DNA of 64,000 nucleotides, from NCBI GenBank assembly GCA_030549335.1, contig JAUKPH010000017.1, forward strand, positions 14,469,501 to 14,533,500, given 5' to 3'. This DNA is from Pontederia crassipes (Eukaryota; Streptophyta; Magnoliopsida; Commelinales; Pontederiaceae). Each line of letters begins with the position of its first letter. Position 1 is the first letter of the stretch. The position numbers and the translations under genes were made by a program. Positions 1 to 64,000 of this stretch are shown piece after piece. The notes beneath the pieces were generated by a model. It searched no databases. It had not been told where the DNA came from and saw nothing but the letters and a program-made list of their open reading frames with translations.

Positions 1-220
1 ATTGGATAATTGTAAGAGAGAAAATTCTTGCAACTTTCGGTTATGGCACGAAAAGATGCCTTGGGAGGATGACTTCTTAATTCTGAATTATTATTTTTTC
101 AGGTTCTGAGTATGTACAGTACTCCTTTCTACACTTTCGTATAGCATGTTTATTTTTTTATTATTTAATTAATTTTAATAATTATAATTTATAATTAAAT
201 TGATTATATATTTCTTAAAT

Positions 221-765
221 AACAACAACAACAACAACAAAGCCTTATCCCACTAGGTGGGGTCGGCTACATGGATCATACGACGTCATTCCGCTCTATT
301 AGTAACCAAACCTTTCGGTATATTATTCACCAATAGATCTTGCTCTATTAGTTCGCCAAGTGTCCGCCTTGGCCTCCATCTCCCTCTTTTAATCGGACTC
401 CAGATTATTTGATCTACTCTTCTTACTGGCGCATCTAATGGTCTTCTCTGAACATGACCAAACCATCTCAAACGATTCTCTACCATTTTCTCACTAATAG
501 GAGCCACTCCGACTCGTTCACGTATATGGTCATTCCTAATCTTATCTAATCTTGTATGACCACACATCCATCTCAACATCCTCATTTCGGCTACCCTCAC
601 TTTACGTTCATGTTGTCCCTTCATAGCCCAACATTCACTACCATATAACACTGCTGGCCTTATAGCAGTACGATAGAATTTTCCTTTAACTTTATTGGAT
701 ACTTTTCTATCACAAAGAACTCCAGTGGCTTTCCTCCACTTACACCAACCAGCTTGAATTCTATG
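221..765 (-). mobile_element. 5'-truncated RTE-like LINE with 15-bp target duplication
   Basis: The minus-strand element ends in a (TTG)n tail, seen as AAC repeats at 221-240. Before the tail lies the plant retroposon 3' motif read as 'cctagtgggataaggc' on the element strand. A perfect 15-bp direct repeat, ATATATTTCTTAAAT, flanks it at 206-220 and 766-780. Only the C-terminal reverse-transcriptase region remains, so the copy is heavily 5' truncated. It sits inside the AT-rich repeat at 130-980. Confidence 0.9.
286..760 (-). pseudogene. LINE reverse transcriptase C-terminal remnant
   Basis: The reading frame contains LYGSECWAMK, MLRWMCGHTR, NRLRWFGHVQRR and a GRPR-like WRPRRTLGE segment. This is the typical tail of plant non-LTR reverse transcriptases, after the catalytic palm. 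The catalytic YxDD region and endonuclease are missing, so the piece cannot be active. The open frame runs 651 to 286, and related sequence continues upstream to about 760. It is not a host gene; it belongs to the LINE at 221-765. Confidence 0.88.
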
Positions 766-980
766 ATATATTTCTTAAATAAAATAATATATATTTATTT
801 GGGTAATTTGATAATAAAAACATATATCTAAGATCATATTTATTAACATGACTTCATCGGATAATTCGATGACCTTAATTTTAATTATTTTTAATATTTA
901 ACATATATTTTAATTTAATATATAATTATTTTATTAATTGAATAAGTAAAATTAGTGCTCTACACATGTTTTACGTCAAA

Positions 981-1330
981 TATTTTACATATATATTTTT
1001 ATCTTATTTTTTATTATTTAAAAAAGGAAACTATTTGTAAATATTTAATTTTCCAAATTCATCAAAGAAGATATTTTTAGCATGTAAAGATTACGAATCA
1101 ATGCGAAAAAGGAATTAAATATCATGAAGATTGATGTAAAATTGATCATAAGATTTGGAATTTTGGATCATGCCATTATAAGCGAAGAAATTATTGGAAA
1201 ATGTTTTATTCGTGATGATTAAATTCACCATTACGCTATTTTTTTTATTTCTTGCCCCTTACTAAAAGTAAACAATGTGGTTCGAATGAACCAATTAATA
1301 TAAGCATGTCATGAAAGCAAAGGTACCTTT

Positions 1331-1362
<32 letters not shown>

Positions 1363-2147
1363 CCTTGTTTATCCCTTGTTGTTGTAATCCCTAAATAATA
1401 GGTGGCGGTCGACACAAATGGAAAGATAATAAAAATATTATTTATAGCCAAATTTATATAATATCTAAAACATAATAATGCATCGTCATAAATAAAAATG
1501 TGGTGGTCAGAATTGTCATAAACCGATTCGTGAGGATAGAGATTTCTTCTTTTTAACAAAAAAAAAGTGGTAATAATTTGAAATATATATATGATGTTAC
1601 AGAGAATATTTACTCTTTCCAAACTTCAAACTTACCATTTGGAACCACAATGAATATTATATCTTTGATTTTGTGTATCTGCGATTAATATTAGTTTAAT
1701 TTATCTCTATTCTTGGGAGTATTAGCGAGGATAATCATTGTTATTACTATTATTGTCGTCCAATTTAGTAGCATAGGGATTGGGATGGCCGTGATACGGG
1801 GCCTATGTCGAATATCTCGGACGTGACGTCCACTTTCCACTTTCCTCGCACCCTCACAACGTTACTTTTTCTTATTCGTTTGATTACTTTTTTCATAATA
1901 ATTAAAGAAAAGTTTCAGGAACCACATAATTCTACGCCACAAACTTTTTAATAGAGCTAAATTATGGTGCACCATGCAATCTTAATAACTTTTTATCCGA
2001 CTATCTAAGACGCAAACAATGTTAATCCCATATATATTTATGGGATTAATGTACCTCTAAAATATTGATGAATCTGAATGTAAGAAACTAAATCTCATCA
2101 TTTAAAAATATCATTTTATTTGAATCATGATCAATAAATCAATGATT
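981..2147. other. AT-rich intergenic DNA, no gene seen
   Basis: Long A/T runs and short open frames without recognisable domains. An (AT)n microsatellite lies at about 1337-1362. Nothing else could be supported. Confidence 0.6.
1337..1362. repeat. (AT)n microsatellite
   Basis: Uninterrupted AT dinucleotide run of about 13 units, next to a T-rich stretch. Confidence 0.95.
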
Positions 2148-2387
2148 GGAATAAATTACACGATTAGTCTTCCAACTTTAAGTCGATTTCAAATCGATCC
2201 CTCAACTTTAATTTGTAATTAGAATGTTCCTCAACTTTTATTTTCTTGCACTATTAGTCCTTTTGACCGCTAATAATGGGTTTTTCGGTTGTCTTGGCCG
2301 TCACGTAAATGATTTCTCTTTCATCTACATCATTTAAAAATAATAAAATAATATAAGTATATAATAAACTAATATTAAAAATAAAAA

Positions 2388-3315
2388 ATGAAAAGAGTGG
2401 GTCGGCCGCCCTCCTTCTCCATCGGCGCCGGGCGTGGGGGCGCCCGTTCCCGACCAACGAAGGAGAAAAGGGGGGTTGGTGCCTCACTTTTCTTCGTCGC
2501 TGCGAACGAAGGGGAAAGGGGGGCGCCAACCCCCCTCGTGCGTGGCGAGGAAGAAATGGGCGGGCCAATGCCCCCCCCCTGTGAACTCGTCGGCGCGCGA
2601 GCTCACATAGGGCGGCGCCAACCCCCCTCGTGTCTTCTCACGCGCTGTGAGGAAGAAACAGGGGGGTTGATGCCCTCCTCTGCGGGCTCGCCGCTGCAGC
2701 CACTAACGGCAGCGGGGCTATTCTCGGTGACGTCTGCGTGCAACACACCGCTCCTCCTCGTTGTACTCTTCTATTTGGCACGCACAGAGCCAAGTATTCC
2801 AGAGAGAGAGAGAGAGGTGTACTACTTAAGGAGGAAGAAACTTGTTCTGAGATCGGGGGCGCCATGGGCGAGGAGGGTGGGAGTTTGTGGTTGGGTTGCT
2901 CCGATGGTGGCGCCGCTACCGGGTTTGCTCTTGGATTTGTTCTTCTTCTACCGCTTGTAGAAACCCTTGATGTCGTGAGATGCTATGTCGTCTATTCTTC
3001 CTCTCATTCTGCGGCGTGTTGCACGTAGACAACGATGTCGCCGAGAACAATCCCGCCGCCGTCAGTGGCCGACGCCCTCCTCTGAGAGCTCGCACACCGA
3101 TGAGCTCGCAGAGGGGGGCGTTGGCACCCAGTTTCTTCCTTGCCGCGCACGAGAAGATGCGAGGGGGGCCGGCGCCACCCTTTGCGAGCTCGTGCGTCAG
3201 TGAGTTCGCAAAGGGGGCATCGGCACCCCATTTCTTCCTCGTCGCACGTGAGGAAGATGCGAGGGGGGCGCTTCGCCGACGCCGATGGAGAAGGAGGGCG
3301 GCCGGCACCCCTCTT
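2388..3315. other. GC-rich, partly palindromic cargo of the Mutator-like element
   Basis: This segment is far richer in G+C than the flanks. It contains diverged inverted copies of blocks such as 'gaggaagaaa' and 'gcgagctc', so open frames occur on both strands in all registers. No protein domain was recognised. It may be a captured and duplicated gene fragment, as in Pack-MULEs, but the parent gene is unknown. Confidence 0.45.
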
Positions 3316-3885
3316 CATTTTTTTATTTTTAATATTAATTTATTATATATTTATATTAATTTATTGTTTTTAATGATGTGGATAAAAAAGAAATTATTTA
3401 CGTGGCGGTCACGTACGTACACTACAAGAAAAATGTCGAATAGCGATGCAAATTAGCATCTCCATACCACGTGATTCTAAATAGACGCCAATAGCGTCAC
3501 AATAGCGAGTCATTGGATCGACAAATGCATACGCTAATGACCTCTTAATAACGTCACTTTAGCTCGCATTAGCGTCAAAATATGTCGACGCTAAATGAGG
3601 CGCCATCGTGACGCTATTTCAGCGCTATTATCACGTGCAAAAATTAAAAAATGTGCGGCAAATGATATTGTTGTATTGGCGTTGTAAGCTTGCAACGCTA
3701 AGTTAGCGTCACCACAACGGCGATGGTAAGTAGACACTAAACAAGAGGGGATATTAGCGCCACATCTTGAGTTGTATTAGCATCGACAAACATGACGCTA
3801 TATTAGCGTTGGAGGAGTTTGACGCTAAGTAGACGCTAGTTTGAGTTCGTTTGGAAATATATGTTATATATTGTATAGTATATTA

Positions 3886-3995
3886 TAGAATACTATGCTA
3901 TACTATACTATACTATACTGTAATATACTTTACTATACTATACTATACTATATTATATTATATTATATTATACACCATACCATACCATACTATAT
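3886..3995. repeat. TATAC/TATTA simple tandem repeat
   Basis: Imperfect 5-bp TATAC units pass into TATTA units inside the CACTA element. The short ORF here is only the translation of the repeat. Confidence 0.9.
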
Positions 3996-4850
3996 TATTC
4001 TATTATGTAATATACAAAAATGAATATACTATGTTATACATACATTATACCCCTATTCCCAAATTTCAAAATTGGGGAATAGTGCTTCTTCATTTTCCAT
4101 GAGATTCAAATGGCGATTGCCGGAGATCCGACCGTCAGATCATGGCAAAATTTATACCTCCTATAGATCATAGTAACATAGATTTTTCAATTTTTTCTGA
4201 CAATTTTAGGAGGCCAGACGATAGAGTTAAGAATGTAGGAAAAAAAGGCTTCCAACGATCGCCGACCTGTGGAATCAGTCAAAACGAAAATTATGAACTC
4301 ATAGAGATCGACACGAGCTATCCACCCGCATAAGAATCATGGCGATCGGAGGTCGGAAGAAATTCTATAAAATGGGCAAAGTTTCAAAATAGAAACAGTC
4401 GGTTCTCAGTGTCTCGGATTGCCACAAAAAATAGGCATTTCGAACGACTCGAGAAGATGAGGTGGTACAAACATTTTACGTTTCACGTGTTTTTCGTCTC
4501 CTCCGATTCTCAAAATACATATTTTTTATAATTATAAAAATTCTTCAAAACTTCTGCCCCACCTAAGAAATCTAAAAATACGCATTCTCAAAAATCGAAC
4601 CTTTCGGGAGTGCTCAGAATGATCCCAATTAGTTGACATAAAATTTTCAATTTTTTTTAAGAAATGCTGATTTTCTTAGAATTTTTTTATATCCAAATTT
4701 TAAAAGAGTATTCAAAATGTTCTATTTTTCTTCATGCGCCTAAAAAATATTAGAAATTACTTTTCTTGAAAATCGTACATCTGGGGACTTTTTAGAATGG
4801 CCTCATTTGATCGACGTATGATTTTCAAATTTTTTGGACGACATTGATAA

Positions 4851-4950
4851 ATAAATACATATACATTACGTATATGTGTATACATATATATGTACACGTA
4901 TACATATGCACATACACGTACACATACACACACATATATATATTACATAT
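4851..4950. repeat. ACATAT-type low-complexity repeat
   Basis: Alternating acatat/acgtat/acacac units inside the CACTA element. No coding. Confidence 0.85.
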
Positions 4951-5346
4951 ATAACTAGATAATAACTTTATAGTTAATAAATCTACTTTAGCACCACAAT
5001 CGCATCACTAGTTTCGTCGCTACTCATTTTAGTGTCATAATAGCGTCGCCATTTCGTGATACTACTTTAGCGTCACGCATTGTCAACTCCAATGCAACGC
5101 TATATTCTAACTTAGTATCGCAATTTTTGGGTCACTAATTTGCGATGCTATTTAATATATTTTAGAATTAATTACCTATCAGAACTGAATAATGTGGCTC
5201 CACATTAGTGACGCAATAGCATTGCCAAATTTGCGACGCTAAGTGGTGATCCGTGTGATCGTCGAAGAATGAATCCAAATCATCCTTTTGTTTAATCCGA
5301 CGGTTCGTAGTGCTTTATGATGTGCGGATGTCATCATTTCCCCCTT

Positions 5347-5625
5347 TTAATCCGCCTGTCCTCCTCCTCCTCCACCAAATGTTGCTACTGCCCCGACGTC
5401 GCCTCTGTCGCCTCCTCCTCCCCTCCTCCTCCTCCTCTTGTTGCTCCGCCGCCTCCTCCTCCTCCTACTACTACTGTTGCTGCTCCGATTATGCCACCGC
5501 TGCCTCCTCATCCTCCTCCTACTATTACTATTGCTGCTTCGATGTAGCAGCTGCCGCTTCCTCCTCCTGCTGCTGTTGTTGTTGCTGCCCCGACACCGCC
5601 CGCTCCTCCTCTTTATCTCTCCAAC
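5347..5625. repeat. CTC/TCC-rich trinucleotide region
   Basis: Imperfect CTC/TCC/CTG trinucleotides give Ser-, Pro-, Leu- or Arg-rich frames on both strands. A similar CTC-rich stretch lies at the same relative place in the second CACTA element of this subfamily (about 22520-23120). It may therefore be the remnant of a 5' exon or leader of an autonomous parent. Confidence 0.75.
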
Positions 5626-6516
5626 GACCACTAGAGCTCCGGTGCTCGCCAGATCTGGTGCCTCTCCTCCGATAATGCACCAAGCGAGGAGTCATCTTCG
5701 CTACCTTCTTCTTCTATGCCATCATCGTTGTCCAACTTTGTCGTCAGGCTGGAGCAGACGAATGTAAAGTTAAGATTAAAATGTGAATTGATGTAAAATC
5801 GTTTGAAATCGATTAAAATGTAAAAAAAACCGAATGTGAAATGAATGTAAGATTAAGATGTGAATTGAATGTAAAATCATTTGAAATGCACGAGGAGGAT
5901 GCTGAGGACATAAATGATGTGAATTTGAATGATGCCTCCAGCGTGAATTTTGTTCTTAGTGTCACGTATTATTCTTAGCATCTCTTTAGCATCACAATGG
6001 CGTCTCAATATTTAGTGCCACGTTAGCATCGCTGTAGCGACGCAGGAAAATCGAGTTATAACGTCATATTAGCATCAGATGAGCGTCGACAGTTTCAACG
6101 ACACTTTAGAGTCGGAGTAGCGATGCATATTAGCGCTTCACATTGACATTTTGGCATCATTATAGCGTTGCATTAACGCCACGTTTGACGGTAATAGCGT
6201 CGACAAACCCGTGGGCACTAAGTCGACCCTATTAGCATCGGAGAAATGGCGTCGCCAAGCCTATGGCGCGAAGTCGATGCTAATGCATTGCTATTGTCTT
6301 CAGCGCCGAGTTAGCGAAGCATTAGAGTCTATATTGCCGAGTCGCTAATTGATGATTTTCTTATATTGGTAAGACAATCGGAAAATCTACTATTAGCTGT
6401 CAGGGACTAATCGTGCAAGAAAATAAAAGTTGGGAAACGTTCTAATTACAAATTGAAGTTGGGGGACCGATTTGAAAATGACTCAAAGTTGGGGGACTCA
6501 TCATGTAATTTACCCC

Positions 6517-7012
6517 AATGATTAAGATGCACTTGAGAGCAAAAGGGGCTTTGGAGGTATATTAATCTATATATATTATATTTTATTATATATATTAAAT
6601 ATGTATTATATTATTATATATGTAATTTAATTAATATTTATTATTTAGATAATACTATTAAATATTTTAAATATTTTATTTAGATTTATTTTAATTAATT
6701 ATGCTAAAACTATGATTATTAAAAATGTTCTTATTTTTATTTTAATAAATTTGAAGCAAATTAGGTCGGGATCAGCATAACAAGTACTCGGTCTCATATT
6801 CATATTTGCTCACCTCTATGCATAGATGCCCATCTTTATTTGGAGAAATGTAGTATCCCAAGTATAATTCTCAACCCATGGTAATTTTCATGATCTTTTT
6901 AGTGGTTATAATTAAGTAATTGTAAATTAGAGTTATGAGAGCCTTCCTTATTTTTTCTCTTTCCTAACCTTAATTAATTGGGAGTGAAATTTAACTTTGT
7001 CACGAAGAACAA
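6517..7012. other. AT-rich spacer
   Basis: Spacer between the Mutator-like element and the solo LTR. No gene, repeat unit or terminus was recognised. Confidence 0.5.
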
Positions 7013-7809
7013 TGTAACATCCTCAAAATTCGGCCCCAATTTAGTTGTCAAACCTTAGGCGGCATTACTTTCATAATCTAATTTTATAAGACATTGCAAC
7101 AGAAACATAATAAGAATAAATAAACAATAATATCGTAAAACAACGGAAGACTTTTAAATATATAAATCCCAAAATGACAAACTAACCCATGGACCATTCA
7201 GGTAAAGTAAGATAACCCATGGGCCATACATACTTGACTCTTGAAAGAGTTTATCATCATGACATAAGGTAAAGTAAGATAACTTGGCTTGTAGCCCGAT
7301 CATCACATGTGCTGTCGAGCTTAAGTCTCGTCCATATATGCACGAATCCATAGGGTACATGAGATTTCTCCCGTCAGAGTATATTGAGGCACACACATGC
7401 TATGTTCCTATTACATACTTTCTACATGATATGACATATGCATTGCATCATAATGGAACATAAATCATATGCATACTATAAGCTACTTATGCACACTATA
7501 TGATATGTAAACATATAATCATGGATAGATAAACATACATCATCTTTTATGCTAAAGCATATCATGAACATATCTTGCTTAACTTTAACATCTTTGTTCA
7601 TATGATAATGTGAGAAGTGGACATTCATTTGCATCCTCGTAGGTGCATACTTCTTCATCATCTTTAATTTTATGTCCCAAGTCATTAATCATTCATCTTT
7701 TCATCTTTTATCTTTACTTAGATACTTTTATTATCTTGTTGATTGGGAAGATCATGTTGAATTCGTGAGAATTGGTTAGCAAGGCCATGATTGGGTCCGC
7801 ATAGGACCA

Positions 7810-7925
7810 ATTAAGATGCCGCCATTAGGGGTGGAACTCACCTCGATTTATGAAAATGTCACTACTTAGGGGTGGATCTCGTTTTCCCAAAAAATGCCAC
7901 CACTTAGGGGCGGAACTCATTTCCC
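7810..7925. repeat. Three tandem units of 'cac(t/c)acttaggggtggaactca' type
   Basis: Three imperfect units of roughly 40 bp, each with an 'attaggggtgga' or 'cttaggggcgga' core, lie inside the solo LTR. Short tandem arrays like this are common in long plant LTRs. Confidence 0.8.
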
Positions 7926-8084
7926 CTCTTCGATTATAATAAGATACTTTCATGTCAATCCGTCTTTTAATTACATTCATCAATTCATACAATCATTTAA
8001 TGCATGTTTCATATTTTAATCCTATTTCAGGTCACACATACCTCAAATCATGTGTAGTCACAACTATTACACTACTTCTGAACT

Positions 8085-8425
8085 AATCACGGCCGTGCCA
8101 CTTTGGGTCACGACCGTGCCCATGCGTAGGCATAGGCGTGTCATGGTTCGGCACGGCCGAACACTTGGTCAAATTTTCTATCTACAGAAGATGGTCACGG
8201 TCGTGCTCACATGTGCCACGATGGTGCTAGGCTCACATATATTCGGGGGTTGGCGAACGTACCGTCACGGCTGAAATGCCTATGACTGTACCTGCACGCC
8301 GTGCGACCACAAGGTCACGGCCATGACAAAACGTTCGTTTTCTTCACTTGGCTTATTTCACACTAAGGCATGAGTCATTATAAGCGTCACGGTCGTGCCT
8401 CAATTCATCACGGCCGTGCCCAAGC
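8085..8425. repeat. Dispersed palindromic 'tcacggccgtgcc' units
   Basis: About eight imperfect copies of a CACGGCCGTG-type palindrome occur within about 340 bp: tcacggccgtgcc, tcacgaccgtgcc, tcacggtcgtgc and variants. They are much more GC-rich than the rest of the LTR. Function is unknown; they may be regulatory or simply decayed CpG-rich repeats. Confidence 0.8.
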
Positions 8426-9387
8426 TCCAAATAATATTTTTCTATTTTTGTCTATTTTTCCTCATTTACAATCATATATGAACAACTTAGGAATAAGCAT
8501 TCATCTTCACATGAAACTTGCATCGCTTAGTAGTCATTATTAGATTATAATAATAATAATATATTTCCAATATATCAAAACATGAAGATTAGTAGAGGAT
8601 TGAGCAAGGGCCATTAGAGTGTGCATTACTATTCTAAGAAGCTAGCAATTCCAACATTGAATCAAGCATAGAACATGAAACATCATGCATTAGAGCTATG
8701 TTTATCAAGCAACAGTAACTTAATTGAAATTATTTTCAAACATGCCATTAATCCCTAATAAACATGCGCATTCCCTAATCATACTTCAATAAGATCCTAG
8801 TTAGGTCTTCCAACCCTTAATTCAAGCAAACACATATCATTAAGGGGTGAATAGGATTTAGGATCCCTTCAAATATACTTTTAGCGTTTACGTTAAAACC
8901 CTATGCCTAAAATCCTATTTTTCTTTCTTCTTCTCTCTACTTCATTTTCATCTTTTCTCTTCTTGTTTCTTCTTGATTCCAGCAGCCCCTTCTTGGCTCC
9001 CTTTTCTTTGTTGCTGTCAAATAGTGGAGTGGTAGCCCTCCCAATGGTGATGGAGCTATCATGCGTGAGAGGAAAAAAGGGAGGGTGGCTTTTCCTTGGT
9101 GCTGGCCGTGAGGTCCTCTTGAGTGAGCTAAGAGGTGAGTTAAGGAGAGTGAGAGAATGTGGGAGGGGGATGGAAATGAGGTGGTCGGCTGGTGTGGGGG
9201 AAAAGAAAAGGGAGTGAGAGGTAGGTGATAATTTAAGGCATCTAATGTTATTTATATCTTAGGCTTATTGGTCTAACAAGGCTAATGAACTATTTTAAGT
9301 GGGTTTAAGATGGTTATTGGTTTCTTTTATTTATTTCTTGTTCTTTTATTTTTTTAGAATATTACAAGCAATAAATCTTATGTATAG

Positions 9388-10606
9388 CTAAATTGTTCCC
9401 GAAACTCCACTTTATGATTTGCACACTTTCGAGTTATCCAAAAATTATAAAATTAACTCAGATGGATCCTTTAAGTTTACTTTCATTGAGATGTGGAAAG
9501 TTATTTGGAGGTCTGTAGAAAAAGTTATGTTCTCATCTTTCAGGTGCTATCATTCTACCTATTGAAACTCTGACTTGATTTTATAAATTATGTATTAAAT
9601 TCAATATTTTATATAATTATTTGATAATTTAGGGTCAGAACTATAAACATGTTAAGTTTCATTTATAATTTGATTCACTCGAAAAAGGATATATAATGAA
9701 TGTTACAAATATTTTACTTAACTTTACTTAGTCAATAAAACTATAGATTATGATAGTATTTGATGAATTCATTATGCTCAATCCATGGGGATATAAATTT
9801 AAGAAATTTTATGAATTGTACCATAGGAATTTTACTTTTAGAAAAAATTAAAGTATCAAAATATTGGATGATTACTATTTTATATAAATACTAAAAGTAA
9901 GGTCACTCAAAAATACAAAATAACATGAAAGTTAGGTTGAATGTTGATTTTCTTGAGAACAAATCATAATAAAATAATATTTGAAACTTTTATAATCTAA
10001 TGTTCTATAATATGAAACTAAGAAAAATTAGAATGATGCCATTTGGTTATGTATAATAAAAGATAAGGATTTTCTTGATTTTCTTTTACTATATATGTGA
10101 TATGTCATAATATTAGGTCAATTTTTGTGATAAATAATTAATTATACATGAATGTCATGTAATTTTTGTAACTATTACGTATCATATATGATATGCTAGT
10201 GTTCAGATTATGACAGTAATGTGTTCCTTGTTATTATTGCTATAGGATTAAAACAGTAAAGTAATGAAAAAGGAAAGAAAACTTTTTGTTATCATTTATA
10301 GATAAGTTGGTTTTTCCGGTGAATCCAATTGTAAATGAAACTTAACATCTATATATAGTTCTGATCCTATATTAGCAAATGATTCTATAACATGTTGGAT
10401 TTAATACATAATTCATAAAATCAAGTAAGAATTTCGACTAAAAGAATGATAGCACCTTAAAATGATAACCTAACTTTTTTCTACATACTTCCAAATAGCT
10501 TGATTTGCCATCTCAATGAAAGTAGACTAAAAAAGGATCTATCTCCATAAAATTTGGATAACTCAAAAGTGTTCAAATTAAAATTATGAGTTCCAAATTT
10601 CATGAG
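9388..10606. repeat. Large imperfect inverted repeat, ~300-bp arms, ~610-bp loop
   Basis: The left arm, about 9388-9692, is the reverse complement of about 10307-10606. Landmarks include 'cttaacat/atgttaag', 'gatagcacc/ggtgctatc' and 'tcaatgaaagta/tactttcattga' in matching order. The match is obvious but imperfect, perhaps 80% by eye. No transposon terminus or target duplication was identified. A transcript across it would fold into a long hairpin. Confidence 0.8.
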
Positions 10607-11560
10607 AGAAAAAAATATATCATTATTTTCAGTTTAATTTTCTTTCATTCATGGTCCTTCCTGTAATTAAAGGAAAAAAATATTCCTAAAGGTATATTGC
10701 ATGCTCTTGTTGTGTGCATTATATGCTGGCACGTCGTATGGTAGAAAATACAATAAAGTATTCTCAACTCATTGTTTTTTTTTTTTACTTTTTAAGCTGC
10801 TAACATATTGTATATCCAAAAGTATGAACCTGACTTCTATAGTTGGAAAAAAGGACGCTATTAATGTATTATACAAAACTATATTGTGGTGCATTGATTC
10901 ACATTTTAATTGTTATTCCTATCTTTTCTTAAATTAAGCTCATGTGACTTATTTTCTTATTCAAACAAAGTTAACAAACCTCGCTGCCTTTCTAATTGTC
11001 CATATATTGTTAACTTATGAGTTTACAGAATGTATAGATGTTCCTATTAAATCAATATACTAACTTAAATTGTATTTATTCTATGAAGTGACAAGCTTAG
11101 CATGTATCTTAACTAATTTCCTATGTTTAGCTATCATTAATATCCTAGATATTATTCTAGAATTTGTACACATTAAAAAAAAAGGCATGGCAGGTTGCTC
11201 ACAAGTGATATGAATTTGTATTGCTGATCTAACACGCAATCTCAAAAGAAACTTGGGACATTTTAATTAGTCTCCATGTGCTTAGATCATCGTCCAACAA
11301 CTTTTAGGATGATTAGGCTTTCAACAACATATGAAAGTGATTGGAAAGACAAAGCTAGTAATATATTAATTATATGGTCCTTTGAACCAGTCATGGGGTC
11401 AACTGTTCCTTGAAATTGAATTGACCACGTTTGCCCCTGCATCTCAAGTATGATGTGGAACTCTCCACTTTATATCCGTGCATCAATGAGAATCGCGTTT
11501 CCATCGAGTTCTACGTGAATAGCAAATTAATTCAAAAATATTTGGATAAAATAAAACGTA
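10607..11560. other. AT-rich intergenic DNA, no gene seen
   Basis: The frame at 10701-10937 has no recognisable domain and normal AT-rich composition. Nothing supported. Confidence 0.5.
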
Positions 11561-11960
11561 GTGATAATAAATTAAGAAGTTGATGTAGAAAAAAGTAAAT
11601 GTGATATATTAATTTTAATGTGACTGAATAAAATAAATTTCATAAATATAAAATATAAATTTATTAATTAATAAAAATAAAAGTATAAATTAAAATATTT
11701 TGTAAAAAGTATATTATTTTCAAAAAATATATTATTTAAATTATATTTAATGAAATATTAAATTCTTTTAATGAAATAACAAGTAAAAAATAATATTATA
11801 TTAATATTTTATAATAAATATTTTGTATTTCATAAAAAATATTTTAGAGAAATGTGTGAGAGAGAAAAATAAAGAAAGAAAGAAAAAAGAATAAACAAAA
11901 TTAAAAAATGTCGTCACCTCAGCTAAAAAAATTGAAAAAAGTGATTCTCACTACAATGCC
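11560..11960. repeat. AT-rich dispersed repeat, related to 50500-50950
   Basis: This stretch shares ordered blocks with 50500-50950: 'aatataaaatataa', 'attaattaataaaa', 'tgaaataa' and a closing 'gagagaaaa' then 'attgaaaaaa'. The second copy begins with 'gggctgtttggat', reminiscent of hAT-type MITE ends. The class is uncertain because neither copy shows clean termini. Confidence 0.5.
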
Positions 11961-13689
11961 TAGGAATCGGGTTTTGCATCTGAGTTTCGTCAAACTTAAT
12001 TCATCGTTTGACGGAATCGATTGAAACTAGACAGTGGTCCTGTTTACTTCCAGTTGTCAAACGCACCCAATATATTATAGCAGATCCTAAAAATGTACAA
12101 GTAAAAAAAAAACAATAATATCAGTTTATTTTTACTTGAGTAAATTTTGTGTTGATTTTTTTGGCATGTAAAATATTATCATTTAAGAATTTTATATGTT
12201 ATAGAGATTTGAATTATTAAATTAATCAAGAGCAAAACTTTTGGATACTAAGACAATAATTAACAATAATGCACTATCTTCTAAATGCACTTAAAGGAAG
12301 GAAGCCAACATCTTTGAGTAGATATAAGATTTGAAGTTTTTTCTTGAAAAAAAATTCATATGAAAGCATGCCAAATTTTGATCAACACATGATAAAGAAA
12401 AAAGAAGATAATGAAGAAAAAAATTATGATCAACTTCAAAATCGTAACAATGCAGAAATGAAGGTAGTGATGAACATCTGATGTGACAATCAATACTTTT
12501 AACTTTTAAGGTGCAACATTTTTTTCTTAAAAAAAAGGGAACCTAATTTTTTTGAACAAAAGGCATCTTGGACCCTCAAGTATTCTGATCTTTGCAGCAC
12601 ATGGTCCTTAAATGTTTCATTTTATTAAATATCCTACAAGATGCTAAAATATTTAGTCATTTAAAAGAGTTAATTCAAAAGTTACCCATCAAGTTGCATG
12701 ATTAAGCTTACATTTTTACGTTGATTAATATAGAATTATGTCGGCTCAAAGATAATATCTTAATCAAGAGTTCTAAATTAACATGCCAAATATATACTTT
12801 TAAATCGTTGCACCGCGGGATAATTAACATGAGTTCTTCTTTTTTTTGTCATCGCAGATGATTTAAATTAAAATTGTGATGAGGGAAAAAAAGTTCAAAT
12901 TCAGTGATGATACAAAACAATTTTAAAATATTACGACTCCATTAAACTTTATATTTAAAATATTAGAAAACGGCTTCACTGTTCTCGTGCTCCCCGGGAA
13001 ACCGACAGTGGACCCCCCGGTTCAGTCAAACCCCCTTTATCCGGATCGTTCACGTGCGGATGGAATCTCCACCGTCCGGTGCTCGGCTCACCCTTGATGA
13101 TGTGTTGCCACGTAGCGGACACTTTATGCGCAGGAAAATATATTGTTTTTTAATTTCCTTTTGCAGCAGAATAGTATATTATTATTTGCTGTTTTTTTTT
13201 TATTTTTTTTATTTTTTATTTTTTTTCGATAGGTGCTGATTGTTCAATCCGTACGCACTGTTCACGTATTATTTACTATTTTAATAATAGTAATTAAAAG
13301 GTGTGGCTTGGGTCAAGCGAAACTAATTGAGGTGGTCAGATGGGCCCATCGTTATTTGATTGTGCTTTTTTTTTATTTATTAAATATCGGTGAATAAAAA
13401 ATTAACAATGGATAAAAGAATAAGGAGGGAATTCACATTAAATCTATGCGTTTATTTGTTGGATATTAAGTTCTTTTTTTTAAAATAATTATTCTGACAA
13501 CACATTCAACACTTGGATCCATGTCATGCTTTTATTTGGCTGGTGGGCAATATTATATTTCTTGGCATCTTGCATTTGATTGGTAGCACCTGGTTTTTGA
13601 AAACCCATGTGAAGATTATTTAATGATAAAAATTCAAAGGTTAAAGCCAAAATGGTATAAAATATTTGGAATAAAATTTAAACAAATTT
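11961..13689. other. Intergenic DNA with a GC-richer patch
   Basis: Mostly AT-rich. A GC-richer patch at 12970-13120 contains a CACGTG (near 13051) and a CCACGTAG-like motif (near 13110), which resemble G-box/ABRE cores. No transcription unit could be assigned to them. Confidence 0.4.
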
Positions 13690-14460
13690 TATAGAATTTG
13701 GTCTAGTAAATATTTTTTAGGTTAATGAGCAAGTAGAACATCTCATTTTATATCTCGATATAGAGCGCTTATTTTTATCCTTAATTTAATAATTATTAAT
13801 TTTATGATTAAATTGACTATTTATTTTTTAGTTAAAATAATATATACTTAGTAAAATAATTTGATAATAAAAACTTATCATTTAAGATTAAATAAGGTAC
13901 AATAGTTGAATTAATCATATTTGTTAACATGATTTATCATGGCTATTAGATAATTCACCGACATTAATTTTAAAGGTTATTTTCAGAAATCATCGATAAA
14001 CTATCATAATTTTTTATGTTTAAATCTCAAACCATGAATTTTTTTCGTGGATCTCTAAACTATTGTGATGTTTTCAATTTGATCATTTATATCAACTTTT
14101 CCTTAAACTCTAAACCCTTTAATTTTATATTTTTGTTTCGACCTCTACAACTTCGAGGGATATTTTTGACTTTTCATAAATAAGAAAAATTGAACATAAT
14201 GAAAAAGTTGATAGAAATTGACAGAAGAATCAAATTGAAAAAAAAACGCGATAATTTAGGAATCTCAAAAAATAAGTTGCTAGTTTGATGTTAAATGTAA
14301 AAAATCGTAATAATTTAAGAGTGATTTATAAAAATAACCCTAATTTTAATCACCTATACTATTTAACATATATTTTAAAGTAATAAATATTTTATTGTAT
14401 TAATCTAATAAATAAAATTAGTATTTTATACTCGTTTTAGCTCTACATATACATTGGTAT
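13690..14460. repeat. AT-rich dispersed repeat, copy 2 (carries MITE)
   Basis: This is the paralogue of 130-980, interrupted by the 367-bp MITE at 13974-14340. Outside the MITE the two repeats align in order, including 'taacatatatttta' and 'aaattagt.ttt.tac'. Confidence 0.6.
13974..14340. mobile_element. 367-bp Mutator-type MITE with 9-bp target duplication
   Basis: Its ends are inverted: aggttattttcagaaatca at the left, and the reverse complement of the right end reads gggttatttttataaatcac. A perfect 9-bp direct repeat, TAATTTTAA, lies at 13965-13973 and 14341-14349. The related repeat at 130-980 has the same site once and uninterrupted, which fixes the boundaries. There is no coding. The 9-bp duplication points to the Mutator superfamily. 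Confidence 0.88.
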
Positions 14461-14654
14461 TGTTTCATTTGAAAGGATTTCAAACTTCTCGTCCCAACCC
14501 ATGGGCTTGTCATGCTAAAGATCCATTTTATTATTGGATTGGGCCAGGAGTATGATATCATTTATCCATTTTAACAAACCTGTGTGAATTTGTAACTATG
14601 GCCATCCAATATGATATTTTGCTCAAACTGGTGATCACATTTAAATACGATCAA

Positions 14655-15105
14655 GGATGGCCGACGGCGGATCGAGGATTGGGGACGGCGGTAGACGGCG
14701 GATCGAGGACAGTGGACGGCGGCGCAGATATGGAGAGGAGGCGCGTCGATGTGAGCTCAACGATGGCGGCGGATCGGGGCGGTGATCGCAGGCGAGAGGG
14801 GGGTGCCGGCGCGCCGTCTGCTGGGGATGATGATCGCAGTGGTTGGCAGCTCTCGTAGGAGGGCGATCGGCGACGTCGACGAGAGGAGAGCGATCGGCGA
14901 CTAGCAACGTCGACCGAAGAGGAGGACGATCAGTGACGTCGATCGGAAGGAGGGCGGCGACATCGCCCGCGAGTGGAGAAGAGAGGGCGCGAGTGAAGAG
15001 AGAGAGAGCGTGAGAATCATTGGATTACACACATAAGATTTGATCTAAACCCTTAAATTGGGCGTTGCACATGGTTACACGTAAGAGGGGTTACACCCCA
15101 TTAAT

Positions 15106-15140
<35 letters not shown>
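14655..15140. other. GC-rich block ending in (TA)n
   Basis: Repeated 'ggcggatcg' and 'gacgtcga' motifs give a G+C-rich island. It is followed by 'ggttacacgtaagaggggttacacc', which contains two ttacac repeats, and a (TA)n tract. ORFs on both strands (14598-14858 and 14641-14907) mirror one another and show no domain. The composition and the (TA)n border resemble the block at 62340-63240, so a captured or mobile segment is possible. Confidence 0.4.
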
Positions 15141-15920
15141 AGGATATCAGATTTAAACTTTTTCAATATGCTTCAAGTGATAAGTTTTCCCATTTCTTTT
15201 CCCCCATTTTTGAGCTTAGGCGACTTCAATAGTAAGAATTTTATTTTATGGCTTAACCTGCATAATTAAGGTTAAATAAGAGATTAATATAAAACCGTTT
15301 GATTGGAAAATATTTGTCATTATTTGGTTTGCCTTAATAAGCATGTATCCAGTAGGGTGGCAGAGTCAGAAATCTTTATTAGTGAATTCAAATAAAAGAA
15401 TATCAATATTGCTCCTTAAAATTGAATCAATTTTATTTATTTTTTGTATTTTTCTTAAGAAATGTAGGAGTTCAAAATTATTCTCTAACTAAATATATAA
15501 GCAGTTGCAATTGTGATATTTTCTTGAATATCTTAAATCTTAATGCAGCTAGCTGAAAAATGTCTTTATAATAAATTAAATTGATTTGTTGTAAAAATTA
15601 TAATGTAGAATATTAATCATAAAATCTGATTAAATTAATATAGAACAAAACCAAACATTCATCATTGTATATCTTCATATATAATAATCTTATATTAAAT
15701 TAGCATAAGTAATATCATATAATACTTAAAATTACAAGTTTAATTAAGAAAAAAATACAAGCTATCCATGAAAAAAGATAGAAAAAAATTGTGCATCTTT
15801 TCCCAGTTCTAACCTTGGTCTCCTGGGGAGTAATATATTACGTCAGCCACTAAAGCATTAATAAACGTTAGATTTGTTTGAATTTTCTATGCATAATATA
15901 AGAATCCAGTGTCAGCACAA
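15141..15920. other. AT-rich intergenic DNA, no gene seen
   Basis: No feature supported. Confidence 0.5.
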
Positions 15921-15921
15921 T

Positions 15922-15931
15922 ACACACACAC

Positions 15932-15976
<45 letters not shown>
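15922..15976. repeat. (CA)n then (TA)n microsatellite
   Basis: A short CA run is followed by about 20 TA units. Confidence 0.95.
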
Positions 15977-15978
<2 letters not shown>

Positions 15979-16370
15979 GATATTTTATTATTATAGAAGG
16001 GTTTTATTGATATGCTCAAGGGTCACTAAATCGGTATAATGGATACATAGTAGTTTATTCATTCGCAATTTTATCCTTTTCTTTTGTGGGCCTAATATAG
16101 TTTTGATATAAAATTTGTGTCTTGTTTTTTTAATGAATTGTCCAATCTCTTTTAGGTATTAAATTATATTTTATATTTTAATTTTAATTATATATTATTT
16201 TGTCAACTTTAATGTACTTTTCTTAATTAAACTTATAAAAATTCGAATGGTGCATGATGTTTTGTATACTAATTTGATACGTAATGATTATATACGAAGA
16301 CATGCAAAAATTATTATGCAATGTTTTTCTAATATATTAATATAATTAAATATTATATTTTTCCTTCCAG

Positions 16371-16501
16371 ATTATACTGGAAGGGGCTGGAAATAGAGCA
16401 TACTGGAGGGAGACTATAAAGGAGGAAGAAGGAGAAGGATCGAAAATCAATGAGGAGACCATCTTCGACCACTCCAAGCGGCACTATGAACATTCGTTTT
16501 A
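16371..16501 (+). pseudogene. Orphan exon-like segment, unknown protein
   Basis: A good acceptor (pyrimidine tract then 'ccttccag') is followed by an open frame of 43 codons ending in TAA at about 16499-16501. The peptide is charged, with an EEEGEGSK run, a YWRET segment and an ending FDHSKRHYEHSF. Codon use differs from the AT-rich surroundings. No upstream exon was found and the family was not recognised. It could be the last exon of a fragmented gene or chance. Confidence 0.3.
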
Positions 16502-17407
16502 ATTTGCATCTTCATTTTCGCACGTTATCTTACTCCACCAAGTTTTCTGTTAGCTTAAAGTTCAAACTTAATATGTCTAACTAATCAACTAATGAGGTTG
16601 AGGGGCCATTTGATGGGTTTGGACTTGGTTTAATGTTCTTATTTGATTTCGGATATTTTGCTTTTATGACATTTGATCTTATCGTTTATGTTATGAATGT
16701 TCTGTTTGTAAGTTCTTCATCTTCACGCGATAGTTCCCCTAAGAAAGGGGCTTATGTCATTAACAACATGCTATGAGCCGAAAGATTAGTAGATTGCGAG
16801 GAGGAAAAACTCTCAGTATTGATTCTTATCTTCCTAAGTAGAATGAACCGAGAGAGGATTTCTACGGATTTCTAATTGAATATCATCAATTGGTGACTCG
16901 GTTCAATTACGAGAGTAGGAAAACTGAAGGGTACTTTTCATGAGAATGAGAAGCATCCGTCATTAGTATAACCATCCGAATGCAAATTTAAAATAAATGA
17001 TATACCAAGTTCCTCATAGAAATTATCCCTCATTCCTCTATCTTACATATTGTTGAGTGACGAGATTTTACTTTAGGCTCTAATTACTTTAAGTTTTCAA
17101 GTTAAACATAAAACAACCAAACAAATCACAAAATAAAAAATATTAAAAATACGTCCTTACTTCTTAGCCATCTACATTCATTAGTCATTTCTCTCCCACA
17201 AAATGAATTCTCTTGACAGTACTAGTGAAACATAATATAAATTCTCTCATTGTGGATCGACCTCATTTTGTACATCAATGATAATTGTATATTTGAAACC
17301 TGAGAAGTGTAGTTGTAATTATAAATTAAAAACTTATTTATATTTCTGTAAAAGGGAACTCGATCTACACATACCAGCGCCTAGCGTGCGAATATTATTT
17401 CCCATAC
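16502..17407. other. AT-rich intergenic DNA, no gene seen
   Basis: No supported feature in this stretch. Confidence 0.45.
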
Positions 17408-17915
17408 TTACACATATTTCTCACAACAGAACCACATGATGTCGGAGCCATCGGACGCGGTGTGGTCGACCGTGAGGTTGATAGCGATGCTATGATCGGG
17501 GAACAAGGTCACTTTGAGGGCCAACACAAAGCGGTAGGCCTCGCTCATCTCCAACTTGGGGACGTGTGGTAGGAAACCCCCCAAAGCACGCGCATGGTTG
17601 TCGGAGAGCTCGACCAAGTCAATGCCAACAGTGAATGAGGGCAAGGATGACGACAACAACAACATCTGGAGATGGCCCCTGCCAAATCATCATCGAGGAT
17701 CCTCCCCCATTCATCATCATCATTGCCTTTCGAGGTGGGCCTCGTCGCTGCCGCCATGGAGGAGGTGGTTGGGGGGAGAGGGAATAGATTTGAAGTTGGG
17801 GGAGGAGGGTTAGCCGGTGACGAAGGTTGGGGAGGATGTTGTGCAGTACTGCCATCGCTAGGTGATGGCAGGATCGGGGTGGGGAATGGGGTTGGGTTGC
17901 TCTATTTTTTTCCAC
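17408..17915 (-). pseudogene. BAHD acyltransferase fragment (malonyltransferase-like)
   Basis: BAHD enzymes transfer acyl groups from acyl-CoA to phenolic or anthocyanin glycosides in the cytosol. The frame at 17665-17408 contains VELSDNHARAL, FLPHVPKLE, LALKVTLFPDHSIAI and then HTASDG. HTASDG fits the catalytic HXXXD motif, as HTASD. Frames upstream to 17915 carry weaker matches to the N-terminal region (ILPNLRHRL) in shifted registers, so at least one frameshift separates the parts. A full BAHD protein is about 430-480 residues; here only the N-terminal third to the motif survives, and the C-terminal DFGWG region is absent. No intact start or promoter was assigned. It is a dead gene piece; the exact acyl acceptor cannot be named. 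Confidence 0.8.
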
Positions 17916-17939
17916 GCACGAATCGTCCTAAACCGTCCA

Positions 17940-18045
17940 CTAAATTGTGAATTCTACATTAACCGTCAATCACGCATCAAAGGGATGCGATAATAAGGGG
18001 GGAGTGTCCACCTCATTTTTAACGGGTGGACGCCCATTCAATTCC
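17940..18045. other. Short spacer with hairpin
   Basis: 'gtgtccacctcatttttaac' is followed by 'gggtggacgcc', giving a small hairpin on gtccacc/ggtggac. No gene. Confidence 0.4.
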
Positions 18046-18840
18046 TAAGGTAGTGTTTGGAAGTAGAACTTGGACAAAAATTTGTCCATGTTATGTCAAA
18101 CACTACATAAAGTTCTACCAAGAAAAAAAAATTTCTACCGGAACTTAAGTTATGGTCAAAAGGTCGTGTGACCTTAAAATCCCTAACTTAAGTTATGGCA
18201 AGAACCATTTTTTTTTTGTGATACAAATTTTTTTGGACAAGTAGGTCTAAAAGTAGGTGGTCCTACTTTTAGACTTACTTATCTTATATAATAATTTTAT
18301 TATATATTACATATTATATGTTATATAAAATTATTTATTAACACATTATTATAAAACTTGTAAATTTATTTGATCTAATGATATATGTAAATATTTATTT
18401 AATAATGTATTATCAAAAAATTATTTATATCTTATATAAATATTTTAATTCAATATTAAATAATTATTTTCTTAATTATTTATTATACTTCAATTAGTAT
18501 TCTAGTATACTACAATATTATTAATTGATATTTATTATTAATATTATTCATTAAATTTTTTATCCAATTATGTTATATATTTTTTCAAATAACAATTAAA
18601 TATAATATTTATTCAACATAATATTTTTAAATACATTTTCAACCAAATAAAATAATAAATTATCTCTTTAATTCTTACTTTTTATCCAAACATCCACTAA
18701 AATTTATTCGTCTAATTAACTTTTTTATTCTTCATTATTAAATTTTTTATTCAAACATAAACTCAAATTTTTTTTATTTAATCGATTAGTTCTCCCGAAC
18801 TAATAAGAACATAAGTTCTTGTATCTAACCAACAGAGTAA
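18045..18840. repeat. AT-rich MITE-like element, possibly hAT
   Basis: The left end 'tagtgtttggaagtagaact' resembles the reverse complement of the right end, 'ctctgttggttagatacaag'. Between them lies very AT-rich sequence including 'ccaaacatccacta' type internal motifs. The GTGTTTGG-like end suits hAT-derived MITEs, but a clean 8-bp duplication was not established. Confidence 0.4.
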
Positions 18841-19143
18841 AGAAATATCTTTATTTTATTATTTTTATTTATATTCATTTATTTCATAATAAAAGTGTTC
18901 TCCTAAAATTTAACTAAGATTTTCTATTTGGGGGCCCACAAATCTATATGACGGCCCATGAACGGCAGGCTAAGATCATATAATTTTCTAACTAACCAAG
19001 TCATGCGATGGGGGATAGAAAATTTAGATGACGACCAAGCGTTCTTTTTTATAGTTTAGTTTACTACGTATTGTGCAAAGTCCAAAAGCCTTAATTTCTA
19101 GAACGATAAGGGGAAAGTGGAACAAAAAAAAATGCATTGCAAC
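18841..19143. other. Spacer upstream of the small peptide ORF
   Basis: No coding. A TATATAA lies at 19144-19150, just downstream of this spacer, about 190 bp before the peptide start codon. Confidence 0.4.
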
Positions 19144-19150
19144 TATATAA
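19144..19150 (+). promoter_or_regulatory. Possible TATA box for small peptide ORF
   Basis: TATATAA lies about 190 bp upstream of the ATG at 19334. A (CT)n tract at 19231-19250 between them looks like a pyrimidine-rich 5' leader. The assignment rests on position only. Confidence 0.35.
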
Positions 19151-19333
19151 TACCGAAACTAAAAGCCGCTCACAAAAAGAAGCTGACGATTAAGCCTATG
19201 AATTCGAGTGAGGATGATCACACCCTTTCTGCTCTCTCTCTCTCTCTCTCCACCCACTACATTTACAACTACAAATTCTTCTGCATGACAAGTCCGAGTT
19301 CAGTCAGTTCATTCCTCCAAGACTGTGATAGCA

Positions 19334-19531
19334 ATGGCAGCTTCTTCCTCCAGGCATATGGCCATGGTCGCCCATGGATTCATCCTGCTCCTTGTGGTGG
19401 CTGTCATGCTGATGGCCGTCATTAGTGCAGAGGACCCGATGTGCTGCTATTACTGCTCTCCAAGCACGCCTTGTTGCTTCAGCCGCTCCATGCAGGTGCT
19501 GGTCAATGGGACGTCGTCGTCTGCTCCATGA
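19334..19531 (+). CDS. Small cysteine-rich secreted peptide (putative)
   Basis: A 65-residue frame. Residues 1-9 are polar. A strongly hydrophobic stretch runs over about residues 11-31 (GFILLLVVAVMLMAVISA), with a plausible signal-peptidase site after ISA. The predicted mature part is about 33 residues, starting EDPMCCYYCSPSTPCC. Five cysteines lie at about 37, 38, 41, 47 and 48, and there is one NGT sequon near the end. I start at the ATG at 19334; an upstream GTG in frame is not a plant start. The base composition is more gene-like than the flanks, and a CT-rich leader and TATA-like motif lie upstream. The odd number of cysteines and abrupt end suggest it may be a truncated copy. No known family was recognised, so function is not assigned. 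Confidence 0.5.
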   Translation: MAASSSRHMAMVAHGFILLLVVAVMLMAVISAEDPMCCYYCSPSTPCCFSRSMQVLVNGTSSSAP

Positions 19532-20790
19532 ACTCTGCTCCACGTACTCCAACACTGGACCGAGTTCTCTGTTCAGTTGTTTCCGTCTTAATTTATTTTT
19601 TACTTTTCTCCAAGTTCGCCTTGCACTTCATTAGCTAGTGCTGAATAATTAGATAAGAATTAAGGGAGCAGCCTTCTGCTATGCACAAGTTTAAATAATT
19701 GATTGAACTAATAATAATATTCGTAAATACTAATCTAACCATGTAACGAAAGAATTAAAAGAATTATCAAATGAATATTTTATTGAAACAAGACATAATC
19801 AAACTTTACAATTATCTAATAACCTATTAAAAAGAACACATTTTTCTGCATGGCAAAATACTTTTTAGAGGACACTGGGACACGCACATATATGGATACA
19901 GTTGATAATGTGAATACCCTTATCTACTTTAGGCGAGATTCGTCCTCATAATCGTAAATCTCGTGTGTCCTCCCTTGTAACTATTTTATCTTTCTTTTTG
20001 TCCTCACTTGTAACTATTTTATCTCTCTTTTTTCATAACAAATGCTATAAAAAAACTAACTTAATTTTATTGTTCAAAGAAAATAGAATAATATACTAAA
20101 GAAAAAATATTTGAAATATATATATGAATAATTAAAATGGATAATGACATGAAAGCTTAAATTTCCTAGTAGCTCGTCTTCAGAGATAATATCACGGGTA
20201 ATTAAGATGCATCTAATGAATAAATAATGGCGCTTAATATCTGTGTTGCCAATACCATCATCGTGTAGTGTTAACAACTGTAATATTGAATGTGCTGGAG
20301 AGATAAATCTTTTGCCTGCTTTGGCATTCAATATAAATAAACATTGGTATAATCATGGGTTAATCATACTTAGAAGCAGTAAGGGATAAGTTGGGGACAT
20401 GAAAATCCAGATCAAGAAAGGTTATAACATGATAAATCATCATATAAAAATGTCCATTGTCAATCCTCATCGTTCATAAGAAAATCTTTTCATTATCAAT
20501 ATACTTCTTTTCTTTCATCATCACATTATATCTTTTAATTATAAATAATGTATTTTTTTAACCTGCATAGTATTTTTTTAATAGATCAAGGTAGTGGTAG
20601 AGTAAAAAACATTATGATCAGTGAGTGCACATATAAAATAATGTAATAAATAATATAAAAAATAAATTAAATATGATAAATAGATATTGCTTTATATAAA
20701 AAGTAAACAAAAATGATATAGTTTTAGATATAAATAAATAAGTATTGTTGTAATTGTGTTATTTTTCTACATTGATTCCACTCTTTCATT
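19532..20790. other. AT-rich intergenic DNA
   Basis: Two tandem copies of a roughly 35-bp unit (cctc.cttgtaactattttatctt) lie at about 19966-20035. The ORF at 20074-20331 shows no domain. Nothing else seen. Confidence 0.5.
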
Positions 20791-22519
20791 CACTACAAGA
20801 AAATGGGCGATTAGCGATGCGAAGTAGCGTCGCAGATTGTAGTGACGCTGCATGGACGTCACTAGCGCCTTCATGGCATCCACTTTGCGTCCCAACAAAG
20901 AGACGCTATTTGCCTCTCAATAGCGTCTCATTAGCGTATTCTTAGCTATTCATGAAATAGACGTTAACGCCTTGGAGACGCTATTATTATGCGCCACAGA
21001 GCGAAAATGCGCGGGAGAATCTAGAGCCATTCTCGCGTCGAAATCTCTCGATGCTAACTTTGCATCGCACACATTGCGGCTCTAAGGAGACGTTATCTTG
21101 CGTCACATGTTTAAACGACGCTATGTAGATGCCAATGCAATTACTTGAAAACTATATATAGGTTATCTATATTTATATCGCTATTTGTTTTATATTTAAA
21201 CCCTAAACCTTATATATTATATATACTATATGTTAATCAATAAATAAATTAAATATTATATTAGTATCTTCAACATATATAATGTATTCCTACATGATTA
21301 CCTATATTATATATATGTACTACATGATTACATATATATATGTATTTCTTCATCACAGGAGTGTTCCTAAATATATAATTTGTTACTTATATTATATATA
21401 TTATTTATACATACAATATATATCATATCTTCTTATGCATATATTATTTTTATATTCTTAATCATGAAATTATGGTGGTTGAATTAAGAGAGTGATTTGC
21501 TACAAATTATCCTATTTTAGCATTGCCGTGGAGACTCAATAGAGTCAACTTAGCGTCCAACTAGAGCCGCCGACATTGTCGAAGCTATGGTGACACTATT
21601 GGTGTCTCTGTAGCGTCATCAACTTGAGACGCGAATAAGTTTTAGATGCTAATTTGACACTATAGGGTCGCTAAACTTCTCTAACGACTCAATAGCGTCT
21701 GTATTGCGCCGCCGTAGTCGACTTTTTATCATACTCACTTAATCGGGTACATATAGATATATAAATATGTGTATATTATTATACTTACATATAATTACAT
21801 GTATACATATTATTATCACTTAATCTCACACATATAAACATATACATACATATATACACTTGGAATACGTATACATATACACGTTATCTATATATGACTC
21901 ACACATGTATAGACATATACATACACGTATATACTTATAATACATATAGATAAACACATTGTTGTGACTTAATCTATCACACGTAGACATATACATACGC
22001 ATATATTACATATATATATAATCTACCACACGTAGACATATACATACGCATATATTACATATATATATATATATACAATTTTGTTATAGACACGTATACA
22101 TATAGACTTATAATTTTATATACATGCATGATAGATTGTCGAAAGGGAATAAAAAAACCAGAACAGGGCACAATGCGATGAGACGCTATATTGATAAATA
22201 AAATTACATACATAATAGAAAATTTGAAATAGAAAAATAATTAGCGTCTCTCTGGCATCACAATTTTGAGACGCTAAATCAAAATCGAGGCCCCTATGAC
22301 GCTATGGTGTCGCTACAGTATCTTAGCGACACATTAGCCTCTCTATAACGCCGCATTAGCCGAATTTTTATTACTCTTTTTTAATGCGGCGCCTACATTG
22401 TGTCTACGTAGCGTCGTGTTTCGGAGAGACGCTAAAGAATTTACATAAATCCCTAACTCCTCTTCTTCGTTTTCACTGTTTACTATTTTACTATTACCCC
22501 TCCGACGTCCGACGCCCGA

Positions 22520-23120
22520 CTCGATGCCGCCTCCTCTGCCGCCATTCGCCTCTGCCTCCTCTGTCGCCATTCGCCTCTGCCTCCTCTGCCTCCGCCTCCG
22601 CCTGCCGTCATTCGCCTTCGACTCCTCCGCCTCCGCCTTCAGCCTCCTTCGCCTTTGCCGCCTCCACCTCCTCCACCGCGCCCCTCTGCCTACTCCATCG
22701 CCTCGTCCACCGCGCCCCTCAGTTGCCTCAGCCTCCGCCTCCTCCATCGCGCCCCTCCGCCTACTCCACTGCCTCCTCCACCACACCCCTCCGCCTCCTC
22801 CATTGCCACCTCCGCCTCCTCCACCGCCCTCCGCCTCCTACTCCTCCGCCGGCCTTCCACCGCCGCCCTCCACCTCCTCTATCGCCCTCCACCTCCTCCT
22901 CCACCGAGCCCCTCCGTCTCCTCCACCTCGCCCCTCCACCGCCGCCTCCACCTCCTCCACCGCACCGACCTCCGCCTCCGCCGCCCTCCGCCTCCATCGT
23001 CGCGTCCTCCTCCTCCTCCTCCCTCCGCTTCGTCCGCCCGTCGACTGTGCTCCTCTGTCAGCCGTCGCCCACCGCCTTCCTCCACCGCTGCCCGCCGCCC
23101 GCCGTCATCCCTCTTTGGTT
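22520..23120. repeat. CTC/CCG-rich low-complexity region in CACTA element
   Basis: Imperfect CTC/CCG/CCT trinucleotides produce long Pro/Ser/Ala-rich or Gly/Arg-rich frames in five or six registers at once. This reflects composition rather than selected coding. It sits between the left array and the transposase, where the first exon of the element would be. Confidence 0.8.
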
Positions 23121-23143
23121 AAGAAGGTACGAGCCCGCCACCA

Positions 23144-23367
23144 TGTTAAGTTAATTATTAATGCATGTAAGTTAAATACTACTTAATTACTTGAAACTAT
23201 TACTGTTAAGTTAGTAACTAATGCATGTTAAGTCAAATACTACTTAATTACTTGATTTTTTTGCTGTTAAGTTAGTTAATAATGCATGTTAAGTTAAATA
23301 CTACTTAATTATTTGAAACTATTGCTGTTAAGTTAGTTACTAATGCAAATTAACTTAAATACTAGAG
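23144..23367. repeat. Four tandem ~61-bp units
   Basis: Each unit reads approximately 'gttaagttagttactaatgc' then 'aagttaaatactacttaatt' and a variable end. The last unit is truncated. The array lies just upstream of the transposase remnant. Confidence 0.92.
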
Positions 23368-23555
23368 CTTCTTTTTGATAAATTTTTTCATAATTATAGA
23401 ACCTCTTTTTGATCATGTTCTCATAAATTTTACTAAGAATGCACTTCGACATTCTTTGTGATAAAATGAGATTATGATTCGATGATGAAGTACTTGAAAC
23501 ATGTGATTTTGGACTTCGTAAGTTCAAAATCACACATTTCAAGTACACGAATTTA

Positions 23556-26201
23556 TTGACATATGGCTTAATGTTGTCCGTTACAAAAATGATAAAGCCA
23601 GATCATAGTTGGAATTTTCGTTGGAAGGATAAACCTGGCGTCATAACTGAAGAATATAAGGATGGTATTGATGAATTCATTAATGTGGCATATCAAAATG
23701 AATGTGTTGCTTCTTCATATGGCAAAATCTTATGTCCATGCCGGAAGTGCAAATGTTATCAGTAAGATATGATGTGCAGGAAGATTTATATTACAACGGT
23801 TTCTTACTGACATACACAAATTGATTCTTTCATGACGAAAAAAGATGGGTTAAATAAACAACTAATGTATATACCGTTGTGGGCGACTCGAGCACTCCGT
23901 ACAGGGACATGATATGAGATGCAATGTTAGGAGAAAATGTTGGCGAAACATTGATTGAAAAAGATCCGAATCCTTCGGCTTCTAAGTTTTATAATCTTCT
24001 CGAAGAAACAAATGAACCTTTATGGGATGGATGCATGAAGCAAACTACACTTTCTGCAGTGGCACAACTAATAAATTTGAAATCAGAATTTAATATGAGC
24101 GAACGTTATTTTGATCAGATGCTTGCCATTATTAAGAGTATGCTTCCAGCTTCAAAGAAATTATCGGGACATTTTTACAAGTGCAAACGGACGATGAGAG
24201 ATTTAGGGTCGAAATATCAGAAGATTGATGCATGTCGCAATCATTGCATGTTGTACTACAAGGAAAACAACTCACTTATGACTTGTTCTATTTATGGCGA
24301 GCCCAGATTCAAGCCGAAAAAGAATTCTTAAAGTTAAAAAAAATGTGACAAATGTAATATTTAGATACTTTCTGATTGTTCCAAGATTACAAGACTATTT
24401 CTTTCTGAAAAATCTGCATCATTTATCAGGTGGCACAGAAAAGGGGCACGTGATGATCAAAATTCAATTACACATTCTTCAGATGCTGAGGCATGGAAAC
24501 GATTTGATGTACTTCATCTGACTTTTTTTGCAGAATCACGCAATGTTAGATTAGGAGTTTGCACCGATGGCTTCAACCCATTTGGCTCATCAAGTACTGC
24601 TTATTCATGTTGGCCAGTTGTTGTGACACCTTATAATTTACCTCCAAGCATGTGTATGAGACGAGAGAATATATTACTTACCTGTATGATCTCAGGTCCT
24701 TGATCTCTTGATAAAAGTTTAGATGTTTACTTAAGACCTTTGATTGATGAACTTAACATATTGTGGGAGGATGGCGTGATTACTTATGACAAATCTAAAA
24801 AGTAAAATTTTCATTATGAGAGTCGCATTAATATTGACCATAAGTGATTTTTTGACATATAGAATGTTGAGTGATTGGAGACAAAAGGTAAACTTGCTTG
24901 TCCCATATGTGAAAAGAATACAAAATTATTTTATTTGAAAAATTGTAGGAAAGTTTACTGATTTGATTGTCATAGATGTTTTTGCCATTGGAGAATTCGA
25001 TGCGTCGTGATCGAAACTCATTTAAAAAGAATACATCTGAGAATACTTTGTCTTCAACTCATTTGACGGGACAAGAATTGTTCGAGCAAGTAAACAAGCT
25101 TAGTGAAGTCTCATTCGGACTAAAGACCGGTAGTTACAAGCAAATTGGGTTTGGAAGTGAACATAATTTGAAGAAAAGAAGTATTTTTGGGAGTTGCCTT
25201 ATTGGTCTTCAAACTTAGTACGTCATAACTTGGACGTCATGCATGTGAAGAAGAACGTATTTGACAACATATTCAATACTATTATGAATGTTAAAGGAAG
25301 AATAAAAGATAACATACAGACAGAGAGAACAAAATACGAGATCTCGGTCATGGCTCGAAAAAATAAGTTCTTAGCTATTGCGATGTCATAGTCAACGGAT
25401 ATCGGTTCCATACAGAAGAATATAGCCGACAACATTCAATTATTAATAACTTAGTCATAGCGAATAAAATACTGCTCAGTCATAAAGAACAAAATACGAG
25501 ATCTCGGTCATGGCCCGAAGAAATAAGTTCTTAGCTACTGCATCATAGTCAATGGATATCAGTTCCATACAGAAGAATATAGCCAACAACGTTCAACTAT
25601 TTGGGATATCGATTATAGGAAGCATGTACGAGGACAACGACTTTGATTACTATGGTGTTATAGAAGACATCCTAGAATTGTCTTATTTGAGAAAATCTAA
25701 CAAAGTCGTGGTGCTAAAATATCGTTGGTTCGATCCAGAGAAAGGAGTTCGGATCGATCAAAAGTTTAATTGGTGGATATTAACCCTTGGTCGAGACTTT
25801 AGTCATACGATCCATTCGTATTGGCGGAACAAGCACAACAAGTGTACTACACTAAGTATCCATAAAAAAGAACCAATGATGAATGGTGTGCGTCATGCAA
25901 GATGAGGAGTAGACTATTCTTAGCAGAAATAATGGTAGATGACAATGAAACATCATCCGTACACAACGATGTGCCCATGAATGATTACTATCAAGAAAAT
26001 AGAGTGAATGAGACGATTGATGTGGCCGATGGAGTTGAGAATTTTCAATTGGTCGATGATGCTGAGCCAATGGAAGAGTTCAATTCAAACGACCTCTTGG
26101 AAGTGAACTTTGATAATTTCATTGACGATGACTCGAACCAAGATTATAGCGACGATGATGAAGATGATGAAAATGAATCAGAATACGAAACAAGCGAATA
26201 A
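23556..26201 (+). pseudogene. CACTA TNP2-type transposase, decayed
   Basis: TNP2 is the DNA-cutting transposase of CACTA elements. The pieces appear in family order. First is a transposase-associated domain at 23580-23762 (WNFRWKDKPGV, then a cysteine cluster CPCRKCKC). Next is a segment at 23924-24330 with KIDACRNHCMLYYKEN, and 24500-24790 with FAESRNVRLGVCTDGFNPFG and CWPVVVTPYNLPP. Then come 25180-25320 with NLDVMHVKKNVFDNIFNT and a DUF4216-like segment at 25552-25830 (VVLKYRWFDPEKGV). An acidic tail follows at 25902-26201, rich in Asp/Glu. Many stops and frameshifts separate the parts, and a piece around 25390-25560 is locally duplicated. The protein cannot be made as one chain. Confidence 0.92.
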
Positions 26202-26299
26202 ATCCCGTAGTTATTCTAATGACATAAGCTTTTTACTTCTTTTTTAAGTTATATATGGTTATCGATAACAAGAGAAGCTTCTTTCTTTTTTTTTTTTCA

Positions 26300-27665
26300 G
26301 TCATGGTTATTAGGGGTCGAGCATCTGGGTCATCTCGCTCTTTCAGGCGTTCACTCTAGATGAGTCAACCATCACAACCACCAGGTAATATATTTATTGT
26401 CAGTTGATTATTTATAGTTGATTATAATAGTTAAATTTATTTTTAATAATATCAGTTCCTCCGTCGTCGACGGGGCACGTAGCCGGATCGTCACATAATA
26501 GGCGATCCATTGGTAGGTCTATTCTGCGTATCACTTCAGGTACGTGACACATTATAGGCGATACACAGTAGGAGACAAAGTTTTTTAAATATTTTGCTTT
26601 TGTGACAGTTGCTCCACTGTCGATGGGGCACATAGTAGGGATCTCGATCGCACGACAACGATCGTCATGACACACCAGGTTATTTTTTTATATTTCATAA
26701 TTTTAAATAGAAGCCAAATTTTATATATTTTCTTATAATGACAATTGCTACCTCACCGCCACCAGTGAGAATACTAGGCCCTTCACCACATTCTAATGTT
26801 GGCGAGCGACATTTTACGTCAAGTGATATATTTATTGTTATTGATATTTCTCAATTAATTATATTAATTATTTTTTAATAATGTCAGTTGCTACGTCGTC
26901 GATAGCACAAGCATCTGGTTCAATTCAATTACACGAGCAGACTACCACTGATCATGTTGCGGTATACATCAATCGATGTGAGAATATTATTATACATCTA
27001 TCAATTGTCACAACTTTAATTTGGTATGACACTAATGATTTATTGTGTAGTATGGCCCGTAGATGATGTCAAACCTTCACAGCCTATCCCAGCTGTACCG
27101 GATGATGATTCCACTTTGAGTGATGAAGAGGGGTTACACGATAATGGGGTGGTCACTGTGAATAATATTGTTTGATCATAAGTTAAATAAGTTGTACGAA
27201 TTTTGTTATAGTTTTGGTTATCATTGAAAATTAATTCTTCTTTGTAATTGGAAGGGCCTCTTTTATACCCGCTAGTACCATACGGGATGTCAGTGCTCTC
27301 GTTCTTTCCCACTTGCCGGAAGAGGCAGGATCTTGGAAAGATGTCCCAATTCAAGTGCGGGATGACATCTTTCGAATCTTTACGGTACGATCTTCTATTT
27401 GGGTTATATAATTTGATTTATATTATTTTAAAATTATTAAGTTTTAATGTTCTATTTGTAGGAGGTAAATCAGTTTCATCCGGATCTTAGTTTAGGGACG
27501 ATCCGAAGAGCTTTTGAGGAGGTCGCTGCGAAATTCCTCCGAAATTGATTATACAAGTTTCGCAAGGTCGTCACGTCCGTCAGCCTCACTTTGGAGCAGG
27601 GCATACAAAGATGCCCAAGACATATTAGGCGCTCGGTTTGAGAGTCCTTATGTAGGAAGTGGTAA
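26300..27665 (+). pseudogene. TNPA-like second CACTA gene remnant
   Basis: Short exon-like pieces lie downstream of TNP2, the usual place of the DNA-binding TNPA-type gene. Starting at 26303 is ATG-containing MVIRGRASGSSRSFRR. It is followed by repeated exons with 'gttgct(c/a)c..cgtcga' starts near 26455, 26608, 26750 and 26886, each after an intron-like AT-rich spacer. Later pieces at 27250-27380 and 27465-27665 contain WKDVPIQVRDDIFRIFT and NQFHPDLSLGTIRRAF, in the style of plant Ptta/En/Spm proteins. The repeated short exons suggest internal duplication. Stops break the frame. Confidence 0.6.
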
Positions 27666-27700
27666 GTATGTTTACTTTTAAATGATTTTTATTAAATTTA

Positions 27701-29847
27701 TAGTTTTTGAAAGTGTAAGTATCAAAGGACGGATGGACGATGGCAAAGGAAGTCGAAAAAGGCAAGAGTTAAATATCTTGTTTGCATGAAAACTAGAGAA
27801 AAAATAGGGCTCACAGTACAAAATTTTCATTTGATTGCTAAGGATTTTTAACCACCCTTTAATGTTTATTTATAGTTGTAGCTAGATTTTTTACTTCTAT
27901 TGAACTTTGGACTCATCTTGAATTAATCTTGATCATCCATTATTAATTAATCCTTTTCTAATTATTCAGATTTAATTATTCTTTAATTTAATTGATATCT
28001 CCATAACCATACCCATAATAATTTCACCTCTTCTTAAACTCTATCTCATCTTTCCAAATAAATAAAATAATCTTTTCAATATATTTTCTAGAATAAATAT
28101 TTCTTTTATATATTTTCCAAAATTCGGGATTGTTATGGATCTTACATTCTTCTACTTAGATTCTCCTTTGATGTCCTGAAAGAAAAATAGAGACAAAGCA
28201 ATATGATGGGACTCACAAATGAGGGATAAATTGTAGATTCTAAGATTATAGGCATTCAATAAGAGCTCTCACAAAATGTGTATAAAGGTAGGAGTTTAAC
28301 TCAAAAGAAATATTGAAATAAGGTATAAAATATTGTGAAGCAAGATAAATGTGCATACACACATAATAATGTTTTTGAAAAGCATAATGAACCAATTGAG
28401 AAATATGTTTGAAATACTCTTGTATATAATTATCAAAAATAAAATTTTAAATACCTGTAATAGCATGTGTGTTCCTAAGATGTCCATAAGCATGGAGCAT
28501 AATGTCTCCCGAGCCTAACTAGCTCAAATTGACTCAAATCACATAGCATAATACTTTGAAGTTTTTTATGATGAAGAAAAAATAAAAATGATGATGAAAG
28601 TTATCTCCAAAAGGTTATAAAATAATTTGAGAAAAGTATAATTAAGCATGTAAAGAGTAAGTACAATGTTACTTTCATGTATTCGTGCTATTATGTACAT
28701 TCACATGTTATCAGTATGATGATACATGATATGTTATGGTTTGACATGTAGATAATTATGCTCATGCCATTCATATTTTTCTTATTCATATAAAAATTCA
28801 TAAGTATGTAATGTATATCTTATGACATTATATGCATTGATCCTTATGTTCTAAATGAGAAAAATATATAAATATGTAATGTAATATCCTATCTTATGAG
28901 ATTTGTATTGATAAAAAAATGCATTAGTATGTAATGCATGGTGACGATTGATCAACTCTGAGATTGCACAATTGTGCATGGCGTAGGGATGAACAAATAA
29001 TCTTTATGTATTAGTTATGTTGACTCGATGCTGAAGATGTTGGTGAAACTCTATTATTAATGTTTATTTTGTGATTTGAGTCAATTTGACCCTTATGTTA
29101 TGTGATATTTGAATTATTAATTTTAATTGTATTAATGTGTCTTTGGTTGAGACATAGTGTTACATCCAAATTGAACATCATAAAAGACATAAAATTTGAT
29201 TCCCTCAAGAAATTAATGAACCTAAACTGAATAGAAAACCTAAAATCCGAATTCCTGCAAAAAAAAAAAAAAATACAAAGTACCCCCAAATTCATAAGTT
29301 TAAAAATCAAGAAATTTGAAACTAAATTTTAAGTAAAGAAGCGCCAAAGAGTGGATCATGAATTAGTCGAAGCATGCACATACCACCAAAGAAATCATAT
29401 CTGTGGAACCGATCCTTACCTTTGATACCATATGCCAATAGTTCCAATAGAAGAAGTGAGATTCTTTATTTTGTGTGAAGATCTCCTTTAAATGATGAAT
29501 CACATGCATGTATCCTCACATTCTTTTAGATGTCCCATTAACAAATTAGACTCGGGTTCAGCCGCATTTTTTTTTTACTTTTTTTTTCAGAATAAAGTCC
29601 TCAACGTTTGTGACTATTACCATTGAACTAATTTGATTTAGACGAAAAGCAAAAAAAAAAAAAATCCTATTTATACTGGCAAGTCAGGGAATCATATGAA
29701 GGCTACCAGCTAACCAATTTCCAAACTACATCTTTTTTTCTTGAGTTATACCCAGTACATTGCACAATATTCTATTAATTGATTTTCATATAATTTCCTA
29801 TATTAAAAGTTCTTCTAGTTGGACTAACATCATATTTGATGGTAAAT
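27701..29847. other. AT-rich intergenic DNA
   Basis: No coding domain, LTR terminus or CACTA right end was found. A poly-A/T-rich region near 29270 and several short 'tatgtaatgtat' repeats at 28800-28940 are present. Confidence 0.5.
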
Positions 29848-31571
29848 CACTACTAGAAAATTATCATTTTTCGACGAAAAATTTTTGACGGACAGAAATC
29901 CGTCACAATTTGTGACGAAAATATTTACGACGGATTTTTCATGGAAATGAAAATAATAAATCATGTATATTTTATTTTTCAACGATTAAGAACGTCGATA
30001 TTTTCGACGGATATCCATCTGTCGTAATTTCCGACGGATTTTTCGACGGCTACGACCGTCAAAAATGAAATAATAAATTATATAACTTATTATTTTATTT
30101 TTTGACGATTAGGCACGTCGATATTTCCGACGGATTTTGCGACGGTTACGGCCATCGAAAATAAAAAATAAATTATGTAAATTTTTATATTATTATTTAA
30201 TTTTTTGACGATTAGGAACGTCGATATTTTCGACGGATATCCATCCGTCGCAAAATCTGCCATAATTTTTTACGGTCGTAACCATTGATAAATGCATAAT
30301 AATATAATATGAGAAGTATTTTATTAATATAATTAGTGACAGTACAAACCGTCGTAATTTTTGACGATTCCGACTATCAATAATAATTAATGACTATTCA
30401 AACCGTTGGTAAAATAAAAAATAAATATTATATATAACTACATATAGTATTTTATTTTTATAATTAAATAATTTTCAACGGTCACAATCGTCGGTAACTT
30501 TAAAAATAATTAATATTTACTTTTTCGACGGCCAGAGCTGTCGGTAATTAAAATTTCGTTATCTCACTTTTTTTTCGTTTTTCTGCTTTCTCATCTTTCC
30601 ACCTATATATATATATATATAATACTCCCTTTTTTTCCCTCTTCTCCTCTCTCCCTCCTGTCCTCTCTCTCTCTCCCTCTCCCTCTCCCGACCTGCGAGC
30701 CTCTGACCGGACGTCAAGCGTTGATCGCCGACGACCCTCTTCCGCCGGCGACCCTCTCCCGCCGGCATCTCTCTCTAGATCGGTCGCCGGCGTCTCTCTC
30801 TCCGGCCCGGACCGCCAGGCGGCCGAATCTCGCCGCTGGATCGGCTGCTAGCGGCCGAATCTGCCGGATCCAGCCTCGAGCGGCCGGATTCGGCCGTGGG
30901 CGGTCCGGATCGGCCAGCTCGGTCGCCTAGCGGCCAGATCTAGTCGTAGGTGGTCGGATCCAATCGCGGGCTGCCGTATCGGTCGCCTGGCGGCTGGATC
31001 CAGCCGCATGGGCAGGATTCGGCAGCTGGCGGCCGGATCCAGTCGCATGCGGCCGGCAAGCCGCTCGGTCGTTAGACCACTGGCGACCAGATCTCGGCCG
31101 CTGGCCTTCAGATTTGGCCGCCAGCCGGCTAATTTTTTATATTATAAAAATTCGTTGCGACGGTTTCGACAGCCGAAACTTCGGCGGTCGCCCGACGACC
31201 GCCGAAATTTTTGGCGATAGCAACCATCAATATTTGCGACGGTCGACGAAATCGTCGAAAACTTCGGCGGTCACGACCGCCAGGAACATCAAAGTTTTCG
31301 ACGGTTTCGTCGACTGTCGCAAATATCGACGGTCACGATCGCCAATTTTTTGACAGTTTCATCGACCGCCGTAAATATCAGCGATCGTGATCGTCAAAAA
31401 TTCGTCGAAATTTCCGATGGTTCTTTCCCAACCGTCGCAAATCAATTTGCAACGACCCTTTTTCGGACGAATGGGTTCCGTAGAAAAAACTGTCAGAAAC
31501 GTCGTTTTCGACAGTTTTGGGGGGAATTACAAACGGTCCAAACCGTCTCTAATTCCCCTTTTCTTGTAGTG
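29848..31571. mobile_element. CACTA non-autonomous element, TCGACGG subfamily
   Basis: The left terminus CACTACTAGAAAA starts at 29848 and the right terminus TTTTCTTGTAGTG ends at 31571. A perfect 3-bp target duplication, AAT, lies at 29845-29847 and 31572-31574. Subterminal arrays of TTCGACGG/CCGTCGAAA units run from 29870 to 30540 and from 31140 to 31540. The middle has a pyrimidine tract and a GC-rich repeat. No transposase is present. Its arrays match those of the large element at 52997-59770, the likely source of transposase in trans. Confidence 0.95.
30800..31130. repeat. Degenerate ~30-bp GC-rich minisatellite
   Basis: Imperfect units built on 'cggccggatc.agccg' and 'ggcggtcggatc' repeat through this stretch. 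They give Arg/Ala/Gly-rich frames on both strands; these are not supported as genes. Confidence 0.75.
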
Positions 31572-31710
31572 AATTACATAAATTATTCTTCAACTTTGAT
31601 TTATACCAAGTACTTTAACTTTATTTTATGACTACATTATCTTTTAAAATTTGAAATCTTGCACATGATATCCTCTGTACTGCTGGTAGTAGATTTTTTT
31701 ATTGCACTAT

Positions 31711-32176
31711 TGTTGGATAATGCCCACGTGGGGCATGCGCGGATTGCGCAACGCACGCGCGGGCCGCGCGGTGCGCGCACGGACCGCGCTGTCGCACGCA
31801 CGAAGTGTGCGACACGCATGCTGACGACGCAGTCGTGCACACGGACTGTGCGCGGACCGTGTTGTCGTACAGAGATCGCTCAGATCACGCGATTTGATAT
31901 TTGCGCCATGAGAAAAGAGGTTTGCGAAGATACGTCATCACGCGCGATGGTCGTGCATGATACGTTCTGCCTAACTTCTTATTCAAGTCTTCCTACCCTA
32001 TAAAAGGGGACCCATATCATAGGTCCCAAATATACTTTCGCAGAAGTTCATCCAGAAGAACTTGTGCTGTGGCAAAGAGTTCTGTTCTCCTGAGGTTCAG
32101 TTCCCGATCCCGAGGTGTAAGTGCGTTTGTCAAGAGTTCATGAAAAAGTCTCGACGATCCGCTTCCACTGCAAGAG
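31711..32176 (+). repeat. 5' LTR of the copia element, 3' end missing
   Basis: It aligns with the 3' LTR from TGTTGGATAA to 'gcaagag' at 32176, then diverges. The last ~44 bp seen in the 3' LTR (42359-42402) are absent, and no primer-binding site complementary to initiator tRNA-Met follows. A TATAAAA lies at 31999-32005. Confidence 0.88.
31999..32005 (+). promoter_or_regulatory. 5' LTR TATA box
   Basis: TATAAAA followed by GGGGACCC. The same motif recurs in the 3' LTR near 42180-42186, as expected for the retrotransposon core promoter. Confidence 0.7.
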
Positions 32177-33653
32177 CTTTTTTAGGTTTTTGTCGAACTC
32201 ATGATTATGCCGAAAAAATAATATTCGTTATTATTTTTGTTATCTACGCGACCACAACCAAGGGGCAAAGTAGAGTTTGTCATCATAAATATATTATGGA
32301 TGAACTTAGACCATAATATTTTTCGGATCTATTTTAATATTTTTGGCAATTTTTTTGAATTTTTTCTACATGTGTTGTAGTAAAAAAATAGAAAAAAAAG
32401 AAAAACTCTTTCAGTATGCACATGACCCACAGGAAGGCCTAGTTTATGCAAAGAAGTTGCACATATGAGAAGAGGCAAATTGGGCTGACTGAGAGGCACA
32501 ATAAGCAGTTTTTTTCTTTTTCTTTTCTTTTCTGAGTTTCGTTAGATTTATAAAATATTTTGAAAATAAAAAATGTCAATTATAAAATAATGAAAAATTA
32601 AGAAAAAAATTTTTCTTAGAAATTTTTCTGTAATATTGCATACAATTTAATGTATTCAAAAGAAAATCATTTATTGATTTAAAGCATTAAATTAAATGAT
32701 TAGATTTGCATGTCAATATCAAATATTGCCCAATAAATGTGTTATCATGCATGAAATAAATATTTTTCATTTATGTATGTCATAATGATATTTATTTCTG
32801 TGACGAAAATGTTGACTATGTGTTAAAATTAAAAACGATATGTCCAATCTTGTTAAGCATGATAACTTGCCTAGAATTTCAAATTTATTTGAAATTGATT
32901 AAATTAAAATTAATTCCTTTTGTGAGAATTAATTAAGATGACAATATTAATTTTGGCTATGTGCTAAAATACATGTTTCATGCAATTCTATAATAAAATA
33001 ATTAGTTGGTCTAATTATATAAACTATAGGTAATTAAAGAATACATGAAATATCGGTAGTTCTTTTGTAGGACTAAGACACCTTGAGATTCAAATATTGT
33101 CACAATAATTAATGTCTTTCTGTTGAGTGGTGCGTGAACCAAAATGCATGTCTAAAAATATTTCGAGGAACTCACCTGGTGCATGGTCAACGCAGTCTCT
33201 AAAAATAGGGCTGATGTGTGACGGTGAGAGCACAATTTTTTTCTAATGTGATGTCGAGGCGAAGGATAGTGCACGATTATTTAATTGGCACCTCTCGAGG
33301 AAGAGCTCCCGTTGCACTAGTTTTGATTGTCCTGGTCATATTAGAAATAATTTGGTGCACCACACGAAATGAATCTCGGTGATTTTGAATTATAAATTGA
33401 TTCAAAATGCATAGAGTAAAAAAATTTGAATTATGCGATGATTCAAAATTCAAACATTTAGATTAATTTTGTCACATTGTTAAAATAATGAATGATAATA
33501 TTTCTTGGAGATAGTAGGAGATGAGTGAGAGTCTAACAACCTCTTAATGTCACTACTTTATGAATATTGTTATTTCATTTTTTATGTTGTTTGCGAAAAG
33601 AAATAAAACACGCATAACATTGATTTCTCTTATTTTTGTGACCAAACTAGACC
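32177..33653 (+). other. Copia 5' leader region, non-coding
   Basis: AT-rich sequence between the damaged 5' LTR and gag. No primer-binding site and no domain. Its length, about 1.5 kb, is long for a copia leader, so unseen insertions are possible. Confidence 0.5.
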
Positions 33654-34545
33654 ATGGGTTCCAAAATAATAATTGCTTACCTGAACAAGAAGGATAAGCC
33701 CAATGACGATAATTATGATATTTGGCACCGCAAGATCCAATATCTTCTAGAAGAACAAGAGGTCTTGGAGACCATTAACCATGTTGTCAATGAACCTGCA
33801 CCTGGACATAATGCCCAACGTCAGAGGGACATGGAGGCCTATCACGCTTGGACAAAAAAGAATCGTATTGTTTGCATCATGTTACTGAGCACGATGAATA
33901 ATTCCCTCTTGTCCGAATTCGAAGTCTATAAGATAACATTCGAAATGTGGGTGGCGCTCCGCAATAAGTATGGGGTCACCATGACTACCAAGCGTCGGAT
34001 GCTAACGGTCAAGTTTGACTCTTATCGGAAGCAACCAAATCATACGAAGAGGGAGCATATTTAGGAGATGTCCAACATGATCCGTGAACTCAAAAGTGTG
34101 GGACTGCACCTCTAATCCGCTCTCTTCCTAAAAGCTAGGAACATATGCATTGTAATTTGATGCACGATGAATGTGTCAAAACTTTTGACCAAACTGCTCG
34201 CCACATTGAAATGGAGGATGAGGCCCTTCAAGCCATGAATCAATCCTTTAAAACATTAGTTGTTGACAATGGTAGACAAAGAGTTGGTTCCAATCTAAGA
34301 GAAAAAGGTCGCATAAGTTGAAATCAAACAAAAAGAGCGGAGATGCTGGACGGAAGAAAGCCCAAGGCCACCAGCGCAAATGTGAAAAATGTGGCGGCAA
34401 AGTAGACATGGATAAAGTAAAATGCTACAATTGTAGCAAACGTGGTCACTTTGCTTGTGATTTCACTGAGCCAAAGAAGGTTTGTCCTGACCACAGTTCT
34501 TTTTCTTATGTCTCAAGTTGTGCCTTAATTGCTGAAATTCAACAT
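33654..34545 (+). pseudogene. Copia gag remnant
   Basis: Gag forms the virus-like particle. The open frame 33654-34064 starts MGSKIIIAYLNKK and contains YDIWHRKIQYLLEE, then FEMWVALRNKYG, in the pattern of copia gag. A stop at 34062-34064 and several others follow. A zinc knuckle lies at about 34420-34464 as CYNCSKRGHFACDF; the last cysteine of the CX2CX4HX4C motif is replaced, so the knuckle is degenerate. It stands upstream of protease. Confidence 0.9.
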
Positions 34546-34956
34546 TCGTGGATTGCAGATTCAAGAGCCACCGACTATATAGCGAGAGATCGCGGGGTCT
34601 TCGTGGAATTTCGTCGAATAAGTGCGGGGTGTAAATGAATTTACGTTGGAAATAACGAAAGAGTTGAAGTTAAAGGCATTGGATCGTGCAAGTTGGAACT
34701 TTGCAACGGCCAAATTCTTTATCTTCACGACGTTCTATATGCTCCAGCTTTTAGACGAAATTTACTTTCTGTATCAACATTAGATAAACTTGGTTATATA
34801 ATAAGTTTTCAGAGGAAATAAATGACAATTTGTCATGACAATGTTCTTATATGCAATAGTTTTCTCAATAATGGTTTCTATGTTTTAAGTATAGCATCTG
34901 TTGCTAATAGTTATTCTTTTATATCATCTGTTGATGTGAATGATAGTGACAACATT
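34546..34956 (+). pseudogene. Copia aspartic protease remnant
   Basis: HSWIADSRATDYIARD at about 34546-34593 corresponds to the WIxDSGAT active-site region, with glycine changed to arginine (DSR). A downstream 'LHDVLYAPAFRRNLLSV' segment at about 34723-34773 is the usual protease-integrase linker. Stops, for example near 34636, break the frame. Confidence 0.88.
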
Positions 34957-35738
34957 TGACATGCCGGACTAGGACACATTGATCAAGATCGAATGAATAG
35001 ATTTATTAAAGAAGGTCTCTTGGGGTCTCTCGCAAAAGTTGATCTTCCAACTTATGAGGAATGTCTAGCTGGTAAGAAAATAAGAACACTATTTGGGATG
35101 GGAAAACGCACCAAGTACCCATTACAATTAATCCATTCGGACATATGTGGTCCGATGAATGTTCATGCAAGACACGATTTTTCTTACTTCATCATATTTA
35201 TCGATGATTATTCACGTTACGGTGTCGTATACTTAATTTCTTATAAGTCCAAAACCTTGGATTGTTTTGTACGATTCATGCACATGGTTAAGAATCAAGT
35301 GAATCGCAAGATTAAAGCCTTGCGAACCGACCGTGAACGTGAATATCTCTCTAACTTATTTAAAACGTTATGTGATGAAAATGGTATAGTTAGGCAACTA
35401 ATAGTACCGAGAACTCCGCAACAAAATGGTATTACAGAAAGACGGAATCGTGCCTTATTTGATATGGTTCGATTCATGATGGCGTAAGCTAATCTTTCAA
35501 TTTCATATTGGGGAGATGCACTATTAACTGTTGCCTACATTTTAAACCGTGTACCATCGAAATCCATTTCTACCACACCTTATGAACTTTAGACAGATCG
35601 AAAGCCTAACCTTAGTTATTTGCGCCTTTGAATTTGCGAAGCTTATGTTCTAAAAAACTCCTATAAGTATGAAAAGTTGGGTCTTAGAGGGCAGAAATGA
35701 TGTGAAACCTCCAAGGGCTATGTATTCATATGAGAAAG
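34957..35738 (+). pseudogene. Copia integrase remnant, N-terminal and core
   Basis: Integrase joins the cDNA to host DNA. The frame 34993-35487 and sequence just before it hold the pre-integrase zinc region (HAGLGHIDQDRM, then YEECLAGKK with one cysteine lost). The core follows: LIHSDICGP (first acidic residue), LRTDREREYLS (second) and PQQNGITERRNR (glutamate). After a stop the linker continues to KGYVFI at about 35716-35733, where the solo LTR is inserted. The same linker resumes at 39039. Confidence 0.92.
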
Positions 35739-36486
35739 TGTAACGACTTGGCATTTAAAAAAAGGTGTAAATTCTTTTAAGAGGAGGGGCATTTTGGTCA
35801 TTGTGCAGGATGTGACAGCTATAAAAAAAAGTGTGTCGTCTTCTTCCCCAACTCCCGACTGTAGCACGTCTTCGGCCGCCGCCCTTTTTGGCCGCCCGAT
35901 CTCCTCCGTCCGGCCACCATTTTTCGCATGAGAGGTACCGATGGAAAGAGGACGATGAGATGGACATTTTGACATATAGTGAGATGATCGGTCCACTATG
36001 CGCGACGCAGCGAGAGAAAAATGTGAGGAGGTCAAAAAATCTGTTGGCGATGATTCCGGCGACGATTCCGATTCTGATTTGCACCGATCCTTCTCTTGGT
36101 GAGTTTTACATTATTCTCAGATCGATTAGGATCATTTGGAGGGATTTTAACCATGTTTTTATTACAAATCACATAGGAGGCCGAAATTAGGGCTTTTCGA
36201 TGAACTTTTTCGGCGAACTTTCCGGCGAACCGATAGGAAACTCCGGTCAAGCTCACTATGATGTTCTGGTAGGTGTACACACAAGGGAAAGACGTATTGG
36301 GTTGCTATCCATAAAAAAAATTTAATCACAAATTACTTGTAGGTTCATCGATTTTCGGTTCCGATCGTCGGGCGATATTTTCAACGATCCATCCTCAATG
36401 TGTATTGGTAAGCGAATGAAAATGCACAATAAATTTGATTTCGGATATGAAACTAATTTTTTTATTAATTTTATTATGCTACTAAC

Positions 36487-36943
36487 AAAGTTGAGAAAGA
36501 AGATTTCATGTATTTGACTTGGAGTCGATCTCAGTTGAATAAAACTTCAAAGTTCTGAGAAACTAGACAATCTGTCTGACATGCATAATTGGTTTCAAAT
36601 TTTTCTACCTTTTGGTTTTTAAGTATTTTGTTTTGGTTTTATGTAAACTGTAGAAGAGACACAAGATTTTGTTTTGGTTTCAAGTTCTCTTTTGGTTTTG
36701 TTTTGGTTTCAAATTTTGTTTTGTTTTGGTTTTATGTTTTAACTCCGCCTATATTTTAAACCCCGCCTATATTTTATAGCCGGTCCCAAGCCCGGATAAA
36801 GGAGGAGGGTTGTGTTAGGCCCCGACAGCCAGCATAAAATCATGTCGAATCTTATGAACATGGATCAACGAATAGCGGAATGGCGTCGTATGATCCATGT
36901 AGCCGACCCTACCTAGTGGGATAAGGCTTTGTTGTTGTTGTTG
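36487..36943 (+). mobile_element. Retroposon (SINE or truncated LINE) with RTE-type 3' tail
   Basis: A 15-bp target duplication, TATTATGCTACTAAC, lies at 36472-36486 and 36944-36958. The 3' end carries 'cctagtgggataaggctttg' and a (TTG)n tail, the same tail as the LINE copies at 221-765 and 57990-58291. The body is different: it contains 'cggataaaggaggagggttg' and no reverse-transcriptase frame. It is nested in the solo LTR. Confidence 0.9.
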
Positions 36944-37884
36944 TATTATGCTACTAACGAAGAAGGCGACGTTCGGCGTTCGACGGTTGTGATTCTGATT
37001 TAGAGAGCGGGTGATTTCATTATTATGGTAAGAATGATTGGTGGCCGAAACCATTTATAAGATTTAATTTCATATTTGATAAGAATTGATTATAGGATCT
37101 AATTCAAATTATTATATGCTTAATTCGACATGATAGGTGGCTGTCCGATGAGCTTTGAGTAAGGTGCTATTAGTTGGCGATTTCTTTTCCCCGATCCGTA
37201 AGCATGTTAAAAATCTATGGTAATGATCGATTTATGAAAATTAGTTTATATGATAGTTGTAGTTCATTAATTATGAACTTATGTAAGAAAATTATAAATT
37301 ATAAATTTAGGTACCAAGATGTCGTTAGAAAGGATTATTATGAAGTGATTGACAAACTAAAAGATAAATGATACCTAGAAGTGATAAATGTCTTAAATGA
37401 TAAGTTTATATTTCTAAATAAGGTTTAAATGAATGTAATAGGCATTTCTCTTTTGTGAGCGGATACGGACGGAAGGTAGTTCAAACTTAAGGAATCCAAG
37501 ATGAGAGAACTTATCTCAATTGATATGAATTGCTAAACTCTTCGGAGTGATGACATTTTTCCACTCGATGTGGAATGGATTTTCGTGATAGTTTCTTTCA
37601 TGCATATTCATATATTTGTATGCTTCATATGTGTGTCATCATATGACTTGTGCCATTTTATTATGAATTTTAGAAATTCGTCGAAGTTTATTCTTTGTAA
37701 AATTGAAGTGAATATTTAATTTTTGAAAGGAAAGTTTATATAATGGTTTCAATCCTAAACTTCTATTTGAAAATTGCATTCATGCATCATGTGCATTACA
37801 TGTAAAAACCCGCATAAGGTGGAGTGTTTTCACCTCAGAGGATTGACCAACTCCAAGTAGATCGATTAGGGTCCGGTTTGCTCT

Positions 37885-38095
37885 GTATCGATATAGTGAC
37901 ACGAAGGGTGGAATTAGAACAACCATCTTGTGACGATATAGTGACACGAGGGATGAAATGGAAAAAAAAAGAAACAAGCTCTGTATCGATATATAGTGAC
38001 ACGAGGAGCAGTTTAACGTCCTGTGATGATATAGTGACACGAGGGACGGAATTAGAACAACCACATGTAGCGATATAGTGACACGAGGGATGTGT
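37885..38095. repeat. Five-unit array of 'cgatatagtgacacgaggg'
   Basis: Five copies of a core near 'cgatatagtgacacgaggg', spaced about 40-55 bp apart, with related 'aattagaacaaccac' flanks. The array lies in the solo LTR. Confidence 0.9.
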
Positions 38096-39038
38096 GAAGA
38101 AGCACTCGATTGACGAGTGGTATGGATATCCGTATTTGATGATGATTCCCCAACTTATATATTATATATGTATGATTTCACCATACATGTGCATACATGA
38201 CATTCATTTTGCATGATCATTATGTGAATAAGTTCCTTTTGAAGAAGAGTGGATTTAAATATTTCCTGAAAATAAGATGTTGATTTTCGTAACGGTTTTC
38301 ATACTTGAGATAGTCGTTTTAACTCACTGAGCTTAATCCATGCTCACCCCTTTCTTTTTTAATGTTTATAGGAAAGAAATACATATACTGCATGGTTGTT
38401 TGGAAATGGGTATTGATTCAAAAGGGATAGTGTGTGAGATTCCGCGAAAAGCGTATCTAGAAACGTTCTTATCATTCTTTTAAACTGACTATTATGATTT
38501 TATTTATCTTGACGCCGTCTGATTTTGGGTTGTGACCCATGATTTCTTGTGGATTTAAATTAGTCGATGGGAGCGAAGGCTCCATAATTTATAGATGAGA
38601 CGATATGGGCGAGTCCCTATCATGGAACTGGATATGGGCGAGTCCCTATCATGGAATTGGATAAGATCTTGAGTCTCTTAATGGATTTTGACAGGCATGC
38701 GATATGTTTTGTTTGTGTAATAGTTTTATGACGAAACTCATATGTTGTCATAGTTCGGAAATTTTGGGTTTGAGTCCAATATTATTTGGTAATTATAAAC
38801 TGTCAGTGATGTATATATTAAATTTTATAAATTACCTGTGATGTGAATAATTATGGGTAAATGTTGTATTTGATGCATGAATGAATTTACGCATACGTCA
38901 TGCCGAAATTTTTGGAAATTTCCAGTGTTAGTTGATTTTTGGAACGTTAGTTTCCGTTGAAGATTTGAATTTGAATTTAAACGATTGAATTTCCGATTTC
39001 ACCTCTTGTGGCGCCAAAACGAGCAGAAGGACGTCACA

Positions 39039-40865
39039 GAAAGAGAAGATGGTACGGTAACGAAAATCGAAAGACATTCATAGAAAATGAGTTTCCTAAG
39101 CAAGGCGAGATTGATAAGTGATTTCTCCTACATGAGGAAGAAGATCTCAAGTTGACAGCACAAGCAGATCAATCCATTGAGGAGTTAGTCTCCTCCGTAC
39201 CACAGCTTGATCCGAGTGGGAGAGATTCGCAATCGTCAACTGACCAAGCTGAAAGTTCTCTTCGACGGACTACTAAAAAACATGTTCCGCGCCGATGATA
39301 ACCACATGAGGTCAACATAGTAAGTCTGAAAGATGAACTTGATTTCAAATCTGTCAAAGAGGCTCTCTTATCCCCTACTAAGGAATAATGGATTAAGGCA
39401 ATGGAGGAAAAGTTAGGGTCCATGCAGAAAAATCAAGTTTGGGACTTGGTTGATTTCCCGCCAGGCCGTAAGGCAATTGGAAACAAACGGTTCTCAAAAT
39501 TAAACATGTCATGGATGGATCAATTGAGAGATATAACGCCCGCTTGTGGCGAAAGGTTTCACCAAAACTGTGGGTGTTAATTATGAAAAAAACTTTTGCG
39601 CCTGCTGTAAGGTTTACTTCAATTTGCTTAATATTAGTTATAGTCGCACATATGGACTTAGAATTACATCAAATGGATGTAAAAACCGCATTTCTCAATG
39701 GAGAAATAGATGAGAAAATTTACATTGAGCAACCTCAAGGTTTCGTTATAAAAGGAGAAGAGCGCAAAGTTTGCAGACTGCGTCAGTCCATTTATGGACT
39801 AAAACAATTATCAAGATAGTGATATCTAAAATTTCATCAGTCAATCATTTCGTACTATTTTAAAATGATTGAGAAAGACCACTACGTGTATATTCATAAG
39901 TCCGAAGATAATTTTGCTATCCTGACGCTATATGTAGATGACATTCTAATAACTGAAAATAATAGAGACTATGCCATTCATTAAGCAATGGTTGTCTTCA
40001 TGTTTGAGATGAAGGACATGGGTGAAACAACATAAATACTGGGTGTCAAAATCCAGTGTGACCGTTCCAAACGACTCCTTGCTTTGTCGCAGGAATCATA
40101 TATAAAGAAAGTTTTGAATGATTCCACATGGATGGTTGCAAATCCATTGATACTCCTATTATGAAAGGCGAGGTTTTAAGCTTGGACATGTGCCCTAAAA
40201 CTCTAGAGAAACAAAAGAAAATATTCAATATTCTCTATGCGAGTGTGGCCGACAGCCTGATGTATGCTATGATGTGTACTCGACCGGACATATGTTTTAC
40301 CGTGAGTCTAGTTAATTGATATCAGGCTAATCCGGGATGCCAACACTAGAAGGCGGTGAAGAGAATAACGAGATACTTCAAGGGTACTGCAGATCTTGCA
40401 CTGTACTATCATGGAGGAAGTCTACGACTTGCTAGATTCACTGATGGCGATTGGATTGGTGACGTTGATGAATGAAAATTCACATTCGGATACACTTTCT
40501 TACTCAGCAATGGTGCTGTTATTTGGATTAGTAAGAAATAAGATTGTGTGATACTGTCAACTATAGAGGCAGAATTTATAACTTATTCAGTGGTAGTACA
40601 AGAGGCCTTATGGCATAGAAGATTCCTTCAAAATCTGAGAATTTTTTATAAATGCAATGAAGAAGATGATCCTTCACTATGAGAATCAAGCAGTCATAGC
40701 TTATGTGAAGGATGAGAAATATCATTGCAAAGGAAAGCATATAGACAAAAAGTACAAATTTGTATTGAGTACATATCAACGCACAATATGGTTGCTGATC
40801 CGTTCACCAAATCATTGTCAAGAGAGGCATTCTTGAGACATGTAAATGTCTTAGGGCTGCGTAGA
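39039..40865 (+). pseudogene. Copia reverse transcriptase and RNase H remnant
   Basis: Reverse transcriptase copies the element RNA. After the linker (ENEFPKQGEID, in a shifted frame near 39090) the RT region starts about 39394 (MEEKLGSMQKNQVWDLV). The frame 39511-39819 contains MDVKTAFLNGEIDEKIYIEQPQGF and IYGLKQ, both palm landmarks. The catalytic YVDD box is at 39931-39942. RNase H follows, with TIEAEFITYSVVVQEALW near 40562-40615 and the C-terminal ADPFTKSLSREAFL near 40797-40838, ending at about 40870. Multiple stops and frameshifts separate these pieces. Confidence 0.93.
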
Positions 40866-40870
40866 TTATA

Positions 40871-41856
40871 AACGCAATAATGTACTCAAATTTTTAATGA
40901 ATAAAATATTATTTTTCTTTCATAAATTTATTGTTGTAAATTCTTATTATGCATGTGAAAAGTATGACGATCGGGCCTAGATTTGTTCACTCACACGAAC
41001 AAATATTTCCGGCGTTCACGAAGATAGTGAGCGGAATGAATTATGTGAGTCATAGTGTAATTATTAAAACATGTGTTTTAGTAACTCAATGTCGCCTGAT
41101 TAAAAGAGAGAGACCAGATACGAGATTCAAATTTGGCGCTACTGGATAGTGAGCAATTTGAAAACTCGAGTCAGGCGCTGAAAGTTAGCGATTGGACTTA
41201 AGTCTGTGCAGTATGTAATTAAACAGAGCCGGACATATGCTCCTTCAGTGGGAGTCTCCACCGCAGTACTTGTGTTTGGTACCAAGTATGCAAAGTTGAC
41301 CTAGAGAGATATGATGAATTGATTAATTCGATGGTCATCATGGTGTGAGTCTCTGACGGATGATTCATGTGCACGTGCCCTTAGACTCTTGATTATGTCT
41401 TAAGGAAAGAAATTAGTGATTGTTACTTTAGCGGGGTACTCAAAGTTGAAAAGCAAAGTAGCTTGTCGAGCCATGTCTAGAAAAACAACTAATTTACTAA
41501 TAAAAAATATGAGGGCGAGAGAAAGAACTGTTATGAGCTGCATTAAGCTTTCACATATAATTGACCAACTATTTTTTAAAATAGTGTATGTGAAAGACAG
41601 TTACCGCAGAGCAAGACATACATTGTATTGGCTATGCTGCAAGACAGAACTAAGGCATAACAAGTTACATTATTTGAGTATTTATTGACTCATATGTGAG
41701 CTATCATGAATCCCTAATGGGCATGACGTGATTGAACCTTAACAGGTATCTTTCTAGCTTCTATAAAGAAGCGTGCTTGTACTCGTGGGTCGCACGGTAC
41801 ATTTACCAACTCTGGCTAAATGAAAGTACAATGTCCAATGCGGACAAGTGAAAGAT
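40871..41856 (+). other. Copia 3' untranslated region and polypurine tract
   Basis: About 1 kb of non-coding sequence between RNase H and the 3' LTR. The purine-rich stretch aagtgaaaga at about 41846-41855, next to the LTR start, is the likely plus-strand primer. Confidence 0.65.
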
Positions 41857-42402
41857 TGTTGGATAATGCCCACATGGGGCAACGCACAGTGACATGTGCG
41901 GACCGCGTGCAACGCACACACGGGCCGCGTGATGCGCGCACGGACCGTGCTACAAGCGTGCGGACCACGCTGTCGCATGCATGGAGTGCGCGACGCGCAT
42001 GCTGACGGCGCAGTCGTGCACATGGACCACGCGCGGACCGTGTTGTCGCATAGAGATCGCGCATATCACGCGATTTGATATTTGCACCGTGAGAAAAGAG
42101 ATTTGCGTAGACACATCATCACGCGCGATGGACGCGCGTGATACGTTCTGCCTAACTTCTTATCTAAGTCTTCCTACACTATAAAAGGGGACCCATACTA
42201 TAGGTCCCAAATATACTTTCGCAAATGTTTGTCCAGAAGTATTTGTGCTGTGGCAAAGAGTTCTGTTCCCCTGAGGTTCATTTTCTGATCACGAGGTGTA
42301 AGTGTGTTCGTCAAAAGTTCGTGAAAAAACTCCGACAATCCGCTTTCGCTGTAAGAGGTATTCCGTAATCTCTAGAATTTATATCTGTTATAAATTTCAA
42401 CA
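41857..42402 (+). repeat. 3' LTR of the copia element
   Basis: 546 bp, TGTTGGATAA to CAACA. It is homologous to 31711-32176 apart from its last ~44 bp, and is followed by the target duplication ACTAT. A TATAAAA lies near 42180-42186. Confidence 0.93.
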
Positions 42403-42407
42403 ACTAT

Positions 42408-42829
42408 CGACGTGACACAATAAAAATTAATAAAATAATAAATCAAGAGGGGAGTGGGCAACACCGTCCCGTGGTCATCAGGAAAATCATTAAGGATAAT
42501 ACGCACGAAAAATCAAAACTTCGAAAATAGTTTGATTACAAATTAAACTTAGAATAACTCAAAGTTAGAAGAGTTGAGTGTAGTTTATCCTAGATTCGAT
42601 CAAACCCAACATTAAACTTTTTATTAGACTTGATCTATATAATGCAAGTTTATGAATATTATATAAGTAAGACTACGTAAAGATACTATATTAGTGTAAT
42701 AATACTTAAAAATAAATAAAGCTAGTGTTTAACATGCATTAAACTATTTATAACAGAAAGTTTTTTAGGATTAATTTAATAATACCTTACCGATATTATT
42801 ATTTTAACTATTCACCACAAGTTTTAACT

Positions 42830-42890
<61 letters not shown>

Positions 42891-43180
42891 CTCAGAAATC
42901 TCTGCATATATCTAAGATTTTTTCGTTGTCCGTAACAAACCTTCTTTTAATTTGAAACCATATAAAATACTTAATGCATCCATTTTTTCTTGGAAAAATA
43001 AAATAAAAATATCTTTATTGTCGATCAGAAAATATTATTGCTAATAGTGAATGATTTCATCCTTGTTATGTAGAATATGATGATAAATAATTAAATATAT
43101 ATTTATTGGGATAACAATAATATGATCCTAAATTAAATAATTTTTTTCCTTTGAGTTATTGCCTTTCAGTATTGTTGATG
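42408..43180. other. AT-rich spacer
   Basis: Contains a long (AT)n tract at 42834-42887. No gene. Confidence 0.55.
42834..42887. repeat. (AT)n microsatellite
   Basis: About 26 uninterrupted AT units. Confidence 0.95.
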
Positions 43181-43185
43181 GATTT

Positions 43186-43800
43186 GATCAATATAGTAAG
43201 ACTTCACCTGATCATCTTGATCAATATCGTAAGACTTCACCAGATCATCGACCCGGATTATCCAACGGGTTAAGTCAGACCGATTGGATCGGGTCAAATC
43301 AAATGATTGGACTAAATAATATAAATTAATAAAAAATAAAATAAGTTAAAAATGACCATTGTAATATTATCAATATATAATATATTATTTAGCAATAATA
43401 TATAATATAATATAATAAAATAATTCAGATCAAATAATATAATAAAGTAAGCATAAATTAAAACATCAATGGAATATTTTCTAAATAAAAGATTTCATGA
43501 GATAATTATAAGAAATATCGATAAAATTTTTATATATGTAGTAAAGAAGAACATTGAAAAATAAATTTCAAATATATATATAATATTTCTAAAATATTTT
43601 TAATAATTTTTTTACATTTTATTTTTTTAATATTTTATAATTTGATTCGGTCGGATCGATCAAATTCGTCGAATCGACTGGTTGAACTCGAATTTTGACC
43701 GAATTAAATTAGCACATGACCAGATTTTGAATGACTTATGAGTCATTTTAGTGTCTGATTCGACCGATTGGACTAAACAGGGTTTTACAACACTGGATCT
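43186..43800. repeat. TIR-like element with 'gaccgattgga' motifs; 33-bp duplication at left
   Basis: At 43186-43250 a ~33-bp unit (gatcaatat.gtaagacttc...) occurs twice. The following block pairs 'cagaccgattggatcgggt' near the left with 'gattcgaccgattggact' near the right. It ends 'gggttttacaacactgg' near 43795, a typical plant MITE end. It resembles in style the element at 63361-64000. Boundaries and superfamily are uncertain. Confidence 0.45.
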
Positions 43801-45341
43801 AATTGAACCAGTGAATATGATTTTTCTTTTCACAGATCTAGTCGTTCGGTTTTCACTGTCAAATACAAACTACTTTTCATGCCATGTTTTTCAAGTGAGG
43901 AAAAACATAAAAATAAAAATATGAAAAGAAATCAAATAATTTTTTTTGGTGCTCAAGAATTTTGCAATTCATATCGTTGGCATGTGCACACTAGAACTTT
44001 AGACACTCTACCACACCTGTGTTCTTCCCTTTTGTGCTTAATAATATATAAGATCTATTATACAAATGTTAATCATAACCAAGAGCGATTAATAAATAGG
44101 CTTCTTCACTATTAAAGTTACTAAATAATATCCAATGGATACACTTTAAAAACATGCGTTTGTCATTCCAAAATATTTATGCATTCGACTGTGACTAATA
44201 ATTTGACATCCATCGGTGCCTGCAAAAAAAATATTCTTTTGAGAAGAACACCTGTAAAATATATGTAAATTATGAGTGTCATATACGTAAGGGTTTGCTC
44301 CGTTTGTCCTTCGTTATCTATTAGGAGTCATACTACTTTGTCTCTGTTATGCCAACGACATGGCCGGGGCTTACAAAAAAAAATAGCTCAAGATCTTGGC
44401 CGCAGGCGGTCGTGGCCTGTTGGCAGCACTCGCGTTCGTCCTTAACACAAATCCTTCTGGGGGTTACAGAGCACGGGTCAACCCCGTGACATGATCCTTG
44501 CATAATTTATACAGCCAGGACCATTGCCACCACCACCTCGTGCAGCTGCTGTACACAGGTGCTCATTTGTCTTCACACTTTGGCGTTAGAAACATGCTAT
44601 CAACTTTTACCGAGAAAAGAAACATATTAAAACCTTTCTTTGGCGATGCACCAATCGGGGACACGGTGCGCACACAGTCCAATGCCGGAATTGATTAAAA
44701 ACCTTCCAAGTTCCAGCGGAGCCTTGACATGTGGAGTTCAGAGATCACCCGCCATGAACATGTTTTCGAGGGATGTCTGTGGAATGCCAGTAAAAAAATA
44801 AGATTCAACTTGCTTCTTAGTATCTGTTGTCGTGAGAGTAAATCAATAATATATTCAAAGATGCTCATCATTACAGAGAAATAGACTGGAAGATGCAAAT
44901 GGAAGGATGACAACAGTCAATGCAGAAAAAAAAGAAAATGAAAGATAACAAAAATGTAAAGATGATGAACAGCTAAGATCTTTCTATTCCAATGACATTG
45001 TTGATGTACATGCAGTAGAAATCAACAAAAAGAGTAACTGCCCGCATCCCAGCCGCCTCTCATGCTTCCGTACTCCTTTCTAACTCACCGTTCTATACAA
45101 GGATCAACTATTATTTTGAGCAAAAAACAGTATAAATAGAAGTTATCATATCAAAGTGTATGTTCCACAGCTGCCTGAATAAAAAGGTTGCAATGCGTAG
45201 AGTTCTTATTTCCATCATCCTCCGGAGCAAAATGTCCACCTTGTATGTCCAATGCGGACGTTTTCGATTAAAAATGACTTCCCCATCACTGGATTTTGAT
45301 CTCTCATATTTCTGAAAGAATTGCAATGTGGAACTAGTAAC
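43801..45341. other. Region 3' of the O-fucosyltransferase gene
   Basis: No coding domain was recognised. The part next to 45341 is the presumed 3' UTR of the minus-strand gene; no clear poly(A) signal was fixed. A GC-richer patch at 44340-44560 was inspected for a tRNA or an exon and gave neither. Confidence 0.45.
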
Positions 45342-48300
45342 TTAAAACTGAGTTTGCATATTCCGTGAATCGTCCTCCAAGCGTTGCTGGAGGCACTCCT
45401 GGGGATTGGCAAAGAAGTAGTCCTCTTCCTTGGGCCTATCAGGGATCACCAATCTCCTCACAGGCTTTCCCATGCGAGTAGCATGAGCGATCTTAACCGA
45501 TGAAGAGAATTCCTCCCACCCTAAAATTCCATCGTTGTACTGATCTATTAGCTCAACCAAGTGTTTCCTGTCCAATAAGATGGTCTTCTTGAACCCCAAG
45601 TACCTGAAAATATACATCACAAAAGTATCCACTTAAATGCATGTTAATGAGGAAATGAGATGAACGAAAATTTAGTTTTTAATTAACAAAAAAAAAAAAA
45701 CTCAGTTGCTGCTACATTGGAGTGCTCAGTTGTAAATTTGGTCCTAAAGGCACTCATAAACGGATAAAACCAGTGTAAATTTGTAACCATAAGCATGTTG
45801 TAAATACTACAAAACTTAAGAGATGAAACAGTGGTAGAATGGAAGAGGCGACAAACCTGCGATGACCTTCGACAACTTTGGCCATGTTGCCATCATAAGT
45901 AGGAATGAAGATATCGCTCTCCAGAGAAACCAAGTAATCCAATGCTGCCATTTGTGATGAATGATTCTGGAAGTATCTAAGATCTGATGGTCTTAATAAT
46001 GTTTCCTTTCTTACCTGCAAGATGTCTGAGCAATTAGTCAAGGATAAGGGAGACAAAAAGAGATTGCAAACTCGAGAATACACAAACAATTCAAGAACTG
46101 ACCACATTTGGAAACGCAGTAGAAAGTGCAGCCATTCTCTTTTGCCCGCCATATATTTCTCCAGCTGCAATATAGATTTGGATGTTGCGGTCAATGTCCA
46201 AAGCCCTCAAAATCAAAGCTGTCTCCTCTGGAGTCAAAGGACAGAGACCATCTTTCCTCTTGAGGTCAGAATCGATGACCTTTTCTTTCCACCAAGGATA
46301 TGCATATCTATGACATAATTATCAAGCAATTCAGGATATATAGAGTTTGCTTCTTTCTGAATTCAGTCATAGAGAGAAGATAATAGCAGTAGGCAACATA
46401 ATGGATGTAAATATCTGATGTACCTCATTCTTGTCAGTTCCTCAGCCTCCTCATTTGTGCAACCATGAGTGCATCCAGAGAAGGCCAACATGTCCATTTC
46501 ATATCTCAAATGAAGAACCACAAAAGGACCATTCTGTCTCAAAATTCTAACTACTCGCCTACCCAATTCTTCAATCTGAGGGGCGAATCGCAATGCTGCA
46601 TAATTTGCTCGGCACCTCAATTTTTGGATTTCTAAAGGTAGACCATTATTAGCTAGCCTGGCATCAGTTTTATTCAGATGCAAAATCTTGTATTTCTGGA
46701 TCAAGGGAAGAATCTGGTTTCCACAAACAAATTGACTGAGTATCACAAATAACATATTCTGGTAACAACATTTGTTTTCCTGCTTTTCTACTATAAATAC
46801 CTGATTTTGGTAATATGAGATGTGTGACCAACTAATAGGTGGCATAGAGTGCACAAGGCCCAGCTCAACTCTTTTTTTCAGCCTAGGTGGTAGTTCTTTC
46901 AATATTCGAACCTCATCTCGTAATGATGTAATAAAATGGTCGACATCAAATATGTCTTGGAACTCGCTGTTATAAATCAAAATAATGTTTAATTTTAACT
47001 GAAAGGAAGAAAAATAAATGGCATTGCAATTATAAAGGAATAGACCAATCTAAAACAATAAATTGAGAGTTAACACACCTTGGATCAGCCCAAAATGATG
47101 TCTTATCTAACTCTGGCACAATTAATGTCACGTTCAAATACCTCGCAATGGCAACCATGTCACATATCTGTAGATCGTGATGATAATACAAAAATTAATA
47201 AAAGCAAAGTGTAGATATTACATATTTGATAAAACACTTAAACACGAAAAAAACTCTCAGAACTGATAAAACAAAATGATCTTAAATTTGTGAGTGTAAC
47301 TATATTAAAATACTGACTGCAGCTCGCATCTGATTAAGCCCGCCATTGCATGAAACCATGAGGTACCCGTTATTCCTATAGATTCCTACATGAAAACAAG
47401 ATCCAGATCAGAATACATACCAACATCCGAGGAAAGACCACAACAAATTTACAGAATTTTTGTGGCACAGACTTAGGAGGAACTATTAGATATTACTAGA
47501 CATTTGATAGTGATAGGAATTTAAGACAAAGACAGGAAACAGCATGCAGAAACTTTGCTTAGAATCGATCTGACATGGTTAGGAAAGTAGAAGACTATGG
47601 TTTAACATTCAATGTATATACAAAGAAATAAAATTGGACTACCAGTGAGATGGAAGCAAAAAACAGGGGACGAAGTTGTGCAGAGTCAAAGGTAAAAAGG
47701 ACAACTGGAAGCATTCAATGTTTATAAAGTTGTGCTGCACCCTTAGAAAGGAATAGAGAGCCACAACATAATTATCACCATAAGCTCTAATCAATTATTT
47801 AAAAAGTAACACCCAATCAAGCATAAACACATTTTTATGAACAATCCTTAATCGACAAACTTATAGAGAGCATCCTCAAAATATGTAAGAGACCAGTTTT
47901 TAGTATATAAAGAAGGGCAATGAAGTCTGATGAGAAAAAACAAGTACATTTAGTCTCAACATAAAGACTAATTCAATTAAAAAAAAAGCTGCATCTCGAA
48001 GAACATATATAGTTTTATCAGAATTGGCCCTTTTTGATTCCCAAGGGGGAAATATTCGTTTCCCAAGGGGGAAATCTTCTTCCAAAAGTTTAAACCATTG
48101 ATCAAATCATACACAAACGCAAAGAGAAAATTGAAGAATATCCAATCACACGATGAAGAAAAGCAAGAGAAAGTTGTAACCTTTTTACTTGTTCCATATT
48201 TTATCTTGTTTAAAAGGGGCGGAAGTTGACTCACTTTTGGGTGGGAGGACGATCCTTTGGACAACCGGAGAAACTTCTTCCACGGCGGCGAGTTCTCCAA

Positions 48301-48577
48301 TGGCGTGCTGTGCCGACGAGTCCGAGGAGGTGAAGCAGGAGGGCCAACCTTTCAGGACCCTCGGCCCCCACATGTCCCCGATGGCCGTGAGCTGGACGAC
48401 GCACGTCCACAGGAGAACTGTCGTCGTCGCCCGGATCATCCACAGCTTCATCCTCGACCTGGCCACCATCGAAGCCTTCGTCCTCTCGCTCTTCGCCTCT
48501 CCTCCGGCGCCAAATTTAAGACCGATGCGCTTCTCCTCCAAGTACTCAGATCCCATGGACCTCCCCAATCGGCACAT
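45342..48577 (-). CDS. O-fucosyltransferase family protein, 8 exons, one apparent frameshift
   Basis: Plant O-fucosyltransferase-like proteins are Golgi type II membrane glycosyltransferases that use GDP-fucose; the acceptor here is unknown. Exons on the minus strand: 48577-48235, 47385-47318, 47167-47079, 46966-46801, 46713-46424, 46308-46103, 46014-45857 and 45603-45342, all with GT-AG introns and consistent phases. The start at 48577 (MCRLGRS) is my choice; an in-frame ATG lies 21 bp downstream. About 526 residues are expected, normal for the family. Residues 46-66 form a membrane anchor. NGGLNQMR (128-135) and HLRYEMDM (290-297) are family GDP-fucose-binding-type motifs; [10 protein letters not shown] (404-413) and TYDGNMA (426-432) follow. 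In exon 6 an extra base in an AAA run at 46260-46262 shifts the frame and gives a stop at 46191-46193. Downstream exons stay well conserved, so a recent lesion or an assembly error is likely. Confidence 0.93.
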
Positions 48578-49250
48578 CCTCTGATACCAGCAAGTTCCAG
48601 CCCCCATACAAAACAAGAAGAACTCCAAAGATATCCAGGAGCCGAAAGCGAAAAAAAAAAAACAAACTTGTCTTTGGTTCTCTTCGCCTACAAACCAATG
48701 AAAAACATAGAAACAAAGAAAAGAACTGATTTTGACGACAATGCAGCTTGCCACAGAAAATCGAAACCCAAAGGACGTTCGATTCCTTAGCAAAAAACCG
48801 GTCTCTCTTCCTCCCCAGAAACTATCACAACAACACAAAGTGTTCAGGTGCCAGAGAGATGGATTTTTTTCTTCCCGCACTTTCTCTATTTATCTCAATC
48901 GAAAGCAGACAAGCCATTACTGCAGACAGCTAATTTCCTTCCATAAAAAGCTCTGAAGGGTGGGGAATAAAAGATTTACAAAAGGGGAAGGAGCGCCGGA
49001 AAAACGCAGCGCTTGGGCGGACTCGAGATCCAAGGGGACGCCCTCGGAGCAGTTCAGGCAATGGGCTTCTGCGGCGAGATCAGCGCCCCGCGTCCGTGGT
49101 CCGCAAGCGGTGGAGGGAGAGACGGAGGAGGAGAGAAGGATGGATTTCTCAGACCTTCCCTTCGGTCTCTTTACCATTTTAATCCCAACAAAAATGACGC
49201 AAAAAAAGAAACAAAAACAAACAAAATAAAAACAAAATTGTAGCCGTCGC
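48578..49250 (-). other. 5' UTR and promoter region of the O-fucosyltransferase gene
   Basis: The region upstream of the start codon stays open in frame to 48880 but encodes an implausible Cys/Phe-rich extension, so I treat it as leader. A GC-richer part at 48955-49170 could be the first untranslated portion or promoter. No TATA box was fixed. Confidence 0.45.
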
Positions 49251-49559
49251 TTTGGAGGCGTCGGTGGCGCCTGGTTCGTTAAGATGTTAAACAAGGTTAT
49301 CGTGTGATTATTAGGAATAAATAAACGTATTACTATAAAACAAAATATAGCGTAACTATTTTTTTTTCTATGGTATAAAATTATAAATTCAAGAGCATTA
49401 ATCAAAATTCTAAATAAGCATAATTACTATTATTATTTCCGCTGACTATTATATTCGAGATATCCTAAAATATTGTCATTTATAGATTCCTAAACATGTC
49501 AATAAATTACGTCACTGTAACTTTCCTGCCTTCCGTCATGCGCCGCCGTAACCAAGTGA
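49251..49559. other. AT-rich spacer
   Basis: No feature supported. Confidence 0.45.
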
Positions 49560-49835
49560 TCGGGTCCTGCCCGGTTTACTCGAACCGCCGGCCGGAAAGG
49601 AGAGGCGGACCGATTAATACGGAGACCCGACCAGCTCATCCCTCCGGTGTCGCGGGGAATTAAAGAGGCGGCCCGAAGGGAGACGCGTGTCGCGTCCGCG
49701 ACGGGATGGCTCGTCGCCGGGACCCCGCCGAGGGAGGCAACGCCGCCGGCGCCGGCGAGCGCGGGGCACGAGGAGGAGACGGAGCCGTCGTCGGCGTCGT
49801 TCGTTGGACGAGCGATCGAGATCGATCTGGCGTGA
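49560..49835 (+). other. GC-rich open frame of unknown status
   Basis: After a stop near 49558 a plus-strand frame stays open for about 90 codons and ends in TGA at 49833-49835. The C-terminal part reads EETEPSSASFVGRAIEIDLA, which looks protein-like. An internal ATG-initiated version is only 62 residues, from 49647. GC-rich islands like this keep several frames open by chance, and an overlapping minus-strand frame is Arg-rich. No domain was recognised. It may be the end of an otherwise missing gene. Confidence 0.25.
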
Positions 49836-50069
49836 GCCGTTACGACGGGCCACCGTTACGAGTTACGAGCATCTCGTGACGGGGGGCCCGAACCGTACGT
49901 GCGGAACGTTTTTCTCGTCGGTAGCGCGCCGTCAGTTGACGTCGACGTCTGTTTCAGAACGGTCGTGTTTCGGGCTCGTTGAGGAGCGCGTCGTTTTGTT
50001 CTCACGTCAACTTTATGTCAAGCATTTATTTAATTTTAATTATGAATTCCTTCCAAGAAATTAAATTGA

Positions 50070-50490
50070 GGGAAAGAATATTTTTTGGAAAGATGTCAAA
50101 TTAATCATACTCGATAATAAATTGAGATTTTAATATATAATTAGTGCACATTAATTCTGTGGATTACACCACTTCCAAAATACTAGGGTGAATGAAAAAA
50201 GGAAAAAAAGTCTGGTACATTTATTTGAATTGAGATGCTAAAATGGTAACCATCCAAAGTTTTAAACTTGACAAATAAGTGTAATATTTTCTCAATAATG
50301 TACTTAAGCATAGGTCTTACCTCCTTTCTGTCATTGGTGTATATAAAAAAAATATTTTTTATATAATACATAAATATCCTTTTTCCTTTGTGTACTATAC
50401 AAAATAAAAGGCTTTTATTGTATTATAAAAGGAAAAACATGTTTTCCTTGCCTCTTCTAGATTATTTTTTCTTTTTAGGTGACATTTTAC
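50070..50490. other. AT-rich spacer
   Basis: No gene or repeat unit was recognised. Confidence 0.45.
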
Positions 50491-51120
50491 TTTAGGGCTG
50501 TTTGGATATAATTGTTGGATAGTTGAATTAACCGATTAATTTGTGATATATTTGAATGGGGGTGGAACTTATGAATTTGATGTGATAGATTATTTTTAGT
50601 GGGTATTTAAATAAAAAATAGGTATTATAAATATAAAATATAATTTTATTAATTAATAAAAAGTAAATTAAAAATTAATTTTTTATTTCAAATATATTAT
50701 TTAAATATTCAAAAATTATTTTAAAATTCATTATATTTAGTGAAATATAATTTTTTAATGAAATAATGAGTAATAAATAATATTATGTTAATCCTTTTTA
50801 TAATAAATGTATTATATTTAATAAATAATTTATTTTATGAGAAAATTATAACAGAGAGAAAATAAGAAATAAGAAATAAAATTGAAATAATAGTTTTGAC
50901 ACATCAATAAAATAAAAATTGAAAAAAAAAACTTGACTATTGTGACCTAAAGTAATCATCAGACATCAGAACTATTCCACAAATTTGATCGAAGCTTCTT
51001 ATTTTATGTAACAAGTTGAATTAGCTGTTGAGAACCCCTTATAACTCAAGAACTTCTTTAAATTTTCGTTGAATCTAATTGCATCAAATGATTGGATTAC
51101 CCAATTACTTTATTTCCCTA
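50490..51120. repeat. AT-rich MITE-like repeat, related to 11560-11960
   Basis: It opens with 'gggctgtttggatataattg' and closes near 'gattggattacccaatta'. Its interior shares ordered blocks with 11560-11960. The GCTGTTTGGAT opening resembles hAT-type MITEs; a target duplication was not established. Confidence 0.45.
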
Positions 51121-51639
51121 TTTTGGGTTAAAACTTATTTTCCTTTATAATATGTAGTACGAGTGATATTATTATTTTAAAACCAAGAATATAAATGTTT
51201 TCTAGTGTAATAAAATTTTCATCAATGTAAGTATTTTATTCTTATATATTTTACTTTTACGTAAATAAAAGTCCATTGACTTATAAAAAAAGTTAAATAA
51301 TTGGTTTGGGTGAGTTCCCATATGATCCAATCAAGTAATTCGATCCAGTTGGTTAGAGAGCTAATCACGTTGAATCAACTCAGCCTTTTATATCATGTTA
51401 TATTTTCTGTAGTTATTAAATCATTTTTTTACATTTGAATAATGAATTACAAAATATAAATAAAATAACACAAGTCGATCTTCAAAAAAATATAAATAAA
51501 GTGAGCGTAACAATTCTAATTTTTAAATAAAAGGTATTCAAAATTTTTTTGGCCAAAATCCTAAGCTAGACATTAAAAAAACTTCACAAATATTTAATCT
51601 TTTCTCTTTTTTTAAATATTGGGGGTGAGAGGATAACAA
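51121..51639. other. AT-rich spacer
   Basis: No supported feature. Confidence 0.45.
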
Positions 51640-52035
51640 CATAACATCGAATTGATAGATCAACCTCTCTGCCTCTCAAGTACCGACGACCTTGACATTG
51701 AGCATTTACAATATCATCAGGGTTGCACGTCATCCGACGTTGTACATTGTGGCAAAGAACTTGATGATGAACACTTTTGATATTATGGCAAAAAGTAGAG
51801 GATACTACACCTCGAAGCATAAGCTGATAACGACAAACATGTGTAGTGAGCCGAGCACGTTGAAGGTGATAAGGAGGTGGGCGACAGAAGACATGAACAT
51901 GACTATGATGAAGATGAGCGGGTGCAAGGTTTTATGACTATCGAGGAAAGATCTTCAACGCGAAGTTGATGCCCACGCGTCGAACATAGTTCCATATGCC
52001 GACGAGGGAGATGAATGTATCGATGCCAAAGAATA
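51640..52035 (-). pseudogene. NFD4/nodulin-like MFS transporter fragment
   Basis: NFD4/nodulin-like proteins are plant membrane transporters of the major facilitator type. Reading the minus strand from 52035 gives TFISLVGIWNYVRRVG, then MFMSSVAHLLITFNVLGS. After a stop come YPLLFAIISKVFIIKFFA, TMYNVG and finally LNVKVVGT with EAER. This is the family order of the C-terminal half (the WPLLFAIISE...YN...LNVKV region with the trailing REAE segment). Hydrophobic stretches correspond to about three membrane helices. Several in-frame stops and at least one frameshift make it a pseudogene. The N-terminal half and the end are not present. Confidence 0.75.
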
Positions 52036-52599
52036 TTAGATGAAAACGGCACTTAACTAAAGCATAATTAAGGTATGAATGATAGGAGCTTAGGAAAATA
52101 ATTAATGAGAAGATCACAAATGGAAGGAGGTTTGAAAATCATGGGAAGGTAGTTATGAAGATATAGGATAACAATATACATAGAGATTTATTGTTAATTG
52201 TTAGGAAGCAAATGAATAAGATAAGAGTACATGTTTTTTATTTATAATGTTATTTATAAAATATATAATTATAAATTTCGAAATTAATTAATATATATTA
52301 ATTTTGACTCATGGTTAAATTAGATAAAAAAATAATACCTTAATTATTATATAATATATTGGTAAGTGTTAAATACATTTAAGACATTATTAAGATAACC
52401 TAACAATATATGTATATCCTTTACTTAAAACATTATTGTGAAATATATTTTTGAAAATTTTGAAATTAATTATATATATATTTTATTTGTTGTTAAATTA
52501 ATATATAGAAAATGACATTGAATTCCATTAAAATCTTAAATCTCGTAAAACTCAGTGTTTAACGTAACTGAAAATTCAAAAAATTAATCATAACTTTTG
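52036..52599. other. AT-rich spacer
   Basis: No feature supported. Confidence 0.45.
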
Positions 52600-52800
52600 A
52601 TTAGGATGTATATTAGGTAATGTTCCAATTACCGAATATTTATTGGAAAACATAATATATAGGTGACATTCCTATTATCTAATATTATTGGGACCTATAA
52701 TAAGTGGTATTATCAAATGTTATTGGAATTCATGATAGTGTCATCCATATGGTCAAATATTATTGGGACGCAATTGAACTTGTCATTCAAATTATGCGAT
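52600..52800. repeat. Degenerate ~55-60-bp tandem units
   Basis: Three to four imperfect units carry 'aatattattgggac' and 'gtgacattc/gtgtcatcc' landmarks just left of the large CACTA element. Confidence 0.55.
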
Positions 52801-53019
52801 TGTATATGAAATTATATTTATATTCTAAATTAAAATAGGGACACTAAATTAATGTGCCTTAAAATTTTTAAAAAATAGGACTCTAAATATATTTGTGTCA
52901 TAATGACAATGCTATAAAAAGTGTCTTTATAAATGAACACTTTGCATCAAATAAGAACGCTTTAATCTATGTCATTAATCGAATGTCAGCCAATGACACT
53001 ACAAGAAAAAGTCAGATTT

Positions 53020-53640
53020 TCGACGGTTTATTTTCAACGGTCCGACATCCGTCGAAAATACCGACGGTTTTCCGGCGGAGCTTATAAACCGTCGAAATTA
53101 TTGTCGGGAGTTTTTCGACGGTTCTGGCCGTCTAAACTTTCGACGGTCCAGAATTCGTCGAAAGCTTCCGTCGAAAATATTGGCACTTCGACGGTTCCGA
53201 CCGTCGAAAGTTTCGACGGTTTACCTACCCGTTGAAACTTCCAGCGGTCTGAACCGTCGAAATATTTTAACGTTGGTCCCGTACTATTATTTTAATTTTC
53301 GACGGTTTTGACCGTCGAAATTTGTGACGTTCGACGCAACCGTCGATATTTCGGCGGTCATACCCGTCGAAACGTTATGAGATTTTCATTCAGTAAAATA
53401 TTCTAGCTTTATTTTTTTTACGGTCTTAACCGTCGAAAATGGAAATTTATAATTTACGCAACTCTGTTCAGTTGGAAAATTAATATTATATATATCGACG
53501 GCTAAAACCGTCGATAGTTTCGACGGTTTAGAGAACCGTCGAAATGTTCGATGGTTTTTCCAACGGGTTCGAGCCGTCGAAACTTGAATTAATATTATAT
53601 TATATTTACCCATGTTGCGACGGTTACGACCGTCAGAAGT
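53020..53640. repeat. Left subterminal TCGACGG array
   Basis: More than twenty units of TCGACGG/CCGTCGA in both orientations lie next to the left terminus. Such arrays are the binding sites of the CACTA regulatory protein. Confidence 0.88.
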
Positions 53641-53959
53641 GGCTATATAAATACACGACCCCACTCTCACTTTGTTCATTTTCGATCCCCCTTATTTCAT
53701 CGTCCGCATTTCGTCCGGCCGCCGTTTCGTCCACATTTCGTCCGGCCGTCGGCCACCTCCCGCGTGTGCATTGACTTCCGTCGCCGCCGCCCGAAGCTTC
53801 CGCCGCCGACTGCAATCTCCGGTGCAGGTACCTCCCATCCCCGCCCTCCTTGCTCTCTCCGGCGGCCGGATCCGGCAGCCGCATTTGAATGTATGATAAT
53901 TTCATTTGAATGTATGATCTTCCCGTGCTAATAGTGAAGTAGTGAAGCATTTGTTTCTA

Positions 53960-55295
53960 GTGGATCACACACAAACTGTCTACTGATGACTTGAGTTTCA
54001 TCGTGTTTATATTCATTATCATCTTTTTGGGCTGTAGTTTGTCTCTGCCTTTCCTTCTTGAAAGATACTTAATCTGTACCTCTTTCATAAGAGTTAAGCT
54101 TGCTTGAAGTTCCATTTTCCATTTACTTTTATTTTTTTTCTTTTGAGCATACAGGTCATTTACAGTTATTAAGTAGATTCTTCTGTAAATGAACTTTGAC
54201 ATCAACAAATAGTTCAGTTGATTGGCACATTCGGTGTTTTTTTCATTGTGATCATTTACTAGGGGAAAGGGAAAGGATTAACAGAACGATAACCAAAACT
54301 GAGACAACCAACAAAAGTTTCAAATTTTCAATTTATATCATAAGCTAGGTCTTACCTTGAAGAAGGATGAGCAAGGGTCCCGAATCCAATCTTAGCATAG
54401 GTAGTCTGCACAATGAAAATAATATACATAATTACTGTTGGATTATCTGATAAACATAATGAATTATTTTTATTTGAAGCATTAACATAAATTCCATATT
54501 TGTTTTGGATTTCACAAGTGGTAACAGCTTTATGAATTTTATACAAACTAGTAAAGTTTTTGCTGTCGAGAATGAAGGATTTCTTAACAAAGAGCATCCA
54601 GCAAGCAATTGCTTTTTACTCATCATAAATTTACTAGTGATTTATCAATGAAGGATTTCAATGAAGCATAGTGATTTATCAATATGTATCAATCTGAAAT
54701 GATAAACAATTTGAAAATAATTTGTGAAAAATCTTTCCTCCATCCTTTGTTTTACAGCTTCAAGTGTCCCTTTTACAGCCATTACATTTCTAAATCGTCC
54801 GTTCTCTTTTTTTCCTCTCATTTTCAACCAACTGATTCAAAAGAGTAAATATACACAATTGCAATAGATGTCCATTTCTGTGGCAATATTTTTTTTAGAT
54901 CAAGATACCATGTAAGCTTATAGAATTCACTTTTAATTTTACATATTCTATACACAGAATGAGCAATATTCTAGTTACATATTCTAGTGTCGTATTGACA
55001 AAAAAAAATGGTAAGAGTAATATTCCTTTGATGCATTACTACAGAATAATAGTTATCAATCTGTTCTTCCTCAAGTCATGCAGAATTTATTAATGGTAAT
55101 GTGGTCATTCAGGTTAACTATATATTGCATGTCTGGTTGTGTTCTAATAATTAGGATAAATTGTAGGTCAGCAGTACACCTGTTGAGCATTGCTCCTCCA
55201 ACAGTACTGATAATACAATTCATGACTGTTGTTTCATAAACCTTATTTCTTTCCTTATACAATTTTCTATCACTGAAATTTTTGATGATTTGCAA
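53960..55295 (-). other. Minus-strand exon-like pieces within the CACTA element
   Basis: Several minus-strand open pieces are bordered by plausible splice signals. One runs from an acceptor 'cattgtgcag' near 54412 through AKIGFGTLAHPSSR to a donor 'gtaaga' near 54356. Others are at 54645-54827 (GTLEAVKQRMEERFF), 55071-55295 and 53957-54208 (Lys-rich). They lie opposite the transposase strand, so they may be a captured host-gene fragment. No family was recognised. Confidence 0.3.
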
Positions 55296-55309
55296 ATAAT
55301 GCAGTCATT

Positions 55310-55756
55310 ATGTCATACTTGAACGATCGTCGATGGATGTACAATAGAAATAATCCTGGTCGTAGAGACTTGACACAAGAATTCATAGATGACGTTGACT
55401 ATTATATTAATGTGGCTTGTCAATCTTTACAATATCAGCGGGAGGGAACAATTAGGTGTCATTGTTTGAAATGTGCTAGCACAAAGTTACAGACGATAGA
55501 GACTCAAAGTTCACTTATATAGAAAGGGTTTCAAACCCAATTATTGACAATGTGATGATTTAGGCGAAGGAGCGCCTTCGACAAGCGTCCCAAATCCAGG
55601 TCTTCATTTTGTCGATCCTGAACCAATATTTGCTTCGCAATATGAACAGTTAGTTTATGAGGCAGCTGCAATTGAGTATGGCAATATTAGATTTGAGCAG
55701 AATGAAGAGGCACCAAATCCATAAGCAAGAGATTTTTATGACTTACTAAACGCATA
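55310..55756 (+). pseudogene. CACTA TNP2 transposase, N-terminal part
   Basis: Starting after an acceptor-like 'aatgcag' near 55305, the frame MSYLNDRRWMYNRNN continues through FIDDVDYYINVACQ to a cysteine pair region CHCLKC, the transposase-associated domain. A stop at about 55520 and frameshifts follow. The usual ARDFYDLLNA segment appears at about 55725-55756. The transposase then breaks off at the viral segment. The corresponding region of the sister element at 23556-24500 continues for several hundred bases that are missing here. Confidence 0.9.
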
Positions 55757-55763
55757 GCTCAGA

Positions 55764-55943
55764 GGAGTTCTCACGCGAAGGAAGCCTTTATCAAAGGAAG
55801 ACGTCGAGATACTAGTCCTCAGGATATCGGAGCAACCAAAGATCATCGAACAACAGACTGAGGCACTCGTCAAAGAGCTAACTTCAAAAGTCAGCAAAGT
55901 TGAGATCCTGATCCATAGACTGGAGGAGGCTCTCCTATCTTAA
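55764..55943 (+). pseudogene. Badnavirus-like ORF1 C-terminal part
   Basis: The frame has no start of its own and enters from the junction. It reads SKEDVEILVLRISEQPKIIE and then a heptad-like helix ending LIHRLEEALLS before TAA. The 'EQPK' segment followed by a coiled coil matches the badnavirus ORF1 (DUF1319-type) C-terminus as I know it. The N-terminal part of ORF1 is missing. Function of the viral protein is poorly defined. Confidence 0.65.
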
Positions 55944-56357
55944 ATGAGTCTTGCCAATTCAAAGGCAAGCACAACATATATAGAAGCACTACGCGCCACC
56001 AAACAAGATTGGGACAACGCTACCGGATTTACTGAGAAATCAGATAATCCAAATATCGCGTCCCTAACAAGGCAACTCAACTCTATCATCTTCTTATTAA
56101 TCCGTTGTGATACAAAGTTGCTGACCTTGGAAGAAAGAATCCTACAGATAGAAACAAGGGTCAAGAACATTGAAGCAGCCAAAGCAGCCCCTGCAATCGG
56201 AGCTTTCAGAAGCGAGCTTGAAGCACTCACACTAAAGCTCGGCAGCCTCAAATTATCTACAAAGGAGGCCGGAGGCAACCTAAAGGTCATCAGAAATCCT
56301 TACAACATCCTCAGATCAGCCAAAGATGGCCACGAGGGGAAGCATACTAGGAACTAA
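55944..56357 (+). CDS. Badnavirus-like ORF2 (virion-associated protein type), open frame in relic
   Basis: The frame of 137 codons is uninterrupted from ATG directly after the ORF1 stop. It contains a long predicted coiled coil in the middle (LLTLEERILQIETRVKNIE), then an Ala-rich linker. A basic end follows (SAKDGHEGKHTRN). Badnavirus ORF2 proteins are short virion-associated proteins with a coiled coil and a basic, nucleic-acid-binding end, so the architecture fits. It overlaps the following ORF3-type frame. With no viral promoter or rest of the genome present, it is probably not expressed as part of a virus. The intact frame suggests a younger insertion than the surrounding transposase decay, or chance. 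Confidence 0.6.
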   Translation: MSLANSKASTTYIEALRATKQDWDNATGFTEKSDNPNIASLTRQLNSIIFLLIRCDTKLLTLEERILQIETRVKNIEAAKAAPAIGAFRSELEALTLKLGSLKLSTKEAGGNLKVIRNPYNILRSAKDGHEGKHTRN

Positions 56358-56904
56358 TGAATCCAGTACCATCACAGAACCAGGAAGCTCTCTAGTCGAA
56401 GACCAAGTCAGAGACTACAGAAGGACTCAAAGAGCCAGGTATGAAGCCACAAGAGTTGCCAGAAACATAGGCAACATAGGAAGGACAATTGTTGGAAGGC
56501 AACCAAGGGAGCACACCCTGGCCCTCCTGATGAACCCGGAGACCGAGCTCCAGAGATCCATGCAGGAAAGAGCTCGAACAGTACCTGCAGAAGTACTATA
56601 TATGACAAGGCATGATGACATCCATCATCGGGTGTACCATCACCGATCGGAAGAAAGAATGTTGATCCTTAGAAACAGCCAACAAGATAGGACATGGAAA
56701 CATTTTGATCGTAAGCATCCTGATTTTGCTAGGAAAGAAAGGAACATAAGGCTCGGATTATGCGTGGATGGTTTTACACCATATGGTCATACTTCAGTTT
56801 CTTATTCATGTTGGCCGGTCATAATAACGCCTTATAATTTACCACTTGGGATTTGTATGTCCGCACCTTATATGTTTTTTACATGCATTATTCTTGGTCC
56901 TTAG
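56326..56904 (+). pseudogene. Chimeric frame: badnavirus-like ORF3 start fused to TNP2
   Basis: Residues 1 to about 121 resemble the start of a badnavirus polyprotein: an acidic and Ser/Thr-rich opening, EDQVRDYRRTQRARYEA, and further on VPAEVLYMTR and HHRVYHHRSEERM. From about residue 124 the frame is TNP2 transposase (WKHFDRKHPDFARK, then LCVDGFTPYGHTS and CWPVIITPYNLP). The two parts join without a stop, giving 192 codons. The viral domains that follow in a polyprotein are absent. Whether this frame is ever translated is unknown. Confidence 0.7.
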
Positions 56905-57260
56905 AGTCCTAAACAGATGATAGACGTGTATTTACAGCTTCTAATAGACGAGCTGAAAGAACTGTGGGATGGTGTCGTCGCTTATGATGTGTCGACCAAA
57001 TAAAATTTTACATTGAAAGCTGCATTATTGTGGACCATTAATGACTTTCCTACCTACGGGATGTTGTCTGGTTGGATGACCGCATGGAAATTAGCTTATC
57101 CATGTTGCATGGAACACTCAGATGCGTTCACTTTGAGAAATGAGGGTAAAAATAGTTAGTTTGATTGTCATAGACGGTTAGACCACCTACTCACGACGAA
57201 ATTTTTCTCCGAACTTATCAGAAAAAGAACAAAGAATGGGTTTCGGATTATGCCCGGGAG
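56690..57260 (+). pseudogene. CACTA TNP2 transposase, central part
   Basis: The transposase resumes at WKHFDRKHPDFA. It continues past a stop at about 56902 as MIDVYLQLLIDELKELW, then INDFPTYGMLSGWMT and CHRRLDHLL to about 57260. The central catalytic region is incomplete and carries several stops. Confidence 0.88.
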
Positions 57261-57365
57261 ACATATGTATGTAATTTTTTGTGCCTTTATTTTTTTCATC
57301 TGCGCAAGTTAATAGTTAATTAATAAAACTTTGAAGTCGATCACCTACTTGTCGTTTATAGTTAA

Positions 57366-57830
57366 TTGTTTTTGCCGGTTCTTTATATTTTCTTTATATT
57401 TCAGGAGTCTTATAAAACAAAAGAAGTTGATCATATTACGCAAGCCACGCAGGAGGGGACCACACCATTGACCCCAAGACAACTTTGGACGGACCACGTC
57501 GGCATGAAGAAGGGTCGCACTTACGGCATCGGATCTTCTGTGAGTGACACAGATATTGGATATTGTCGATGAACTACTTCAGGTTCATCTCCTTCTGGTA
57601 TGCAAGAAATTGTGGATCAGGTGACCATGAAGATTAGGGAAGATGTTAGAAAGGAATTCGAAGAACGTGAACATCGTAACAGGACTGAAATGAAGAAAAT
57701 GATGCGTGCCTTCATGCGTGGCGAATTGAACGACGATGATGCCGAGGTAGATTCATTATACTTATTTTTTTTTGGAATTTGCTTTAATCAAGTAGATTCA
57801 TTATACTCATTAGATTCATATGCACTTTGA
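57366..57830 (+). pseudogene. TNPA-like (Ptta/En/Spm) C-terminal remnant
   Basis: Two frames in succession hold the family landmarks: an exon at 57405-57572 with TQATQEGTTPLTPRQLW, and 57600-57740 with a charged helix KIREDVRKEFEEREH. This is the usual C-terminal part of plant CACTA regulatory proteins, placed after TNP2. Confidence 0.7.
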
Positions 57831-57989
57831 CATCAACATGGGTACTAACTTAGATTTTACTCTTCATCCCTTTCAGTTAGATCTGTAGAGTTTCAAAATT
57901 TTCACCGAAAATGGAGTGCAGACAGTTGGATCATGTAAATGTCAGTACTCAGTATAAATAAATATACTTGCAGTTTATAACCATGGTAA

Positions 57990-58291
57990 CAACAACAACA
58001 AAGCCTTATCCCACTAGGTGGGGTCGGCTACATGTATCATACGACGCCATTCCGCTCTATTAGTAACCAAACCTTTCGGTATATTATTCACCAATAGATC
58101 TTGCTCTATTAGTTCGCCAAGTGTCCGCCTTGGCCTCCCTCTCCCTCTTTTAATCGAACTCTAGATTATTTGATCTACTCTTCTTACTGGCGCATCTAAT
58201 GGTCTTCTCTGAATATGACCAAACCATCTCAAATGATTCTCTACCAATTTCTCACAAATAGGAGCCACTATGACTCGTTCACGTATATGGC
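57990..58291 (-). mobile_element. 5'-truncated RTE-like LINE with 16-bp target duplication
   Basis: The same family and orientation as 221-765, differing at only a few positions over the shared ~300 bp. It has an AAC-repeat tail and a perfect 16-bp direct repeat, TTTATAACCATGGTAA, at 57974-57989 and 58292-58307. It was inserted into the CACTA element after that element arrived. Confidence 0.95.
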
Positions 58292-58439
58292 TTTATAACC
58301 ATGGTAAATATAAAAAAAATTTACTTGCTGCATAAATATACTTGTAGTTTATGTTTCCTATTTTTTCTTGATTGGCCATGAACTTCAACATGATATGAGG
58401 CAACATATTATGAGCTTAATCAGCTACCTAATTTAGTAC

Positions 58440-58725
58440 CTTCACAAAGGCTTGATGGTTTTCGCGTTCTATATCTAAGAAGTCCGCGAACTCATCACTA
58501 GTTCTGTAATTACCGACGTGTTCATCGGCATTTTTGATCTTCCGGCATAGTTCTTCGTCTAAGAAAAAAGCTCAAAATTAATTCACCATGTTGTACATGC
58601 TGACTCATAATTATAAACACAATATATGATCCACCTCACTTTGGTCTGTTTCCAGTCTTTCATGAACTCTGCAGACATTCCTTCTAAAGCAATCGGTCGC
58701 CCAACGACGAAGTAGTGAAGGGTGA
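58440..58725 (-). other. Exon-like minus-strand pieces in CACTA element
   Basis: Two adjacent minus-strand pieces look coding. One, about 58720-58640, reads RPIALEGMSAEFMKDWKQTK. The other, about 58560-58435, reads DEELCRKIKNADEHVGNYR and continues FADFLDIERENHQAFVK. Composition and charge pattern are protein-like and an AT-rich, intron-like gap separates them. The family was not recognised. It may be a captured host-gene fragment. Confidence 0.35.
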
Positions 58726-59159
58726 ATCCTATGTTTTTATATTTTATTTACATTATCTCTCTATATATATGCACTTTAGATTTTACTCTTCATTAGATTT
58801 CAAATCCGAATTCATGTTATAACTTTCTGAAATCTCTATTGTGCAGTGATGTTCGAGTTGTTTTGCGATGTTTGGAATGGCTCATAACTTCAGCTCTTCC
58901 TATCTTCATCGTGACGTTTCGAATGGCTTCACCAAGACTTCAATTTGTTTGGAATGGCTTTGAATTATGTGATGTTTCGATAGTTACATTTTGTTGGATT
59001 ATGTGATGTTTGGATTTTGTGATGTTTGATCTATTTCATGTTTGGATAGTATCTGTGATGTGAATTATCTGTGATGGTTTGGAAATGGTGTGAATTATAT
59101 GTGTTGTATTATCTGTTCGGACATTTAAAATTCAGCATTTTTTTAATTTTTTTTGTCTC

Positions 59160-59740
59160 CGACGGTCCTGACTGTCGGAAATAGTTGAAATATTGCAATG
59201 TTGGCAACGGATTTTTTCAATACTTACCGACGGTTATAACCATCCGTACAGCATTATCGACGGTCGTAACCGTCGGAAATTAAATGTGGAGTCGATGGAT
59301 AAAACCGTCAACCCAAGTTTGTCGACGGTTTAAACCATCGATACTATCGACGGTTGAAGCTGCCGATATATATCGACGGTCAAAACCGTCGATAGTATCG
59401 ACGGTTGAAGCCGCCGATAGATATCGACGGCAGGAACCGTCGATAGTATCGACGGTTCAAACCGCCGATAAATATCGACGGCATGAACCGTCGATACTAT
59501 CGACGGTTTTGACCATCGATATATATCGGCGGTCCAAACCGTCGATATTATCGACGGTACGTCGATACTCAACGTTCGACGGCCGCGCCCGCCAGCTAGA
59601 CCGTCTGTAATATCGACGGTTCAGAAAAAATCATCGCAAATTGTATGCGACGACCTTTTTTCACACGGACATTATCCGTCGAAAGAACCGTCGGAAAATG
59701 CTATTTCCGACGGATCTGGCCATTTTTCCGACGGTTCGGA
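59160..59740. repeat. Right subterminal TCGACGG array
   Basis: Regularly spaced TATCGACGGTT/AACCGTCGATA units in both orientations run up to the right CACTA terminus. Frames here (59284-59610, 59330-59572) are translations of the repeat. Confidence 0.9.
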
Positions 59741-59774
59741 CCGTTTGTAATAGGCAATTTTCTTGTAGTGTGAA

Positions 59775-61030
59775 CGATAGTTAATAGGACTCTACGGCAT
59801 AGGAGGGCCATTCCATGTTGGATGTGGAACAAGGTTGGATGGAGCGCTGGTTGGAGAAGTCCATGGAGGTGAGCACGGTAAGGAAATAAATTGTGGATTA
59901 GAAGAACTTACATGAGTTGGTGAGTGTAGCCAAGTGGTGAGAACAGCTAACCAAGGTGTTGGAGGAAAAATTGTCAAGAGAATGACTAGCAAGAGTGTGG
60001 AACGAGAGGTATGGGAAGAAAGACTCATAGAATGTAGCATAACATTGAGTAAAAATGCAACCGGATGAGAGATCAAGGCATTGATATTCATGATATCCCG
60101 AAGGAAATTATAAGGACAAAGAAAAGAAAGGCAACACAATTGAACACCTCAAGGAAATTATAATTTGGCAAGCATTTATATAAGGTCTGATAAGGTGAGA
60201 GATTTGAGAGAACGTTGGCAAACGATTGATCAAGTATTGCAAAAAATGATGAGGAACAAACAAGTGAACCATAAGTGTGAGAACAATTTCAATAATGTGA
60301 CAAATTATGTGTTAGACAAATCCATTTTGTTCACGAGTCTGCGCACATGACTTGCGATGGTAAATCCCATTGTTGTTAAAAAAAAGAGGTTAAGACTTGG
60401 TATTCACCTCCATTTGATAGGAAGGAAATTATTTTAGTATGAAATTGATGATCAACCATTTTACTAGAATGCATGAAACAAGAGAAGACATCAAACTTCC
60501 ATTTTATTGAATACAACCAAGTGAATTTAGAAAAAAGTCATCTAGGAAAAACGCAAACCAAATCACTATGAATGACAACAAAAGGAGAGGGAACATGAGT
60601 GAGAGTTTGAGGCAAAGGTGATTTCGTAGCTTTACCAAGCTTGCATGCTTCACAAACTATTGATGCTAAGTCCGCTGGACCAAGATTGAGAGATTGAAAA
60701 AGATGGTTAAGAACTCGATTGTGCAAATGCTCAAGGTGAGCATACTAATGGCGAGAGATGGAACAAGCAAATGTAGTTGATTAAGGTTGGAAGGACAACT
60801 TGGAGCAAAGATGGTAAAAATCATATGTAGTTTTGTCACGAAGAACCACCTTATAGCTGACTCGATCCTTGACAACAAAATGATCATAATGAAATTCAAA
60901 GAAGAACTTATTATCATGAGTGAATTGTCTAACAGAAAGTAAAGATTTAGATATAGCAAGAACATGGAGAATGTTATAAAATTGAAGAGGAGGAGATGTA
61001 GATATGGCTGAATGGTTAGTAGCCATGACT
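59775..61030 (-). pseudogene. Ty1-copia pol fragment (protease end, integrase, linker)
   Basis: On the minus strand from 61026 the order is the protease-integrase linker (NILHVLAISKSLLSVRQ), the pre-integrase zinc region near 60726-60600 (HLFQSLNLG, CEACKLGK), the core opening VIHSDLVC, and a later core segment near 60400 (SNGGEYQ). The integrase-RT linker follows at 60139-59792. Frame breaks are frequent and no LTR was found. The fragment abuts the right side of the CACTA element, but its other half is not left of that element. Confidence 0.85.
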
Positions 61031-61234
61031 CGAAGAAGAGGAAGAATGTGAGTTTTTCATTGAATTCAATGAGCTATGTAATTAGGTATAAATTTGTCCT
61101 TATGTCATGATTTTTGTGTGAATCCATTCCATGACTCGAAGAAGAGGAAGAACGTGAGTTTTTCACTGAATTCAATGAGCTATGTAATTAGGTATAAATT
61201 TGTCTTTATGTCATGATTTTTGTGTGAATCCATT
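61023..61234. repeat. 106-bp tandem duplication
   Basis: Two nearly identical copies, 61023-61128 and 61129-61234, start at 'ccatgactcgaagaagagga'. The few differences point to a recent duplication. Confidence 0.95.
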
Positions 61235-62335
61235 CTACCATTATTCTAAGTTATCATGGGACCTTGGAACTGAATGCGTGATGATTATTACACTGACAAA
61301 CACCGGAGGAATGACCAAAAAAATCATCATGCAAGTGTACAATTTTTTGAACCCTAACTCGGCCCATGTTTCTCGCAACGCGGACTGAGTTCTCCTGAAC
61401 TAGATCCAAATCTACCGTGGCTGACCTTTTCAAGGTATGGAATTCATCAAACTCGAGTCAATTGAGAGACACTCTATTGTCTGAAAGATACCCATAGAAA
61501 GTTAAAAATGAATTAACAAGAGAAAGATGGAGAAAATGAAGCACATTGACAATGAATTTTTTTATGACGATGATGATTGGCTCTTGTCATTTTTTTATGA
61601 TAATTTTATATATTCTATACTGATCTTATATTAATACGGTTCCATAAAAATGCCATGCTTTCTGACTATAATCTCTTATGATTATCCCCTTTATTGCTCA
61701 CATCATGATGACCTTATGATGATGATGCATTTATGATTTTTCTTCCTATCGTTTATCATAATATTTATAATATTTTTATCACATTTATATACTATGTGTC
61801 AAAATTCATATGGAGTTTTTGTTTCTCTTGCATATTCAAATTTGTAGGTGTAAGTCCCAATGATGAAAGTGACAAAGATGATCTATCGAGTTTGTGATGG
61901 TAATACATGAGTGCCCTGAGTTATTTTATTTTTTATGTCTTAATTATTTTTTTTATTATAAAGATGACCTATTAGATGAGCTACCTCATATGATGGTTGA
62001 TCTATTAGTCTTCCGCACTTTATGATTATATCTCCTTATTATTTTTTAATTATGTTCACTCTCTTGCATGTGATATTACTTTTAGTTGATCAATCAAAAT
62101 TCTTATTTTGATCAATATGAGGTCCACATATATATCACTCGAGTGTTCTATCATATGATGGAGTGAGATTTGATAGTATTACAATATATACAAGAGCTTG
62201 GATCCATATAGCAAGAAAATGGACCATGGACAACAATAATACATTTGAGTTGATCAACGGTTTTCTCTAACAATTGTACTGGACAACAAAAGAATAAAAA
62301 TTTATGCATACATAAAAAGTTTAATTCTGTCTCTC
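61235..62335. other. AT-rich intergenic DNA
   Basis: Several short 'tatgat/ttatga' repeats; no gene recognised. Confidence 0.5.
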
Positions 62336-62340
62336 TCTAA

Positions 62341-62341
62341 T

Positions 62342-62372
<31 letters not shown>

Positions 62373-63201
62373 GAGAGAGAGAGGTGCTACCACACATTGT
62401 GGTAGCATTATGCGCCTCTAGATTCAGAGTCGTCAGATTTGAATGTGTGCTGATCAATGGAGGAGATTGGATCGTTGATGTGCGTGTTCAGTTCGAGCAG
62501 TTTAGGTGGCATGAAAAAAACAACCCATAGGGTGGAAGGGGAGTGGAGGACAGAGGGTGAGGCGACCAACGAATGGAGGGCAGAGGGTTCACGATCGAGG
62601 AGGGCGACCAGAGGGCAGAGGGTAGCAGCGAGGGGAGGGTGGAGGGCAACGATGAGAGGCAAAAGGATAGAAACTATGAGGGTGGAGGACGGAGGGCGGA
62701 GGGCGACGATGATTGATCTGTGCATGGAGGGAGAAGGAGACACGAACCGCTTGCCAAGATCCTACACCGATCGATCTGCGCACTATCTCCCCTTGCCGAG
62801 ATCCCTCCATTGTCGGAGCTCCATCGCCCAGCGTCGTCATGTGTGTTGCATGGTGCTATCGTGCATAGAGGGCAGGAGAGAAGAACCATCGTTGCCCATC
62901 TCGTGCTTGAACTGTGTGATTCATCCGTCACGCAAAGAAGAACCACGTGAGCCTATCGATTCATCTCACGCCTCTATCTCGTTCGTCCATCTTGAATATG
63001 ACGACTTTGAATTTGCGGACTATATATATATATATATATATGAAAAAAATGAAGGTGTTCCCTACTTCACATTGTTCCCTATCATCTTCATCATCATATG
63101 TTCATCTAATAGTTATAAACTATTTGAGAAATTCAATCATGAACTATTAAATAAAAATCTGATGGTGTAAAAGAAAGGGAACAATGTGACCACATTGAAC
63201 C

Positions 63202-63238
<37 letters not shown>

Positions 63239-63240
63239 GA
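62341..63240. other. GC-rich block between (TA)n/(GA)n tracts with palindromic end
   Basis: A TA and GA microsatellite (62341-62384) precedes a perfect 10-bp hairpin at 62385-62407. A G+C-rich section with 'ggagggcgg' repeats (62520-62870) follows, and another TA/GA tract at 63203-63239. The long frame 62457-63170 is low-complexity at first and has no domain. The block repeats in outline at 63203 onward, so it may be a non-autonomous mobile element of unknown class. Confidence 0.4.
62385..62407. repeat. Perfect 10-bp hairpin
   Basis: Arms tgctaccaca and tgtggtagca enclose a 3-nt loop. Confidence 0.9.
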
Positions 63241-63246
63241 ATATTA

Positions 63247-63276
63247 GGGTGCTCCCACACTTTTGTGGTAGCACCC
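63247..63276. repeat. 13-bp hairpin with one mismatch, related to 62385-62407
   Basis: Arms gggtgctcccaca and tgtggtagcaccc enclose a 4-nt loop. It sits just after a (TA)n(GA)n tract, like the hairpin at 62385, and is followed by a similar 'tgcgcc' stretch. Confidence 0.9.
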
Positions 63277-63360
63277 TGCGCCCATGCTTTCAAGATCATC
63301 CGATCTGAGATGGATGGCCCTGATATGCGCGCAATGGTTCAGATGAAGAGTTTAAACCAT

Positions 63361-63655
63361 GGTTGTCAGACCCGGCCCGGCCCGATTGGTCGGACTAGTC
63401 GGACCGATGTTCGGGGCCTAAAACAGTCCGCGGGCCGGTTGAAACTCGGGGAAGGGTGGTTTGACTCGCTTTGACCTGGTCAAATTAAACCTGGGTTCAA
63501 TCGGCCGACCCGACGGGTTTAATTGACCCGGCCAAGTCAATTATTAAAATGGAAAAAAATTGAAAAATAAAAAAAAATTATTAAAACATTTAGACATATT
63601 TTATATATATACATATATCTTGAAATTTATATTTTAATGTCCTCTTGTCATATAT

Positions 63656-63707
<52 letters not shown>

Positions 63708-64000
63708 AATTTTTTTTACTATTTTTTATTTATAACTAGAACCTTTTATTTATGATGATGACTTAATTTATGTTACTTTATTGTATTATTTAATCTGAAT
63801 TATGTTATTTTAATTTATTATACTATATTTTATATTTTTTTAAATAATAGATTATATATTAACAAGATTATAAGGAACTCTTTGACTTATTTTATTCTTT
63901 TATTAACTTATATTATTCGGTCCGACCATCCGGTTCAACCCGGTCCAATCGGTCCGACTTGACCCATTGATCAATCCGGGTCGATGGCCGGGCCGGGTCT
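63361..64000. mobile_element. TIR element (MITE-like), cut by window end
   Basis: The left end ggttgtcagacccggcccgg and the sequence at the window edge (ggccgggccgggtct) are inverted partners. Further inside, 'attggtcgga' pairs with 'tccgaccat'. The core is AT-rich with an (AT)n tract at about 63665-63700. The right terminus and target duplication lie beyond 64000. The superfamily is not decided. Confidence 0.6.

Follow-up and report, generated by a model that had tools for sequence, protein, structure and literature searches.

The window analysed in this study, a stretch of 64,000 nucleotides of Pontederia crassipes DNA, contains a CACTA (En/Spm-type) DNA transposon in which part of the transposase gene is replaced by DNA of badnaviral type (Table 1). 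The terminal repeats of the element match at 13 of 13 bp, and a 3-bp duplication, TGA, is found on both flanks. As these repeats and the duplication are intact, the element has transposed as a unit at some time. A TNP2 transposase, as is typical of CACTA (En/Spm) elements, was recognized by Pfam family PF02992 at 3.2e-25 in the open frame and at 1.3e-56 when the stops were translated as X. The gene is disabled by a frameshift at about 55508, by 2 stops to the left of the badnaviral insert and by 3 stops to its right. Between the frameshift and the insert, 15 residues align at 60% to a second TNP2 gene present in the window (E 0.006), which is a short match.

Table 1. Features of the CACTA element and of the badnaviral segment inside it (positions refer to the window)
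Feature	Position	Strand	Evidence or remark
Left target-site duplication, TGA	52994..52996		sequence
CACTA (En/Spm-type) DNA transposon, transposase disabled	52997..59770, 6774 bp	+	CACTACAAGAAAA at 52997, complement ending at 59770; TNP2 domains inside
Left terminal inverted repeat, 13 bp	52997..53009	+	followed by CGACGG-type subterminal repeats to about 53600
Transposase-associated domain, N-terminal part of TNP2	55310..55507	+	Pfam PF13963 (Transpos_assoc), 3.3e-8 in 55289-55519
TNP2 middle part, past the frameshift, 2 in-frame stops, last residues FYDLLNA	55509..55754	+	translation
Badnaviral segment replacing about 0.49 kb of TNP2	55755..56694, ~0.94 kb	+	Pfam, protein similarity, base composition
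Badnavirus ORF1, C-terminal part, 61 codons, stop 55941-55943	55758..55940	+	Pfam DUF1319 (PF07028), 3e-13, profile positions 63-109 of 109
Badnavirus ORF2, open over 137 codons up to its stop	55944..56357	+	57-60% identity to ORF2 of Canna yellow mottle (associated) virus
N-terminus of badnavirus ORF3, open over 123 codons, in the same frame as TNP2	56326..56694	+	similarity to proteins P0127 and P0128
TNP2 catalytic part from WKHFD on, 3 in-frame stops	56695..57177	+	Pfam Transposase_21; 64% to protein P0144
Repeat copy, presumably LINE-like	57988..58290		96% copy at 227-529 of the window
Right terminal inverted repeat, 13 bp	59758..59770	-	preceded by subterminal repeats from about 59150
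Right target-site duplication, TGA	59771..59773		sequence

Genes and repeats in the surroundings of the element

The other TNP2 gene of the window is located at 23478-26201, with TNP2 at 23.5-25 kb. It is diverged and carries stops of its own. The identity of 49% over 78 residues of the catalytic part indicates that it belongs to a different CACTA family, and a search of the window with its middle stretch found no other match at E 1e-3. A second CACTA-type element of ~1.7 kb (29848-31571) has the ends CACTACTAGAAAA and TTTTCTTGTAGTG, AAT on both flanks and similar subterminal repeats, and looks non-autonomous.

Other repeats were also represented. Two direct copies of ~0.5 kb at 31709-32176 and 41855-42357 are 81% identical and enclose coding pieces which we take to be copia-like; they probably belong to an old LTR retrotransposon. 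Copies of a further repeat, in our assignment LINE-like, are 96-97% identical and were found at 227-529, 36874-36942 and 57988-58290, the last of these within the badnavirus-bearing CACTA element. At 61023-61234, two 106-bp copies that are 97% identical are arranged head-to-tail. The minus strand encodes, at about 45000-49000, an O-fucosyltransferase of the rhamnogalacturonan I rhamnosyltransferase type. This gene, which was pieced together by eye, matches monocot proteins at about 77-86% among the matches listed. In a tree of 39 rows chosen from 120 matches listed, it forms its own branch next to the Zingiberales entries (Canna, Musa, Curcuma; support 95/95). By this one gene, the host would probably be placed among the commelinid monocots, in Zingiberales or close to them.

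Identity of the badnaviral segment

By its sequence, the stretch from 55755 to 56694 represents a single uninterrupted part of a badnavirus genome, which takes in the end of ORF1, a complete ORF2 and the first ~123 residues of ORF3. In ORF1 only the C-terminal end of the DUF1319 profile is covered, and the first part of the frame is absent from the segment; we take this family to be the badnavirus ORF1 family. ORF2 begins directly after the ORF1 stop. It gave no Pfam family above the cut-off, and its assignment is derived from protein homology. From 34 candidates, 6 relatives were retained at E <= 10, which are 47-60% identical with a best E of 1.7e-38. Three of these six are named as Canna yellow mottle (associated) virus (57-60%) and one as Banana streak MY virus (47%). 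When all are aligned together, the ORF2 of the window is 48-62% identical to the six relatives. In a midpoint-rooted ORF2 tree of 7 rows it joins the Canna virus set, while Banana streak MY virus stands outside this group (100/99).

The start of ORF3 shares 86 of 119 residues with P0127 (72% over 119 aa) and 68 of 109 residues with P0128 (62% over 109 aa). In badnaviruses, the movement-protein domain of ORF3 comes after the N-terminus. P0128 carries this domain (Pfam MP, PF01107, at 2.3e-5) and P0127 is without a Pfam match; the domain itself is absent from the window. Both proteins may be of viral or of endogenous origin. DUF1319 in ORF1, the homology of ORF2, and an ORF3 start from upstream of the movement-protein domain mark the segment as badnavirus-derived. 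The plant transposon on both of its flanks and the plant O-fucosyltransferase gene in the same window point to an integration in plant nuclear DNA.

The badnaviral identity claimed in the original prediction is thus supported for all three frames. A protein-profile search against Caulimoviridae families had been proposed there as a check, with a lack of similarity as the refuting outcome; such similarity was present. The proposed three consecutive frames on one strand were recovered as well: their order and spacing are viral, and no stops occur inside the 61, 137, and 123 codons. One correction concerns the overlap between ORF2 and ORF3. It amounts to 32 nt, which is more than the length of the best relative implies, because ORF2 extends about ten codons past the end of this relative. 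The proposed span of 55757..56690 was correct in place and is corrected to 55755-56694 in its limits.

Further searches did not extend the family assignment. ORF2 and ORF3 parts, used singly and as alignments, gave no confirmed relative in IMG/VR, NCBIfam resulted in matches only far below its cut-offs, and Rfam gave nothing at its gathering thresholds. The species level in badnaviruses is set by the identity of the reverse transcriptase/RNase H region; the reverse transcriptase region is absent from the segment.

Junctions and origin of the segment

On the left, TNP2 can be followed through 55754 (FYDLLNA), and on the right it is found again from 56695 (WKHFD). The right junction is fixed to within a few bases, since the similarity to P0127 stops at 56697 and the TNP2 similarity of the right flank starts at 56695. 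The left junction carries a TAG at 55755-55757, which may belong to the virus, to TNP2, or to the junction itself. Because the DUF1319 match obtained with X at stops starts at this TAG, it may be a lesion of the viral frame. Base composition alone gave a best-contrast segment of 55695-56694 with a gain of 38.2, compared to a maximum of 8.8 in 20 base shuffles on a coarser grid. No target-site duplication was evident at the two viral junctions when read by eye.

As proposed in the original prediction, the segment is located between two parts of TNP2, Transpos_assoc on the left (3.3e-8) and Transposase_21 on the right (PF02992, 3.2e-25 in 56668-56901, the profile match reaching nine residues into the viral part). 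A viral relic inside a CACTA transposase gene is supported, and both ends of the element and its target-site duplication are intact. The term embedded applies to the location inside TNP2, but not in the sense of a plain insertion, since about 0.49 kb of TNP2 is missing as judged against the other TNP2 gene of the window: between FYDLL and WKHFD, that gene has 492 nt (24002-24493) versus 946 nt (55749-56694) here. The possibility that the segment is a normal part of unrelated TNP2 genes, which had been named as a refutation, was rejected. Among 34 relatives of the fusion ORF, 32 match TNP2 only, 2 the virus only, and none both parts, in a database from which the host's own proteins may be absent; moreover, the other TNP2 gene of the window has ordinary sequence at this place.

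Two further observations at the right junction were set aside. Several tblastn matches of TNP2 proteins extend into the viral part (starts at 56377, 56488, 56569, 56596 and later). These extensions were judged to be due to chance, because none of the proteins matches the viral part alone at E 1e-3. From the ATG at 56326, a single open frame of 192 codons (within 56326-56901) reads through the viral ORF3 start into TNP2. We do not regard it as a new protein: orientation and frame agree by chance in 1 of 6 cases, and the frame ends at a stop inside TNP2.

The badnaviral DNA is likely to be filler from the repair of a break or gap in the transposase exon, with a dead fossil as the result. A double-strand break, or a gap left by incomplete repair, would have occurred in the exon of the CACTA transposase. 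When it was sealed, about 0.49 kb of TNP2 would have been lost and about 0.94 kb of viral DNA taken up as filler, either through end joining or because the repair switched template to viral DNA present in the nucleus. The donor may have been an infecting virus or an older endogenous copy. CACTA elements undergo internal deletions through incomplete gap repair; hence the break may stem from excision of the element itself. The loss of TNP2 sequence together with one unrearranged viral piece fits the capture of filler DNA at break repair. We infer the repair mechanism, the source, and the single event of loss plus gain, the last of these from a single locus; viral DNA that entered at the site of an earlier deletion would leave the same picture.

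Filler DNA at double-strand-break repair is one of two widely held hypotheses for the origin of endogenous caulimovirids, as stated in the excerpted text of PMC10377300. The same excerpt describes these sequences as frequently located near transposable elements and their insertions as often flanked by TA-dinucleotide repeats. Such repeats are missing here, with no run of at least 12 nt in the element and none of at least 8 nt in 55300-57200, which counts against the filler explanation.

A variant of the filler explanation, compatible with it, assumes that the donor was a badnavirus copy already endogenous at another place in the host genome, from which the segment was copied by template switching at gap repair. 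We consider this donor possible, if rather unlikely. According to an excerpt of PMC7814968, many plant genomes hold badnaviral sequences, and one unrearranged copy in sense orientation fits either source. However, none of the three frames is interrupted inside, which would be expected if selection was acting on the donor at the time or had been until recently. In the window, a tblastn search with six viral proteins, which cover ORF2 and the start of ORF3, gave no further match, and DUF1319 at the segment was the sole viral family in six-frame Pfam scans of 50.0-59.0 and 59.1-64.0 kb.

Alternatively, the CACTA element may have taken up the viral DNA at another site and transposed here together with it, mobilized in trans by a working relative. 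Judging from the sequence, the ends look able to be mobilized in this way, the intact 13/13-bp repeats and the TGA duplication are in line with such a move, and CACTA elements can carry captured sequence, as described for Pack-CACTA elements in the excerpt of PMC13317346. Nevertheless, this order of events appears improbable. Intact ends do not date the last move to before or after the insert, and none of the 34 relatives of the fusion ORF combines both parts, although the host's own proteins may be missing from the database. Lesion counts may lean slightly to a late entry of the virus. Had the two parts decayed in parallel, both virus and transposase should carry lesions, whereas 5 stops and 1 frameshift were found in 310 codons of TNP2 and none inside 321 codons of the viral frames. 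With the junction TAG left out, the chance of all lesions falling in TNP2 is 0.014 by length and, for stops weighted by codon opportunity, 0.059; with the TAG counted as a viral lesion, these values are 0.057 and 0.19. The weighting assumes a transition weight of 4:1. With chances between 0.014 and 0.19, depending on the assignment of the TAG and on the weighting, these counts do not fix the time order.

Spread of viral DNA by the transposon, as inferred in the original prediction, is no more than a possibility: a single copy is known, and its transposase is disabled. It is more doubtful still that a non-autonomous CACTA lineage with badnaviral cargo multiplied in the host genome, perhaps as a source of virus-matching small RNAs. 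An assembly artefact in which viral reads were joined to the transposon is very improbable, since the TNP2 flanks continue in register on either side of a deletion that is plausible, and the element around the segment is otherwise coherent, even though an ORF2 identity of 57-60% to named viruses would also fit an undescribed infecting virus.

Relation to known systems

The closest named viruses are Canna yellow mottle virus and Canna yellow mottle associated virus (Badnavirus, Caulimoviridae), whose ORF2 is 57-60% identical over 91-93% of the query. In contrast to these viruses, the locus described here holds just 0.94 kb, lies within a plant transposon, and is without the reverse transcriptase region. 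Endogenous caulimovirid and badnavirus sequences resemble the segment in being incomplete badnaviral DNA that lies in plant DNA close to transposable elements, and an origin as filler DNA has been proposed for them (excerpt of PMC10377300). The segment found in our study differs from them in its site: it replaces part of a coding exon in a DNA transposon, and both ends of this transposon are intact. Badnaviral DNA inserted in a gene is also described for eggplant R1a in the available portion of PMC8346255; there, a host resistance gene is affected, whereas here it is a transposase gene. With Pack-CACTA elements, as far as the excerpt of PMC13317346 describes them, the locus shares foreign sequence between CACTA ends, but here viral DNA forms the cargo, and it has taken the place of a stretch of transposase.

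As an endogenous badnavirus fragment, the segment is of a known kind; what is unusual is its site, a coding exon within a DNA transposon whose two ends are intact. A literature search on CACTA elements with badnavirus, judged by title or start of abstract, and mixed searches, judged by title, found no such case among the papers listed, which is no proof of absence.

The element provides a clean case of pararetroviral DNA within a mobile DNA element. The locus offers a way to ask if endogenous caulimovirids enter through the repair of breaks, and if DNA transposons ever carry them onward. If a CACTA lineage with badnaviral cargo did multiply, a DNA transposon would be a vehicle for endogenous pararetrovirus sequence. 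Furthermore, the segment extends the fossil record of the commelinid monocots by a badnavirus lineage close to the Canna yellow mottle viruses.
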